Below are positions 1 through 64,000 of a stretch of DNA of 64,000 nucleotides, in pieces; the stretch's first letter is position 1, and the number at the start of each line of letters is the position of its first letter. The stretch spans positions 9,300,001-9,364,000 of the forward strand of contig OX485803.1 in the NCBI GenBank assembly GCA_950295325.1, in the 5' to 3' direction. The notes under the pieces are model-generated. The model saw only the letters and a program-made list of their open reading frames with translations. It was not told the DNA's origin and did no database searches. The translations under genes and the position numbers were made by a program. This DNA is from Polytrichum commune. Taxonomy: Eukaryota > Streptophyta > Polytrichopsida > Polytrichales > Polytrichaceae.

Positions 1-344
1 CAAGCCACCCTAATCCCACCTTGAACCAACCCGAGATAGAGTGGAGCCCGTTACATACCCTACATGAAGGTCATGGAGGTCGCTATGAGGTGGCACCACT
101 AATGGCACCTAAAACCGTCACTCCGTGGGCCCAAACACTCCTACACCGCCGGGTACGGTTCAAGGTTGTAGAGTGTTGGCAATTGGGAGGCGTTTATAAG
201 TGTTGGTTTTGGATGGGGTGTTGGTTTTAGCACCCTCTACCTTATATGTGAGCCAACTTTGAACTGATGAGTCATGTCATATTGGGGATTCATGTTAGTC
301 GTTATCGTGTAGAAGGTTTACATAACATTATTTTGCGACATGGA

Positions 345-437
345 CCCTCATAATATAATAGTGGGATGTTGGGAGCTCCATCTGAATATGAGTTTTCATG
401 TTCAACTTTTGAACATCCGACTGTTATATTTTGAGGG
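345..437. repeat. Small foldback repeat, copy 1
   Basis: Two 26-bp arms (345-370 and 412-437) are inverted complements with about three mismatches and enclose a 41-bp spacer. The core arm sequence is ATAATAGTGGGATGTT. A second copy lies at 19519-19592. The structure fits a miniature inverted-repeat element, but the superfamily is unknown because I could not define a target duplication. Confidence 0.55.
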
Positions 438-875
438 CCCACATAACAAGAGTTGAACACTGTGTAATGTTATGACAACTATTGCATACTTTATATTTTG
501 ATTTCAAATTTATTGATTATTTTGGAGAAGTTCAAAGTTACCACCAATGTTGGATGAGTCAATGTATAGGTGAATGCGTGGTGCTCATGTATGTGGGCGC
601 CTTCAACTCCACAAACAAGTTTGGGCATTGGATTGGGTTGGGGATTCTCTCATTTGGTTACCAATTACTAATCACAATAAGGTAAACATGTCTTAAATGG
701 TATTTGTTGTTGTTTGCCATGTCCTCAACTTGGAACTCATAGTTGGAATATTTCTTGATTTTGCGAATGTGGTATGAGATATTTAAAACAATCTATTAAA
801 TTTCTCTAATTCTCCACTCTTGTTGCTACGATTTTCCAAAATTAAATTGTTATACTCATAAAACAACCATGTAGA

Positions 876-886
876 CCCCCCCCCCC
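876..886. repeat. Poly-C tract, 11 bases
   Basis: An uninterrupted run of C. Similar runs occur at 17267-17280 (14 G), 20756-20768 (13 C) and 42798-42813 (16 G). I see no gene attached to it. Confidence 0.9.
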
Positions 887-954
887 AATCATGTTGACTA
901 CCAAGCCTGGAATGGTTGACAAATCTTGAGTACATACTCCAATCACTTCTAAAC

Positions 955-1200
955 ATGTGTCTCTTTCTGGTGTATGTTCCTTAGATCCACACACCCCTCC
1001 CAAATGTGTTCACTATTGTGGTGCTATTGCACCTAGAATGGTGTCTTTAATTGAGCACATGCTCCAATCTTGTTGTAACAACTCTTTATTGTTTCCATTC
1101 TTGAGTACAAGCCTTGCCATAGCCAACTCAACAATAGGTGTCCGATTGAGAAGGGTAAGCACGTAAGGCCCAAATACCTCAAACAAACTCTCATCTTGTG
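955..1200. repeat. Dispersed repeat family with three diverged copies, copy 1
   Basis: This stretch shares blocks in the same order with 10130-10330 and 52295-52470, including the words TCAATTGTGTTCACTATT, CCAATCTTGTTGTAACA and a block resembling TCCGATTGAGAAGGGTAAG. The copies look like remains of one element. Short reading frames in them are broken differently in each copy, so I cannot name the family. Confidence 0.4.
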
Positions 1201-1228
1201 AACCATCCCAAGTTTATATTCGAGTTGA

Positions 1229-1788
1229 AGGGGTTATTTACACCATGGACCATGAAGTCATCCCAAGGCCTTATAAAATATGTGATTGGTTGTTGAACTC
1301 GTCCCGGGATCACTTCGATTTACACCAAGGGAAAATGTCAAAGTGATCATGGAGTTCAAGGTCCCCAAAAGACGTATTTTAAGGCCTACATTATTCACTA
1401 GCATGGTCCAATGGGTTTTGCGGTGGGAGAGGCAAAAAAGGCGCTCTGGTAGAAAAAAGAAAAAAAACTAAGGGCCCATGGTAGAGAAATGTTGTTATAA
1501 TAAAAATTTAATGAATTATTTGAGAAGTGGAGAAATGATAAGACAAGAAAATGGTCAAACTTGATTTATTTTTTTTAATTTTTTCAAAATTGTCTTTTTT
1601 GGGCACATATTTCAAAATTTCAACACATTCACTTTTTGGTGCATGGTCATTCCTCTTGGTCCACATTCAATTCACACCTAGTGAGGGGCCCAAAGGCTTT
1701 GTAAATTTATTTTTCAAAGAAATTGGAGCATGGAAAAAAACCATCTTCCATGGTCCGACTTCATGGTCCATAGTGTAAATGGGCCCTA
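1229..1788. mobile_element. MITE-like element, TTAGGGCC family, copy 1
   Basis: The ends are imperfect inverted repeats. The left end reads GGTTATTTACACCATGGACC and the reverse complement of the right end reads GCCCATTTACACTATGGACC, both continuing into ATGAAGTC. The length is about 560 bp. The outermost bases, TTAGGGCC, match the ends of the element at 13915-14478, which is also about 564 bp. No clear target duplication is visible, so the exact ends are uncertain by a few bases. There is no transposase; the short ORFs inside are not credible genes. Confidence 0.5.
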
Positions 1789-1806
1789 AGGCTATGGTCA
1801 AGGTGA

Positions 1807-1829
1807 TCTCTCTCTCTCTCTCTCTCTCT
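1807..1829. repeat. (CT)n microsatellite
   Basis: About 12 CT units, just outside the right end of the 1229-1788 element. Confidence 0.95.
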
Positions 1830-3689
1830 ACTTCTTGATTTACGGGCTCCATTCTCAAACCTACGGGCTGCCCGGAAAAAACGGGTACTATAAAAATGAG
1901 AGCCGAAATCCCAGAAAGCACCTCTGAATAGACTTACCCCGTACTTCATGTGTGTGCGTCTACTGGATAGGAAGCTTGAGAGCTCTGCATAGATTTACTG
2001 CAGTAAGGCAGTAGCGACAGAGTATGTGAGCAAGGATTACTACAGCATATCAGCACTACTGAGTTTTTTCAAGAACTTATACACAGTGTGAGCGAATTCT
2101 GGAATCTACTGAGAGAAGTTCTTATCAGGGAACTACAATTCACAGTGATCCAAGATCCCATAAGCAAATTCGAGATGAACAAGAATAGTTCATCACAAGA
2201 CGAATTCAAGGTGTAGATCAGGAGCAGATTGGTCTACTGTGATTACACTTGATGATAGAATTGCCTACATGGGATAAACAGTTTTCTCACTTACATTCAA
2301 TCATTTCTTGATTTGAGTATTGCATGATATATTTTCTATGCAATTATATATGTAGAGTGTTTTGTATTGTACCTATTTCCATGGAAGTAGCATTGCCTTG
2401 TTGACATCGATAACAAGTAAGATGGTCCGCCTACACATGTTGTACGCTCTACTAATTTATTTCTTGGTAATATTGGGGAGCATGGGCACAGGTGAGGACC
2501 TCTTCTACGAGTGCGGTGCACCATCCGAAGAAATTTGTCCATCCTTCACAATTCTTTCTAGAAATTGTTCTAGAAATCTCTATGTGATACCCAGAAAATT
2601 GATGATGGGTACTATCTTTCTTGATAATCACACTCCACATAAACACTCTACAAAATGTTTACCACCTGTTTTTGGGACTGATATAAGACTTTCAGGTGAA
2701 ATAATCACAATATAATCACTCAGTGACTGCGGAGAGTTTCTATTGTAGATTCTTGCTAATAATCTTCTTTCCAGACATCAGAGCTGCTTACTGTAAAAGT
2801 TCGGTCACTTGAAGACGAAGTCAATGAGTCTTTATAGATTGACAGAAACTATAAAGAGAAAGGAGATGAAGGAAAAACTGAATGGGTTATGTTGCTCAAA
2901 ACTAAGTGTACCATGTTCTTACGTACTGAGCACTCACGAAATAATCTTCAGAATAAATTGTTGAAGACATTAAATATGTGATAAGTTTGCAAACGTCTTA
3001 AGGGCTACTGGACGTAACAAATTATTACAACAAGCATTGTATCAGTATCTATATTCTCCTGGTTGAAGTGCTAACCATGTGAGAGATAATCAGATAGGGG
3101 AGATATGTTGGATTCGGTTAATCTTAACAGTTGCCTTTTCCTTTTTACTCTCTGAAAAAATGTGTAAAGAAAAGGGTACATTATTTGTACTGATTGTACA
3201 AATAATATGAGTATACCCAAGCACTGCTGATTGGATCAATCAACTGTGAACAAAACTGGCCAGACAGATTTGAATATAGAAGATTTTTTCACTAAGCAGA
3301 CTTGAGAACCACGTGAGGTTTCATTACTCTGTATGGCTTATTGCATATTAGCTATACACAGTATGGAGAAATATTTGCCTATGAATTGAAAAGCTCGTGG
3401 GATACTGGTAGCCTGGGGGTAATATCCTAAGACCTGAAACTGGTCACATACATGACTCAGTAGAAATTGTGAAATGACTTGTAGATGATGTTCTGAATAC
3501 TGAACAGGAGTCACTACAAGTGTTTACTTAACAGAGGATATATATGCACGATGACATACATAACATTACACTAAGAGATTATCAAGACCCTGGATAGGGA
3601 TGTATGTTGTCATTTACTATACTTAACTTGACTCTACAATAGGTGTGACACTACCTATTGTGACAAGTCTAATCAAGACAAGATTAGTC

Positions 3690-3690
<1 letters not shown>
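1830..3690. other. Non-coding, possibly LTR-retrotransposon-derived stretch
   Basis: No protein family is recognisable. A purine-rich run followed by TGTTGGATT at 3096-3114 resembles a polypurine tract next to the start of a 3' LTR, but I could not find a matching second LTR. A perfect 11-bp-stem hairpin lies at 3180-3206. A short ORF with a signal-peptide-like start (2422-2715) is listed separately. Confidence 0.25.
2422..2715 (+). CDS. Short ORF with signal-peptide-like N-terminus, unrecognised
   Basis: The ORF has 97 codons counted from the ATG at 2422; the frame stays open 20 codons further upstream to an ATG at 2362. The first 20 residues after the later ATG are strongly hydrophobic (core YALLIYFLVILGS), as in a secretion signal, followed by a segment with several cysteines. 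A GT dinucleotide in the context CACAGGTGAGG at 2488-2498 is a good 5' splice site, so the signal-like segment could be a first exon. No homologous family is recognised. It could equally be chance: the region has no other sign of a gene. Confidence 0.2.
   Translation: MVRLHMLYALLIYFLVILGSMGTGEDLFYECGAPSEEICPSFTILSRNCSRNLYVIPRKLMMGTIFLDNHTPHKHSTKCLPPVFGTDIRLSGEIITI

Positions 3691-3691
<1 letters not shown>

Positions 3692-3746
<55 letters not shown>
3692..3746. repeat. (CT)20 followed by (TA)n microsatellite
   Basis: A compound repeat: CT units to 3731, then TA units to 3746. Confidence 0.97.
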
Positions 3747-6700
3747 ACTTTGGTGTAAAACAATCTACTATTGTGACAAAAAACCCTAACATAAGAATTA
3801 CTTTTGGGTTTGTTAAAAACTACATGATAAATGTCCACCATAGATGTACATCTATGAATATACAATCAAGGGAACTTACCTAACGTTGTAACATGTAAAG
3901 GATAAACCATGAGAGCTTTCTTTCCTAGTTTAAGTAGCAATTATTGCTTACCTTGATTTAACCATGAGATTAGGTTAAAGACTGAGGACTAGTAAAGGTG
4001 GAAGGACCGTGTAACCTACCACAATGCTCAACCTTACAAGGTTTGAATGGCTAAATAACATGTAGAATACTCAATGTTGGTGTGTGTATTCATTAATACG
4101 AAATGATTGTTTATGTTGGACATGATTGTGTGACATAGGTAACAATTGGATTTTGTTGCTATTTACCTTGTGTACGTTACTATAGATAGGTTTTTTGGAT
4201 TGGGTTCCGTTCAACAAAACCACACATGGAAGATTAAATAAGTTTCATATTGAATTCTAAGTGTCATTATTAGGTTAATTGATGGATCACATTGACTTTA
4301 GAATAAGACCTATGTATCAAACCAAAATAAAACTTTGCTTCATGTGAGTTTTAGGAAATGATGAGATTAATGAATGGATTATGAGGGTCACTTAATGTAG
4401 TACATGCAATTGCACGGTCTCTCCCTTACAACCAACCATCATCCGGTAATAACGACTCACTATACCATAGATTTTCAATCCAAGGAGGCATAACTCATTA
4501 GTAGTCTTCTTGAGTAACCAATAACCACATGTAATAAGGGCCAAGGCACCCCAATTTGAGCAATGATCTCTCCTTAATTATATGATAATCCAGTGGATCA
4601 AAAAATATTGTAGGACAAATCATATGGGTTGATTGCGTTCATTGGATTATCTATTGTTTAAGGAGTCTATGGGATAATCGTCCTTACTAAACCGACTAAA
4701 GGACAACATTCTATAAGTTTCCAGAACCATTGGCCAAGACAAATTGATTTTTATGCCTATGGCATAGTTCATTCCCTAATTTAAATGATTTCAGTTTCAA
4801 TTAATGTGAACACTTGAGTATTTAACTTTGGCAATAATACAATTTTGATCTCCATTAACACTTTTGTCATGGTCTTTTAACGGATATAACTCATGATCCT
4901 CACTAATGTTTTTGGGATTCAATTAGTTTTGTGCTATACCTTCACATAAGTATAATTTCTCATTATTGTGATATTTGAGGAGAGTGCAAAGACAATTGTC
5001 AACTTATATGATAATCATGCATTGTGACCAAGCATTGCGTGACCTATGGCACTTCATTTTATCCTTGCGACGCGGCCACCGGTTAACACATTTATTATGT
5101 CTCTTTGAGTTCTAGAAGACCATAGTCAAGTTGTAGCTTCGAGCCTTCACTCTCCATCTGCGACACTTCCTCTACTTATGGCCCTCCTCAAGCTCTTCTT
5201 TTCTTATGAACATTAGTTATCAATTTTCTTGAATATGGTTCAATCACATAGATTGAATGAGTATTTTCAATGCAGACCATGACTTCTTTATTTGACACAT
5301 AACACAAACTAGATTGCACCTTCTATCTTTGCAAACAACTATATTAAATATTTCAACCCTTTATTAATTCCATTTCTCAAGAACAATTACCAATCTCATC
5401 CTTGCTCTTGCTCCCAACAAATGATCACACCATGTTAATTTCTATGTGAATTAAAGGCTTCACACCTTACACCCTTAAGTTCGGACCATGGTCAAATTCA
5501 AATCCTTGACTTAGTTGTCTTACTTTCTTCTCCCATAGCAAACACATGGCTAGACCAACATTGGAGACCAATGAACCACATTCTTAGAGGATAAACTCGC
5601 TCCTTTCATTTACAACTCTATAAGGGTAAATGTCAATCACAAGACTTCACATTTTGTGCCTTATTTGACCATGACAACAGTGTGATCATGTTGCCAACGA
5701 ATCTTGCTCTCTTCCCGAGAGTACAAATACCGTAATTTCACAAAGGTATTGAGAAAATGGTTATGCTCAATTAGTAATCGGATAAGATAACTTCAAAGTG
5801 ACAAGGGCTTCACATCCAAATATTGACTTAAACGATTGTGTTGGCAACATCCAATTCAATTCAATCACTTTCTTCAAGAGTATTGATAGACGATATGAAT
5901 GTTGGATATGAACAAATTATTCAAGAGTTCATAGTCAATAGTTTAGCTTACAAATCATCCAACTTCAAAATTTAACCATTATGGGCAAAATTTTGGATGA
6001 CAATTACTAAACCTCTTCATGGAATTGGTCGGTGGCATGGGCACATGTGAGGCAAACCTTGCACAAATTTGGCATAACTCTTAAGTTTTGTATCTCATCT
6101 TTCTTCAAGTCTTTGTAATTTGCTTAGGTATTCTACAAAGCATGTGGGTTAGAGGCAAACACTTGAAGCTTTGCTTTATTTGTCTTGCACATTTCTTGAA
6201 TTTGAGTATGAAACTCTAAATACTTAGTATAACAAGTTTACTTGACTCATGTAGAGAGGGGAAACCCTAAAAGGTTGTTGTTTGATGATGTAAATATTTA
6301 CTTTGAGGAGACAAACTTTTATGAGACATCACCTAGTCAAGAGAGATTGTTTGCACAAAGTTTTTTTTTATTAAGGGGTTGATCTCACCCACACTCAAAT
6401 ATTGATTTTTGGTGGGTATCACAAGATCATCAAATCTTTGCATATCCAAATCATTGTCTAGGTATATTTTAGCATAATACCATCTTGATACAAGTGTAAT
6501 TTTACCTAGGTACGAAGGTTCTTGATAGTATGCAAGCCTAAATGGTATCAAAATCAAATATAACCTCATTGAAACCCACACCCTAAAAGTATTAAAAAGA
6601 TCTCACTATATGCACCATGGTGGTATACCAAAAGAAATGGCAACAATTTGGTGGCTCACATGGTCACTCATTCATTATGGATGAAGGGGCTCTAGTAAGA

Positions 6701-7197
6701 TTAAGCCCTTAACATGTTGAGAGTTGATTTGTTTAGGATAAATGCCACTAAACTAATATAGAAGCTTTCATATTATTTCCAGAGTCAAATAGTCTAAAAA
6801 CACCAAACAACAAACTATGAAACATAACATCGTTCACTAGGATTTCACCTCCCCAATGGACTAGATTTACGTAGACATGCAAATTCCAAGCCATGATCAT
6901 AATCTAAAGTAAATACAATTGAAATTAACAAATTAAAGTTGAGCATAGATAATATTATATTATGTTGAATTCATATATGTCCCTTATTGTGGATTTCCAA
7001 CACACAAAAAACATGTTGTTTGGACACTGGATATTATACAAGGTCCAATTTATTTTTATTCTTTATTGTAAGTGACCTAAATCAACACCTTTAGTACCTA
7101 ACTATTGTATAAGGTTTCTAGGCGTTACTTTTGGGGATATCTACATTAAGGGACAAGTTAAAGGTGTATATGTTTATTAGGTTTACAAAGTCGTTGG
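3747..7197. other. AT-rich intergenic DNA, nothing recognised
   Basis: All six frames are closed at short intervals, and I see no protein motif, inverted repeat or tandem repeat of note. It is probably old, heavily mutated repeat DNA. Confidence 0.4.
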
Positions 7198-7333
7198 ATC
7201 ACCTATCACGAGCATTAATGTGGTAGTTTCATGACACGACAATCTGACACAAAGAGACCATAATGACACAGTCAGGGTTCATGTTAGATTGTTGTGTCAT
7301 AAAACTACCGCATTTCTACTAGACTGATCACCC
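7198..7333. repeat. Foldback repeat, about 136 bp
   Basis: The left arm contains GGTAGTTTCATGACACGACA; the right arm read on the other strand contains GGTAGTTTTATGACACAACA. The matching continues outward, more loosely, to GATCACC and GATCAGT near the ends. The arms span about 58 bp each around a spacer of about 20 bp, so a transcript would form a long hairpin. This is typical of a small MITE. No clear target duplication was found. Confidence 0.55.
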
Positions 7334-8216
7334 TAGTTGGTATGTGTGGTAATAATTCCTAAAACACACATTATTTTGACAACTCCCGAAATTAGCGAGG
7401 GCTCAAATTTTTACTGAGCGATACTAAATTCATGAATACATGCTCATTTACCATACATTTCAATAAAAAGTAATGTGTGCACCAAAGTGCTTGTAGATTG
7501 ATAAAATTAAATAAATATGCCAACACATGCTTGTTAATGAATACTGCCAATACTTTCAGTGAATAGTGTTGTTATGAATAGTATTTTTAATGGCTAGCAC
7601 CGGAGATTAACAATGTTTCTTAGATCTTTTAGTATCATTAATTTCCAAGCATAAAATAATTTACTATCACCTTCAATACTTTCTCACACTCGCTTATTAG
7701 CTTCCCTTAGTAATTGGGATAATCAGTGTAGTGTATAGAGTCCTCAACGCATTGTTGATGTTGCAAGATAAAAAACCTTCAACACAAAGCCACTTCGAGG
7801 CTGTTGTAATTTGTAACTTTTGCTATAAAATTCTGGGCACGGCTCATAGTAACTAAAGTACTACCCATAACTTAATTGGTGGTGTAAGTTAGCTTGGCTG
7901 TTTTGTTGCAATTATGGGTGATTTTGAATTGGTCAACAATGTCCCTCCTGCCATGTAACTGTTATTAAGTTTGATTGTAACATTCTACTTCAGTCTTGTT
8001 TATTGCACCACGTCCTTTTAAGCCCTACTAACTTAAAACCCTCCAGGGTGTAGAAAACCATCAGTTGATTACAGATGAACCGGTTGAGTTTGAGAAATAA
8101 CTGGTTGAAGTTCGAGACTTCAGGAGAATTACCAATCAGTTTAGAAGAATCTATAGAAGAATATACCTCAAGTAGTCAAGGAAAATCGAAAGATCACAAC
8201 ATGTAACCGGCTGGAC

Positions 8217-8627
8217 CATGGGCAGATCACTCCATTGTCAAGTTGAACACCACGTGCGACCAAAAAAAATCTTCTTTTGGTAAGTTGCACCACCAAAATG
8301 GGTCAAAATTTTATCAATTTTTTTTCATGAGTAGATATACACAATACCTATGACATAGTCAAAAGTGGTAACTAAATTTGATGATTTGTTTTTTTTCATA
8401 AAACATACCATTTCTAACTAGAATGACACAAAATTGAACTAAAACAATTACTAAAAAAAATAAAGATGACTAAAAATTTCAAAAAAATATACAAAAGATA
8501 CAATCAATGGTTATGTATATGTAGAAAAAATATCATAAATTTTAAAATTATATATGGCATGTAATATAGGGGTAGCAAACTTTGTCCGCACGTGGTGTCA
8601 ACTTGACAATGAAGTGACCTCCCCGTG
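8217..8627. mobile_element. hAT-like MITE, complete, 411 bp
   Basis: Terminal inverted repeats run for about 40 bp: CATGGGCAGATCACTCCATT on the left and, reverse complemented, CACGGGGAGGTCACTTCATT on the right, both continuing into TGTCAAGTTGA and CACCACGTGCG. The element is flanked by a perfect 8-bp duplication, GGCTGGAC (8209-8216 and 8628-8635), as made by hAT (and P) transposases. The interior is AT-rich without an ORF. A diverged copy lacking the right end lies at 50951-51318. The outer 15 bp resemble those of the MITEs at 48415 and 49682. Confidence 0.85.
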
Positions 8628-11600
8628 GGCTGGACTTGGAAACATTATGATTGTGACTGATTCTGTCCAAAAATCTCCTTGGACATTGTGTGGAGCAACC
8701 CTTGTTATTTTATTTTATTTTAAAGTAGTGTGTTTGGGTATATATTGAGTTTGAAAGTAGTCAAGGTGGTGAGCTTAAGATTTTTGTGGAGTTTAAGGTG
8801 ACTACATTTAGATAAATCAAAGGGAGTATTTAGCAAATGCACATAATCTATTTGTCAATTTAGGGTGACTTTTAATTGTAGATGGAAGGGATCCAAGGCT
8901 ACATGTATGCTTTGATAAGGTGAACCATGGCCCCACATATAAAATAACAAGTGGCCTCATGTTTATATTCACATTCTACAAGTGGCCACACACACCACAA
9001 ACTAAGGGGGAAGTTGACCATGTATTGAAATTGGCTACATTGACAAAAATTGCACTAGCCCCCTTTAACCTCTAGAGGCTTTCAAGTTCAACTAGGTTGC
9101 AAATGTATGAGAGGATCAACATGCACATATCATATGTTTAGAGCACTTAGCAACATCTTAGGCCAACAAATGTTGCACCAACCCTCTTAAATATCCATGT
9201 AAACCCAAATTGAACCAGTTTGCACACATATAAGAGGATTAGCATTGAACTATTATACACTTGAAGTACCTAATGCATTTCTACGCCCAAAACGATTGAA
9301 CCAACCCACTTAAATAGGAAATATACCCAAAATGAACATCATTGCTTTAAAAAACCACTCTTACAATCACACATACAAATACAAATAGGTAGGGAGGAAG
9401 GTTGGTGCCTTCAAGCACCGCCAATGTATTCCACTTTGAAACTTAAAGATTGGTACGGTCCAAAATTTTAAAACTCCACTACATGAATAAAGTGGTTACA
9501 AGGTACAAGTTGAGAGAGCAAGAGGGTGATGATCATAGGAGTAGAGAATGAAGAAGAAAGTGGCAACACCACTCACCCCACCTAACTAAACCCTAGGTGA
9601 CATGAGCCCTTGCATGGGAAGATGGGCTCCATCCACGGCTCGTAGTGGAGCTCATTGGTTGCTCTCAATAATGGAGCTTAAAGGCAGGTCTCAAAGTTTA
9701 GGCAACTCCGTTCCACGCACTTGGAGCTAGTTGGCACTCACAAAGAGGTGAAGGTGGCACCATATAAGGCAAAAATCCATTTTCTTTAACATTTGTGTGT
9801 ATAGCAATCCACTTCGCCATTACAAAGTAGCTACTGGAACCAAAAAAAGCAAAGGTTGGTATGGAGGGTACAAAATGGAGAAAAATGGAGACTGAGTTTT
9901 GGAGATTGTTTTAGCAAGACTATGTTGTTGTTTAAGGTATGTGGGTGTTATTTGGTTTGTTTTTCATGTTCTCTAGCTTCTAACGATTACATTTATACAA
10001 CAAAGGTCGTGTTACATTAGCAATTTATTATATAACATTTGCAAAGATTAGATTGAAAGTAAGACCTCCTTTGATTTGGTTATGATTATTAAATGTGTAT
10101 GTTTGTTGATTTCTTACTTGGATACATAGATCCTCTCAATTGTATTCACTATTGAGTATCGAGCAATATTTAATATTTGAAAAACGTAGTCCAATCTCTT
10201 TGAATCGTGTCTTTACGATGGTTGCTCTTCGATCCTCACCAAACCACATACCAATCAAATATAGGGGTCCGATCAAGAAAAGAAGCCACTCAAGACCTAT
10301 CTACCTTAATAAAGTAATCATATTTATGGGAGGTAAGAGACTTAAAGAAGATCCATAGGTAATTCAACCATTCACCTCTCATAACTTATAATACAATAAG
10401 GACCATGTGTGGGGTGTCTGAATGGGAAACTTTGTGCCTTTTTTTTGTGAGTGAAATAACTGATAGGTGTTATATATCAAATTGCATGTCATAACATTAT
10501 TCACCGGCAGGCCATTGCATCATGGGCCGGAAAATTTGCAAGTATAATCTCCATTTCATGTTGCGTCACTCTTAAAAAATAAATGGTGTTCATCCTAAAC
10601 ATTGTTTATTTTGTAATAGTGAACTAAAACCTTCCCGGCATCCATGAGTTGTAGGCTTGGCATACTAATATTACAATCATTATGAAGTATCAAAAACAAT
10701 TATATATGCTTTGGCATTGGGTGGTTGCATGTTTGTTGGGGTCCATGTGCAGTTCGCCGATGATTGAACATGTCAATGCCTCTGTATGACTGGCAATAAC
10801 AAATCATGAATAACGATAGTTGGCAAACCCTCATTTTTCGTTCCCCTTTTAGAGAAAGTGCAAAAATAAGAAATTGAATATTGTTGTGTTAAGAATTTGT
10901 TCATGGCCATAGTAAAATCCCAAGACCACAACCCAAATTGTAGTTGACCTCAATGGATTTTTATTTTTTTCCAATCCTTGCAATGTCCTAGCTTTTAGTT
11001 GGGCAAAACAATGAAGTGGTCCTCCAAAAGCATTTCATACATGTTGTGTAGGTCTCCATAAGGCATGATTATGAGAATTAGAGCAGTGAATGCCTTTAAA
11101 ATGGTGTGCTGAACACGTGCACCTATTTTTGGATCAATATGATTTTGAGAACATATCTAAATAGTGTCCCACAATCAAGTCTAAATACTGACCCCAAGAT
11201 CACGGAGAAGTTACAAAAAAAAGTACATTAAATATTGTATTTACTGTCACCAATTCCAATTGTCTTGCTCAATACTAATTGTAAACCCCGGTGTAGTGTC
11301 ACCTACTCTAAATGTTAACCTAGAATTGTTTGTCATTCCATGTATAATGTTTTTGGGGATTGTAGATTACAGTGTTGCACTTACAGTCACGTACTAAGTG
11401 ATTTTTTTTATCAAAAGTTCAATGATACATGACAATAGGTCATCACAAATTTGATAGGATGCAAATTATATCAAACTAAAAAAAAAAAATAGCATTTGGA
11501 TAAATTGAAAGTAAGTTGGGACGACAATATTTGTAAACTTATTCCCAGAAAGTGACACTTAATAAGTTACCGCAGTGACATAAACTACCAAATGACACTA

Positions 11601-11647
11601 AACACAATATTTAGTGTGGTTGGTTCCAACAGACTCATGTGTTGACC
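8628..11647. other. Intergenic DNA, nothing coding recognised
   Basis: It holds copy 2 of the three-copy dispersed repeat at 10130-10330 and otherwise no motif I can name. Frames are short and closed. Confidence 0.4.
10130..10330. repeat. Dispersed repeat, copy 2
   Basis: It shares ordered blocks with 955-1200 and 52295-52470, including CCTCTCAATTGTATTCACTATT-like and GTAGTCCAATCTC-like words. The 72-codon ORF here is not conserved in the other copies. Confidence 0.35.
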
Positions 11648-11964
11648 TAAGGTAGAGGGGCCCTTTCCCGCTCGAATTTCAGATTGGCATGTTCATTGGG
11701 GAGTTATTAAGGGGGAATCAATCTTGGAAGATGTGCAAAGTACATTGGAAATTGGACCAATTGGAATAATTAATTTTGGATTAATATTGAATTAGTTATG
11801 AATTTTGGAAGGAGAACTCATAGGGGTACCCAAAACCACTCACCCCAAAAATGTACACCATGATTACATAGAAATTTGAGGTTGGAAGCTATAATGTACC
11901 TCTTGTTTGGATAGGTCTAGTGAGCGCTTTAAGGACCCGAGCGGGAAAGGGCCCCTCTACCTTA
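11648..11964. mobile_element. MITE candidate with perfect 27-bp terminal inverted repeats
   Basis: Positions 11648-11674 and 11938-11964 are exact inverted complements for 27 bp, with core GGTAGAGGGGCCCTTTCCCG. The arms begin and end with TA, so a TA (or TAA) target duplication cannot be told apart from the repeat itself. The total is about 315 bp. The interior is AT-rich and without a credible gene. Perfect arms in such decayed surroundings suggest a relatively young insertion. The family is not recognised. Confidence 0.7.
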
Positions 11965-12419
11965 AACATCCGTCTTGTTAACAAAAGTTGCACTGGAGAA
12001 CGCCATGGGGGACCGTCTAGCATGACCCTACTTTCTTTAATGTAACTAATCTCCGCCCATGCAAGATCGATTCGAATGTGGATTGCATGCTCCTCCAAGC
12101 AGAGAAGCCTGAGCACGTGCCGATGGTGAGGGACTAAACATAGTGGAGTGGATGTTAGATCTGGTATTGGGGGTTTAGATCTAGGGTTTTAAATTGGACA
12201 TGGCAACATCCACTTATGCATATCACGTCAGATCCTCGAATGGTGTAGCTCAAGTAGGAGCAAGCGTACATCGGCGAGAGATCGGGGTGAGCAAGGATCA
12301 TTTAGCGGCCATGTGTACAACTAATGGCGACTACCAAAATGGACGTGGGTTTGGGGAAACAACAATGTGAATTGGGGCTGACCTCTTCAAACTAGTGGAT
12401 GGAGAACTGCTGTGAAGGG

Positions 12420-12905
12420 TGTGCCCGAAATCCATGCGGAGCATTTGTGAACTTGGGTGAGTGCTTGATTGAAGGTGCAAAAGGTAGATTACTCACAGAA
12501 GCACACATTGGTTGCCAAATTTGTGGATAGAAGATTAGATCTGCACCAGCTGCAGAAGTGGATGGATCACATTGATGAAACCCCACAAAACAACCTGATA
12601 AAGATCCTGTTTGGAGGTAGAGGACACTTCTATCTTAGATCTGAAAGTGAGGATCTTATATGTGGGTTGTTGATAGCATCGCCATCAAAATCAAATTGGG
12701 GAACAATGGTAATGCAAACATGGGTTGAAGGTTTCCACCCGGATAAACCCCAAGAACTCAAAGTCCCAACATAGGTGATGCTCAAACGTATCCCACTCGA
12801 AATCCGCCATTGGGCACTTGCCATCGCTGCGGATCAACACTGGCCATGCGGAAAGCGAGAATCCCAGCTTTTGCATTGCTCTAGACTTGAGCAAGGGATA
12901 TGAGA
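12420..12905 (+). pseudogene. Non-LTR retrotransposon ORF1 relic, DUF4283-like
   Basis: The longest uninterrupted stretch is 12469-12774. Its translation has the order seen in plant L1 ORF1 proteins with a DUF4283 domain: an AKFVDRRL-type start, then a GHFYLRSESEDL-type segment where these proteins read GFFLFRF..EED, then WVEGFHPDK where they read W.P.FDP. A TAG at 12772-12774 stands where the family normally has a tryptophan codon, and the frame continues as LKRIPLEIRHWALAIA, like the conserved WIRLPGLPLEYW segment. It would bind nucleic acid in an L1 particle. With the premature stop and no intact partner ORF it is a relic. Confidence 0.5.
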
Positions 12906-13914
12906 CATCTGTAAGAATGAATAGAAAACGGATGAATCAATAATTCACAATATGGTAGATCATGACACCTTACCAATCCGATGTAGGTTCTGCCTATCAC
13001 TAGCACACCAGGTACGAAACTGTCACGAATGCCATGGGAGGGGATAGCCTCTGAACATCAACCAAGGTTAGAAAATTGGAGGGGATGAAGCCGAAGAGAA
13101 TAGAGGTCCGGAGGTGGGTGAAAGGTTCACCAGAGTAATCAATTGTCATCGAAGGAGAAGAGAGGCGGGTGCAAGATTAGACGAACCCAGGGCTGCAACT
13201 GCCGCGCAGCTTGGATCCACCCACCGACCAATCACCCTTGAGACCAATGGAAGTTGTCAAGGGCTGAATACTTGGCTCTTTCCATGCACCGGTGTTCCTG
13301 GAGAAGCGCGGGAGGACGCCCAAACAACCAAACCATAGGTGGGAGCAAGTACCGCAACTAACTCACATTTCGAATCAATGCCGGCAACGTTGTCGCAACC
13401 AAATGCTGCAGTTGCCTCGATCGCAATTGATCATTGCAGCCCCACATCCAAGGGTCGTAGACGCCTCACAACCAAATGCTGTTGCGTCTTGGGATAGGAG
13501 CTGTAGCTCAAACCAATCCAGGTGCTGCAGCCAACGAGGTAACAGTAGCAAATGAACATATTGGGCCAAGCACCGAGATGCTAGCCAATGAAGAAGTGAG
13601 AGGAGCTACGCACCAGATCCTAGCTAATGGGAGCAGGGAGCTAAGCATGGTGGCAACATCAGCAGCAAGAAACCCACTCGCTGAAGGGAGAGAGGAGCGG
13701 GAGGACGCCGGAACCGGCACTATTGCAAGTAGGAGCGGAAGCAGCAGTGAGGAAGGTGGATGGATGGCATCAGAGGAAGGTGCATCAAAATGCTTGCACT
13801 CGCTGCGCAAGCTTGGCGAAGCGGTGAATTGGAGTTGCATGCATGGAAGGGGCAGCGGGTTAGCACAACGGTTACCTCACCAACCACCAAGTGGCAGGCG
13901 CACAACCAACTAAG
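12906..13914. other. GC-richer spacer, probably the variable tail of the ORF1 relic
   Basis: Between the ORF1 relic and the endonuclease relic lies Ala/Ser/Gln-rich translatable sequence, for example 13476-13913 in one plus frame. It has no recognisable domain. Plant L1 ORF1 proteins often have a low-complexity C-terminus, so this may be the rest of ORF1, but that is inference. Confidence 0.25.
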
Positions 13915-14478
13915 TTAAGGGCCACTTCACACACCAGTCTGAAGGCCCGTGACCATGGCAATCTAAGAGCTGCTCTCATTGGTCGAAAGGGCGGAGACCG
14001 TCAAGTTCAGGTGAAGGCCTAAGGGCCCATGAAGACTCCATGGATGATGAAAAGTCTACATGGAGTCTTACATGGCGGACTATGGACAAGGTTTCATGGT
14101 CTCCCGAAATTTTCGCCAAGCCCACCTCCAAGAGGTGGGCCTGACGCAATATCTGGGAGACCATGATTTTAAAAAAAAAATTCTAGCATGATAGACTTCA
14201 GGTCAAATTGCAAGGCAAATTTCATGACACCAAGTAATTCTCTTAAATTAGTAAAGTTTGAGACATATTATATTAAGCCAAATCCTCCCCTTTTTTCCGC
14301 CAACAAAATATGTAATAGTCCCGCAACATGGTCCATTCTCACTTCACACTATGCTTGAGGACCCATGACTACATAAAGCGGCTTTCCCAACACCCATGGT
14401 ATGGCCTTTGGATGGGAGTCAAGGGTCCTCACCATTACAAGGTCACGGTTCTTGGCTCATGTGTGAAGTGGCCCTAAG
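13915..14478. mobile_element. MITE-like element, TTAGGGCC family, copy 2
   Basis: The left end reads TTAAGGGCCACTTCACACA and the right end on the other strand reads CTTAGGGCCACTTCACACA; matching resumes a little inside with CCGTGACC. The length, about 564 bp, nearly equals that of the element at 1229-1788, whose ends are TTAGGGCC followed by a TTTACAC block. A compact hairpin sits inside at 14095-14165. The element interrupts the retrotransposon relic region. No target duplication was recognised. Confidence 0.5.
14095..14165. repeat. 71-bp hairpin
   Basis: CATGGTCTCCC at the left pairs exactly with GGGAGACCATG at the right. After a mismatched internal segment, GCCCACCTC pairs with GAGGTGGGC around a 4-base loop (CAAG or similar). 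This could be the core of the surrounding foldback element. It also has the shape of a small-RNA precursor, but nothing shows that it is processed. Confidence 0.6.
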
Positions 14479-15039
14479 CAAGGGGTCTAGAGCCAAGGTA
14501 ATCCTAGGTAGTGTGGAGCCTCTCCTCCCTGACACCTCAAAAACTTCGAACTTCGAAACATCTAAGGTAGAGATAACATGAACCGTGAAAATAAGGTGAT
14601 TCGCATTGAAGATATGCTCTTAAAATCATGCGATAATTTTCCAAGATAGAAGAGAAGGATTCATGAAGAATGTCAGTTGTTTCATATTTTTATTCCTTGT
14701 AAAAAAATTCTACAATTTTTCAAAGTGAAAAGTTTGTCAAACCCCCTACTTGTTCACTAGATTCTTTTAACACCAAACACGATAATGCTCATTTCCACAT
14801 AGAACATCACCTAAATTGGTTAAGTCATGAGTACATTAAATTATGATTGATGGTAGTCAAACATAACTAAATTTGGCTAAACTGATTGTACACGCATTTC
14901 AAGCTGCCAACCCCACAATTATCAGTTTCAGAATTGGCACTTCACTATTCTAGCGGAAGTCTAATGCACGAGTAGAGGGTAGTTCACGGTTTATGGTATT
15001 TCTACCTTAGAAGAGGGAAGAAAGATGAAAGGTTACCAC

Positions 15040-15900
15040 TACATATTTGCCAAGTGGATCATCAAGAAGCAATAAATAAAGAGAATAAGGGAGAGGAAGT
15101 AGAGTTGGAGGACTCAAAACTTGAAGAAGTAAGTGGAAACATACTCAGGGAATCACTTACTGGAAAATGGTGGAGTCAAGGCTCACGAAGCCTACATTCG
15201 ATTCCAGGAAAAGAACTAGCCTCAAAAAGGTTTAAAGGGGAGAACTAAGCATAGGAAAGCCGCCTTATTTATTACACCAGGGGGGGAAAACACTAAGGGT
15301 GGGAAAACCATCAATGGCCCCACCCTTGGAGGTCAAAATTGAGTGTGGTAACAAGATTTTATATGTATCAGTTTCGTATTGTAAAGTGTGTGACGTCTGA
15401 ATGACCATCTTGTGGTTTTACCACTTGGTAATTACTTAAGGAAATCCAAAGCAAGCTTAGGTGTCATTTTTCTCCAAGAACACAAACTTGGATTGAAAAA
15501 AACTACTAAATTAAGGGTTAGCATTAATCGATGTCTCCATTCCAAAATTGTGGATGCATTTGTAGATGTTAAGACTAGGCTTAGTGCATGTACGCTCATT
15601 CCACCTTTTCTCACTAAACATATTCTGGAGGAAGGCACACTCCTCAATAATAGGTTGTTTTGGTTTAAATAAACTGGGTTCCGAGGTCCCGACATTGGAT
15701 TTGCTAATGTATATGGATCTAACAATGATGGGATCAAAATACTTTGACGGCAAGATAGATTTTACACAACAACCAATTCTAACGGGACATCCCCAATAGT
15801 ATGTCTTGGTGGCATCTACATTTCCACTAGAATCTAGTGGGCGAAGCAACTTGCATTGAAACTAAGGTTTCCAATTTCAATTATGGTATTATCAAGGAAT
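15040..15900 (+). pseudogene. L1-type retrotransposon relic: endonuclease region
   Basis: At 15412-15672 the frame reads KASLGVIFLQEHKLG, matching the conserved start of the APE-type endonuclease of plant L1 elements (a segment of the type DI.FLQETK). After a stop codon at 15670-15672 the frame resumes as TGFRGPDIGFANVYG, comparable to the block preceding NVYAP. The upstream charged segment at 15054-15248 may be the end of ORF1. Stops and frameshifts are present and the reverse transcriptase is not recognisable downstream. Together with 12420-12905 this looks like one old L1 insertion cut by the MITE at 13915-14478. Confidence 0.4.
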
Positions 15901-16163
15901 CGATAATGCCATGACAAATGTGACCAATTTTGAGTGAAGAGAAATTTATCTCAAAATGAATGGTTATGGCAAACTCTAGACATTGGTAATGTGTTTAGGC
16001 CAACTTTTAGCTTTAAAAAAAAAAAGTAACGCCTGTACATTGGTACCGGCATGAATGTGAGCCCGTTAGCCCTATATTGATCATGGTGTTCTGAGATGCA
16101 ATATAGGGTGTTTTACCTCCATGGGAGGTGGGCTCTAATATTATATTAACATATCCAACTTTA

Positions 16164-16790
16164 CTATGGCGGGGGGATAGGTGTTTGTTTGTTATCTAGT
16201 TTTCTTTTATTTAGGACTAGGTATGTAAGGTATTTAATGGCGTTTTGGTGCATATGTTTCATGAGGAGTTTGATGCTAGGTTTTGGGATTTTTAGTTGGG
16301 TTAATTTGTCGATGGAGTGTTCATGTATGGCTCCTCTAACTCCAGCTGTAATGGTAATGATGGGGTTGGCCTGCCAACCTTTGTTTTGTAGGGTGTTGAT
16401 TAGTGGATCATATTTCGTGTGTTTTTGGGTAAGTGTTTATTATGGGAATCTATCGTGGCAGTATGTGAATTCTATAAATTGGATTGTGTGTGTGGGGGAG
16501 GGTGGTATGGGTGTTTGTGTATGGTTGGGGGCACCAATTATGCATAGAATGTCTGGTCTTAGTTTAGCTTGGCATCTACATGGTCTTTGTTGGCATGAAC
16601 ATTTAATAAGCCAATCGGGGATTGTTTGTTCTGGTGTTGTATTATTTAGTGTCCCTGCATTGGTTAGTGTGAAGAACTGGGTGTTTTTGTTGGCTTGGAG
16701 CGTCTAAGTAATAAGGTGAACTGCTTTGTTGTGCCTTGCAATTCTTAGGCCTTTTAGGTATGGGTGTTCACATGTTGACAGAAGAGCTTT
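16164..16790 (-). pseudogene. Non-LTR retrotransposon C-terminus with PD-(D/E)XK-like endonuclease, decayed
   Basis: The minus strand keeps one reading frame of about 208 codons with three in-frame stops (one TAG near 16705, two adjacent TAA near 16440). In order it shows a Cys/His segment followed by ARHNKAVHLI, a second Cys-rich segment (KCSCQQRPCRCQAKLRPD), then PDILCI and, after a proline-rich spacer, QFIEFTYCHDRF. The PD...EFT spacing is that of a PD-(D/E)XK restriction-like nuclease core. The tail (GVRGAIHEHS, then an alpha-helical stretch) fits proteins I associate with alga- or lower-plant-type retrotransposons. The reverse transcriptase is missing; a microsatellite begins directly upstream. 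The family assignment is from memory of motifs only. Confidence 0.5.
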
Positions 16791-16799
16791 AAAAAAATA

Positions 16800-16828
16800 A
16801 ACACACACACACACACACACACACACAA
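16800..16828. repeat. (AC)n microsatellite
   Basis: About 14 AC units, abutting the 5' end of the endonuclease relic, which reads on the minus strand. Confidence 0.97.
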
Positions 16829-17266
16829 TAATTTTAATGCAAAGAATAAAATTACTAGGAACTCCGCAATCCTCCTTAGTTCTATCTTCCTATATGAGAA
16901 ACATTTACACCGCCTTATACTTCTCCAGATTTGGCATAAAATCTCTTAAGTGATCGGTTATGGGTGCCTCTACTCTTTCCATCATACTTAAAAGGCATAA
17001 AAGAAATACCACACATGTGAGGAATCCCCTCCTAAATTACTAATTGTTATAGACTTGAACAGTTGCGATTACTTTTTCCTCAATTTGTCCATGTTTACAA
17101 TGTGAAGGATATCATCTACATACAACAGAGCTCGTGGTGATGGTGTGCAGGTGAAAACGACACTTGGCAAAAACCCAATAGGAAAAACATTGAACCAAAA
17201 AAGAGGGGAAAATAGTGACACTAAACACACACAAAAAAGGTCATATTATAGTGGAGGGCCAGTGTT

Positions 17267-17280
17267 GGGGGGGGGGGGGG
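17267..17280. repeat. Poly-G tract, 14 bases
   Basis: An uninterrupted G run directly next to the foldback copy at 17289-17381. Confidence 0.9.
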
Positions 17281-17288
17281 TTCTGACC

Positions 17289-17381
17289 ATTTGGGGCGAA
17301 ACAACTTGTACATTGGTTCCTTGGAGGCAAGGGTTTAGGCATCCAACAAGGAATGAGTGTATGAGTTGGTTTGCCCAAATT
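17289..17381 (+). repeat. 93-bp foldback repeat, copy 1
   Basis: The ends ATTTGGGGCGAAACAAC and GTTGGTTTGCCCAAATT are imperfect inverted repeats. Inside, TTGGTTCCTTGG and CATCCAACAAGGAA form a second inverted pair. Related copies lie at 20282-20374 (inverted) and 39136-40277 (split by a Tigger element). This copy is uninterrupted and therefore shows the site before the Tigger insertion. Confidence 0.65.
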
Positions 17382-19518
17382 GAGTGCGGTCCCACCAGAC
17401 CAAAATAGAAACAAAATGGCTTTAGTAGTCATTGAGCTTTTCATCTTAAGAACATCTTACAATAAAGAAAATCACTTGGACTTTTAAGGACAACTAGAAA
17501 CAAGTGAATTCTTACCAATATGTTTTCGAAAAACTCAATGGTTCAAAAGTTCACATGAAAATTTACATTACAAGGATTATGTGATCATCCAATTGGACCA
17601 TGTCACTGGGTTCAATATTTTCACACATAAGTGGGAGAAAGTGGTTGAAGCCACTATCTTACCCATGTGATTTCTAGCACAAATGAGCAATCTCATTGTA
17701 TGTACTTCAAATAGGGCCTCTAGTGAGGTTAACTGTGTCAACACATAAGTAGGTGATAAAATAAAGTTACAATATATTTTACACAACATAATGTAAATGT
17801 GAAATGTGTGTCATGAATGCACACAAACTCTTTGAAGACGGTTCAAACAATAATTCATTTGGTAATGAACCATTTTTTGGCTCATTCGAGGAGCTCAAGT
17901 GAGCTATAAGAAAGTTCCCGCAAGATCACTATTGTGGTCAACACTAATAAGCGAATATGTTACACTTTGTTGAATTTGGCCTCTCATTTTGTGGCCCCTT
18001 TGTTACCTCATTTCAAGCATGGTGAGGTCCTAAGTTTGAAACTCTTGACATGCCCCTTAACACAATTATGTGTGCCTATGTAGGCCCCACACCACCATGT
18101 GATGACAAGCCTATGTGGATGTAGGTGTACCTCGAGGGTGCACTCAACAGACCCATGTGGGTACACAAAAGGGGTATTATTTGTGCCTAGGGGTTACAAA
18201 ATATACATAAGGTACGGGTATTTTTTATTGTAGATTGGTAGATATATTAGGTGTATTATTCATATAATTTTAGTTGTATCTATACCTTTAGGCACGTAGT
18301 CAATTATAACGAAGTGGGTAATCTACAAGAGGTCCAATTGAAGTCATTGCATTGCATTGGTTGCAAAACCTATATTATATAAACAAAATTGTATAAGTTA
18401 CATCAAATGGATGCATAAGTTTTCAATGATTTTATCAAATGATGAATAAATATGTCTTGCTAAGAGTATTTAAACCATATTTTACACATGATCTTTTTGG
18501 CGTATACATATCATTAGGGTCTATACGATTTATTTAATTTTGATTTGTGTTTGTATTTGAGAGGATTTCCTAGCTACATATTTGTACATATATCATTTTT
18601 AGAAGGGAAAAAATTGTATATTAGGGGTTAATTTCATGGTCAAGCATGCACATGGTTCCCAGTTCTAGCAATGAATGCACCCCCGAGAGGTGTGTTAATC
18701 AATGGGGTTCTTGATTGCAGAGATTTAATACACACAACTATTGTGATTGTATGCATGCTTATTCATGTTAATGTTGCATTATGAGTGGACACCACCATTG
18801 GTTCTACCCACCACAATATACTACATAATACTATAGGAATGCACTAGTGATTTGCAAGACTAGCAACTTCAAAATTGGTTGATTTGCCAGGGATTCAACC
18901 ACGTGATCCTTGTAGTGATATGCGTTTAGAGGGTGCAATACCTCCCTTTGTGGTTTATGTAATGTATGTGGACCTTTTGTGGCCAACTTTCTTGATCAAA
19001 GACAATTTAGTGGTATATGACAAGGCTTGTACTTAAGAATTTGAACACTTAAATTACATTGCATCACAACGAGGTTAGATTATGTGCTCAACTAATATAA
19101 AACCATTATGAGGTTGATTGTTAACACTTACCAAAAGGGGCCACCTACAACAAAATCAGGCAGTAGCCCTTGTCCCTTAGCCATACTCCATAAACTCACC
19201 CCTTAAGATTCCTTCCCTCCCTCCCTCCATATGTCATTGAAAGAAAAAGAAACAAAGATCTTCACTTTTGTTTATATTGCAACTTCAAAAGACAATCTTT
19301 ATGACAACCAATTGCTTACTTGATGAGAGAATTTGCAATGATTTGATCCGATAGCCAAAATGGTATCTAGAGTTAGTAGTGCCCCACAATAGCCTTAATA
19401 GTTTATTATATCGGTGTCTTTGATTCCAAAAAAAGACAGACATTAAAACATCTCAAAGGAGTACATAACATTACTCAATGACATGGGCTCTGATAATATA
19501 ATAGAGGGTTGGTGCCAA
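17382..19518. other. Intergenic DNA, nothing recognised
   Basis: AT-rich, all frames closed at short intervals, no named motif. Confidence 0.4.
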
Positions 19519-19592
19519 CATAATATAATAGTGGGATGTTAGGAGCTTAGAATCTCCTTATGCAACTTTTCAAACATCCCACTGTTATATTC
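19519..19592. repeat. Small foldback repeat, copy 2
   Basis: It matches the element at 345-437: ATATAATAGTGGGATGTT on the left and AACATCCCACTGTTATATT on the right. In this copy the two arms pair better (one fewer mismatch in the core), so it may be the better preserved member. Confidence 0.6.
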
Positions 19593-20281
19593 CAAGGATA
19601 CATAGAACAAGAGTTGAATGTTGAGTAATGTTATATAAGTTGTGAGGCCTGTTGTGGAATTCTATTGAGCTTATGTTTATCTACCTATACACTACCCTCC
19701 TTTGGGTACTACAATGCCACACGGGACTGAACCTTAAAGTAGTGACAGGTTGTTGTATATGTCGCACTTGATTTGAGAGCTCAATTTCTATGTCATCATG
19801 AGGTGAACTTGAGGCTTGTGTGATCTCATTCAAGTGGGGATAATGATTGTTTTGGGGAATTAGTGTGGACCGGACTACTACCATAGTACCATGGCAACTT
19901 TGATCATATTTCATTCATTGTTGGAATGACAGAAATAACATTATTATGTGAGGGTTAAACCGGTGGTGGGCCTGGGAACACGACCGGGTTGGTGCCAGCA
20001 TAGTTCTTGTGGGATGCTTTGGTCCTTGATGCAAAATTTGAATATGAAGGTTCCTGGCTCCTCTCCACCAGGTCACATGTCCATGGGTTTGCACTCATCA
20101 ACCGTTTATAATTTAGTGGCAACCCCCATAGCAGTACTAGGATTGTGGTGTTGCACACACACTTCCAAACAACACAAACCCTAATTATGTTAAAGGGCCA
20201 TCACACAATAGTAGCCACTTTTACTCTAGAGTTGTTTGAGTCACAGTGGCCTTACACAAGTGTCAAACTGGCACCCATGGC

Positions 20282-20374
20282 GATTTAGGTGAACCAACAC
20301 TTAAACTTGTTCCTTGTTGGATGCCTAAACCCAACCTATCAAGGAACCAATGTACATGTTGGTTCTCCCCAACC
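20282..20374 (-). repeat. 93-bp foldback repeat, copy 2 (inverted)
   Basis: On the minus strand it carries the blocks GGTTCCTTGATAGG, GGCATCCAACAAGGAAC and GTGTTGGTTCACCTAAAT seen in the copies at 17289 and 39136. The outer ends GGTGAACCAACA and TGTTGGTTCTCC are inverted repeats. Confidence 0.6.
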
Positions 20375-20755
20375 CACCCATGGCCCACTTCATGAAGTTC
20401 ATTTATTTCGAGGGTATCACGTTTTGGGCATTAATAGACTATTATACATGGTATTATGTTATGTTGGTGGTTTATAGTGGACCTAGTGAACGGCACACTA
20501 AATTGTTTGTGATGGCTTCCACCTGAAATAAACATCGCCCATTTCTCAACCGATTTGCCAACCGTGTAAGAAAGGGGTGGGACCTTGGATGCAACTTGGA
20601 ATTTGAATAATCCCCAATATGCTTAATAATGTTGTGGTGTCACATGCAATAAAAAATATGGAATCATAAAACAATAACAATAAGAATAATAACTTTTTGA
20701 CATGTGAAGTATTGACTATGCCATGATACTTAATTTAGGCCCTGACACCGACCAA

Positions 20756-20768
20756 CCCCCCCCCCCCC
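20756..20768. repeat. Poly-C tract, 13 bases
   Basis: An uninterrupted C run upstream of the dispersed repeat at 20845-20995. Confidence 0.9.
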
Positions 20769-20844
20769 AACCTATGGGGCTACAATAAAGGACCCTATGA
20801 TGGCGCGAAAGAAAAATCACATACCATACTCTCTTGCTTGAGAT

Positions 20845-20995
20845 TGTCGAGGTCGCCTCCTAGGTCAAAAAGGCTTCTCAACCTCAAACGGTGTAACCCG
20901 CTAGTTGACCGGTTGCATGAATGTCACACCTTAGGTATTTAGAGTAGAAAACCTTGTCTTGAAATTGTACCAAGTCATGGCTTGCTTCATAAATG
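20845..20995. repeat. Dispersed repeat shared with 50585-50735
   Basis: The two stretches share blocks in the same order, such as CCTCCTAGGTCAA versus TCTCCTAGGTCAA, then CTCAACCT, GGTGTAAC, AGTTGACCGGTTGCAT versus ACTTGACCAGTTGCAT, and AAACCTTGTCTT versus AAACCTTATCTT. The family is unknown; no protein is recognisable. Confidence 0.45.
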
Positions 20996-21882
20996 ATGGG
21001 GTGAAATTTCTAACTCTAAGGGTGAAGAGAAGTATCCTTTTCTAGGTATACTTTGAACTCCTTTGGGTTCAAAGAACACCTTCACATAACCACAATAGGA
21101 TTCCATGGACTACGTTTCATATTCTAAAGTGTGTTGAATTCGTGAATTATAGTTCACAAAATCCTCTTAGGAATCCAAGGGGTTAGATGTTCAAGTAGTA
21201 CAAGATTGTGTTCCCCTTAAATCCTAATGTCATGGTTAAGTGTCTTAGAGTAAAATAGACTAGAATATTGAATCATAAAGTTTTTCCCCCATAAATATGG
21301 TATTAAGTAGGTTCATCATTTGTCTAGGCTAAGTCAAGTCCAACTATCCTAACTCTAATTCTGAAATTCACTTGGTCATTACCTCTCAAATTCTCCTTAT
21401 ATTGCATCGACCATAATGAAGGGCATGTCCCCTCAATATTTATCAAAAAAATTTTGTGGTAATTCTCTCTATTGTGATGCGAAATCTTAGCTTATTCCCA
21501 TGTGTGAGGGCACGGACAATATGGCCCGCTTAGCGGCCTCATGTAATCTTCTTGTCACCTCAAGTCCCCTTTCCAATTGACAACCTTTTGTTGAGTTGAT
21601 TTGATTTGCTCCACCTAATTTAAGTTTGCCTTATTGATGGTGCCTTGAGTCTAAGGTTACTTGTATGTCAAATTTAATAAGTGATTTCCACCCTGGTTTA
21701 CGGGTTTTGATTTCTTTGTAACCCCTTTATTTTGGATTGTAAAGGGGTACCTTGAATTTGTTCCTTGAACCTTCATAGTTTGAATCTCAAGTCTTCCCGC
21801 TACCTCCTCCTTTTATACGGGTCTGGTAATTTTCCAAGACCTCCAGTGGAATCTTCTAAGTAATGAGGCCGAGAGTCTTAGT

Positions 21883-22054
21883 AAATCTCTAAATCTTGAA
21901 CCCAAAAACTGTTTGGTGAAACTCCAAGTCTTTTGGTCTTGAAGGGTTTCCAGGTCTAGAAGCTTTGGAAAATCTCTATGTCTTGAACTCAATAATTGTC
22001 CAGCGAAACTCTAAGTCTTTGGTCTTCAAAGGTTTTCAAGTCTTCAAAGATCTT
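21883..22054. repeat. Two-unit tandem repeat, period 86 bp
   Basis: The two units begin AAATCTCTAAATCTTGAAC and AAATCTCTATGTCTTGAAC and stay alignable to the end with roughly 80 percent identity by eye. No gene is seen in them. Confidence 0.6.
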
Positions 22055-25000
22055 TGGAAGAGGCTTCAAAAAGGTCTTCAAAGATGCACTCTTGATAGTC
22101 TTCATAATGCTTATGTGAGATGTTTGATGTTATATGATGTGCTTAATGTTCTCAATGTGGTTCTTTAACATAGTCTTCAAAATCCACAAATTATTGGATT
22201 TAGCGCTTATTCCTTCTTCCCCTATTACGAAATGTTCAATTTTTTTTATTTCAAACCATGTATGTTATTAATTACCAATTTTGTTAATGCATATCTATTT
22301 TTTAAAATTAGCTTATTTGAATTCCTATGTGCCTATGAGGTACATGGAACTTATTTTATGCACATACATAGATGTGATCTTTATCCCATGAACTTCAATT
22401 TACCACATTCATTCCAAAATTGGTTAAGGTAGTTATGTCCATCTGAAGGACTATCATCCAAAGAGTTAATTTATCATCTACTTAACATGTCCATAGCCCA
22501 TTATAAATAGATCACTAAAGCTCCCAAGCTCCCAAGCTCCCAAGCTCCCTAAGTTCCATAATATTTGAATTATCACCACCTATGTTCCCCAAACCTTGTT
22601 CCCAATTGTTGAGTGTTCAACACGTTCCCAAACCTCGGTGCCGTTCCCAAGCCTTCATTGCCGTGTCTAAATGGCTCATTGGCTTCCCGTGAGGGGAACT
22701 ATGTATTCCTCCCCTGACTCCAATCATGTCGGCTCTACTCAGCTTTCTTACGGCTTCGCAATTCCTCTTCCATCTTCACAAGCTTTTTTTTTAGTTTGCT
22801 ACCTTGGTTGAGCATCTACAAAGACCCATCACTAGCAATGACACATTGAGGAAGAATGTGAAAGAGTGCAATGTGCATGAATATGCTTACATTCGTTGTT
22901 GGAGCTAATCGGACGATTTGTTTGAGGTGGGAAAGTTGGGTCCGGCTACATATTCCAATGAATTCCGTTGTAGGTAGCATCATTTACAACATCTTTTTCA
23001 TATTCTTCATGTCAGGGGCCTCAACCAAGGATTCTTGACACATTCCGGTAGAATAAGTAATGAATCATGATTGGCATGAGGGGGGGTGCCACGGCTACAA
23101 TCAAAATGAGCACATTGTGAGCTAAGAAGGTGTTTTCCATTCAAGATGTGAATATGTGCTTGAATTAGTTCTTCATTTGCTCTATGAACATGATGAGCCC
23201 ATTCCCTAATGAGATGTGAGAGGTGTGCAATTGTTTTGGGAGTTTGAATAGGGTTGGCCATTGTTAATTGTTGAGCACCTTTGCAAAGAGAAAATAGGTG
23301 CAATTTCAAAAGGGAGCTTGATGTTTGTTATGAAGATCCCATGAGTATGGCGATCAAGCTTCGCATGAGAAATCCTTCATTGAGTGGTATGGTTGTTGAC
23401 ATGATTTGCATGAGAAGCAAATTTAGTAGAATCGATCATGGGAGGTAGTGGATTCATTGCGTCAAAATCGTAAAGAGCAAGTGAATTGCATTGAATGTGA
23501 TGTCTTGAGCTTGTGGAGTGAATTTTCCTTCAAAAGTGCAGGGAAATATATATATGAATTTCATTGATTCATGATAGTGGATGAAGGTTTGGCAAGTTCA
23601 GGGACCTAGTTTCATGTCATTTTACATTGTCTATTCAATCTATTCATCATTTTTTATGTGGTGCAAGGTTGCAAGTGCGTTGGTGAGCCATTGTCAAAGG
23701 CATGCACTTGGGTAACTCGGGGGTGGGAAAGGTTGGTGCGAAAGTTGCATGGCATTGACAATTAGCCGACCAAATTCATGGCAGGATGTGGGTGGGTTGG
23801 AGCCCATAAAAAGGGTTGGCCTAGCTTGCCCACATAAAAATTGGGCCCTTTGCTACACCCACCACAAGTGGCAAGTACAGTACCCACCAACAAGTTTACA
23901 TTCAAAATTTTGAACTCCAAGTGCCAGTGGAAAAAAAAATGCAACTTTGGAAAATCATATCTCCCAATCTACAGCTCCAAACTTCACCAAATTGCCACAT
24001 GTTTGTTTAGAAGCAAGTTAACTACATTCTAGGTGTCATTAGTATGCAAATTTGAGCCATCTGTCTAAGAAAAATCAAATTGCATTAATTGCACTCCAAG
24101 TTGTGTTTGTAGCTCCTACACCGTGAAGACAACATCCATTCTCCTTGAGCCAAAACACTTTAGATTTTGTGAGTTTGAGCTTCATATATGGATCTCCAAC
24201 AACCTTTCAATAGAAAATATACCTCGTTCAAGCAATGTGGTAGCTTGTGAATACATTGTGTGGATGTTTTTGGTGAGTAGTTGCAATTCTCGTGGTTTTG
24301 TTTCTTGAGCTTGCAACTTTGCACAAATAGTAGAATTGGAGGGCATAACATCGACTGGAAGAAAATGATTCATTCAAATTTGTAAGTGATGATGCTCCAG
24401 TTCTCAATTCAAATGGTTTTGGATAGCTTCATGTGATGATATGGTCTGGTGGTCATGTTGTGTTGATGAATTGAGATGGTATGGAGAAGATATTGAGTTC
24501 AGGATGTTCTTGATTAAAGTCACATGCTCTTGACTTTTTCACATTAATTAGATTGGACTAGAGTAGTGCTAAAGTATATTTACTTCTAAATGGTTTTTGA
24601 AATAAGAGGTGTTTTGGTTTTGACTTCACTTGTGCTCCTGGTGGGCTTCAGACCCTAACATTACCAAACCCAATGAAGCTTATTGTGGATCGGATATCAA
24701 GGCCCGTCAAAGGGTGGGTAGGGCATCAGGGCCTCGGGGGCCGAGACCTGCCCCTGCCCACAGCTGAGCCTATGCCGGCCCGGGCCAGAGTGCCACAGTG
24801 GACCGCCAGGACCCTCCCTCCACACATGCAGACATGCATGTTGGACCCGCATGGCACATACCCATGACCCAGGAGAGGTCTCTACATGACTTGCCCAATC
24901 AATTGGATTTGGACTAGCAAGATTTGGTGTCACCTACTCCCATTCCTTCACTTGGTGTAGCTTGAAATTTGGGGGAGGAACTTGACGGTGGGGTTGTGAG

Positions 25001-25461
25001 TTGGTGGACAACCTGGGCATGTCGTCGCCTTAGTCAAGCACTCTGCGTTGGTGATAGTGGCCCATGCACGGCAAGTATGTGGGGCGTCAAAGGTAGTACT
25101 AGAGGCAGGAGCATTGGCCGACAACTACTCTTTGGCAACACGCAGAGGAGTTGTTGGAGGGGTGTAGAACTCCTCATCACTCGAGATGTCATGAATTGGT
25201 CCAATGGCATCAAAAAATCCGCAAAACCATTTCCAAACAGTTGCACTTACGCGTGCTACGTTTAGGGGTGCCATGGTGTAGGAAAGGAGGTAGTAGGCAA
25301 GATTCCATCCGAGAGGCTATGCGCTAGTGCGTGGAGTTGCACATAACTATGCACCCTAGAGGGGATAGTGAATCAAGATAGGGTGGAAGTTTAGAAGAGG
25401 AAAAAGGCATGCCCTTTATATGGGCAATGCTAGAAGTTCGTCCTACATGTGGGAAAGGCTC
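22055..25461. other. Intergenic DNA, little recognised
   Basis: It contains a short 8-bp tandem repeat (CTCCCAAG, about 3.6 copies, 22521-22549). A GC-rich patch at 24700-24860 has short overlapping ORFs on both strands and no motif. Nothing else can be supported. Confidence 0.35.
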
Positions 25462-25512
25462 TAACATGTGCACTCGTCTGTAACATGTGCACTTATCTAT
25501 AACATGTGCACG
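25462..25512. repeat. 19-bp tandem repeat, about 2.7 copies
   Basis: Units start TAACATGTGCAC at 25462, 25481 and 25500. They lie 26 bp before the left end of the Tigger element. Confidence 0.85.
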
Positions 25513-25538
25513 TTACAAAACAATGTTGACCAACATTA

Positions 25539-26531
25539 CAGTCCTACCTCTTTAATACGACACTCGATAATACAACAACCTTGATATTATGACACAAATT
25601 TCGTAAACCAAACTTCCTAGTTCAAATCTACCTCTATACTACGACTATGACAATGTTAATACGACACTCCTAGACCCCCCCAAATGTCATATTATAGAGG
25701 TAATAAATGCATTTATATGGTGGGTCCCACACACTTATATATACATAAATACATAATTTATTTTAAATTCATAAATCTTATACATATGAAGTTTGGATTA
25801 AGGAAGTTTAAATGTAAAATGATGAAATAAACATGAAAACCATGGGAACTAGGTTCTCTTTCTAAAACCCTACTCATGAGGACCAAAGAGAAAAATCGAG
25901 ATTGATCAAGGAGTCCGAAGACCTAGCCCTTCTTATATCAAAACTGCAGCTTGGATAAGATGAGATGCCATTTGAAGAGTATGTGGTAATGGAAGGTGAA
26001 GACATCATTGAGGCTGAATATTGCATGTCAGAGCTGGTTGATATGGCCTTACGACAGATAATAGAGCCAGTTAGTTTGGACCTTACTGCTGAGACCGTAA
26101 ACCCTTTAGATGTTGATGAGAGACCTCCACCTATTGTGAAACTGACGGATGCTCAACAACATGCTCAGCTATTAGCTACATTTTTTATGGACAATTCATT
26201 AGACTTCACTCCCGCAAATCTGATGAAATTGCAGGGCATCATAGAGAAGCTCAATAAGATATATGTTGCTAACTTGAAGTGACAACATCAGCGGATTATT
26301 GATTCCTTCTTCAAGTCCACATAGGTTTAGTGAGGAGAATTTGCATATTTGTAATACATTTGAAAGAATACTCATTTTTACATATGGAAAAATATCTCAA
26401 GTGTGTTTTTATGAAGTACCTCGTTATTGTGACAACCATGTCCAATTTGTCATTTCATTGAATATGTGACACCTCGATAATACGACCTTTTTCTCGTTTC
26501 CCAAACGTGTCATATTAAAGAGGTAGGACTG
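25539..26531 (+). mobile_element. Tigger/pogo-type DNA transposon, 993 bp, internally deleted
   Basis: The left end reads CAGTCCTACCTCTTTAATAC and the right end on the other strand reads CAGTCCTACCTCTTTAATAT; both continue GACAC. TA dinucleotides flank the element at 25537-25538 and 26532-26533, the target choice of the Tc1/mariner/pogo superfamily. Sub-terminal copies of the GATAATACGAC type recur near both ends. Inside is a plus-strand ORF for only the C-terminal part of a transposase. A full Tigger would be 2 kb or more, so this is a deletion derivative that needs transposase in trans. It sits at the edge of the MULE relic. Confidence 0.8.
25965..26333 (+). pseudogene. Tigger/pogo transposase, C-terminal remnant
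   Basis: The open frame 25965-26282 (105 codons) reads MEGEDIIEAEY, then VKLTDAQQHAQLL, and after a stop codon at 26280-26282 continues as QRIIDSFFKST, the kind of FF-containing tail that ends pogo/Tigger transposases. The DNA-binding CENP-B-type helix-turn-helix and the DDE catalytic domain are absent. Its match to the fragment at 39432-39932 (MEGEDDFEVEF, VKLSNAQKYAKD, DIRSFF) supports common descent. The start codon is just the first ATG in the frame; there is no evidence of expression. Confidence 0.6.
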
Positions 26532-26538
26532 TACACAT

Positions 26539-27335
26539 CTACCTTTGACACGCTAGGAAGTCCTTCCGCTTGAGAGACATGTTACTGCCATCGTCGTTGG
26601 GACTGAAATGTAGTTCCGCTTGCGATGGCTCCACCAATCCTTGTTTGATATGAGCCAACAATGTTTGTTGTTTCCCCCGGACGATGTGCAAGTCAGCTAG
26701 GATGTGTTTTAGCAAGAAAGTATCGCATGTGACATCATCCATAAATTTAGCTACAAGGTTGCGGACACGGGTCTCCATGTCCTCCCCACATGGGGTGAGA
26801 CACTCGCTAGTAGTACCATGTAGACCTGTCGTGGCATGGTGAGATGGTCCAATATCATAACAATCATTTGGAAAATGTACGACATGATCTAGCATGTTGG
26901 CACGACCTCCCTCACATGTGCCTGCAAGGGATCCACAATAACGTGTAATTGTTCCTTCTGCAAAGTTGGGATGGACTAACATGAGGAATTTTATTTGATG
27001 TTTGCATATGTTGCCCTTAAGTGCCCATACACAATCACAACAACCCCATTCACAGTCCGGGCTATATACAAAGTGCAATTTGGTTGTGTTGTTCATGGAC
27101 GTTACCAATGCCGGACTGTCATTTGCAATGGGGAGGGTGACACAACTGTCAGGGATTTCTCTAGCTTTGACCACTGCGTTGATAACAAATTGCTCTTGTT
27201 TCAAGTTGGGGACAAACCTGTGTTGTTTCCTCATTGCCTGGTACCAGTAATGGGAGAGGATTTCCTCTATCAACTCGTATATGACCCATTCCAAGCGGCG
27301 CCCATGCGCTCTACCTTTTGATGCACGCAAGGTGG
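26539..27335 (-). pseudogene. MULE transposase C-terminal part with SWIM-like zinc finger
   Basis: This is a 263-codon open frame on the minus strand. Its start matches the region after the catalytic domain of plant MURA-type transposases (GRRLEWVIYELIEEIL then HYWYQAM). The C.CX(n)CXH pattern CDCVWALKGNICKH is a SWIM zinc finger, used by MULE transposases for DNA or protein contacts. The frame continues about 120 residues beyond it and ends in a stop directly beside the Tigger element. Read together with 29300-30366 it is the far end of the same transposase, but about 2 kb of unrelated sequence lies between. It is intact in itself but not a complete protein. Confidence 0.65.
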
Positions 27336-27365
27336 CTTTAAAATTAGAGTGGTAGCTCTCAATTT

Positions 27366-27412
27366 ATCGCGCACCTCTCCATAAGGAGTGCTCAAAACAC
27401 CATGGGCACAAG
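27366..27412. repeat. Short dispersed block shared with 50777-50830
   Basis: Both read GCGCACCTCTCCATAAGGAG or a close variant, followed by ACACCATGGGCACAA. It lies inside the sequence that separates the two MULE parts, so that sequence probably includes another inserted repeat. Confidence 0.5.
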
Positions 27413-28407
27413 GGGGATCCCGGAGAGACACACGGGATTTGTGGCGCCGTTGGTGAGAGGGCCCAAGTGATTCTAGTGTGGGTGAGGACCCCGGACGTTG
27501 GGAACGCCTCCCATTCATGGAGACTAGGAGACACGAGGGTAAGGCCATCATCTATGCGTAGCTTGTGGCATGTAGATTCTAGAATGCTCAAGAACACCTC
27601 AATCGAAGGTGTGAGCTAAAAATTATGGCAATTTGAGTGGGGCGTTGTGCTAGAGGCTTATATGGGTGAGGTGGTGTGGCCTCACCCATCCGAGGCCGAA
27701 TGGCACGGCCTCCATGGGCATTGGCCCAATGTGAGGCCATAGTTGCCTAGTATGCTTCGGGTTGTTGTAGTGTTACTTTGGCAATGCAATGATTAACATA
27801 AGATTGGACTTCCATGGATGGAAGTCTACATCTAAGAATTGGTTACCGATTAAGGGGTAAGTCCCGGAAGCAAGTAGGAGGGTGTGAGGCCAAACCACCC
27901 ACCCTTAAGCGTCCTAGTCTGGGTGAGGGAATGGGTATCACACTGTGTTCGCGTAATTCCATCTTACCAAATGTATAAGGATCCAATACATTTCTCATCA
28001 ATTCGAGTACACCAATTTATTCCATAACAGGATTACAAATGTTTAGAAACACTCTTCTCTCTCATGGCGCTATTAGCGTACTCAAGTACAATCCCACACA
28101 ACTCAATCACAAGTACGTCTCCTATTACCACCTTATAATGTATAGTGGTCCACCAATTTGCTAATAACTAAACATCTAACTAACATTACGTGCTCACTCT
28201 ATTCACTAGCTATAACCTAATCTATTGTCCACCTCGTATGCTACTCCTCCCTTTATAATATTGCAATCTCAACCCCCTTGGACAATTACCTAGGTCCCAC
28301 ACTAATTCAAGGTATACAACCTTGCTCCAAAACCACACGTCCTCTTAATCTAATTAACTAAGTGTCTCCATTACAAGCTGCCGAGGGACTTCCGTCAGAA
28401 CGACACC

Positions 28408-28565
28408 AAATTGTAGCTGCCCAGTAGAAGTAACCAGATTGCAGCCTCCCAGTAGAAGTAACCAGATTGCAACCTCCCAGTAGAACTGCCCAGATTGCAG
28501 CCTCTCAGTAGAACTGCATAGATTGCAGCATCCCAGTAGAACTAACCAGATTGCAACCTCCCACT
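28408..28565. repeat. 28-bp minisatellite, about 5.6 copies
   Basis: Units start at 28408, 28436, 28464, 28492, 28520 and 28548 and follow the pattern AGATTGCAGCCTCCCAGTAG plus eight bases. Differences between units are a few substitutions only; the period is exact. Confidence 0.92.
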
Positions 28566-28743
28566 AATAAACTCCCCTCACCAACTGATTATTCTTGCAT
28601 CTCCTTAATTTCCAACAAACCCCCTAAGTAATCATTCCAACAAAACTCACTAATCCTAATAAACTACTACCTAATTTCCACCTTAATCAACTATATTTCT
28701 AAGTTCCCCCTAATCAACTATATTTTTTCCACACTACCAAACC

Positions 28744-28795
28744 CACACACACACACACACCCAAGAGAGAGAGAGAATGAGAGAGAGAGAGAGGA
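28744..28795. repeat. (AC)n and (AG)n microsatellites
   Basis: An AC run is followed by two AG runs interrupted by AATG, then GGA units. Confidence 0.95.
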
Positions 28796-29299
28796 GGAGG
28801 AAGGGAGGGCACCCAAGACCACAAACCCCTCAACCTTCTCCTACTTAGTAGGACCTTATCCTATCTACTAACTCCCTATCCCCTTAACCAACAAGAACAT
28901 GTTCTAATTCAAATATTTAAATCAAAGGTACTTCCCCTTGCTTCATCAAACACTACTCCCCTAATCAAAACACTTCCTAATTCTACTAATCCTCTACTTA
29001 ACCACACAAAATGGCTTAAGACCTAAACATAAATCCACACTAAGCCTCACTCTTTTTATACTTTTGATTGTTTCAATAACACTCCAATTACACTTCTAAT
29101 TGAATTCTAAACATAAAACAAATATGAACATTCATTTTGGGCTCATAGAGGGTTGGTTCCCCTCTTATGAACTATAAGGTCCGGGGTAGGAGGAGCTAAC
29201 CATTAGCATGGCGGAATGCAAAGGGTTAGCGCTCATAACCTTTGCTGAAAATGAAAATTGGCAAGATTTTTAAGGGGGCTAGCAAGGGTTGCGACACAA

Positions 29300-30366
29300 C
29301 TGCAGCATTTGTGTCATGCCCAACATATGATAGGTTACGATGGCCCACAAACTACATTTGGGTCTTGTCTGTCCATTTTTTGTCGGAGTAAGCCCAAAAA
29401 TTGCTCACAATGGGGAAACTATCTCTAAGAGCATTCAATTGCCGAATGGCCTAAGGTCCCATTCCATCTCATTGGGGGCACTTTGTGTCGTACATGATAT
29501 GGCCCAATCCCTTAAGCACCCTAGCCCGTATAGCATGGTTTTTGATTTTTGCTACCGCTTGCTTCAACCATGCACGACGAACATACCAAAGGCATAAGAA
29601 TACTTTAACTCCCGGCCACACAGATTACAACCCTCCAATTTCAACCTGCGCACAATTTGTAATGAATGCATTCAGCGCCCAATCAGGTTGTACGGACACC
29701 AACTCTTTGGCTAGTGCCTTCATCCATGGCTCAAGATCATGTTGCTTGGAACTAGAAGTAATAATGTACGCCACGGGCACTCCATTGAACCAGTCATCAA
29801 ATACCATCAAGGTGTACAACGGAAACTGCAAAGAAAAAGAAAACAACATGTTACAATTTAGAGGAAACCTAAGAAAAAACAACCAAAAGTTTTACGGCAA
29901 ACTACTTAGCGGAGGCATGGTGTGTAACATGTTGATAGTGGGTCTATGATAACAACAAACCTTGTTCTCATTAGTTGCAAACGTGACATCAATTGAGACA
30001 ACATTTTTATGCCCATGCTTTAGCATCATATCTTGTTGCCAAGATGTTTGGATGCCAATTGTGAATGGAATATTATCACGTATAATAGCTCCGTGAACAT
30101 GTACGCTTGACTCTTTGTAGTAAAAAACGAGAAAGGGATGTTCCTGCACCCACATGCGCATATATTTTGTATCATTGTTGTCGTGTTTGTATGTCTCTAT
30201 TGCAAGGCACCCAACAACATTACATATGTCTTACTTAGAAATGAAGAGGTCCCAAGTTAGCTCCTCCCCTCGCTCGCGCGCTTCCATGAAGTATTTTTTG
30301 TGTTTTACCATTATTTGGGGGATAGACAAACCTAAGAGCAAATGATACATGATGAATTCCTGGACG
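29300..30366 (-). pseudogene. MULE transposase, catalytic part, with one intron
   Basis: The minus-strand exon 30366-29961 reads FVQEFIMYHLLLGLSIPQI, later MRMWVQEHPFLVFYY, IPFTIGIQTSWQQDMMLKHG and VVSIDVTF. This is the conserved start of the MULE catalytic domain, with the first catalytic Asp in SIDVTF. A 135-bp intron (29960-29826) has GT and TTTGCAG ends and leaves the frame unchanged. The next exon reads FPLYTLMVFDDW, GVPVAYIITSS, then VFLCLWYVRRAWLKQAV and LGHIMYDTKC. Stops interrupt it at about 30227 and after 29625. The second catalytic position, usually DD in FLVDD, reads FITNC here, so it would be inactive even without stops. Confidence 0.7.
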
Positions 30367-32150
30367 AATAGCTACCCACTAGATCACCACCGCTGACATA
30401 AACTGTATCCACAAAAATCACAACATAAATATATGGACAATTATTATTATTTAATGCATACTTATTGAGCCTAATGTCTACCATATGGGAGTCCAATATT
30501 CGACGGAAATACGGAAATACGGATTTATTTTCTGTATTTTATCCTTCTTGTATGAGGATAATAGGGTCTCTTAGGATAAATTAATTGTACTAGGAAATAG
30601 GGCATTCTAAATCCGCCTCGCGCGATGAAAAAGATAAAAAAAATATTATTACCGATCTGTCAAAATTGGATTAGGGGGACCATTTGATCATGGTCCGGAC
30701 CAAGTAACGGTTGCGCCAAGATTAACCAACGGTCCGGAAGTGGCGGTTACAACGGATTTATGACAGTTGGGGGAAAACTGTCGGAAAACAGTTGGCAACC
30801 GTTTTCCGTTAAAACGAACGGTGTGGTACTTTTGGGCCACCCCCTTTCGAGGGAGCCTAAAAGTATCACACAAGCCCTTCGGTGAAGGTGGCCTGCATTT
30901 GCAGGCGCCCAAGCCGAACCCGGATGATAGGTGTATAACGTGAGTAGTTAGATTTTTAAGGGAGATTAAATATGCGTCGTAGTACCTCCGGAGGTTAGGC
31001 CTTAGTTTTTTACTAGTGTGGCTTTAAACTCCACTAACAAATTTCATATCTAGTTCTAACCTTAACCTACAACCTATTCTACGCGCAGACGCACCAGCCT
31101 TGAAACCAAGGCAATCCTAATTTGTGAATTGGGATGGTTCTGATACACCCAACCGGGTGTGACTCATACCACCCTAACTCAACGAACGGAATAACGACAA
31201 TTTGATGGACCATTCAATTCTTCCTATTTCTTTATTTATTTCTATTTAGTTTTCTAAGCGGGGGAACTTGGCCTAAGTCCCACCCTTCACACAAATTCCT
31301 TCTTAATTACTTACTTTTGTTTGCACGTCCTAACTTACTACATTAACATATTAGGCATCACCCCTTACCTCGGGTCTCTTGCCAACAAGGGTTTACGATT
31401 TATTTTGTATGTTTTGATTGTTAAATGTGTTTACACTGGATAGACCACGAAATGCAACTCAATGGGACCAGGGTGACGGGCGACCTGTAGGTTCAACCTG
31501 TTGCGCAATCTTCATAAATTGGGGCCATTACTCCCAATCTATGGGGCCAACAACATAATAGTGGATTCGCGGGTCATTAACCCCACCTTTCCACCAACAA
31601 CATTCAGAGTGGTCGTGTCGGTGATTAATCCGACTTACCACACACGAAACTTGCTAATAAATGAAGCTACTACCACAAAACATACCAAGGGCCCCGAAAA
31701 CAATGGAATTGGGTACTCCCTTGGCGGTCAAGTGGTCAAGCCACTTGACCTTACGAGATAGGTGAGTGGGTTTAGAGATGCGTACCTTAGCCGTGCTCCC
31801 TCCAATCCTAACTGGAAGGCTTAAGGTTAGTTAATTTACCTCAATTTTCCTCGGTTGATTTGGGCTTGATGTAGGCCGAGCCGCTACCTCCTTCCTTGCT
31901 CCACTTTCCGAGCGTCGACCTTGCCTCCTTCTTTGTAACTAGTTTGGTAGTAAGCGTACCTTAGTTAACAATTAAAATATAAAGTGTTATTCTGCCCTGT
32001 AATTTAATCCTAAGCATAATTTTTATACTTAGTGCACCAAATTATCTTTCCAATGATCTAAAAATCACTCTAATCGGATAAGAAATGCAAAAGTTATGAG
32101 GGTTGGAAGTGTGAGGTCGATTCAACCGACCCTTCCAACCCACCTATCTA
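30367..32150. other. Intergenic DNA, nothing recognised
   Basis: It has moderate GC in places (30600-30930 and 31440-31760) but only short frames on either strand and no named motif. Confidence 0.35.
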
Positions 32151-32830
32151 CCTTCTAACTTCAAAAATTCATAGCACATTCCTTACTACTTGGATCTAGG
32201 CTTTCCTTATACCATTGGAAAGCTATGAACAAGCTCTAACTAGAAAAATTATGACATCAGCAGGTTAAGCTAATAGAAATTCAGCGGACTCCTTGTAACA
32301 CAGCAGTCAATCAAGAAGGCTTAAACTATGTATCTCGCCTTCAACAATTCATATCTAATTCAAATCTTAGTCAAATCAAACGTTCTATATGACCCTGGAG
32401 AGATATTAAAAAGATGTATTTGATAAAAATATGTGATTAGAAAGGTAAGCCGAAGTGAACCCAGCAGGTCCTCTGTAATGCAGCAGTCAACCAAAAGTTC
32501 TCAAACTATGTGTCCCATCTTGCACAATTCATATCTAATTCAAATCATGCTCAAATCAAATGTTCTAAGCCATTTTGGAAAGCTACACAAAAGTTCTACT
32601 TGGGAAAAATATAATTTCTTGGAATTAAAATTCCTATTGGGCTCGCAGGTCTGATCCAGCAGCCGCTACCCACAAGACCACCCAGTTTTTCTACTCCATC
32701 TTTGAAAATCCATAACTAATTGTCATCTCAACCAAATCACAAATGGGAAACGGCTATGGATAGCTATATGAAATCTCTCTAAGAGAAAAATGATAAGTAT
32801 CTTGTTCTAGCTTTTGAACTAAGCCTTCAG
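32151..32830. repeat. Degenerate tandem repeat, period about 180 bp, four units
   Basis: The block CATATCTAATTCAAATC or a variant (CATAGCACATTC, CATAACTAATTGTCATC) recurs at 32171, 32350, 32530 and 32711, each time followed by a TCAAATCA segment and a GGAAAGCTA segment and preceded by a CAGCAGTCAA-like segment. The spacing is 179-181 bp. Similar arrays occur in untranslated regions of large plant Ty3/gypsy elements, which fits the ORF downstream; this link is inference. Confidence 0.6.
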
Positions 32831-33932
32831 GGCATTGGCAGATGAGGTCTATAATGCCTCTACTCAAAACTCTACCATCCAACCTACCTCTACAAAAAAA
32901 GGAATAATTTTGTTGGTGTGTTAATAAACACACAACCTAACTAGGAGAGAGAGTAGAGGAGGTTCTCAAGTCTTTCTTTTAGACCATTGAGAATACATGC
33001 TAAAGGATTTTTTCCTAACTACATTGAAGCAGGGCTTCGCCCAAAAACTAGAGAAAGAAAGAGAGCTACAAGGTGGAAGGAGGGGTTTTTAAACCCTCTC
33101 ACAAAAGGGTTGGACCCCTCCTCCACCGGATCCATTTTTCAAACCCTTTCCCGAAATTTTGGCTCGGGGGTTTTCCCGGTTGAGGTTGCCATCCTCTCGC
33201 CGAGGTGGCTCCGACAGAAAACCTTTAGAAATCTTTCTAATTTTTCCGCCATCGAGTTGGCAAGGGGGCAAGTGGGCAAGTAGCCCCCTTGCTCTCTTTC
33301 TTTTTTGTCTTCAAAAGTCTTCAAGCCGATTTTATCTTCTTACCTAAACCACCTCTAATAGTCTTGTGTGCCTCACACTAACTAATAAACTAACACTTGC
33401 TTAGCTAGCATTTACTAACATTTGCTTAATAGCTAGCATCTACTAATATTTGCTTAGCTAGTTGTTTTTACTAGCTAGCATATTTTTTTCTACTTTGCTA
33501 TCTTCTAGCACTACTTAGTTTCATTTTGACCTTCCTTCTTCTAGGCTAAATGCTAAATGAACTAATTTTCCCTAAATTCCCTATCAATTCTAACTTTTAA
33601 TGCTAACATTCTAACTAAAAGTGATCCCGCAGAGTGGTGGACCACTCAAAGGGTTCACAAACGGTAACAAGGGAAGGGAGAGGGAGGAGGGATATTTAAG
33701 GGTCCCTTCCTTCTCCTCCCCACTTTTTTTTGCAAGAAGAAAAAATGTTGAGAGAACGAGTGGTGAGGCTGTTTTTTTTTCGAGCCGCCAGCAGTTGGAT
33801 TGTTGGGACTCTGTAATTTCCAGTTACCGGCAGTTGGCTTGCCGGGACTCTGTAGCACTTGGGTGGAAGAGAGGGAATCCGGAGGGGAGAGAGTTTCCGT
33901 AGTCGAGACCGAAGTAGAGAGAAGATAGGAAC
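32831..33932. other. Leader-like region upstream of the GC-rich ORF
   Basis: It contains a loose tandem repeat around the words GCTTAGCTAGCAT and TTTACTA (33398-33480) and, from about 33600, a shift to higher GC leading into the ORF. No LTR boundary was identified with certainty. Confidence 0.35.
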
Positions 33933-35459
33933 ATGCCGGAAGCACGGGAAGAGGATCGGAGGGAACCCATCCCGGTTCTGCTCAAAGCCCTCATCCTTGC
34001 AATTCCGAGGGAAGACGGGGAGCTGCAGGAGCTAGCGGAGGATCTCCGGGTGATGGGTTGCGCGGGGTTGCTCGCCAAACCTTGGAACCTCCGAGCGGAA
34101 GATACCCTCCGGGAGTTCAAGTTCGAGAGAGGTAATCAGTGGCTAGGGACCAAGAGGAGGGATCCGGATAGTTGGACTCCGGATGTTTGGAATAGGGTCT
34201 ACGGGTTTCCGAGGGGAATTGCAGAGGGATGGGCTGGCCGCCGCGATGGCCTGTTCGCCGGAAAATTTAGAGGGGACGCAGACCCGAAGGACGGCTTCCA
34301 CCCCGGGAACTGCCGGAACCTTAGGGAGCGGAGGGTGTTAGAGTTCCTCCTGCCCATCCTTAACCCGGACAAGCCTAAGCGGATTAGCCTTACCATGGCT
34401 AACACCCTGTTCGGTGCTATGTCCGGAGTCCGCCCCGTGAATTGGGGGTTGATAATTCAAGAAATAGTAGGGCGGGCCCTCCCCCATATAGGCCGGAAAC
34501 CCTCCTTCCTCTCCCCCTTCATTCTGCACCTCTATCAGCACTTCGACTGCATCACGGCCGAGGAGGAGGACCTGCTGACGATCGCGGCGGACGAGGTCAC
34601 CTACAAGCTCCATCCGGAAGCCGGAGACCTCGAGACGGAAACTTCCAGCGACCCCATCATTCCGGAAGCACCTCCCTCTTCACCCGAAAGCCCGCCGCCG
34701 ACCCTCCAGAGGCCAATCTCTCCTCCCCCTCATCATCATCCGGAACCCGGACCCAGCCAGGAGACCATTTGGCGGAATGTGGATCTCTCTGCTTGGGACT
34801 TTCCGGAAAATCCCTTCAAGCGGATCCAGGAGGGGTTGGAGGATATGCAGAACCAGTACTACTGGCTGGAACACATCGTCCGAGGAGCGAACCAGGCCCT
34901 GGACGACTGGGGACCCGGAAATATTCTCCGGAAGCTGGCAAAGAGGGCGGACAGGAAGGAGCTCGAGCAAGCCAAGACGGAGAATGCTCACCTCACCGCG
35001 CAGGTAGCGGCCATGACTCAGGAGCTGAGTCAGAAGAGCGAGGAGATCCGGAAGTACCACGCGGAGCAGGCAGTGGTCATAAGTCAGATCCGGGAGCTGG
35101 TGGGGCATCCGGCAGAGATCGTCAACAAGGCGCATCTCTACGACCGGATGATGGAGTCCGGAGAACCCGCTTCCGCTAGGCAGACCCTCCCCATCCTCGT
35201 GAAATACTCACGGACGATGAAGGATCTCCTGGTGGAAATCCAGAAGGTGGTTCCGCCAAGCGGAACACCCCGGCGGGTACTCTATCCGGGTCTGCCTGGG
35301 TCACCAACCAGAACCCTCTACGAGGTGGTTGGTGAAGTTGCCCTGGTCCAGAATCCGCCAACGTCTGCAAGACCCAGCCACCAGGGAGGCGGCTCTCGGC
35401 TTGCTAGTTCCGGAAGAGCTCCGGAAGAGCTCCGGAAAGGATCTGCTCTCCCCAGGTGA
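33933..35459 (+). CDS. 508-residue retroelement-type protein with coiled coil, unrecognised family
   Basis: This is an uninterrupted ORF from ATG at 33933. Residues 1-225 are a compact domain rich in Trp and Arg (NVW-like WNRVYGFPRGIAEGW, VRPVNWGLIIQEIVGRAL, SFLSPFILHLYQHFDC). The NW...LPH...FILHL order recalls plant transposon gag-like or plant-mobile-domain proteins, a weak resemblance. Residues 238-277 are Pro/Ser-rich. Residues 332-390 form a heptad-type coiled coil (LTAQVAAMTQELSQKSEEIR). The tail is Arg/Ser/Pro-rich. No zinc knuckle, protease or reverse transcriptase follows. The ORF is far GC-richer than its surroundings. It ends one 11-bp repeat after an apparent frameshift; see 35409-35430. 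It is most likely an accessory or gag-like ORF of a retroelement; a captured host gene is possible. Confidence 0.55.
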   Translation: MPEAREEDRREPIPVLLKALILAIPREDGELQELAEDLRVMGCAGLLAKPWNLRAEDTLREFKFERGNQWLGTKRRDPDSWTPDVWNRVYGFPRGIAEGWAGRRDGLFAGKFRGDADPKDGFHPGNCRNLRERRVLEFLLPILNPDKPKRISLTMANTLFGAMSGVRPVNWGLIIQEIVGRALPHIGRKPSFLSPFILHLYQHFDCITAEEEDLLTIAADEVTYKLHPEAGDLETETSSDPIIPEAPPSSPESPPPTLQRPISPPPHHHPEPGPSQETIWRNVDLSAWDFPENPFKRIQEGLEDMQNQYYWLEHIVRGANQALDDWGPGNILRKLAKRADRKELEQAKTENAHLTAQVAAMTQELSQKSEEIRKYHAEQAVVISQIRELVGHPAEIVNKAHLYDRMMESGEPASARQTLPILVKYSRTMKDLLVEIQKVVPPSGTPRRVLYPGLPGSPTRTLYEVVGEVALVQNPPTSARPSHQGGGSRLASSGRAPEELRKGSALPR

Positions 35460-35980
35460 GGCGGAAGAGCACCGGGTCTGTTAGATCCGGACGAGGCCAG
35501 TCCCTTGTCCCGCGGACTTCGGATCGGTCCCGGACTCCAAACAGAGCTAGGACGCCGATAAGGCACCAGACTTTGGATCGAGAGGCAACTCCGAGCAGGG
35601 GTAAGGCCCCTATGACCCAAGCCTCGCCGTCGTCTCCTCCGGACTGCCAAATGGTTAGCCCATTCCCTCCGCCACCCTCAAGGGCGGCCTCCAACAGGGA
35701 TCCACGGACTGCCTCGATCTCGGGCGGACAGAATCCGGAACAGCGCACCGGAAGCGATCCTTCTCCGATCCGAAGCATCCGGAAGGGAAGTACAGTTTCT
35801 GGAACACCGCGGACCGAAGGAGCAGCGGACTCGGAGGATGAGATTGCCCCTTCTCCGAACATGAGGAGGATGCTTACACGGCTACAGAAGGCATCGCCGG
35901 GAGGAGGCTCATCCGCCGTTAGTGGACTCGGCAGCCACTCGAAGGAGGGAGCAACTCAGAAGAAGCACCGCTCTTCTTAG
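35408..35980 (+). CDS. Downstream ORF, probably the displaced C-terminus of the 508-residue ORF
   Basis: This frame, one base back from the upstream ORF, is open from 35408 to the stop at 35978-35980 and has no good ATG at its start; the first plausible initiator is a GTG at 35456. The 174 residues from there are Arg/Ser/Pro-rich and disordered (runs such as SRTPNRARTP), with a short acidic patch (DSEDE) and a basic end (KKHRSS). It shares the GC and CCGGA bias of the upstream ORF. It was most likely part of the same protein before the 11-bp duplication. A programmed -1 shift is the alternative, but I see no slippery heptamer in the overlap. Confidence 0.5.
   Translation, partial: FRKSSGRAPERICSPQVRRKSTGSVRSGRGQSLVPRTSDRSRTPNRARTPIRHQTLDREATPSRGKAPMTQASPSSPPDCQMVSPFPPPPSRAASNRDPRTASISGGQNPEQRTGSDPSPIRSIRKGSTVSGTPRTEGAADSEDEIAPSPNMRRMLTRLQKASPGGGSSAVSGLGSHSKEGATQKKHRSS
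35409..35430 (+). repeat. 11-bp tandem duplication at the frame break
   Basis: TCCGGAAGAGC occurs at 35409-35419 and again at 35420-35430, followed by TCCGGAAAGG. Eleven bases are not a multiple of three, and loss of one unit would put the two ORFs into one frame. The duplication therefore explains the break. Confidence 0.75.
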
Positions 35981-37340
35981 GTTAGGATGGTAGTTATAAT
36001 AGTTAGGCAGAATAGAGGTTGGAAGATAGGACTTAGGAGTTTTTGAAGATGAGGAATAAAATTCTCCCTTGGGTTTTGTCAGCGGAAAATCCGGATCTTA
36101 ATCCGGGAAATCCAGGAGAACGGATGCAGTTAGGGTTTTTCGTAGGCGGCCGCCGCCCTCAGGTTAGGGATTTTGGGCCTCTACTTAAGGCTGAATAAGG
36201 AGTTGGAGAAGGGTTCCTTTTCCCTTGCTGTATTTTGATTGCTCCTACTCTAATAAATTCTTTTTGATCTCTCACTCCTTGACTATCCTTGCTTGATTTT
36301 GTGTACGAATGATTCTAAGATTGTTAGCGGAGGAGAGAGAGCATGAGGGGATAGGAGTTCCGGATAGGGCATAGGAGAAGAAACCCGGATCAGAACTAGT
36401 TATTGCCTTGCGGATCCTCTCTGTGTGTAGTGAGAGGGAAACCTCACTATTCCGGATGGTTGAGTAACGTCGAGGTGGGATAGCCGCTGGGAGGATTGGG
36501 TGAGATCCGGAAGGGATCCGGCCTTGCGCCATCCGAGCTTCTGAAGAGGTCCTACCGCCCTTAGACGGACCAATCCGGAAAGTAGTACGGATCGCCCAGT
36601 TAGCCCAGATTGAGTAGAGTCCCAGGAAGTGATAGCCAGATCGATCCGTTAGAAGGAGGAGGGAAGGACCGGAACAGTTCGGATTCCGGGTTGGAGGCCA
36701 TCTTCGGAGTGTAGTGGAAAGGGAACCTCATTGTTCCGGATGTCTGGGTAACGTCTAGGTGAGATAGCCGTGGGGAGGACTAGGCAAAGGTGCGGAAGGG
36801 ATCCGGACTTGCGCCAATCTGATCTTCTGAAGAGGTCTCACCGCTTGTGGACGGGACAATCCGGAAAGTGGTACGGATCACCCACTTATCCCATCGAGTC
36901 AGATCTCCGGTTGGAATCTGGAATACTCCGGTCGTTGTAGTCCTAAGATATAATCCGGATCTCCATGTGTGACCTGCCAAGACGGATTTGGCCAATCCGG
37001 ATTGGTTGTGAGGGAATATCCGGATCCCAATCTTATAAGGGACGTCCTCACCGGAAGAAACCACCTATTCTAGAGGGTAGAACGTAGAGGGGTAAATCTG
37101 GATCAGAGGGGTGAGTAAGTATTATAGCTAGGACCTAGAAAGGCAAACTCCGGAAGAAGAAGAGTTTCCAAAAGACCGGAAGGCCGGAAACCGGGGTTTC
37201 CGGAAATTCGGCTAAGGAGTGGAAAATAAGTGGGTACGGAGAGTTCTCGACCTCCTACACTTCACAGAATCCCTGGACGATACTAGGGTCATCCGGACAA
37301 AACCGGATTAGGCACTTAAAAACGCCAATCCGGATATTTT
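35981..37340. other. CCGGA-rich non-coding tail of the same insertion
   Basis: After the ORF, two AATAAA words (36054 and 36253) could serve as polyadenylation signals. The motif CCGGA stays very frequent to about 37330 and then stops abruptly, which probably marks the right edge of the insertion. A duplicated block is listed at 36425-36605 and 36709-36892. Confidence 0.5.
36425..36892. repeat. Direct duplication of about 180 bp, units 284 bp apart
   Basis: Unit 1 (36425-36605) and unit 2 (36709-36892) both read GTGTAGTG, then GGGAAACCTCA or GGGAACCTCA, TTCCGGATG, GAGATAGCCG or GGGATAGCCG, GGAAGGGATCCGG, CTTGCGCCA, TCTGAAGAGGTC and CAATCCGGAAAGT. They are separated by 103 bp of different sequence. 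Confidence 0.8.
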
Positions 37341-39135
37341 GGTGTTCGCGTGTTCCCACATACCCCTCCCTTTTTAGAAAGGGCAGAGAAGGAGTAAGCT
37401 TAATAATGTTATGCACACCATTATTTAGCCAAGTAGACATATTCAAATTCCTATAAACAAGTACTAGTTGATGTGTTGAGATTCAAAACTATTGAGTGTT
37501 GCGATCCTGAATCTTGACAATTTTCAGACTGGATATGGTGAAGCAAATGGGGAGCAAGTAAAGAATGAGAACAACCAATGTTTGTTAAGTATGTTGTGTG
37601 GCCTAGACCTATTGCACACGCCTCGAATATTGGTCCACCAATGCTAGTCCATTTAGTGTGCCCCACATTACTTTTGAGGACTTCCACATTTTGATGAATT
37701 CTCCCTTTGGTCTTGCTTCTCCTGTAGGAAAAGAATTCATGTTTCACAAAAGTGAGGTTGTTCGCAATGACCAATTCTACAAATGTTATTTTGAAAGAAT
37801 GCTCAATCAATGTTATCGTTACGTAGGGTGTAAGTTACGTCCAATTCTTGGAATCTGTCAAGGTAATAAGGCAGAGGTGCTGATTCGGTGCCTCATCTTA
37901 AACTAATGCTTATATTTGAGTGGTAAAGGTTGGGTGTGGATCTAAGAACGGACACCAAAAAAATATGTGTTGAAAAGAATTGGATAATTTGCTTAGACTT
38001 ATTAATCATTATGGACATAATAGTTATCATAATTGGGAGGGACATGTATGATCATTAAATAACTTGGAAATCCCTCACTTTGACAATGAAAAGCATCTTT
38101 ATACGACCTCCGAAATTACAAGGAAAGTGGCTACAAGCATGTTTTGGATTTGCTTATCATCAGATACTAATTTAGTGATTGCACGTTTAGTGTCATAGGA
38201 GAGGTGGGTGTAGACATAAAAGTGTTAGTATAAAAATCCGCTTACCTTAAGTTGTCCTCACAATATGCTCTCCTCTCCTTTTCATATCATTTTTTTGCCA
38301 TTCATCTCATGGTTACCTACAAACTTTAAAAAAGAAGTTACGTGTGCCTTATGTGGGCACTTGTCTGATGTGGCTAGTTAATTTTGGGTTTGATTAGACT
38401 TTAAGCACAAACATATTGGTCATGTTTTCGATCTTATGCGCTTCAAAGTGGTTAGGATGTTCATGGTATAGTTGCACAACCTTTCAACATACGTCAATTT
38501 TCATTCATGAAACTTGATGTGTACAATTGGAAAAAGAATGGCTTTACGGTAACAACATTGATGTAGACCACACTCATACGTACTCTTATTTTGCAATCAC
38601 TTCCATCTATCCAACATGCGCCTTGTAGCCAAAGTTCCACACCCAATATCTATTTGTTTGAGTGTGACATACTATTCTATTACACATTGTCTACGACTCT
38701 ACATCATAAGCACACAAAACTACCATTCTCATTGTATACGAACCTTGAAATATACATATATGTTTCAAAGTAGACATGTTTAATTCAAACGCCTTTTTTG
38801 GGTGCAAAATGGTCCAATGTTTTCCTATATCAAACACTTCTAATATAATTCTAAGGATTAAAACAACTCATTGATCGGGATAGATAAAATGTCAATGTTT
38901 AACATCCCTCCATCAATGACCACTTTGGACACACTTATAAAATCACTTTAGAAGATCACTTATATGCTTTTCAAAAAGCCATCAAAAATTAATGTTTAAT
39001 CACCTTGACCTGATTCTTATGACATTGAATTCGTACACAATTTGCTATTCGATTGGGGATTTTCTTTTCCCCACGGATCAAAGGAGGGCAAACCTTCTGG
39101 AAATGACCACAATGGGTTCATCTACCTTAACCTGG
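37341..39135. other. Intergenic DNA, nothing firmly recognised
   Basis: An 82-codon plus-strand ORF at 37658-37906 and a 119-codon minus-strand ORF at 37451-37810 overlap each other; neither has a recognisable motif. The rest is AT-rich with closed frames. Confidence 0.35.
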
Positions 39136-39205
39136 GCTGGGGCGAAACAACCCGTACACTGGTTCCTTGGAGGCAAAGGTTTAGGCATCCAACAAGGAAC
39201 GAGTA

Positions 39206-40253
39206 CACCCTAACCTTGATAATGTCACACCCTCCGTTTCACCAAAAAGTGTGATATAAACAAGGTGTGACATACTTGATAATGTCACATTTTGTGCATA
39301 ATGTGATATTATCAAAAAACATGTAGAAAATCAAAATATAATTACAATTTTTTTTTAAATAACAAATACGAGACTTCAATGTTTTTGAATGTAAAATCTT
39401 ATTCAAAATTGTGAATAACAACAAGAGCACATCATAATGTGTCATTGAGATCAGGTAAAGACCTCTCACTAGAGACAAAGAAGCTTCTAATGTCACATTG
39501 TTTTGTTGATGTTAAATGTGCAATACCAATTCTAATGAGTTTGTCATGGATTTTTTCCATTTCTAACAACTCATGAGTGCTGAAAATCTGAGAACCTTGT
39601 CTAGTCATAAAATTCAAAACATCTTTAGCATATTTTTGTGCATTGCTTAGCTTCACTACTTTAGACTCATCATCACTGCTATCAACAATCAATGGGTCCA
39701 CTTCCATGGAATCAAGAACCTGTTCGCCATCTTGCACTAATTGCACAAGCTCCTCAGTAGAAAATTCCACCTCAAAATCATCTTCACCTTCCATGTTTAT
39801 GTACTCCAAAGGACAAAGCTTTTCTACAGGCTTGCCTTCAACATCCAAACCCAAATTTAATGCGGCGATGAGTCTACCCAATTCCAAAGTTGCTTCCTCC
39901 ATTTTGGATTGAGCATTTGGACTCCGAAACACGTACCAAATTTGAAATTACACAAGGCATCCCACTATGCCGAAAGCATTGAATGAGAGCTCATTCAATG
40001 ACCCCCAATATGGTTTGCTTTAGCCCATGCTCACCCATGAACAATAATATCGAACCCATGCCCACCCATACAATCCATCCATACTTGATATTATCACATT
40101 TACACTACGGATTTTGAAAAAAAATAGTGACATTATCAAGGGTGATAGGGATAATAACGAGGGAGTTTTACACTATGAAAATCGGTTTCAAACTTTTAGG
40201 TGACAATATCAAGGTGTTCTATTAACAAGGGTGACATCATCAAGGTTAGACTG
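39206..40253 (-). mobile_element. Second Tigger/pogo-type element, 1048 bp, internally deleted
   Basis: The left end reads CACCCTAACCTTGATAATGT and the right end on the other strand reads CAGTCTAACCTTGATGATGT; both continue CAC. TA flanks it at 39204-39205 and 40254-40255. The word TTGATAATGTCAC and its complement recur several times within 100 bp of each end, like sub-terminal transposase-binding repeats. It carries a minus-strand ORF for only the C-terminal part of the transposase. It is related to, but clearly diverged from, the element at 25539-26531. Confidence 0.82.
39432..39932 (-). pseudogene. Tigger/pogo transposase, C-terminal remnant (166 codons)
   Basis: The open frame includes an acidic stretch (MEGEDDFEVEFSTEEL), a Ser/Asp-rich segment (VDSSDDESK), VKLSNAQKYAKD and a QCDIRSFFVSS tail, alignable with the fragment at 25965-26333. 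There is no helix-turn-helix and no DDE motif. The ORF is uninterrupted, which is notable in a non-autonomous element, though its ATG may lie downstream of the original deletion point. It could conceivably make a dimerising fragment; no evidence of that is visible. Confidence 0.6.
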
Positions 40254-40474
40254 TATATGGGTTTGTTCACCCAAATTCCTTAGCCTGAAGGTGGGCAATG
40301 GGATTTGTGGGGATTCGGGATTTGCTCTGGTGAACCTGTCTGATTCATTCACGGGTACTGATAGCCAGGAAAGTGCTCATTCCTGACATTGACTGCCTGT
40401 TTGTGCACACATGAATTCTGAGGTGCTCACCAACCTCCCCATTTCCTCGTGCAAGCTGCTGCAAACCATAAGAA

Positions 40475-40499
40475 AGAGAGAGAGAGAGAGAGAGAGAGA
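40475..40499. repeat. (AG)n microsatellite
   Basis: About 12 AG units. Confidence 0.97.
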
Positions 40500-42192
40500 C
40501 CCTAATGAAAGATAAAGTAGTAGATCATCTATTACTTAGGCCAGCATTACCTTTTCAGATATGAGTTGACACCGGAATGATTATCAAATATACAAAATTA
40601 GAGTAATTAGAGGAGCTCATTTGACAGTAATCAAATCCGTAACAATGTTCTGTGGGTTTGACAGTATTCCACAGAATGATCCGTTGAATATTGTCAGTCC
40701 CATATACCATTGTTATGGATCTGAGTAATGTTGTGCACTTGGGATAAGTCAATCTCAAGAAGTAGAGTTTCTATTGTAGGTATAGAGTGTGAGTAAGTGA
40801 TATAACTTAAACCCTACATGCCGACGCAATATCACCCCAAAACCATTTCCAACAATTCAAACTAATTCAAAAGCTCGTCAAAAAAACTGACACCTCTCAC
40901 AGTAGGTATGAGAATGTGGATGGAAGCTTTGTAGAGTTATGAATGCTCACACAAACTTTCAGTCGTGTATGTGTCCAAAGTGAAAGAAATTATAACGTTA
41001 GTGTGTATGTTGGTATTGTCGGACAATGGTGACTGCCAAATTATAAGTTTGCCTCAGTTTTTAGGAATTGAGTGTATATTAAGGCCCAATCGGGACTTCT
41101 TCATGCACAAACACGCATTTGAGCTACATACTTCCATTTGAAACTAATTCTTTTAAAAGTGACCCTATTTAGAATTAGCTTATTTTTCATGTCTATTTTT
41201 GAATTGGTTGACTACTTTAGTGTTATTGAAGCGTCATCCATATGTTCAAGGTATGTGGGCCTTATATGGTCACACTTACACTTGAGGGGTACATGACAAG
41301 GGCTTGTAGTTAAGAAAGGACACCAAAAAGACAAATGCCATGATGAGATTGGACATGTGCTCAAAATATAGCAACTATACAGGGTTGAGTCTTAACATAA
41401 TTGAGAGAGCCTATGTGATCATTACTACACTTTGCCATCTTTTAGATTTTGCATCTCAACTCCAATTTTAAAACTTGAAATGGCATTTTGCCAAATTCAA
41501 ATTTATTAACTAGTTGAAATAAGACTCTTGACCCGATCTAATGGCCCAAATTGTTTGTAGAGCTACAAATGCCCAAAATAGGGTCACTAACCCTAAGGGT
41601 AGGTTTCCATTAGGGTCCGAGGCCAAAGAAATTCCAAACTATTTGGTCCCAAATCCAATGACACCAAAATTTTGGATCCATAGCATTTACAATAAAGTTT
41701 GGATCCTATATATCAAAAACATGACTGTGGCACTAATGTGGCATAACTTCCATGCCAAATCTTAGTGGTCCCAACTAATGTTGTATTGGTACAAGTAAAA
41801 GTACAAACTAATATGATAATGGTATATTGGAAGGTAGAGAACTCATATTGTGGTAAGGTAATGGAATTTGTGGGGGTCCTAAATCTACATACCTAGGGAA
41901 TGCATGCAATGGTATGGCATTTGTCAAAAAAATGTAAATATACCAGAATGCAAAATTTATAATTTTACAAAAAAATGCATATGATGAGCGTCATGTGATC
42001 TCATTGCATGTTATTGTAGAGTGCATGCAAATCCAAAGTGCATGCATTCATATGAAACAAAAATGAAGAGAGACTCTACAAATGTTCTCATTTACTCATG
42101 CACTAAAACCCTATTTTCTATTGCAATGGTCTCAAGATGTTTTAATTGCACATGAAAATGGTCTGGAAGTTTTGCAATTGTGCACAAAATAA

Positions 42193-42215
42193 TATGTATG
42201 TATGTATGTATGCAT
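42193..42215. repeat. (ATGT)n microsatellite
   Basis: Roughly five ATGT units ending in ATGCATGT. Confidence 0.85.
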
Positions 42216-42797
42216 GTAGGTGCATCAACAAATGCAATGAAAATGGAAAAGCCAACAAACCCAAACATGGCCAATCTCTTATAGAATCATCTCTACATGC
42301 CTACAAAAGATGTGCAGTACAAAACACATGGTACTCTACTCCACATCTTCTTCAAAAAGGCTTGCCTCATCTAGCTCCTCCTCCGCTTCAATAAAAGAGG
42401 TTTGCCTATTTGTTGAAGAAACCATCCACATTATGGCTGCAAATTGCAACCCCTTTGCAGTTCCAAGTTGTGCATCTTTTGGCCAACTCTTGCATATCAT
42501 TATGAGGGTGTCCAAGTTTGATAACCCCAACGTGCACCTCCACAAGCTATTCAACAAAATTGCAATGAAAAAGATTCATTCGCACTTTTATCTAATTTCG
42601 GATGATGCTCATAAGTTGTTTTGCCAAGAAGTTGATGTTAGGAATTCGATTGCAATTCTCCTTTTGCCAAAGCAGAGGATGTTTGCAGTCCTTCATTCTC
42701 AATAATACTCTTTCAGTTATGCTCAACACAAGTATGGGGGGTGTCGAACAAAAATCTCGCATTACATGGCATGTGCAACGGGTGTGTTTGCAGCTTT

Positions 42798-42813
42798 GGG
42801 GGGGGGGGGGGGG
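42798..42813. repeat. Poly-G tract, 16 bases
   Basis: The longest homopolymer G run in the window; such runs are prone to assembly and sequencing error. Confidence 0.9.
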
Positions 42814-44478
42814 TCAAAAATTGCCCAACCCTACTCAAAAGGAGCAAAACATGTTTGCACCATACTTTGCAACCACTTGGTGCGTTGCATCCCTACCCAC
42901 ATAGTTTCTAATGCATTGTATGCCCTTGTAGTATGGATTCCACATCAAAGACAACATTTTTTGCGTTTTGCTGGTGTCAAATCTTGTTGCAAATAACAAT
43001 ATATTCGGTAATCAAAGACTTTGGAAAATCTCAAAATGAATTGTACGTATAGTTTGGGGTGCCAATGTTGGTATTGGAAAACATTAGGAACATTGGGAGC
43101 ATATTGTTATGCACATTCCTACATGAGTAATATATATTATCCTAAATATGGTAAATTAAAAATCATAATCAAACATAAAATACACGGGATATTTCATTGA
43201 CACAAAATTATCTTGTTGGATTTGTACCAAAAATGATCATCGAAGCCCAAAATAAGCTTTGGCTTCATAGATTCTTGGATAAGCATCCCAAATATAAGCG
43301 CTTTATTGATTGGATGGCGCATCCCAAACCTATATATAACATTGACAACCATAAAAAAAAGTCTATAAAGTCTATCTCTTTTTAACAATAACCCTGACTA
43401 TGTTATTCGTGCCCATCTCCATATTCAACTTTAATTCCATTCTTGACATCATTTTTTGTAGCTATAATATGTGTCAAGTTGTCATTGGCAATTTCTAATT
43501 GTTTTTTGGGGATAGTTGTAATACAATGTTTTTGGTCATAGCCTTGTAGCAAGTAAAAAAATGCTTAATAGATGAAAGGCATTCTAGGATGAGTTAGTGA
43601 GGCTATAGTATTGGAAAGGTACTTTTGGAGGTTACAACTACTTGAAGCCTTTGAAAAGATGAGAAGATAATCACATGAAGACGATGACAATCCTTGTAAA
43701 ATCTATTAAGGTCATAGTCATAAAGAAATAGGCCATAGGCGAGAGAGTTGAGAGTGATTTGGCATGGATAGATGACTGCATCATTAGCACCCATGATATG
43801 TGAATGAACACTAGTCTAGGAAGATAAAATTAGGAGTATAGTATTCTTGCTTGTGACACGGAGATGCACACAAAGAAATTGGAATCAGACTGAGAGCTTG
43901 AGCAAGTTTCGCATTTTTTATATTTAAAATGTGAATGGTTATAATCAGCATGATTGGGTGAGTCGTCGATTATGCTTTGCTTATGAGTTAAGTGAATAAA
44001 CAAAAGAAAAATTTAAAGAAGATAGATAAAAAGAATCTAGTGATAGGAGTACATGAAGGTGAGAGTTGTTGCTTGATAAAAGTATGAGCATATGAGGAAA
44101 CAAGAAAAGGCCATAGCCTCAATCTATGAAAGGAACATGGTGGAATAAAGAGTCAAAGAGTCACATTAAAGCCAAGGTTAAAAGATGGGCTTTGTGATAG
44201 AGAAATTGACTATAGCCTGAGCCGAAACGAATCCAAAGGCCATAGTCTAGAACATTGGCATATTGACGAAATTACAATTAAGTGAGAGTTAATGACATTG
44301 AAGATGAATGTTTACGAGTGACAAAGTAGCGTCGAAGAATACTAAAAGAGAGTGTTGTATTTTAGCAAAAGATCGAACCAAAAGTGAAACTAGAGATGGA
44401 ATATAGCTGAGAACATCAAGGAGCATAAAAAAAATGCCTAGAAATATTGACCTAAGAGAGAATTAAGAAGCAGATTAG

Positions 44479-44502
44479 AGAGAGAGAGAGAGAGAGAGAG
44501 AG
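44479..44502. repeat. (AG)n microsatellite
   Basis: About 12 AG units in a purine-rich surrounding. Confidence 0.95.
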
Positions 44503-45359
44503 CCGCAAATGACTAACAAAAGAGTGAACCTAGAGGGCGAATAACTCCGAATAAGAACCCATGGTGGAGTTGTTATAAAGTGGTTATGGATCATCATAAT
44601 CAGAACGGTCAAGAGATTTTAGAGGATTGACATAATATGATGGAGAATTGCAAGTGATGATCATGTTTGGTTGGCAAATAATCCAGTCAACAAAGAACAT
44701 ATTTTGGTATGATTACAGACAAAAATGTATGATGATTGAAATTAGGCTAGGCTAAGAATTGAATCTAATTAGGTTATGACTAAGTGGCTATAGCCTATAA
44801 ACATACATGTTTGCTTTGGAGATATTGTAGGAATTGAGCAAACCTTTATATGTTGTGTGACGATGAAGAATATGAGATAAATGTATTCTTAATTGAAACT
44901 AATGAAAGATAAATAAATAAGAGGAAATTTGATGTGTGTTTGGATTGGATTAATTGTCATTCTAATTAAGAAATATTATTAACCTCATCTGGATGAGGAT
45001 CCTTTGGAAGACTATGGCTAATACAAAGACAATTGTTGATACAAAGACTATTGCCAAAGTTGAAATAACTTCACGACTGATGTAAAGGGTGGAAATTACA
45101 ATGATAGGAGTCTACACACATAGGACGAACTCACACACAATTGAAAAAACACTTAGGAACCATAAGAGCATGAAATGAGTCAATTGAGAAGGAATGAAGA
45201 AGTAGAAAAAAAATTGATTGTTAGTAAAAACCTCAATCCAATGTGACATTAATCCTTAAAGACACTAGCTTAGTCTTCCCTAAGATCTTGTACCCTGAGT
45301 TGTTTCCTTTGGGTTAGTTTGGAGTGATAGCAAATCCTAAACTATAATAGTCATTGTCT

Positions 45360-45864
45360 CTAATTTGGGGTCCTTCTGCGGTTTCCATGCACAGAGTTGG
45401 TATCAGTGTTTATCCAAACCGGCCTATATGCCAAATTGATTGTCCACTTGAAACCTTTTTTGGTGTCCCAACGTAAATAGGTGTGGAACACATTTTGGTC
45501 TTTTGTGATTGGACAACAATATTCCACCTCAATTTGACAAAATTTGGAGTTAGTTGGAACAAAATTGAGGACAACAATGCTTTCACTAACCAATTGGTTT
45601 AGGGTGTTCTTCATCTCCTACATGTACAAAAACCATATAGTCTTTGTAACAATCTAAAACCGAATGAAAAGATATTGCCAAACATTTGTCAACAAGGCCA
45701 ACGTAATGCTTATCCATTGCAAACTCCTCATAGAAGTTTTCATTGTTGAAGAATATGGCGTCAAACTCCACGATTGTTACTCGGCTTTGAGGCCAAATTC
45801 CTTGTGTCAAAGACAAATGATATCGGCTTTGGGTGAGAGCAATGCTAATAATATATGATTCCAA
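45360..45864 (-). pseudogene. Unrecognised coding-like stretch, two overlapping minus-strand ORFs
   Basis: A 92-codon ORF (45864-45586) runs into an 84-codon ORF (45614-45360) in another frame. Their amino acid composition is balanced and protein-like (FVHVGDEEHPKP in the first; IEVEYCCPITKD and FHTYLRWDTKKGFKW in the second), which differs from the neighbouring closed sequence. They may be one broken gene or element fragment joined by a frameshift or small intron. I do not recognise the family. Confidence 0.25.
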
Positions 45865-48414
45865 TATGCTATCAATGGTTCATGGGTGTCCCAAAAAATA
45901 CTTGGTAATATTCTCCTAACACAACTCTTTTTCGTATTCTATGAATCCAGATAAACCTTTAAGGATTTCCAGTCCATTTTTCATGGGTCTGATGTACAAG
46001 GTTTGGGCTCCTCATTGGACAACATACATTTACCATCACTATCTTGACACCATATAAGTATACCGTCCTCTAGGGCCTAATTAGGTGTTGTGCACAAAAA
46101 AATGAATTACATGGGGGTGCCATGAAGAATGAGATTTGTCAAAGAAAACACAGAGTCTTTTGTTGTGGTAGATCTTTCTAATTTCCAAGCTTGCTCCTCA
46201 CATGCATTAGTTCTTTAATCATCTGAAATCCATCCCTAAATTGTGCCCAAATTCACTTAAATCATATAATATTCTTAATATGCAAAGTAGCTGCATAGCT
46301 CATTTATTACTCAAATATCAATTTTTATGATTAATGAAACAATATACAACTCATAGTGCAACTTTCAGTCATGCTAGTATTTGCCTTCAATAATCCTTAA
46401 AAGATCCGGCTGTATCAAGGTCAATATCTCTCAATCTATAATACATGTGGAGCAAAAATTTCACCAAAATTGGAACAAAACGTCTCCTAAACTACCCTCC
46501 AATTTTCACATTGATAGCTACATTATTTGAGGAGAACCAAACCCTCAATGTTGGGTTACTTAGCTGTAATAGTTTCTAGACCCCCTTTGCTTCAATGCGA
46601 CATTGCGTATTCTATAGTATAAATTATGCCTTCAAACTTTGCATACAAGTGATGTACCTCATCCAAAACTCTCTTTCAAAAAATTGCAACAATATCTTCC
46701 ATCATGCAAAATAGAGCAAAAACCAAGACCCAAATTTTGCTTTTTTTTATAAACCGATTAAAGAAGACACAACATTTTGCATAGTACATATCCTCATTCC
46801 TCCAAATAACTTCAACACCCTCAATTTTTCTAAGCACTTAGAAGCATAAAATCATTTAAACCCCCTAAGAATATTTATTTCCTAATGCCAAAAACCCTCC
46901 AAAAATGCGCATAAGAATGCCTCACCACTCTTTTTCTACCCCTTAAATCCTCTTTCATCTTGCCCCTTTTGGCCAATGGGAAACCATTGAATTAGGGCAT
47001 CAAGGAACCGTAAGCGGCTAGGTAATGGCCATTGCCACCGTTGTCGGTAAACCCTAACCTTCCATAATCCTCAAGTCCTCTATACCAAGCACTCCCAGTT
47101 TTGAACTCAAGATCGGGTCTCAACTAAATAACTAACTAGAACATGATTAATATGACATCATACTAACATCCATTTACATATATACTTGGATTAATAATAA
47201 CACACGTAAATAACTACAATTTAAATACTAACTGACCCACGTTACGACATCGGGGTCACCATCATCCTGCACATAGAAGTGAAATTGTTTAGCTTTGGTA
47301 TGTCCGACTAGGCAGTCCACTATTTTCAACATGTATGGCTTGATAAAGGCCTTGAGATTTAGTATTGTTTGATATGTGTTAAATTACTAGTACATTGTTC
47401 AAATCCATGTATATTTTCAAGAAAAGTGACATGATAGGAAAATTCTCTTCATGTAACTCTATGCTGCATCAACCGAATGACACATCAATGTTGTCATGCA
47501 TATGACCTATTAATTTAAATGGTAATTAATTTGGTATTATCATCATAAATAATATAAATAATTATTTAAAGAGGCATTTTTCCTTGAGCAAAGACAAAAA
47601 AAAAACATATAACAATACTTGTTATTTTTAGTACAATTATCAAGTTTCACGGGAAGAGTTAAATGCAAGGATTTTACAAGAATGGGTTCAGGATGAGGTT
47701 TTAGCGATAAAAACATACAAACCTCCTTACCCTCAAGTATGGCCTCATAAAGAAGTATCATTCTAAAACATTTGTGGTCAGAACTGCTATTCCAAACGAA
47801 ATTACAACCCACAAGATTAGCCGGATGGGTAGAGTATTCTAGTGCCTCCAAGCAATGACATTCTAATTCCTAAATTAATTACATTATGCTAATCCGTGCA
47901 TGTTATCCATACGTCATATTCATCCATGTTTAACATCTATATGTACATCACGTTCATTTGTGCATTACATGCATCTTGACGAACCACCTAAATTCATCTT
48001 AAGCCCATTAATTCATCTCATATGAAACTGCTTTTCATCCACCTAAAACATCCTAGCTTCATCTACAATTCATCTATCGCTACCGTGATTGGGGGATTTG
48101 CGTGAGTTACCTAACTTTCATGTAATTCCACACCGTCCACTCTTGGTTGAGTTGGGCAAATACTATGAGTGTTTGGCTAAATAATATGAATATTAGTTCG
48201 AAAAATAATACTTGGATGGGTGTTCATGTGCCACCCTCTAAGCAAACATCTCAATATAGACTAAAGCTAGAGCTTTAATCTCTAGCTTAATCTCTAATGA
48301 TACTCTAACTTAATTTCTAACTTTGTCATTGACCACTAACTTTGTCTCTAATTACTAACTTCTATCTTTATCTTATGCCTCTAAGCCTCAAACGTTCTAA
48401 AACCCTCAACAACC
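45865..48414. other. AT-rich intergenic DNA, nothing recognised
   Basis: Only short frames. A 102-codon minus ORF at 47543-47851 has no motif. Confidence 0.35.
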
Positions 48415-48988
48415 CACGGGTAGATCACTCTAAGGCATTTTTGTGCACCACGTGCGGCTGGGGGTTTTTTGTTTTGGGGCTATTTACCTTCAAAGGTTGA
48501 ATTAAAGCCTCCCTATAATTACTCAAATTTAAAAAATGGCCCGTTTGTTTGCACCCTTCCATTACTTATATTGTCCAAGACACTGCAATTTTTTGTACTC
48601 TATATTCCTTTTAAGTAATAAAAGCTAATCTACTTCCTAACGTAATTGACAAGTGTTGAGGGAAAGCATGGAAACAAAGAAGGGTGCAAACAATAATATC
48701 ATTGCAAACAGAGTTATGAAGAAAACAAATAGGAGACCATAGCAAAGTAATATCATTGCAAACACTGTTATGAACTTATGATCCTTATCTTCAGCCCCTA
48801 TATTAATTTTATAAAAAAATAATGGCCCACGTTTTATGTCCATCTAACTTACTTATAATGGGATTATCTACATTTAATGGCCCCTTCATTATTTGGAATT
48901 CCTTTATAATTTTTATTTCAAATGATTTTAATTCTCTCTATATTATGCCGCACGTCGTTTTTAAAATGCACTAAGTGATCTACCCATG
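48415..48988. mobile_element. hAT-like MITE, second family, copy 1 (574 bp)
   Basis: The ends are inverted repeats starting CACGGGTAGATCACT (left) and CATGGGTAGATCACT (right, other strand). The element lies between perfect 8-bp direct repeats, CAACAACC (48407-48414 and 48989-48996), the target duplication length of hAT elements. The interior is non-coding. A stretch near 48680-48780 differs completely from the other copy and contains a small internal duplication of the word AATATCATTGCAAACA. Confidence 0.88.
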
Positions 48989-48996
48989 CAACAACC

Positions 48997-49320
48997 AACA
49001 ACTAAACTAGAACTAATGAACCATACACTAATGAACCAAAAAATTAAGGTACCATAAACTAATATAACATAAACCAATGTAACAAAAGTAAGGTAGTAGA
49101 AATTAATGTAATATAACTAAAGTAGCAGAAACTAAGGTACCCAAATTCTAATGTCACAGAAGCTAATGTAACGAGATTTTCATACAAAAAAAACTAATGT
49201 AGCTTAATCCTAATGCAAAAGAAGCTAATATACCAAACCCTAATGCAACAAAAACTAATGTAACGAGATCTTAATGCGAAAAAAGCCAAAGCAAACATAA
49301 ACTTATGAAAATCAAAAGCT
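48997..49320. repeat. Degenerate short tandem repeat around AACTAATGTAAC
   Basis: The words ACTAATGTAAC, CTAATGAACCA, CTAATGCAAC and AGCTAATGTAACGAGAT recur about every 17-20 bases in the same orientation, too diverged for an exact consensus. It begins right at the target duplication of the MITE and fills half the gap between the two MITE copies. Confidence 0.55.
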
Positions 49321-49681
49321 AATGCAACTAGACAACAATACAACATGAAAAAACAATCGTCTGCGTCTTTTGCCCCGACAACCATATGTCCACACATAGT
49401 TCGCTTTAGCAACATACATCTGTGCAATTCTTATCCAACAAGGTTAAAAAAGCTTTTCATTCAATAAAAACCCTTCTGTTCAATGTTCATATTCTTATAT
49501 TTCTAAAAACTTTGCGCATCTATCTACATGAAGAGGGAAGAAAGAAAGTGTGTCTTATGCATGAAAGAGTGAAAATGAGAGTCGCACTTACTTTCGCAGA
49601 CCATCCTCCTCCAACCACAAAGTCTTATTGGCCGTAGATCTAACCATTCCTACATCTAATGGTTCGCCTCTACAGTTGACT

Positions 49682-50213
49682 CACGGGTAGATCACTCTAA
49701 GGCATTTTTGTGCACCACGTGCGGCTGGGAGTTTTTTTGTTTGTTTTGGGGCTATTTACCTTCAAGGGCTAAATTAAAGCCTCCCTATAATTACTTAAAT
49801 TTCAAAAATGGCCCATTTGTTTGCACCCTTCCATTACTTATATTGTCCAAGCCACTGCAATTTTTTGTACTCTATATTCCTTTTAAGTAATAAAAGCTAA
49901 TCTACTTCCTAACGTAATTGACGAGTGTTGAGGGAAAGCATGGAAACAAAGAATCCCCGTGAGTCCTAAACCTATTTACATACCATACCAAACATACCTT
50001 CTAGGATCCTTATCTTCAACCCCTATATTAATTTTACAAAAAAATAATGGCCCACGTTTTATGTCCATCTAACTTACTTATAATGGGATTGTCTACAATT
50101 AATGGCCCCTTCATTATTTGGAATTCCTTTATAATTTTTATTTCAAATGATTTTAATCCTCTCTATATTATGCCGCATGTCGTTTTTAAAATGCACTAAG
50201 TGATCTACCCGTG
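49682..50213. mobile_element. hAT-like MITE, second family, copy 2 (532 bp)
   Basis: It is nearly identical to the element at 48415-48988 over most of its length, and its ends match: CACGGGTAGATCACT on both sides after reverse complementing. The flanking octamers AGTTGACT (49674-49681) and AGCCGACT (50214-50221) agree at six of eight bases, consistent with an aged 8-bp duplication. It has no ORF of note. Confidence 0.85.
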
Positions 50214-50584
50214 AGCCGACTTCACCCTAATTATTTAAAAAAAAAATTCTTAATTCCAACAATTTTTTTTGGTTGCCTTCTCGATCCAATGGCCTCCATC
50301 TGCTCGACACCATTCTCATACACTTCATTCGCTCAACACTGTCCTCCGCTCATGCCTTCTCCTGTTCAACGCCATGTTGGTCTTTGTATATGGTCTAATT
50401 GTCTTTAACAATGCTAACTAACTAACATTAATCTAATTCCTAACAAATAATTTCTGTTTTTTACTAACATGTGAGCCTTGACCCAAACTACGAGCGGTTT
50501 GGGTGGCTCACAACCTTCAAAATGATTGCACTAGTGGCTTCTTAAGATCATGAAGGAATTTTGCGAATGAACCGACAATATGGT

Positions 50585-50735
50585 TGGTGTAGAGGTTTCT
50601 CCTAGGTCAAGAGAGTCTCTCAACCTTTAAAGGTGTAACATGTTACTTGACCAGTTGCATAAAAGTCATGCTTAGATAATTAGAACTAAGAAACCTTATC
50701 TTAAAATGTTCGGAGTTATAGCATGCTTAATAATT
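50585..50735. repeat. Dispersed repeat shared with 20845-20995
   Basis: See the copy at 20845. The two differ by scattered substitutions and small gaps. Confidence 0.45.
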
Positions 50736-50776
50736 AATAAGGAACATATATCATTCCATGTATATTTTGAACTTGT

Positions 50777-50830
50777 AGCGCACCTTTCCATGAGGAGTGC
50801 CCGCAACACCATGGGCACAACGGAACCATG
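50777..50830. repeat. Short dispersed block shared with 27366-27412
   Basis: It reads GCGCACCTTTCCATGAGGAG followed by ACACCATGGGCACAA, and lies about 120 bp before the partial MITE. Confidence 0.5.
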
Positions 50831-50950
50831 GGCATGAAGATAATAGTGGAGGCATTTTCACTGAGGAGAACAATACGCACATGTGTTTGTTGATTACTAA
50901 GGAGGGACCAATTGTTTGATCCAATGATGAGGCCCCTCCTAAGGTCCCGG

Positions 50951-51318
50951 GGGGTGCACTCCATTGTCAAGTTGAACACCATGTGCGATAAAAAAAATCT
51001 ACTTTTTACATAAAGCATCACTAAAATGGGTCATAATTTTATCAAAAATTTTCACGAGTAGATATACATAGTATCTATTACATAGTAAACAATGGTAACC
51101 AAATTGATGATTGGTTATTTTTATAAAACATACCGATTCTAATTAGAATGACGCAGATTTGAACTAAAAAAATTACTACAAAAAACAAAGATGACTAAAA
51201 ATTTCAAAAAAATTTCAAAAAGTTATTATCAATGATTATGTATATGCAAAAAAAAATCATTATTTAAAAAATTATCTATGGCATATAATATAGGGTAGCA
51301 AACTTTTATCGCACCTGG
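50951..51318. mobile_element. Diverged copy of the 8217-8627 hAT-like MITE, right end lost
   Basis: From CACTCCATTGTCAAGTTGAA onward it follows the element at 8217 through the internal AT-rich part to TAGGGTAGCAAACTTTTATCGCACC. There the right inverted repeat breaks off. The left terminal bases are also altered. Confidence 0.75.
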
Positions 51319-52294
51319 TTATGAAACGTAAGGGGGTGTGATTGCCCTGAGCCTAAGGTGATTCATCTTAGAAGATTCTCATTTCATTCACAAATGTGCA
51401 TTTGTAACATTCTAAGTACCTATTGTTTTTTTTTTGGGCACATTTGCTGTCTCGACAACTATGACCATTTTGAGCCTTTTTATCGTGTTTGTCTAGATAA
51501 TTTTCTAGGAAACAACAAACCATGCCCTTAAGAACTCGTGCCATAAATTTTTGACATTTGAAACAATGTGTACATTTCTTGGAATATTAAAATATAGTGC
51601 AAAAGGCTTTTCCGTCCAATACTCCTATCCCTGCAGCAGTCTTTCTGTCAAATCTTTGTGTTGCCAATGTTCAATTACAAATGCACTTCATGTTGAGACT
51701 GCACTCCTATGTCCATCTTATTTACAAGTGGGCGTTTGTAAGTGCTAGGTCAATCTACACGGGACCCACATACAAGACAAAGGTCAAAGCCTTGAACCCT
51801 AAACCCTTGGATGGCGCTCCCACTGACTAGTGCCCCAAACCTCTCAACATGCTCCTCATCAAGGACAACCCCACCAAGAGTGTCTTGAACCCCTCTGGCG
51901 CCATCATTTTCCCCCTCCTCTGAAGAAAAATGAAGGACAACTTTCTAGAGATCAAGCTGGCTCACTAGATTGGGAGGCTTGTAAACCATCCCAATTTTGT
52001 CTTATCCCACCCAATTGGCAATAGGCCTCTCAGCCTGCATAGTGTTGTATATAAGGCCCTTGTAAAGTTTGCACGGCTCATTAAATTAATTTGAACATTA
52101 TGTCCATATCTCATGATTTGCCCTTTTTTTCATGGTTCTTTTTTTTCATAGCTGTATCCCCCAACTCCACCAAATGTGGCACAAGTGTTGGTTAATGGCC
52201 TGTCCGCATCTCCATCATCCCCTGGCATTTGAGTTCAAAAAGCAAAGCTAAGATGCAAAAGGTATAGTAAAGATTATTTTTCTCTATAACAAAT
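51319..52294. other. Intergenic DNA, nothing recognised
   Basis: Short frames only; the overlapping ORFs at 51551-51830 have no motif. Confidence 0.35.
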
Positions 52295-52470
52295 GCCCTC
52301 TCAATTGTGTTCACTATTACACCTAGGATGTTATAGTTTGAGCACATAGTCCAATCTTGTTGTAACACAAGTTTTTATAGAGTTCAGTCTTCGCTACAAG
52401 GCTTTGTCAAGAACCACTCAAACATACCTGTGTCCATTAAGAAGAGTGATAACATAAGGCTCATATACTT
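52295..52470. repeat. Dispersed repeat, copy 3
   Basis: It shares CTCTCAATTGTGTTCACTATT-like and GTCCAATCTTGTTGTAACA blocks and a final CATTAAGAAGAGTGATAAC block with 955-1200. Confidence 0.4.
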
Positions 52471-52489
52471 AATTTGTTTCACCACTGCT

Positions 52490-52845
52490 TCAATGTGCTT
52501 CAACTCAGCTTCAAAGAACTCTGACAGCTTCAGTGCGATGGTAATTCTTTGTAAAATTTGCATGGAGTGCTGCTGAGTGATGACCTGTGATGCTAGTACG
52601 ATGATACTAAAGAATGTGATAGCTTTGATGATGGGAGTACTCGTGTATGTGACCTTCTTTCTCCTTGCAGCTTCACTAAACAATCTTAATGAGCTCCAGG
52701 CTACTGATATTCTATACTCCCCTCCTGAATGAAATGCTTTGCCTGTGTCTGAGGAGCTAACAGCTGATCAGCTTCTAACCTTGTGTACCTTCTCATGTAT
52801 AACCTCCACAGTAATTATTATACTTTGAACCTCCAAAAACGCAAT

Positions 52846-52891
<46 letters not shown>

Positions 52892-53114
52892 GATAAGTAG
52901 ATGGAACTACTAAGTTTGGCTGACCATGGTTCCACTATGACTCACCCAGAACTTGGAGTGCAATATAATACACAAACACTGAACTGATTACGCTCTTAAA
53001 TTTCATAGAAAATGTAACATACGTGTACTGCACAATTTTTTTGTGATGCATATGACATCAGCAGCCTACCTGAATGCACAACGTGCATCTTTGAAGGTAA
53101 GCCTATGGAACAAG
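52490..53114 (-). repeat. Relic of the ERF locus flank, part 1
   Basis: Blocks here match 59160-59625 in order: TCCTTGCAGCTTCACTAAACAATC versus TCCTTGCAGCTAGCTTCATCAAACAATC, then GCTGATCAGC, then TAACCTCCACAGTAA, then AAACGCAATTGT versus AAACACAATTTTG and AGATGGAACTACTA versus AGATGGAACCACTA. A second set (52966-53110) matches 55500-55650. It is non-coding and diverged. Confidence 0.5.
52848..52888. repeat. (CT)n microsatellite
   Basis: About 20 CT units inside the relic region; the homologous site near 59570 lacks it. Confidence 0.95.
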
Positions 53115-53700
53115 CCTCCAGATTGAATGTGGCAGTGTGCTCCTGAAGAAAAATTCTTGATAAATTGGGTGACATGCTTGAACATGGTGTGATTGTGTGA
53201 ATCTGGCAAGAGCATGAGGGAGGGGATCTCTTGGAGTACTTGTCCAGCTTCAAGGGTGGCTTAAACCCAAGGCCTTAACCTGGATTCCATGGGAACTCTG
53301 AGGTTAAGCCACCTAAGGACGGAATAGAGCTCGGATGGGTGACCTTCTTAACACTTGATTTCCAGTGTATCCTATCACATGTGACCCACCCAATCCTAGT
53401 GGGGGTATTCGGGTGAACTAGATATATTGAACCAACCATGTGGGAACCTAGGGGCTTGCCTGTGCCCTTACAAGGTATTTGCCTTTGAACAAAGGCAATA
53501 ATTATCAGAGGCCCTCTAATTCTCATAATACCCGTTTCGGGATTACATATAGACTTAGACCATGAAGCAACACCGTAATTCACCGTGATGGCAACATCAG
53601 AGTCATCTTTCTTTCTTTTCTGTCCAGCTTTTTGCAGGTGAAGTTGGCAAGCCATTTCTTGCGACAATTGAGAAGCTTCCTGGCTGTGCCCCCTACTGAT
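53115..53700 (-). pseudogene. Decayed partial copy of the AP2/ERF gene, split by a SINE-like insertion
   Basis: The plus-strand words CCAGATTGAATGTGGCAGTG and TTGAACATGGTGTGATTGTG, and later AAGTTGGCAAGCCATTTCTTG and CGACAATTGAGAAGCTTCCTG, match the antisense of the ERF gene at 57475-57670 with scattered differences. That part encodes the residues just after the AP2 domain (KKRPANFPCENL through the FVKKKSQEYA segment). Small deletions destroy the frame. The copy lacks the rest of the AP2 domain and the C-terminal exon. Between 53250 and 53621 it is interrupted by an insertion with a 10-bp duplication, and the intact gene shows the uninterrupted arrangement. Confidence 0.7.
53251..53620 (+). 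mobile_element. SINE candidate with 5S rRNA-derived head, 370 bp
   Basis: The insertion lies between perfect 10-bp direct repeats, TGTCCAGCTT (53241-53250 and 53621-53630). Its first ~120 bases follow plant 5S rRNA from the first base: GGGTGGCTTAA, GGATTCCAT, GAACTCTGAGGTTAAGC and CGGATGGGTGACC correspond to the 5S blocks GGGTGCGAT, GGATCCCAT, GAACTCCGAAGTTAAGC and AGGATGGGTGACC. The last two are the 5S internal promoter elements, so it could be copied by RNA polymerase III. The rest (about 250 bp) is unrelated and ends in a T/C-rich tail. The direct-repeat length and the head at the very edge favour a SINE over a Cassandra-type LTR, which also carries 5S sequence. Confidence 0.7.
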
Positions 53701-53714
53701 CCTCTGCCTCCAGA

Positions 53715-53998
53715 TTATACCTTGTATGATTCCTTTTCTCTTGGGTTATGCTTTCCATTTAAATTCTGGTGCTTACTACTCTGATGTATCTGCATGTGAT
53801 GCAGCTGTTGACAAGTGCTGCGATGGAGATACCAAATGATTGTTATCACTTTGATGATAAAAGTGCATGTGAAACATAAATTGATCTGACCCAATTCAGG
53901 AACTTCTACTAAGAATTTATGCTCCCTGCACTCATACTTTCTGTGTAATCTGCACATTAATTGAATTTTTCTGAATCTCAAAAGTCCACTTGTCAAAA

Positions 53999-54033
<35 letters not shown>

Positions 54034-54210
54034 AAGATGAGAGCAATTCCACAATGTTGTGGCTCAGATCGGAGCTCACAGAGTTATGTTCAGAATAGAA
54101 TGAGCATGAAATATTCACCTTAGTCATGTAGACAATTCCTCCATAACCTGGAGCCCCACCATTGTGCTGGGTGCTGGGTAAACATTTGGATTCAGGGCAG
54201 CTAGGTTTTA
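53715..54210 (-). repeat. Relic of the ERF locus flank, part 2
   Basis: It matches 59155-59800 in order: AATTCTGGTGCTTACTACTCTGATG versus AGTTCTGGTGCTTACTATTCTGATG, then GACCCAATTCAGGA, CAAAGATGAGA, GAGCTCACAGAGTTAT, AGTCATGT and ACCTGGAGCCCCACC. It joins directly to the ERF pseudogene, so the duplication carried flank and gene together. Confidence 0.65.
54001..54030. repeat. (CT)n microsatellite
   Basis: About 14 CT units inside the relic. Confidence 0.95.
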
Positions 54211-55489
54211 TATAAATCAGCTCTCATTTACATAGTTGTTGTAGAAATTTTCATCTGTGAGGTGAAGCTTATACACACTTCTCTCCCCTACATATGTCAT
54301 TGGTTCAATGGCTATGCTGGCATCTAATTCTACCACCACGTAAACTGTTAAAAAATGTGTCCACATGAAGCGATTGTATGTAAAACTGGGCCAATGTGTT
54401 GTTCAAATTTATAACCTGTTTGAGTTGGATGGCTGGATCCATCAACAGAATTGTACATGTAGGTATAATCACGATAATATTAACATATATTTTCTGATGA
54501 GAATATCATTGCTTATTCATTGCTTGCAAATTTCAATGTATCATAATGTAAATGTGTTGATTATGATGAGTTTTATAAAAAGTCAAATGAACATTGAGGA
54601 TCCCCATATCTCTCTTAAAATATGAGCTATAGAGTTTCTTTTACAGCATCTTCATCAAACAAGTTGTGCATGGAGATATTTTAAGTGATTACAAACAAGT
54701 TGTCTCAACTTTTCATGGTTGAGGTCATGTATTACTACTGTACAATATTCCTCCTCCCACCCATAGCCGCGGGTGTTGTAGAGTTTAATTTATAAAATTT
54801 TAACGTGTTTTCAACCCACAACCATTTAGTTTTGAGCATTTATAAGAAAAATTCTCCTCAAACTTGTTTATTACATGCAATTCAAGTTTAATTTCGAGCT
54901 TCATGAATATGTATCTGACGTTTATGTTTGTTCTTCAAGTAGGTTAATTTAAGGTCTTGACCAATTGTTAGGTAACCGATGGTAAGACGCACCCTTGTGT
55001 CCCACAAGACATCTATGCAATCCTAAAATGCTTTTATAGGGTCTAAGCATGGCATGGCGCAAGAAACAAAGTTTATTTCAACTTCTTAAAGCCACCTACC
55101 AACCTTGATCCCAATATTTGGTTTTTGACAACGAAAGGCTGCCACATAAATTAGAGCAAACCAAATTGTGGACATGAATTTCTAATCTAGAGATTCCTTG
55201 GAGTTGATCCCAGACCATGTCCTAAGAGAAAGTTCCCTCTGTAAGCTTACATTACAAATCTTGACAAATTCACCATATTGCTTGTGATTTGCCATATGAA
55301 GCCAAGTAGACAAGTCTTGAATCTGCACAACGAGCAGTGATTGTATCATTGGTTCGTGTTGTTTCCTGTTGTCCCTGGCAAGTCAAGGAGAACATGAAGC
55401 AAAAGAAAATATATAAATAACCACATCAATGCTTTCGCACCGACATGAATAACAAGAGCTAGTTTGCGGTAAGTTCACCTGCCAATCTA
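54211..55489. other. Intergenic DNA, nothing recognised
   Basis: The 86-codon plus ORF at 54365-54625 has no motif; the rest is closed and AT-rich. Confidence 0.35.
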
Positions 55490-55660
55490 GAGTGTATACA
55501 TACATTAAACTAGATACCTCTTAAATTGCATGCAAAATATAATATATAGGATGTGTACAAACGTGATGCACACAACATCAACAGCATAATATCAGACTGC
55601 ATATTTGAAGGCATCCTTATGGCACAAGCCTCTACTAGTCCTCATTATGTTTACAAGAAG
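55490..55660 (-). repeat. Third relic of the ERF locus flank
   Basis: It matches 52966-53115: CTCTTAAATTGCATGCAAAATATAA versus CTCTTAAATTTCATAGAAAATGTAA, then GTGATGCACACAACATCAACAGC versus GTGATGCATATGACATCAGCAGC, and GGCACAAGCCTC versus GGAACAAGCCTC. It breaks off where the pseudogene proper would start. Confidence 0.55.
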
Positions 55661-56269
55661 TGGCTAGGCTCTCTATGTACTTGAGGCTTCCATGTATTGT
55701 CTCCACAAGCGAGGCACATACTCACACAAACATGACTAATACTATTAACCTACTCACTCCAATATACTACATACCTATATATTGTAAAAATAATAAGTGT
55801 ACAGTTAAAGTACTGCTTGCGAGGCTCTCCACTGATTGGATTTGTGGTATGAAGTGTCAAGGTATCATAACACGAACCTGCAGATCAGGTTGAGCAAGAG
55901 AATAAAATATTTACTACACGGGTGACCACTAATAAGGTGATTATTTATAAGTAATACCTGAGTTGGGAGGTTGTTGAGTACCAGATGAATGTGACATTTG
56001 CAGAAACTGCATTCACAAGGGCGCAGCAACCTCATCTGCATACCTGAACATCAACATCAATTTGATGGGCAGCTGGATGGAAACCTGGTGGTGGGTAGAG
56101 CTGGCCCCGTGGTATTCAGGGTGGTTAGAGTGTAGCTCTCAGATGGCGGGGAAGAGTAGACTAAATCTAAGATTGTACTAAGATTAACACGCAAGAGATG
56201 GACCTCTTAATTCTCTCAGCCAACCATATTGTTGCAAACTCAGGCTCATTAAATGGCCGGCGGGTTATT

Positions 56270-57917
56270 CTATGTAAAAAAGCAGGGATCCAGCAGCGGG
56301 ACATTCATAGGGGATTCATGGTCAGGAGAAGGGGAGCATTCATTGTTGAGATTAATATTGTAGTCGTCTAGGCAGGAATATTTGTAATTTTCAGTGCCAT
56401 AATCTTGCAGGAGACTGGCCAGATAATCGGCCTCATCCATGTCGGTCTGTGCTGGTGGTGGTGAAGACAGATTCATCACCTCAGTAGGAGAGGTAGGATC
56501 CAGCACTCCTGAACGCAAAACATCGTCAAAGGATTCACGCTCAATATAGCTGCTCGTGAGGGGTTGAACTGTTGGCAACCAGGTCGCACTCATCTCTGCA
56601 CCCATGACCTGGTTGTCGTATATCAGCTGAAATGGAAGCTGCACCGGCAACATAAGAGCAGACTGACATTCAGAAATAGTCATGGAGTTGCTGTAATGGC
56701 ACAGGTTTCCAAATTCATTTGGAGATTGACATATGAAATCAATAGTTTAATTATTTATTTTTGAGGTGATTTGCGGGTTTCATCAACTCTGAACCCCATA
56801 ACTGTTGAGAGAGAGTGAGTCGTACAGGAGGGAATATTTTGAGCTTAATACAGTGGTTCTTTTGAGGTTATTATGCTGTGAATTAGGAGACCATCAGGGT
56901 AAGATGAAATGTCCAGCTCACCTCGACATTCATGGCCATGAGTTGATGAGCTTGCGATGTGGTGCAACATTCTCTTTGTGAGCCGCACTTGAAATTCGAG
57001 ATGTAGAAATTTGGGTCAATAATAGAATATTCTTGCTCCCCAAAGGCTACGCCTTCAGCATCACTACACTGGTAATCAATCCCTGAGAAATTCAAATGTA
57101 GTGGACCAAATTCGGTGGATTCACACGAGTGGAACATTTCCACATCATCCATGACCATCGGTTCCCGCTTCAACCGTTTCACAACGGGCATGTCCTGATG
57201 AATCCCCAGACTACAATTATCCTCTCCTGAATCTTTTGCAGGCCAGGACTGCGGGACAGAGGAGAAGCTATGGCTGTGGCTATGGCGACGGCTATGTGTA
57301 GTTTCATAATCTGATTCATCAGACACGGTTCGCATGATGCAGGGCTTGATGTCCTCCTGAGATTCAACCTGGTCTAGCACATCCTCGATCGACTCTTGTG
57401 AGTAGCTCGTCTGATCCAAGGGGTCCTGAGGAGCGATCTTGAGTTCGGGCAATTCCGAAAGCAGGGCTTGGATGTCTTCCAGATTGAATGTGGAAGCGTA
57501 CTCCTGGGATTTTTTCTTGACAAATTTGGTGACTTCCTTGAACATGGTATCGTTTGTTACATCTGTCAAGAGCAGGTGGGAGGGGATCCTCTCGGAGTAC
57601 TTGGTCAGATTTTCGCAGGGGAAATTGGCAGGCCGCTTCTTGCGACATTTGAGGAGCTTTCTGGCTGCATCCACTGCGCGAGCCGCACCCTCCTCACTTT
57701 CGAAGGTGCCCAACCACACCTTCTTGTCTACCGATTTCCACTCCGCCACCCGAATCTCCGCCACCCACTTGCTCAAATCGGGGCGGAAGCGCACACCAAA
57801 GTATCTGGAGCTTTGGTCCCTGGATCGGCTCCGGGTTTGGATCCCAACTGCTGCCAGCACTTCTTGCGAAGTGGTGATGGATCTTCTCGTCATAATCTCA
57901 CTGCAACAAATTCCCAT
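56270..57917 (-). CDS. AP2/ERF-type transcription factor, two coding exons
   Basis: This is a nuclear DNA-binding regulator. Exon 1 runs from ATG 57893 (an ATG at 57917 in the same frame would add eight residues) to 56922. Residues 30-91 are one AP2 domain with its YRG half (YFGVRFRPDLSKWVAEIR) and RAYD half (VWLGTFESEEGAARAVDAAR, with Val where Tyr is usual), followed by a basic KCRKKRP patch. A single AP2 domain without a B3 domain places it in the ERF family; the subgroup is uncertain. The sequence MAMNVEVSW runs into a stop at 56883, but GAG|GTGAGC at 56922 is a strong donor. An acceptor at 56663 (GAATGTCAG) keeps phase 0 and adds 130 residues, including a Pro-rich and acidic aromatic C-terminus (ADYLASLLQDYG, a typical activation-region composition). 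The intron is 259 bp. The spliced product is about 454 residues. The C-terminal exon assignment is inference from frame and composition. Confidence 0.85.
56663..56921 (-). other. Intron of the AP2/ERF gene
   Basis: The intron starts GTGAGC after the codon GAG and ends TTCTGAATGTCAG before TCTGCTC. It contains in-frame stops for exon 1 and is richer in A and T than the exons. A nearer acceptor (CATTACAG at 56691) would shift the frame into an early stop, so 56663 is preferred. Confidence 0.65.
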
Positions 57918-57920
57918 CCT

Positions 57921-58300
57921 TTAATCAAAAGATGCATGGAGTAGCAGTTCTTATGCAAAATCAACACCAAAATTGCACTCCAGTGTGAGTCATTGTTAAT
58001 CAGAAGATATGGAGTAGCATGTCTCATGCGAATTGCAGACCAAGTTCAGACGTTTTATGCAAAATCATCACCACCTATTTTGCAGCCCCAGTGCAGGTCA
58101 TCCTTAATCAAAAGACATGGACTACCATGTCTGATGCAAATTCCAGACCGAGGTCAGACATCTCATGCGAAACCATCAACACCAAAATTGCACCCGAGTT
58201 ACGAGTCATCCTTAATCACATGACATGGAATAGAATGTCTGACGCAAATTGGAGACCAAGGTCAGACATCTTATGCAAAATAATCAAGTAAAAAAAAAAT
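57921..58300. repeat. Minisatellite directly upstream of the ERF gene, period about 108 bp
   Basis: Units begin TTAATCA at 57921, 57996, 58104 and 58212. The last two are full 108-bp units and share GACATGGACTACCATGTCTG-like, GCAAATTCCAGACC and AGGTCAGACAT segments; the first unit is shortened to 75 bp. It begins four bases upstream of the ATG at 57917, so it occupies the leader or core promoter of the gene, unless an upstream intron separates them. Confidence 0.8.
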
Positions 58301-58411
58301 TGCACCCTATTATCATGCTTAATTACAAAGATACCTCATTATCCATCACTCTGAAGATGTATCTATAGTGATGACACTTGACAATTTGTGAAGCAAGGAA
58401 CAACGGCATAG

Positions 58412-58624
58412 TAAAATCCCATACCGTTCTTGGAAAATCTGATATTATTATTAGTTGGATGCACATGACATGACATGGGTGCTAAAATCCCTTACCGTTC
58501 TTGAAAAACCTGATATTATTATTAGTTGGATGCACTTGACATGACATGAGTGCTAAAATCCCATACTGTTCTTGAAAAACCTGATATTATTATTAGTTGA
58601 ATGCACATGACATGACATGGGTGC
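58412..58624. repeat. Three-unit tandem repeat, period 71 bp
   Basis: Units begin TAAAATCCC at 58412, 58483 and 58554 and contain TACCGTTCTTG, CTGATATTATTATTAGTTG and GCACATGACATGACATG. They are over 90 percent alike by eye. They lie about 500-700 bp upstream of the ERF coding start. Confidence 0.92.
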
Positions 58625-58796
58625 CGACATGTTTGGATCCACCACCCGTAGAGATCATGTCTATGTGAGAAACTGAAGAAATCAAAGAGCCGTGTCTTCA
58701 ACCTTTTCACATTGAGTTGCAGAATGATTGTTACAATTCCTGAAGATGATGCTAACATTAGTATTGTTCACGCTTATTCTAACTATTTACATGGTG

Positions 58797-58826
58797 CAGA
58801 CAGACAGACAGACAGACAGACAGACA
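58797..58826. repeat. (CAGA)n microsatellite
   Basis: Seven CAGA units. Confidence 0.97.
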
Positions 58827-58899
58827 TGTGGAGTTCTTGTATTCAGTAGCTAGCCATCACGAATCACTAGGGTAGAGTCTAACCTGGACATGAGGCCGC

Positions 58900-59830
58900 A
58901 GCAACTAGCGTGGATGGATGGAGTCCTTAGTCCAGGGCAATTGCGACATCGAGTCTCGCTCCAGTACTCTCCGGATGCTGCAGCTCTCTCGAAGTAAAGG
59001 AGCTCAGAGCTGCGAATGTTCACTGGAGGCATGCAATTGTCGGGCATCGTATGTTGTATGCAATAATGATGATGATGCTTTAACTTCTTCCCCTACTACT
59101 GATCCTGTGCTTGAATCAGCTACACCTCGCGACGTGACCTCTTTTTTTGTAGTGTTTTCTGCTTAAGTTCTGGTGCTTACTATTCTGATGCAGCTGGTAC
59201 AACCTTACAAGTGCTGAGACGACAGTATTACCAAATGAAATATTTGAAAGCTTTGATGGTAGAAGTGCATGTGCAGCATGACTCTGTCTGACCCAATTCA
59301 GGACCTTCTCCTTATTTCTTGATTACCTTCTAACACCATCTACCCATGAAGATGTCCCCTTTTATCCTTGCAGCTAGCTTCATCAAACAATCCCAACGAG
59401 GTCCATTCTAAGTGAGAATTTATACTCCCTTCACTACTCCCAAGATGAATGCTATGCCTGTGCATGATCAGCTGACACTTAGCTGGTCAGCGTCTTCCTT
59501 GAGCCTGCTGGTGTAACCTCCACAGTAAAATAAATTTTCTCGGAATCTCAAAAGCCCATACGTCAAAAACACAATTTTGTTTATCTAACTCTATATCCTT
59601 CTGCAGATGGAACCACTACAATAGGCAAAGATGAGAATTTTTTCCCACTGTTATGGCCCCTCCAAAGTAACTAAAATGTCTGAAGAGAGCTCACAGAGTT
59701 ATATCCGGAATAAAATGAGTGTGATATTTTTTATTTAGTCATGTGGAAAATACCTCCAAAACCTGGAGCCCCACCTTTACACCTGAACATTTGGTTGCAG
59801 ATGAAGAATTAGGCTTCATTGATTGATGCA
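58900..59830. repeat. ERF upstream flank sharing blocks with the 52.5-54.2 kb relics
   Basis: Starting near CCCTACTACTGATCCTGTGC (matching CCCTACTGATCCTCTGCC at 53690) the sequence follows the relic flanks at 53715-54210 and 52650-52920 in blocks. This identifies it as the ancestral neighbour of the ERF gene that was copied along. No ORF is conserved between copies. Confidence 0.55.
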
Positions 59831-59987
59831 AAATTTTACTACACTCATTTATACCATGATGAGCAGGGAAACTAATCACATGGTTAAGTATCAATCCGCT
59901 TACCGTTAGCTATGTAGTGAGTCAAAGTGGCTGTCAAAGATTTGGGAAGCACCAATTGAGAAATGGCCGGCTGGTCCCTAGATCGTT

Positions 59988-60326
59988 GAAGCAGTCAGCA
60001 CCTCCTCTCTCCTGGACCTCCTCCTCCTCCTCCTCCTCCTCCTACCACCACCATCTCCTCCAACCACGAATGAGCTTGCAGAAAAAAGCCTAATTTCTGT
60101 GCAACAGCCACAAGAAGGAAGTAATGAAACTAACCAATGCGGATCAGAGCCTGATCAGGAATTAAGTCTAGCTCTTGATGGAAAATCTTGGCAAGGGCCC
60201 ACCCGGGGTTGCCATGCGTCTCAAATTCAGTCCCACCACTTGCCTCCTTATAAGTGTTTGTTGCGTTGTTGTCTGACCTTACCGACAAGCTGTCACCCTG
60301 AGAATCCGGTAGCAAGAGAAAACTAG
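59988..60326 (+). CDS. Possible exon, low-complexity and EAR-like, uncertain
   Basis: After a CCCTAG acceptor-like site the frame is open to the TAG at 60324-60326. It contains a (CTC)n-encoded Leu run (60018-60045), a Pro/Thr/Ser segment, then NQCGSEPDQELSLALDGKSW. The LSLAL core resembles an EAR repression motif of plant regulators. There is no ATG in a good place and no DNA-binding domain nearby, so it may be chance. The Leu run comes from a microsatellite. Confidence 0.18.
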   Translation, partial: EAVSTSSLLDLLLLLLLLLPPPSPPTTNELAEKSLISVQQPQEGSNETNQCGSEPDQELSLALDGKSWQGPTRGCHASQIQSHHLPPYKCLLRCCLTLPTSCHPENPVAREN

Positions 60327-60883
60327 TACTTCAGATGCATAGAAATTCAGGTTTCGCTTGTTGAGCATGGAAATTTACGCAACATCTACTGAGGTTTATA
60401 ATTTCTGCCTGCTGAGTAAAGCGGTGTCCGAACCCCATTTGAAACCCCACCTCATGTATATGAAGGTACTAAACGGACAGAAAATGTTTGCCTGGTATCG
60501 AACCGAGTTCTGGAAAATTGATACCATCCTACATAGTGATTTGATAAGTTTTATGCCGATATGTGTATAACCTCCAATAATCAAATTGATGGTGAAAGCG
60601 AAGTTAGAATCTTTGATGCCTTAGTGGATGTCTGTTGCAACCTAAAAATCTGCAAACATGTGTGCATGTGCACATGAATGACAACCTTGTTCGACTGACT
60701 GAAACCTCAAGCAACAACAAGAAATGGGCTATGGTCCATTTGAAAATGATATGTTAAATATGAAACTTCTAGGTATAGAATACAGTAGTTGCAGAGGTCT
60801 GTACATGCTGGCCAAGCCTCTTTCAATCACTGAAGGGGAGGCTACACCCGTTCCTATCGTTTCTTTTGAAAAGGCTTTGGTTT

Positions 60884-61102
60884 GCCAAGGTGAAAGAATT
60901 TCGACCTTGACATGTGCCTAATCTTAAGGAGCTTGGTTCCAAGGTTGGTCCCCTTTTTATGGTTTAAATGATCTGTTTCCAACTCTAATCGAAATTGGAG
61001 GCTTTCAACCTTGCAAAACCGCCCAATAAAAATGGAACCAACCTTGAAACCAAGCTCCTGGAAGTTAGGCACATGTCAAGGTCGAATTTCATTTACCTTT
61101 GC
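60884..61102. mobile_element. Foldback MITE, about 219 bp
   Basis: Arms of about 75 bp are inverted complements: TTTCGACCTTGACATGTGCC, then AGGAGCTTGGTTCCAAGGTT on the left and AGGAGCTTGGTTTCAAGGTT on the right after reverse complementing. The outermost bases are GCCAAGGTGAA and GCAAAGGTAAA. The spacer is about 70 bp. No flanking duplication is certain. Confidence 0.7.
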
Positions 61103-64000
61103 TTATAAAACTCCAATTCAAAACTGGCGTTTTCGAACGCATGTGGCCTCCACATGATACTTGGATACAATTGCATGGAAAAGTCTGTATGGATATCAAT
61201 CTGAAGACTCAGTCCGGCCAAATCTCTGTGTTCCCGAATACAATACAGAAAAGTGAGTAGAGTAGGATAATGGACAGATTCATTGTGCAAGATAATCAAT
61301 TCCTTCCCAGCCAATTGTGAACCCTGGAATTATAACCTGATCAGCACACATCTAGCCTTATGTACTAGCAGCAGTCACACTAATGAGTATTAATTGCAGA
61401 GTGGGATCACGGATGTTGTTTTGGTATCACTATATCTAGATATATTTGATTTTTACTTCTATATTACTGATGTTGATTTTTTTGTGTGGTCTTTTTTATT
61501 TGACTTAGGAAAGCAAACAAGTGATATCTTAGTCAATGGTGTCTGCAGTAAGCTAAACCAGTAATGATATTTACTGTCACGTGCATAATAGTGTGAATTA
61601 CCCTGTTTTGAGGCAAATGCTAGGTTATGCTAATGATCAACAACCTCACTACTAGTGTCACTTCATGACACTTGGCATTTAAGTGCATTTACTAAAATTT
61701 GTGCATGAGTATGTTCAATAGTGTTATGAGGTGTATGCCAATGTTACACAATATTTTACAAGTTGACTAAAGTGTACACAAATGACACTTGGCATGAGTA
61801 TCTTTGAGAATCTTCCTCTTGAATACTAAAATGTAAACACATGACACTTGTCATTAGTATGCTCAATAACTTTTTCCCCTTACATATTAAAATGAAAAAC
61901 TATCATCTCAAGTTACCCAATGTGCTATGCTAAATGTGGAAATATTTTGTCACTTAAAACAATTACTTATGCTGAAAAATGATTTCATATTGGCAATTAG
62001 CGGATGTGACACTTTGAGACCTCTAGGCATCTAGTTTAGGACCATCACGAATAGTGTACTTAACACTAAATACCATAAATGATCTATTTGTACAGTAGGA
62101 TCCATACTATGCATGGTCATGATGAAAATTGTTGTTGTGGAAATGCCGACAAAACTGTCCAACAGGGTCTGGACTTCCGACTCCTGACTCTGAGCAGCCT
62201 GCATGGTCTTTAGTACTTATCAGTTCAAATTGTCTGACAGATCTTCTTTGTGATTTGGCAATTAGAATATCCCAGGAAATTATCCAAGGACATTTCAATC
62301 TTATTGTTAATGAAGTCTAAATTCTTTTCAGAGAAAGGAAGAACACATAGAAATTTGTGGACAAAGAAGTATCGCAGAACTAGCACAGTGTACCTTTAAG
62401 TCACTTAGACTTTCAAGTTTAAGTCTCAGAAGGACCCCTATGAGACTCATCACTTTAGCACAAAAGAGCTTAGGAGAAGAATATTGTTGATCAACTGGTA
62501 GTTCTGTAACAAAGTATTCCATCAATTCCTGTCTATTTCCATAATGCACAAAAATTTACCTTAGTGATGTAATTTTTTTTTGCAGAAAACGTGAAAACAA
62601 CATTATCAATCCCCATAGCATAGGAATCTCTCATTTCAAAAGCCATTACCTGAGCCGATTTAAAATGTCACATCTCACTTACTAATGTGACCATATCCAA
62701 TTCACCATCTAGTGTTTTGACAATATAGTACAGAGAAAATGGTACTAAATGATATATACAATTCTACGTCCACCCAACACAGATAAATTGATGAAAGATT
62801 TTGTGCCTGACCAACACTGGCTCCAGTTGAAGGAATCTATATCAAAGAGTGCAGATTGCATGAGACTTATGATAGTGTGCAACATCATATGGCCTCCTCA
62901 GATGAATGTGGCATCTGCAATCTACATGGTTGTGGCTGCAGCTAAATTTATGATTGATCCATGGTCCTCTAACCCTTTGATTGATTGTCTCTGCGGTGGT
63001 CTATGCAAGGAGCTAATTTAATTTTGCACAAACTTATACTTGAATATGTTTTAAGGAACCTTTTATCTACTCATAACTTGACATGGTCCAGGGACATTTC
63101 CATCTTGTTCCAGAATGTTTGCAATTGCATGGTTTTGTTATCTTAATTAATAAAACAGGCTGCTGATCAATTACATGGAGAGGCAGACTCATGATTTGAT
63201 TTCTAGTTCAGTAACCGATAAGTTGAATAAGATGCTCGTCATCCAACAGTCATCCTTTGTCACTTAATAGTTTTAATTATCTTGCAAATTCCACATGACA
63301 GCAAGGATTGCACCTGGCCCACCATTCCCTGACTTGGTCTTCTGTCTGTATATTTGGACTTACTGGACCTGGGCCCACTGGCCCTAGTATCAATGGAATT
63401 ATTGAGCAGGGCCCACAAGCAGGACTTATTATGCCTAATTCCCTGACATAGTGATATCATTGGTCCCAAATCCAGAGTTTAAAGACCAAACTATGGTGGT
63501 CACACGTAATTGTAATGGTCATCAGTTTCCGTACAAAACGTTTATTTTCTTGAGTGAGGGTTCAAACTCATTATTTAAAAGAAATTAATGTGGCATGAAA
63601 TTAATCTTGTCACAGTCAGCTCGACAAGCAAAAAGCCTAAACTGATAAGGTAGGTGCAAATCTGTTGCGACCACAGTGAGGCAGATGAGACTCATGGTGC
63701 AGCTCCAAGGGACTTTTGAACTGTGAAAGTATCATAGAATGGGTCCTGCTTGGGCTTCAAACAAAATAAACATTTCTAAGAACTTCCACACAGCAATCTT
63801 ACATTTGTTGGTGCCCATGCAAACCCTATGTGGAAAATATAGTTCAACATCAAAAACATGAATCAGGAAGCACATGATGATGATTGAAATTGGCCACGTA
63901 GCTGATGCATGAGGTTGCAGGAAACATCCACATTTCAATCACCTGTCCAACAAATAATTGTCATTTTAGTAGACTAACCTTGGAATGATTAAAAAAAACT
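61103..64000. other. Intergenic DNA, no recognised gene
   Basis: The 90-codon plus ORF at 62749-63021 has no motif. Several short ORFs overlap on opposite strands. The words ATGACACTTGGCAT and ACACATGACACTTG recur loosely at 61660-61860. I cannot support anything further. Confidence 0.35.

Follow-up and report, generated by a model that had tools for sequence, protein, structure and literature searches.

A probable 5S rRNA-derived SINE family in a moss genome, with a 3′ end resembling that of a Dualen-like LINE

SINE3 is the name given to short interspersed elements derived from 5S rRNA, and zebrafish is one of their hosts. The part of the literature on which we draw reports them from animals and from a fungus (PMC10886601), and lepidopterans and Aspergillus fumigatus are among the examples listed. 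The element described here shares with SINE3 a 5S-derived head with an internal Pol III promoter, a separate body and target site duplications (TSDs); in contrast to the animal and fungal hosts which that literature names, however, its host is a green plant, its 5S sequence is of the host's own type, and its 3′ end is like that of a Dualen-like LINE. It likewise recalls Cassandra, a TRIM that has a plant host and a 5S-derived promoter. Cassandra, however, is an LTR retrotransposon with the 5S sequence within its LTR, whereas the moss element is a single unit with 5S sequence at its 5′ end, a pyrimidine tail and TSDs of variable length.

Other comparisons concern the opposite end of the element. 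SINEX-2_CR of Chlamydomonas is described, in the portion of the source used here, as having a (CTTT)n tail and the LINE RandI-2 as its partner (PMC3747384); a (CTTT)n tail in common with a RandI/Dualen LINE is thus the point of likeness, a comparison that covers tail and partner rather than head or body, and the difference lies in its green-algal host. The seed-plant elements Au SINE, p-SINE and ZmSINE2, which have T tails, resemble the moss SINE in their T-rich 3′ ends, and ZmSINE2 also in a LINE-like hairpin; within the same portion of that source, the partner of ZmSINE2 is L1, and none is determined for Au or p-SINE (PMC3747384). Unlike the moss element with its 5S head, plant SINEs are described as tRNA-derived in the passages we draw on (PMC9033089). 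Our searches for a 5S-derived SINE from a plant, made in an open-access library, found none.

The element lies in a 64-kb window, the whole stretch of 64,000 nucleotides that was analysed, within a decayed fragment of an ERF paralogue (Table 1). A reading of the sequence alone (hereafter the sequence-only reading) had proposed a 370-bp insertion between perfect 10-bp direct repeats and had pointed to a homologous ERF gene with the same site unoccupied. Both proposals hold: when the flanks are joined without the insert, they align continuously through the junction to the intact ERF gene, at 81% over 192 columns. No open frame runs across the paralogue fragment, even with the flanks joined, and disruption of a working gene by the insertion therefore cannot be claimed. 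A search of viral contigs with the ERF protein gave no match. Elsewhere in the window, 48412-48988 and 49679-50213 form a direct repeat some 580 bp long, with 85% identity between its two units.

Table 1. Features of the SINE copy and its target site, in window coordinates. Box names of the 5S internal control region follow PMC10853983 as far as the portion of that source used here gives them.
Feature	Position	Strand	Basis and remarks
SINE copy	53251..53620	+	370 bp; gaps against the consensus amount to about 40 bp; family alignment and consensus
5′ target site duplication TGTCCAGCTT	53241..53250	+	Perfect repeat of 10 bp; site unoccupied in the ERF paralogue
3′ target site duplication TGTCCAGCTT	53621..53630	+	Perfect 10-bp repeat of 53241-53250
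Full-length head derived from 5S rRNA (model positions 1-119)	53254..53377	+	Host-5S covariance model, E 0.00098
Stretch matching 5S internal control region (A-box-like, IE-like, C-box-like)	53302..53349	+	Consensus compared with host 5S; limits by eye
Body of SINE, source unassigned	53378..53576	+	Common to family copies
LINE-like 3′ segment with terminal hairpin	53577..53606	+	13-nt run in common with LINE end L124; folds
(CTTT)n pyrimidine tail	53607..53620	+	Sequence
Decayed ERF paralogue fragment holding the insertion	53117..53686	-	ERF homology on both flanks
Empty (pre-insertion) site in ERF ORF 56883-57917	57478..57667	-	Alignment with joined flanks

The window copy belongs to a short, non-coding, dispersed family whose members have common 5′ and 3′ ends. 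The genome searched amounts to 408 Mb in 64 contigs, of which seven measure 42-78 Mb, and 40 of 1986 first-look candidates were scored. These consist of the window copy, 33 near full-length copies at 71-76%, and six that match in pieces, the first piece reaching position 206-210 at 83-85%. The consensus measures 396 bp plus tail. The sequence-only reading had suggested a genome search for copies sharing both ends, and many places do match the two family ends: with at most one mismatch, a 27-mer from the 5′ end occurs at 172 places and a 25-mer from the 3′ end at 76, while a 32-nt C-box stretch occurs at 362 places with at most three mismatches, the reversed control giving zero in each case. 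Among the copies sampled, 4/12 and 14/39 lie within three mismatches of this stretch; scaled accordingly, the 362 places give a rough estimate of about 1,000 headed copies in the genome. A sample of 60 copies was assembled from the window copy, 39 copies chosen by similarity and 20 of the 76 3′-end places (17 exact, three with one mismatch). On average, the 39 similarity-chosen copies differ from the consensus by substitutions at 12% and the 20 chosen by their 3′ ends at 14%, and the family is therefore old.

The first ~120 bases of the insertion had been aligned to plant 5S rRNA in the sequence-only reading. The 5S origin stood up, with the refinement that the sequence to compare is the diverged 5S gene of the host itself. 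Twelve genes on contigs C1, C2, C3, C5 and C6 (L009-L020 and further loci) give the best 5S matches of the assembly; they are nearly identical to one another and dispersed rather than arranged in tandem arrays, and tandem 5S arrays may be absent from the assembly. Some host 5S sequences are local duplicates with common flanks (three on C3, two on C1 and an inverted pair on C2), and decayed 5S copies rank below the 12 genes. A canonical angiosperm 5S query retrieved the same host genes, the best of its 31 candidates matching at 84%; the host genes differ from this angiosperm sequence by 16-20%. SINE copies, too, are recovered when the genome is queried with 5S DNA. Two loci (L028:1318-1673 and L153) contain 5S-like sequence in tandem pairs with a spacing of 182-184 bp, which may represent a further repeat derived from 5S.

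The Rfam search of the window gave no match at the gathering cut-off, and for 20 other copies (of the 39) only two were listed at E≤1. Because Rfam misses the window copy and 18 of these 20 others, the 5S signal of single copies must be regarded as degenerate; and since Rfam is too insensitive for 5S sequence so diverged, a covariance model was built from 17 host 5S sequences. In the window, this model matched only one place besides the head of the insertion, at E 1.7. Positions 1-119 of the model were matched in all 40 similarity-chosen copies, the window copy included, and in six of the 20 chosen by their 3′ ends; 36 of the 60 copies matched at E≤0.0041. L104 gave a partial match at E 5.8, and eight LINE loci together gave one partial match, at E 1.5. 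The consensus scores 99 against host 5S, the maximum among 1000 dinucleotide shuffles being 39, and its head has host-type letters in common with the 5S genes, including CCAAGGC, AACTCTGA and GCCGGAATAGTACT. These comparisons show a head that derives from 5S rRNA, is full length and occupies the 5′ terminus of the element. TTTT stands directly 3′ of several host 5S genes; at the corresponding point the SINE consensus lacks a T run, which makes read-through into the body possible. An internal TTTT near consensus position 172 could stop Pol III early and counts against smooth transcription.

The way in which copies were inserted can be read from their flanks. In the TSD test of the 60 copies, the 5′ duplication had to end near the element's start. 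Duplications scoring at least 8 were found in 19 of the 60 copies and in six of 600 mismatched left/right pairs; their lengths of 8-14 bp bear out, where a duplication can be trusted, the earlier expectation that each copy would have a duplication of its own and of variable length. At a score of at least 7 the counts are 24 of 60 against 25 of 600, and under looser criteria they are 16 of 40 against six of 300. Fourteen of the 19 trusted TSDs begin with T. The 41 copies with no trusted TSD (score of at least 8) are to be expected in an old family, yet they are a real gap. Among the 20 copies chosen by their 3′ ends, 15 extend to consensus position 1-5, one (L112) to position 89, and four only to positions 277-304. 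Three of these four are 5′ truncated copies whose upstream sequence has no match among the fetched loci (L107, L111 and L119), and the fourth, L117, is part of a local tandem duplication. A 7-bp duplication may flank L107, though duplications as long as this occur in mismatched pairs too. Taken together, duplications of variable length, truncation at the 5′ end and a tail of short repeats agree with target-primed reverse transcription and not with LTR integration. In L046, a GAT microsatellite stands in place of the pyrimidine tail, and the 14-bp duplication of this copy itself starts with GAT units.

The sequence-only reading had described a 5S head joined to an unrelated body with a T/C-rich tail. 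Head and tail were upheld; that the body is wholly unrelated was not, in that its 3′ end shares a short stretch of sequence, a hairpin and a pyrimidine tail with the 3′ end of a LINE of the host genome that is not an L1. The 3′ end of the family consists of AATTCACGCCGGT, a hairpin and a (CTTT)n tail, and the consensus terminates in AATTCACGCCGGTGGCAACATCGGAGTCAT(CTTT)n, with the hairpin. The body had no match among the 34 RT/LINE loci searched. In the LINE survey, 150 of 2620 reverse transcriptase candidates were scored, and one LINE group with long RT matches was traced to its 3′ end in three copies (L123, L124 and L125). L124 terminates in AATTCACGCCGGTATTTGATACGGGCGTTCA(CTTTT)n, and the other two are slightly different. 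Anchored at the tail, the exact run in common with the SINE consensus is 13 nt in L124 and 8 nt in each of L123 and L125; when 20000 shuffles were compared with five LINE ends, none reached 12 nt, four reached 11 and 316 reached 8. The common motif stands at the same distance from the tail in the SINE consensus and in L124. Outside the exact run and the tail the similarity is weak, the gapped local score of a tail-free 45-mer being equalled by 21, 74 and 185 of 2000 shuffles for L124, L123 and L125, respectively. A 24-nt LINE motif occurs at 658 places in the genome with at most three mismatches (control, zero), and of the 17 places fetched, 13 lie immediately downstream of the C-terminal end of the LINE ORF. 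The tails of these 17 LINE ends are of C and T in 16, L150 having a (CTTT)n tail like that of the SINE, and (ATATT)n in the remaining one; because the 17 were chosen by the motif itself, they are evidence for the LINE tail, not for conservation of the motif. Directly behind one Dualen-like LINE tail lies a partial SINE copy in reverse orientation (consensus 162-365; positions 3887-4261 of the concatenated loci L124 and L127).

The LINE itself consists of one long open frame, of 2372 codons in the copy on C5. It contains an APE-type endonuclease (PF14529, E 4e-8, above the cut-off), a reverse transcriptase whose best PDB matches are among R2 proteins (E 2e-34), an RNase H (PF00075, E 7e-15) and a PCIF1-like region with a weak match below the cut-off. 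An RLE endonuclease is probable: the sole PDB matches of the C-terminus are to one R2 protein (two sequences), over a zinc-finger and RHNK stretch whose motifs were recognised by eye, at a non-significant E of 0.99. Dualen is described as having both APE and RLE, and RNase H has been reported for Dualen/RandI, in the part of the source consulted (PMC4640811). Among the 12 of 4,779 papers listed for Dualen in mosses or bryophytes, none names Dualen, too narrow a basis for regarding it as unreported in mosses. We use the term “Dualen-like” because the RLE is unproven and the assignment comes from domains rather than from an RT tree. This LINE is abundant (L123, L124, L125, L130 and L136-L152), and its N-terminal part contains a GDIHPNPGP motif, which we take to be 2A-like.

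Other explanations for these units deserve consideration. The portions of the literature used here make Cassandra a known case of 5S sequence in plant mobile DNA (PMC10886601, PMC10853983), and the units might on that account be solo LTRs or members of this TRIM; we judge this very improbable. The 5S sequence begins at the first bases of the element here, whereas the relevant passage places it at about the middle of the LTR in Cassandra (PMC10853983), and the trusted TSDs of 8 to 14 bp differ from the 5-bp TSDs given for Ajax and plant Helenus in the part of the source that treats them (PMC10886601). Truncation at the 5′ end and the pyrimidine tail also speak against it. The sequence-only reading had itself raised paired LTRs with 5-bp duplications as the alternative to be checked, and no LTR arrangement was seen: a direct repeat pair including the 5S-like stretch is present in none of 20 5S-like loci of 3.1 kb, bar the 184-bp tandem pair of L028, and TSDs directly flank the SINE unit in 19 of 60 copies, which were seen with about 100-300 bp of flank only. 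Still less credible is a head that comes from another Pol III gene, or from chance, and is similar to 5S in its C-box-like part only. Such a head would agree with the failure of the window copy to reach the Rfam gathering cut-off, but identity between the consensus and host 5S is 84% over 69 nt, the covariance-model matches of the similarity-chosen copies are full length without exception, and the consensus head folds with a closing stem GGGTG/CACCC.

Somewhat more weight, though it too is unlikely, can be given to the possibility that the SINE is mobilised by L1 or some other LINE and that the motif in common with the Dualen-like LINE reflects coincidence or convergence. L1-like LINEs do exist in the genome, and the similarity to the Dualen-like LINE beyond the exact run is, as noted, weak. 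The placement of the motif argues the other way, equally far from a tail of the same kind in both elements and with an exact run longer than any that the shuffles produced, as does the sole L1 end examined (L099). This L1 was rejected as a partner: it ends in poly(A), its exact run with the SINE is only 4 nt, and it has no similarity to it. Two further L1-like elements, L101 and L102, matched the SINE only in chance-level words, in compared sequence that stops short of their tails. Given that one L1 was followed to its tail and that a small part of the reverse transcriptase candidates was scored, another LINE could fit better.

We consider it highly probable, then, that the family is a moss 5S-derived SINE of the SINE3 type, with a body of unassigned source and a 3′ end like that of the Dualen-like LINE, and that it is transcribed by Pol III and mobilised by the LINE; its transcription and its dependence on the LINE are what we infer from these features. 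In such a cycle, TFIIIA and Pol III would start transcription at the first base of the SINE from the internal 5S promoter, and Pol III would read beyond the usual end of a 5S gene. The LINE reverse transcriptase would then bind the resulting RNA at its 3′ hairpin and (CUUU)n tail, nick a new site and copy the SINE RNA by target-primed reverse transcription, a process that would leave the 8-14 bp duplications.

The chances are about even that this is the first plant family of 5S-derived SINEs, with a Dualen-like LINE of the moss as its partner. If so, plant SINEs would be restricted neither to heads from tRNA nor to L1/RTE partners, a SINE-LINE partnership of the green-algal type would persist in land plants, and plants would contain SINE3, from which the 5S sequence of Cassandra LTRs has been proposed to come. 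The passage in question speculates that the Cassandra 5S came from a SINE3 jumping into an LTR (PMC10886601), and a plant SINE3 makes that origin testable. Likewise, a moss Dualen-like LINE with a matching SINE would extend the pairing known from Chlamydomonas, as far as the source describes it (PMC3747384). The moss pair would also offer a plant system for stringent 3′ RNA recognition.

The searches also touched on light-harvesting (LHC) protein genes of the host. Three host LHC proteins have their best PDB matches in 7xqp, 8htu, 7ksq and 6l35, which we take to be moss (Physcomitrium) photosystem entries. The LHC protein of L131 matches chain 9 of 7xqp and 8htu, presumably the moss protein Lhcb9, at 5e-114, and two chains of 9vfj at 1e-111 and 2e-107; from the eighth match that is not 9vfj-like onward, the values are about 1e-70. 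On these matches the host is most probably a moss. Fourteen LHC genes with the same domain E-value lie within about 95 kb (C5:1751760-1846160).
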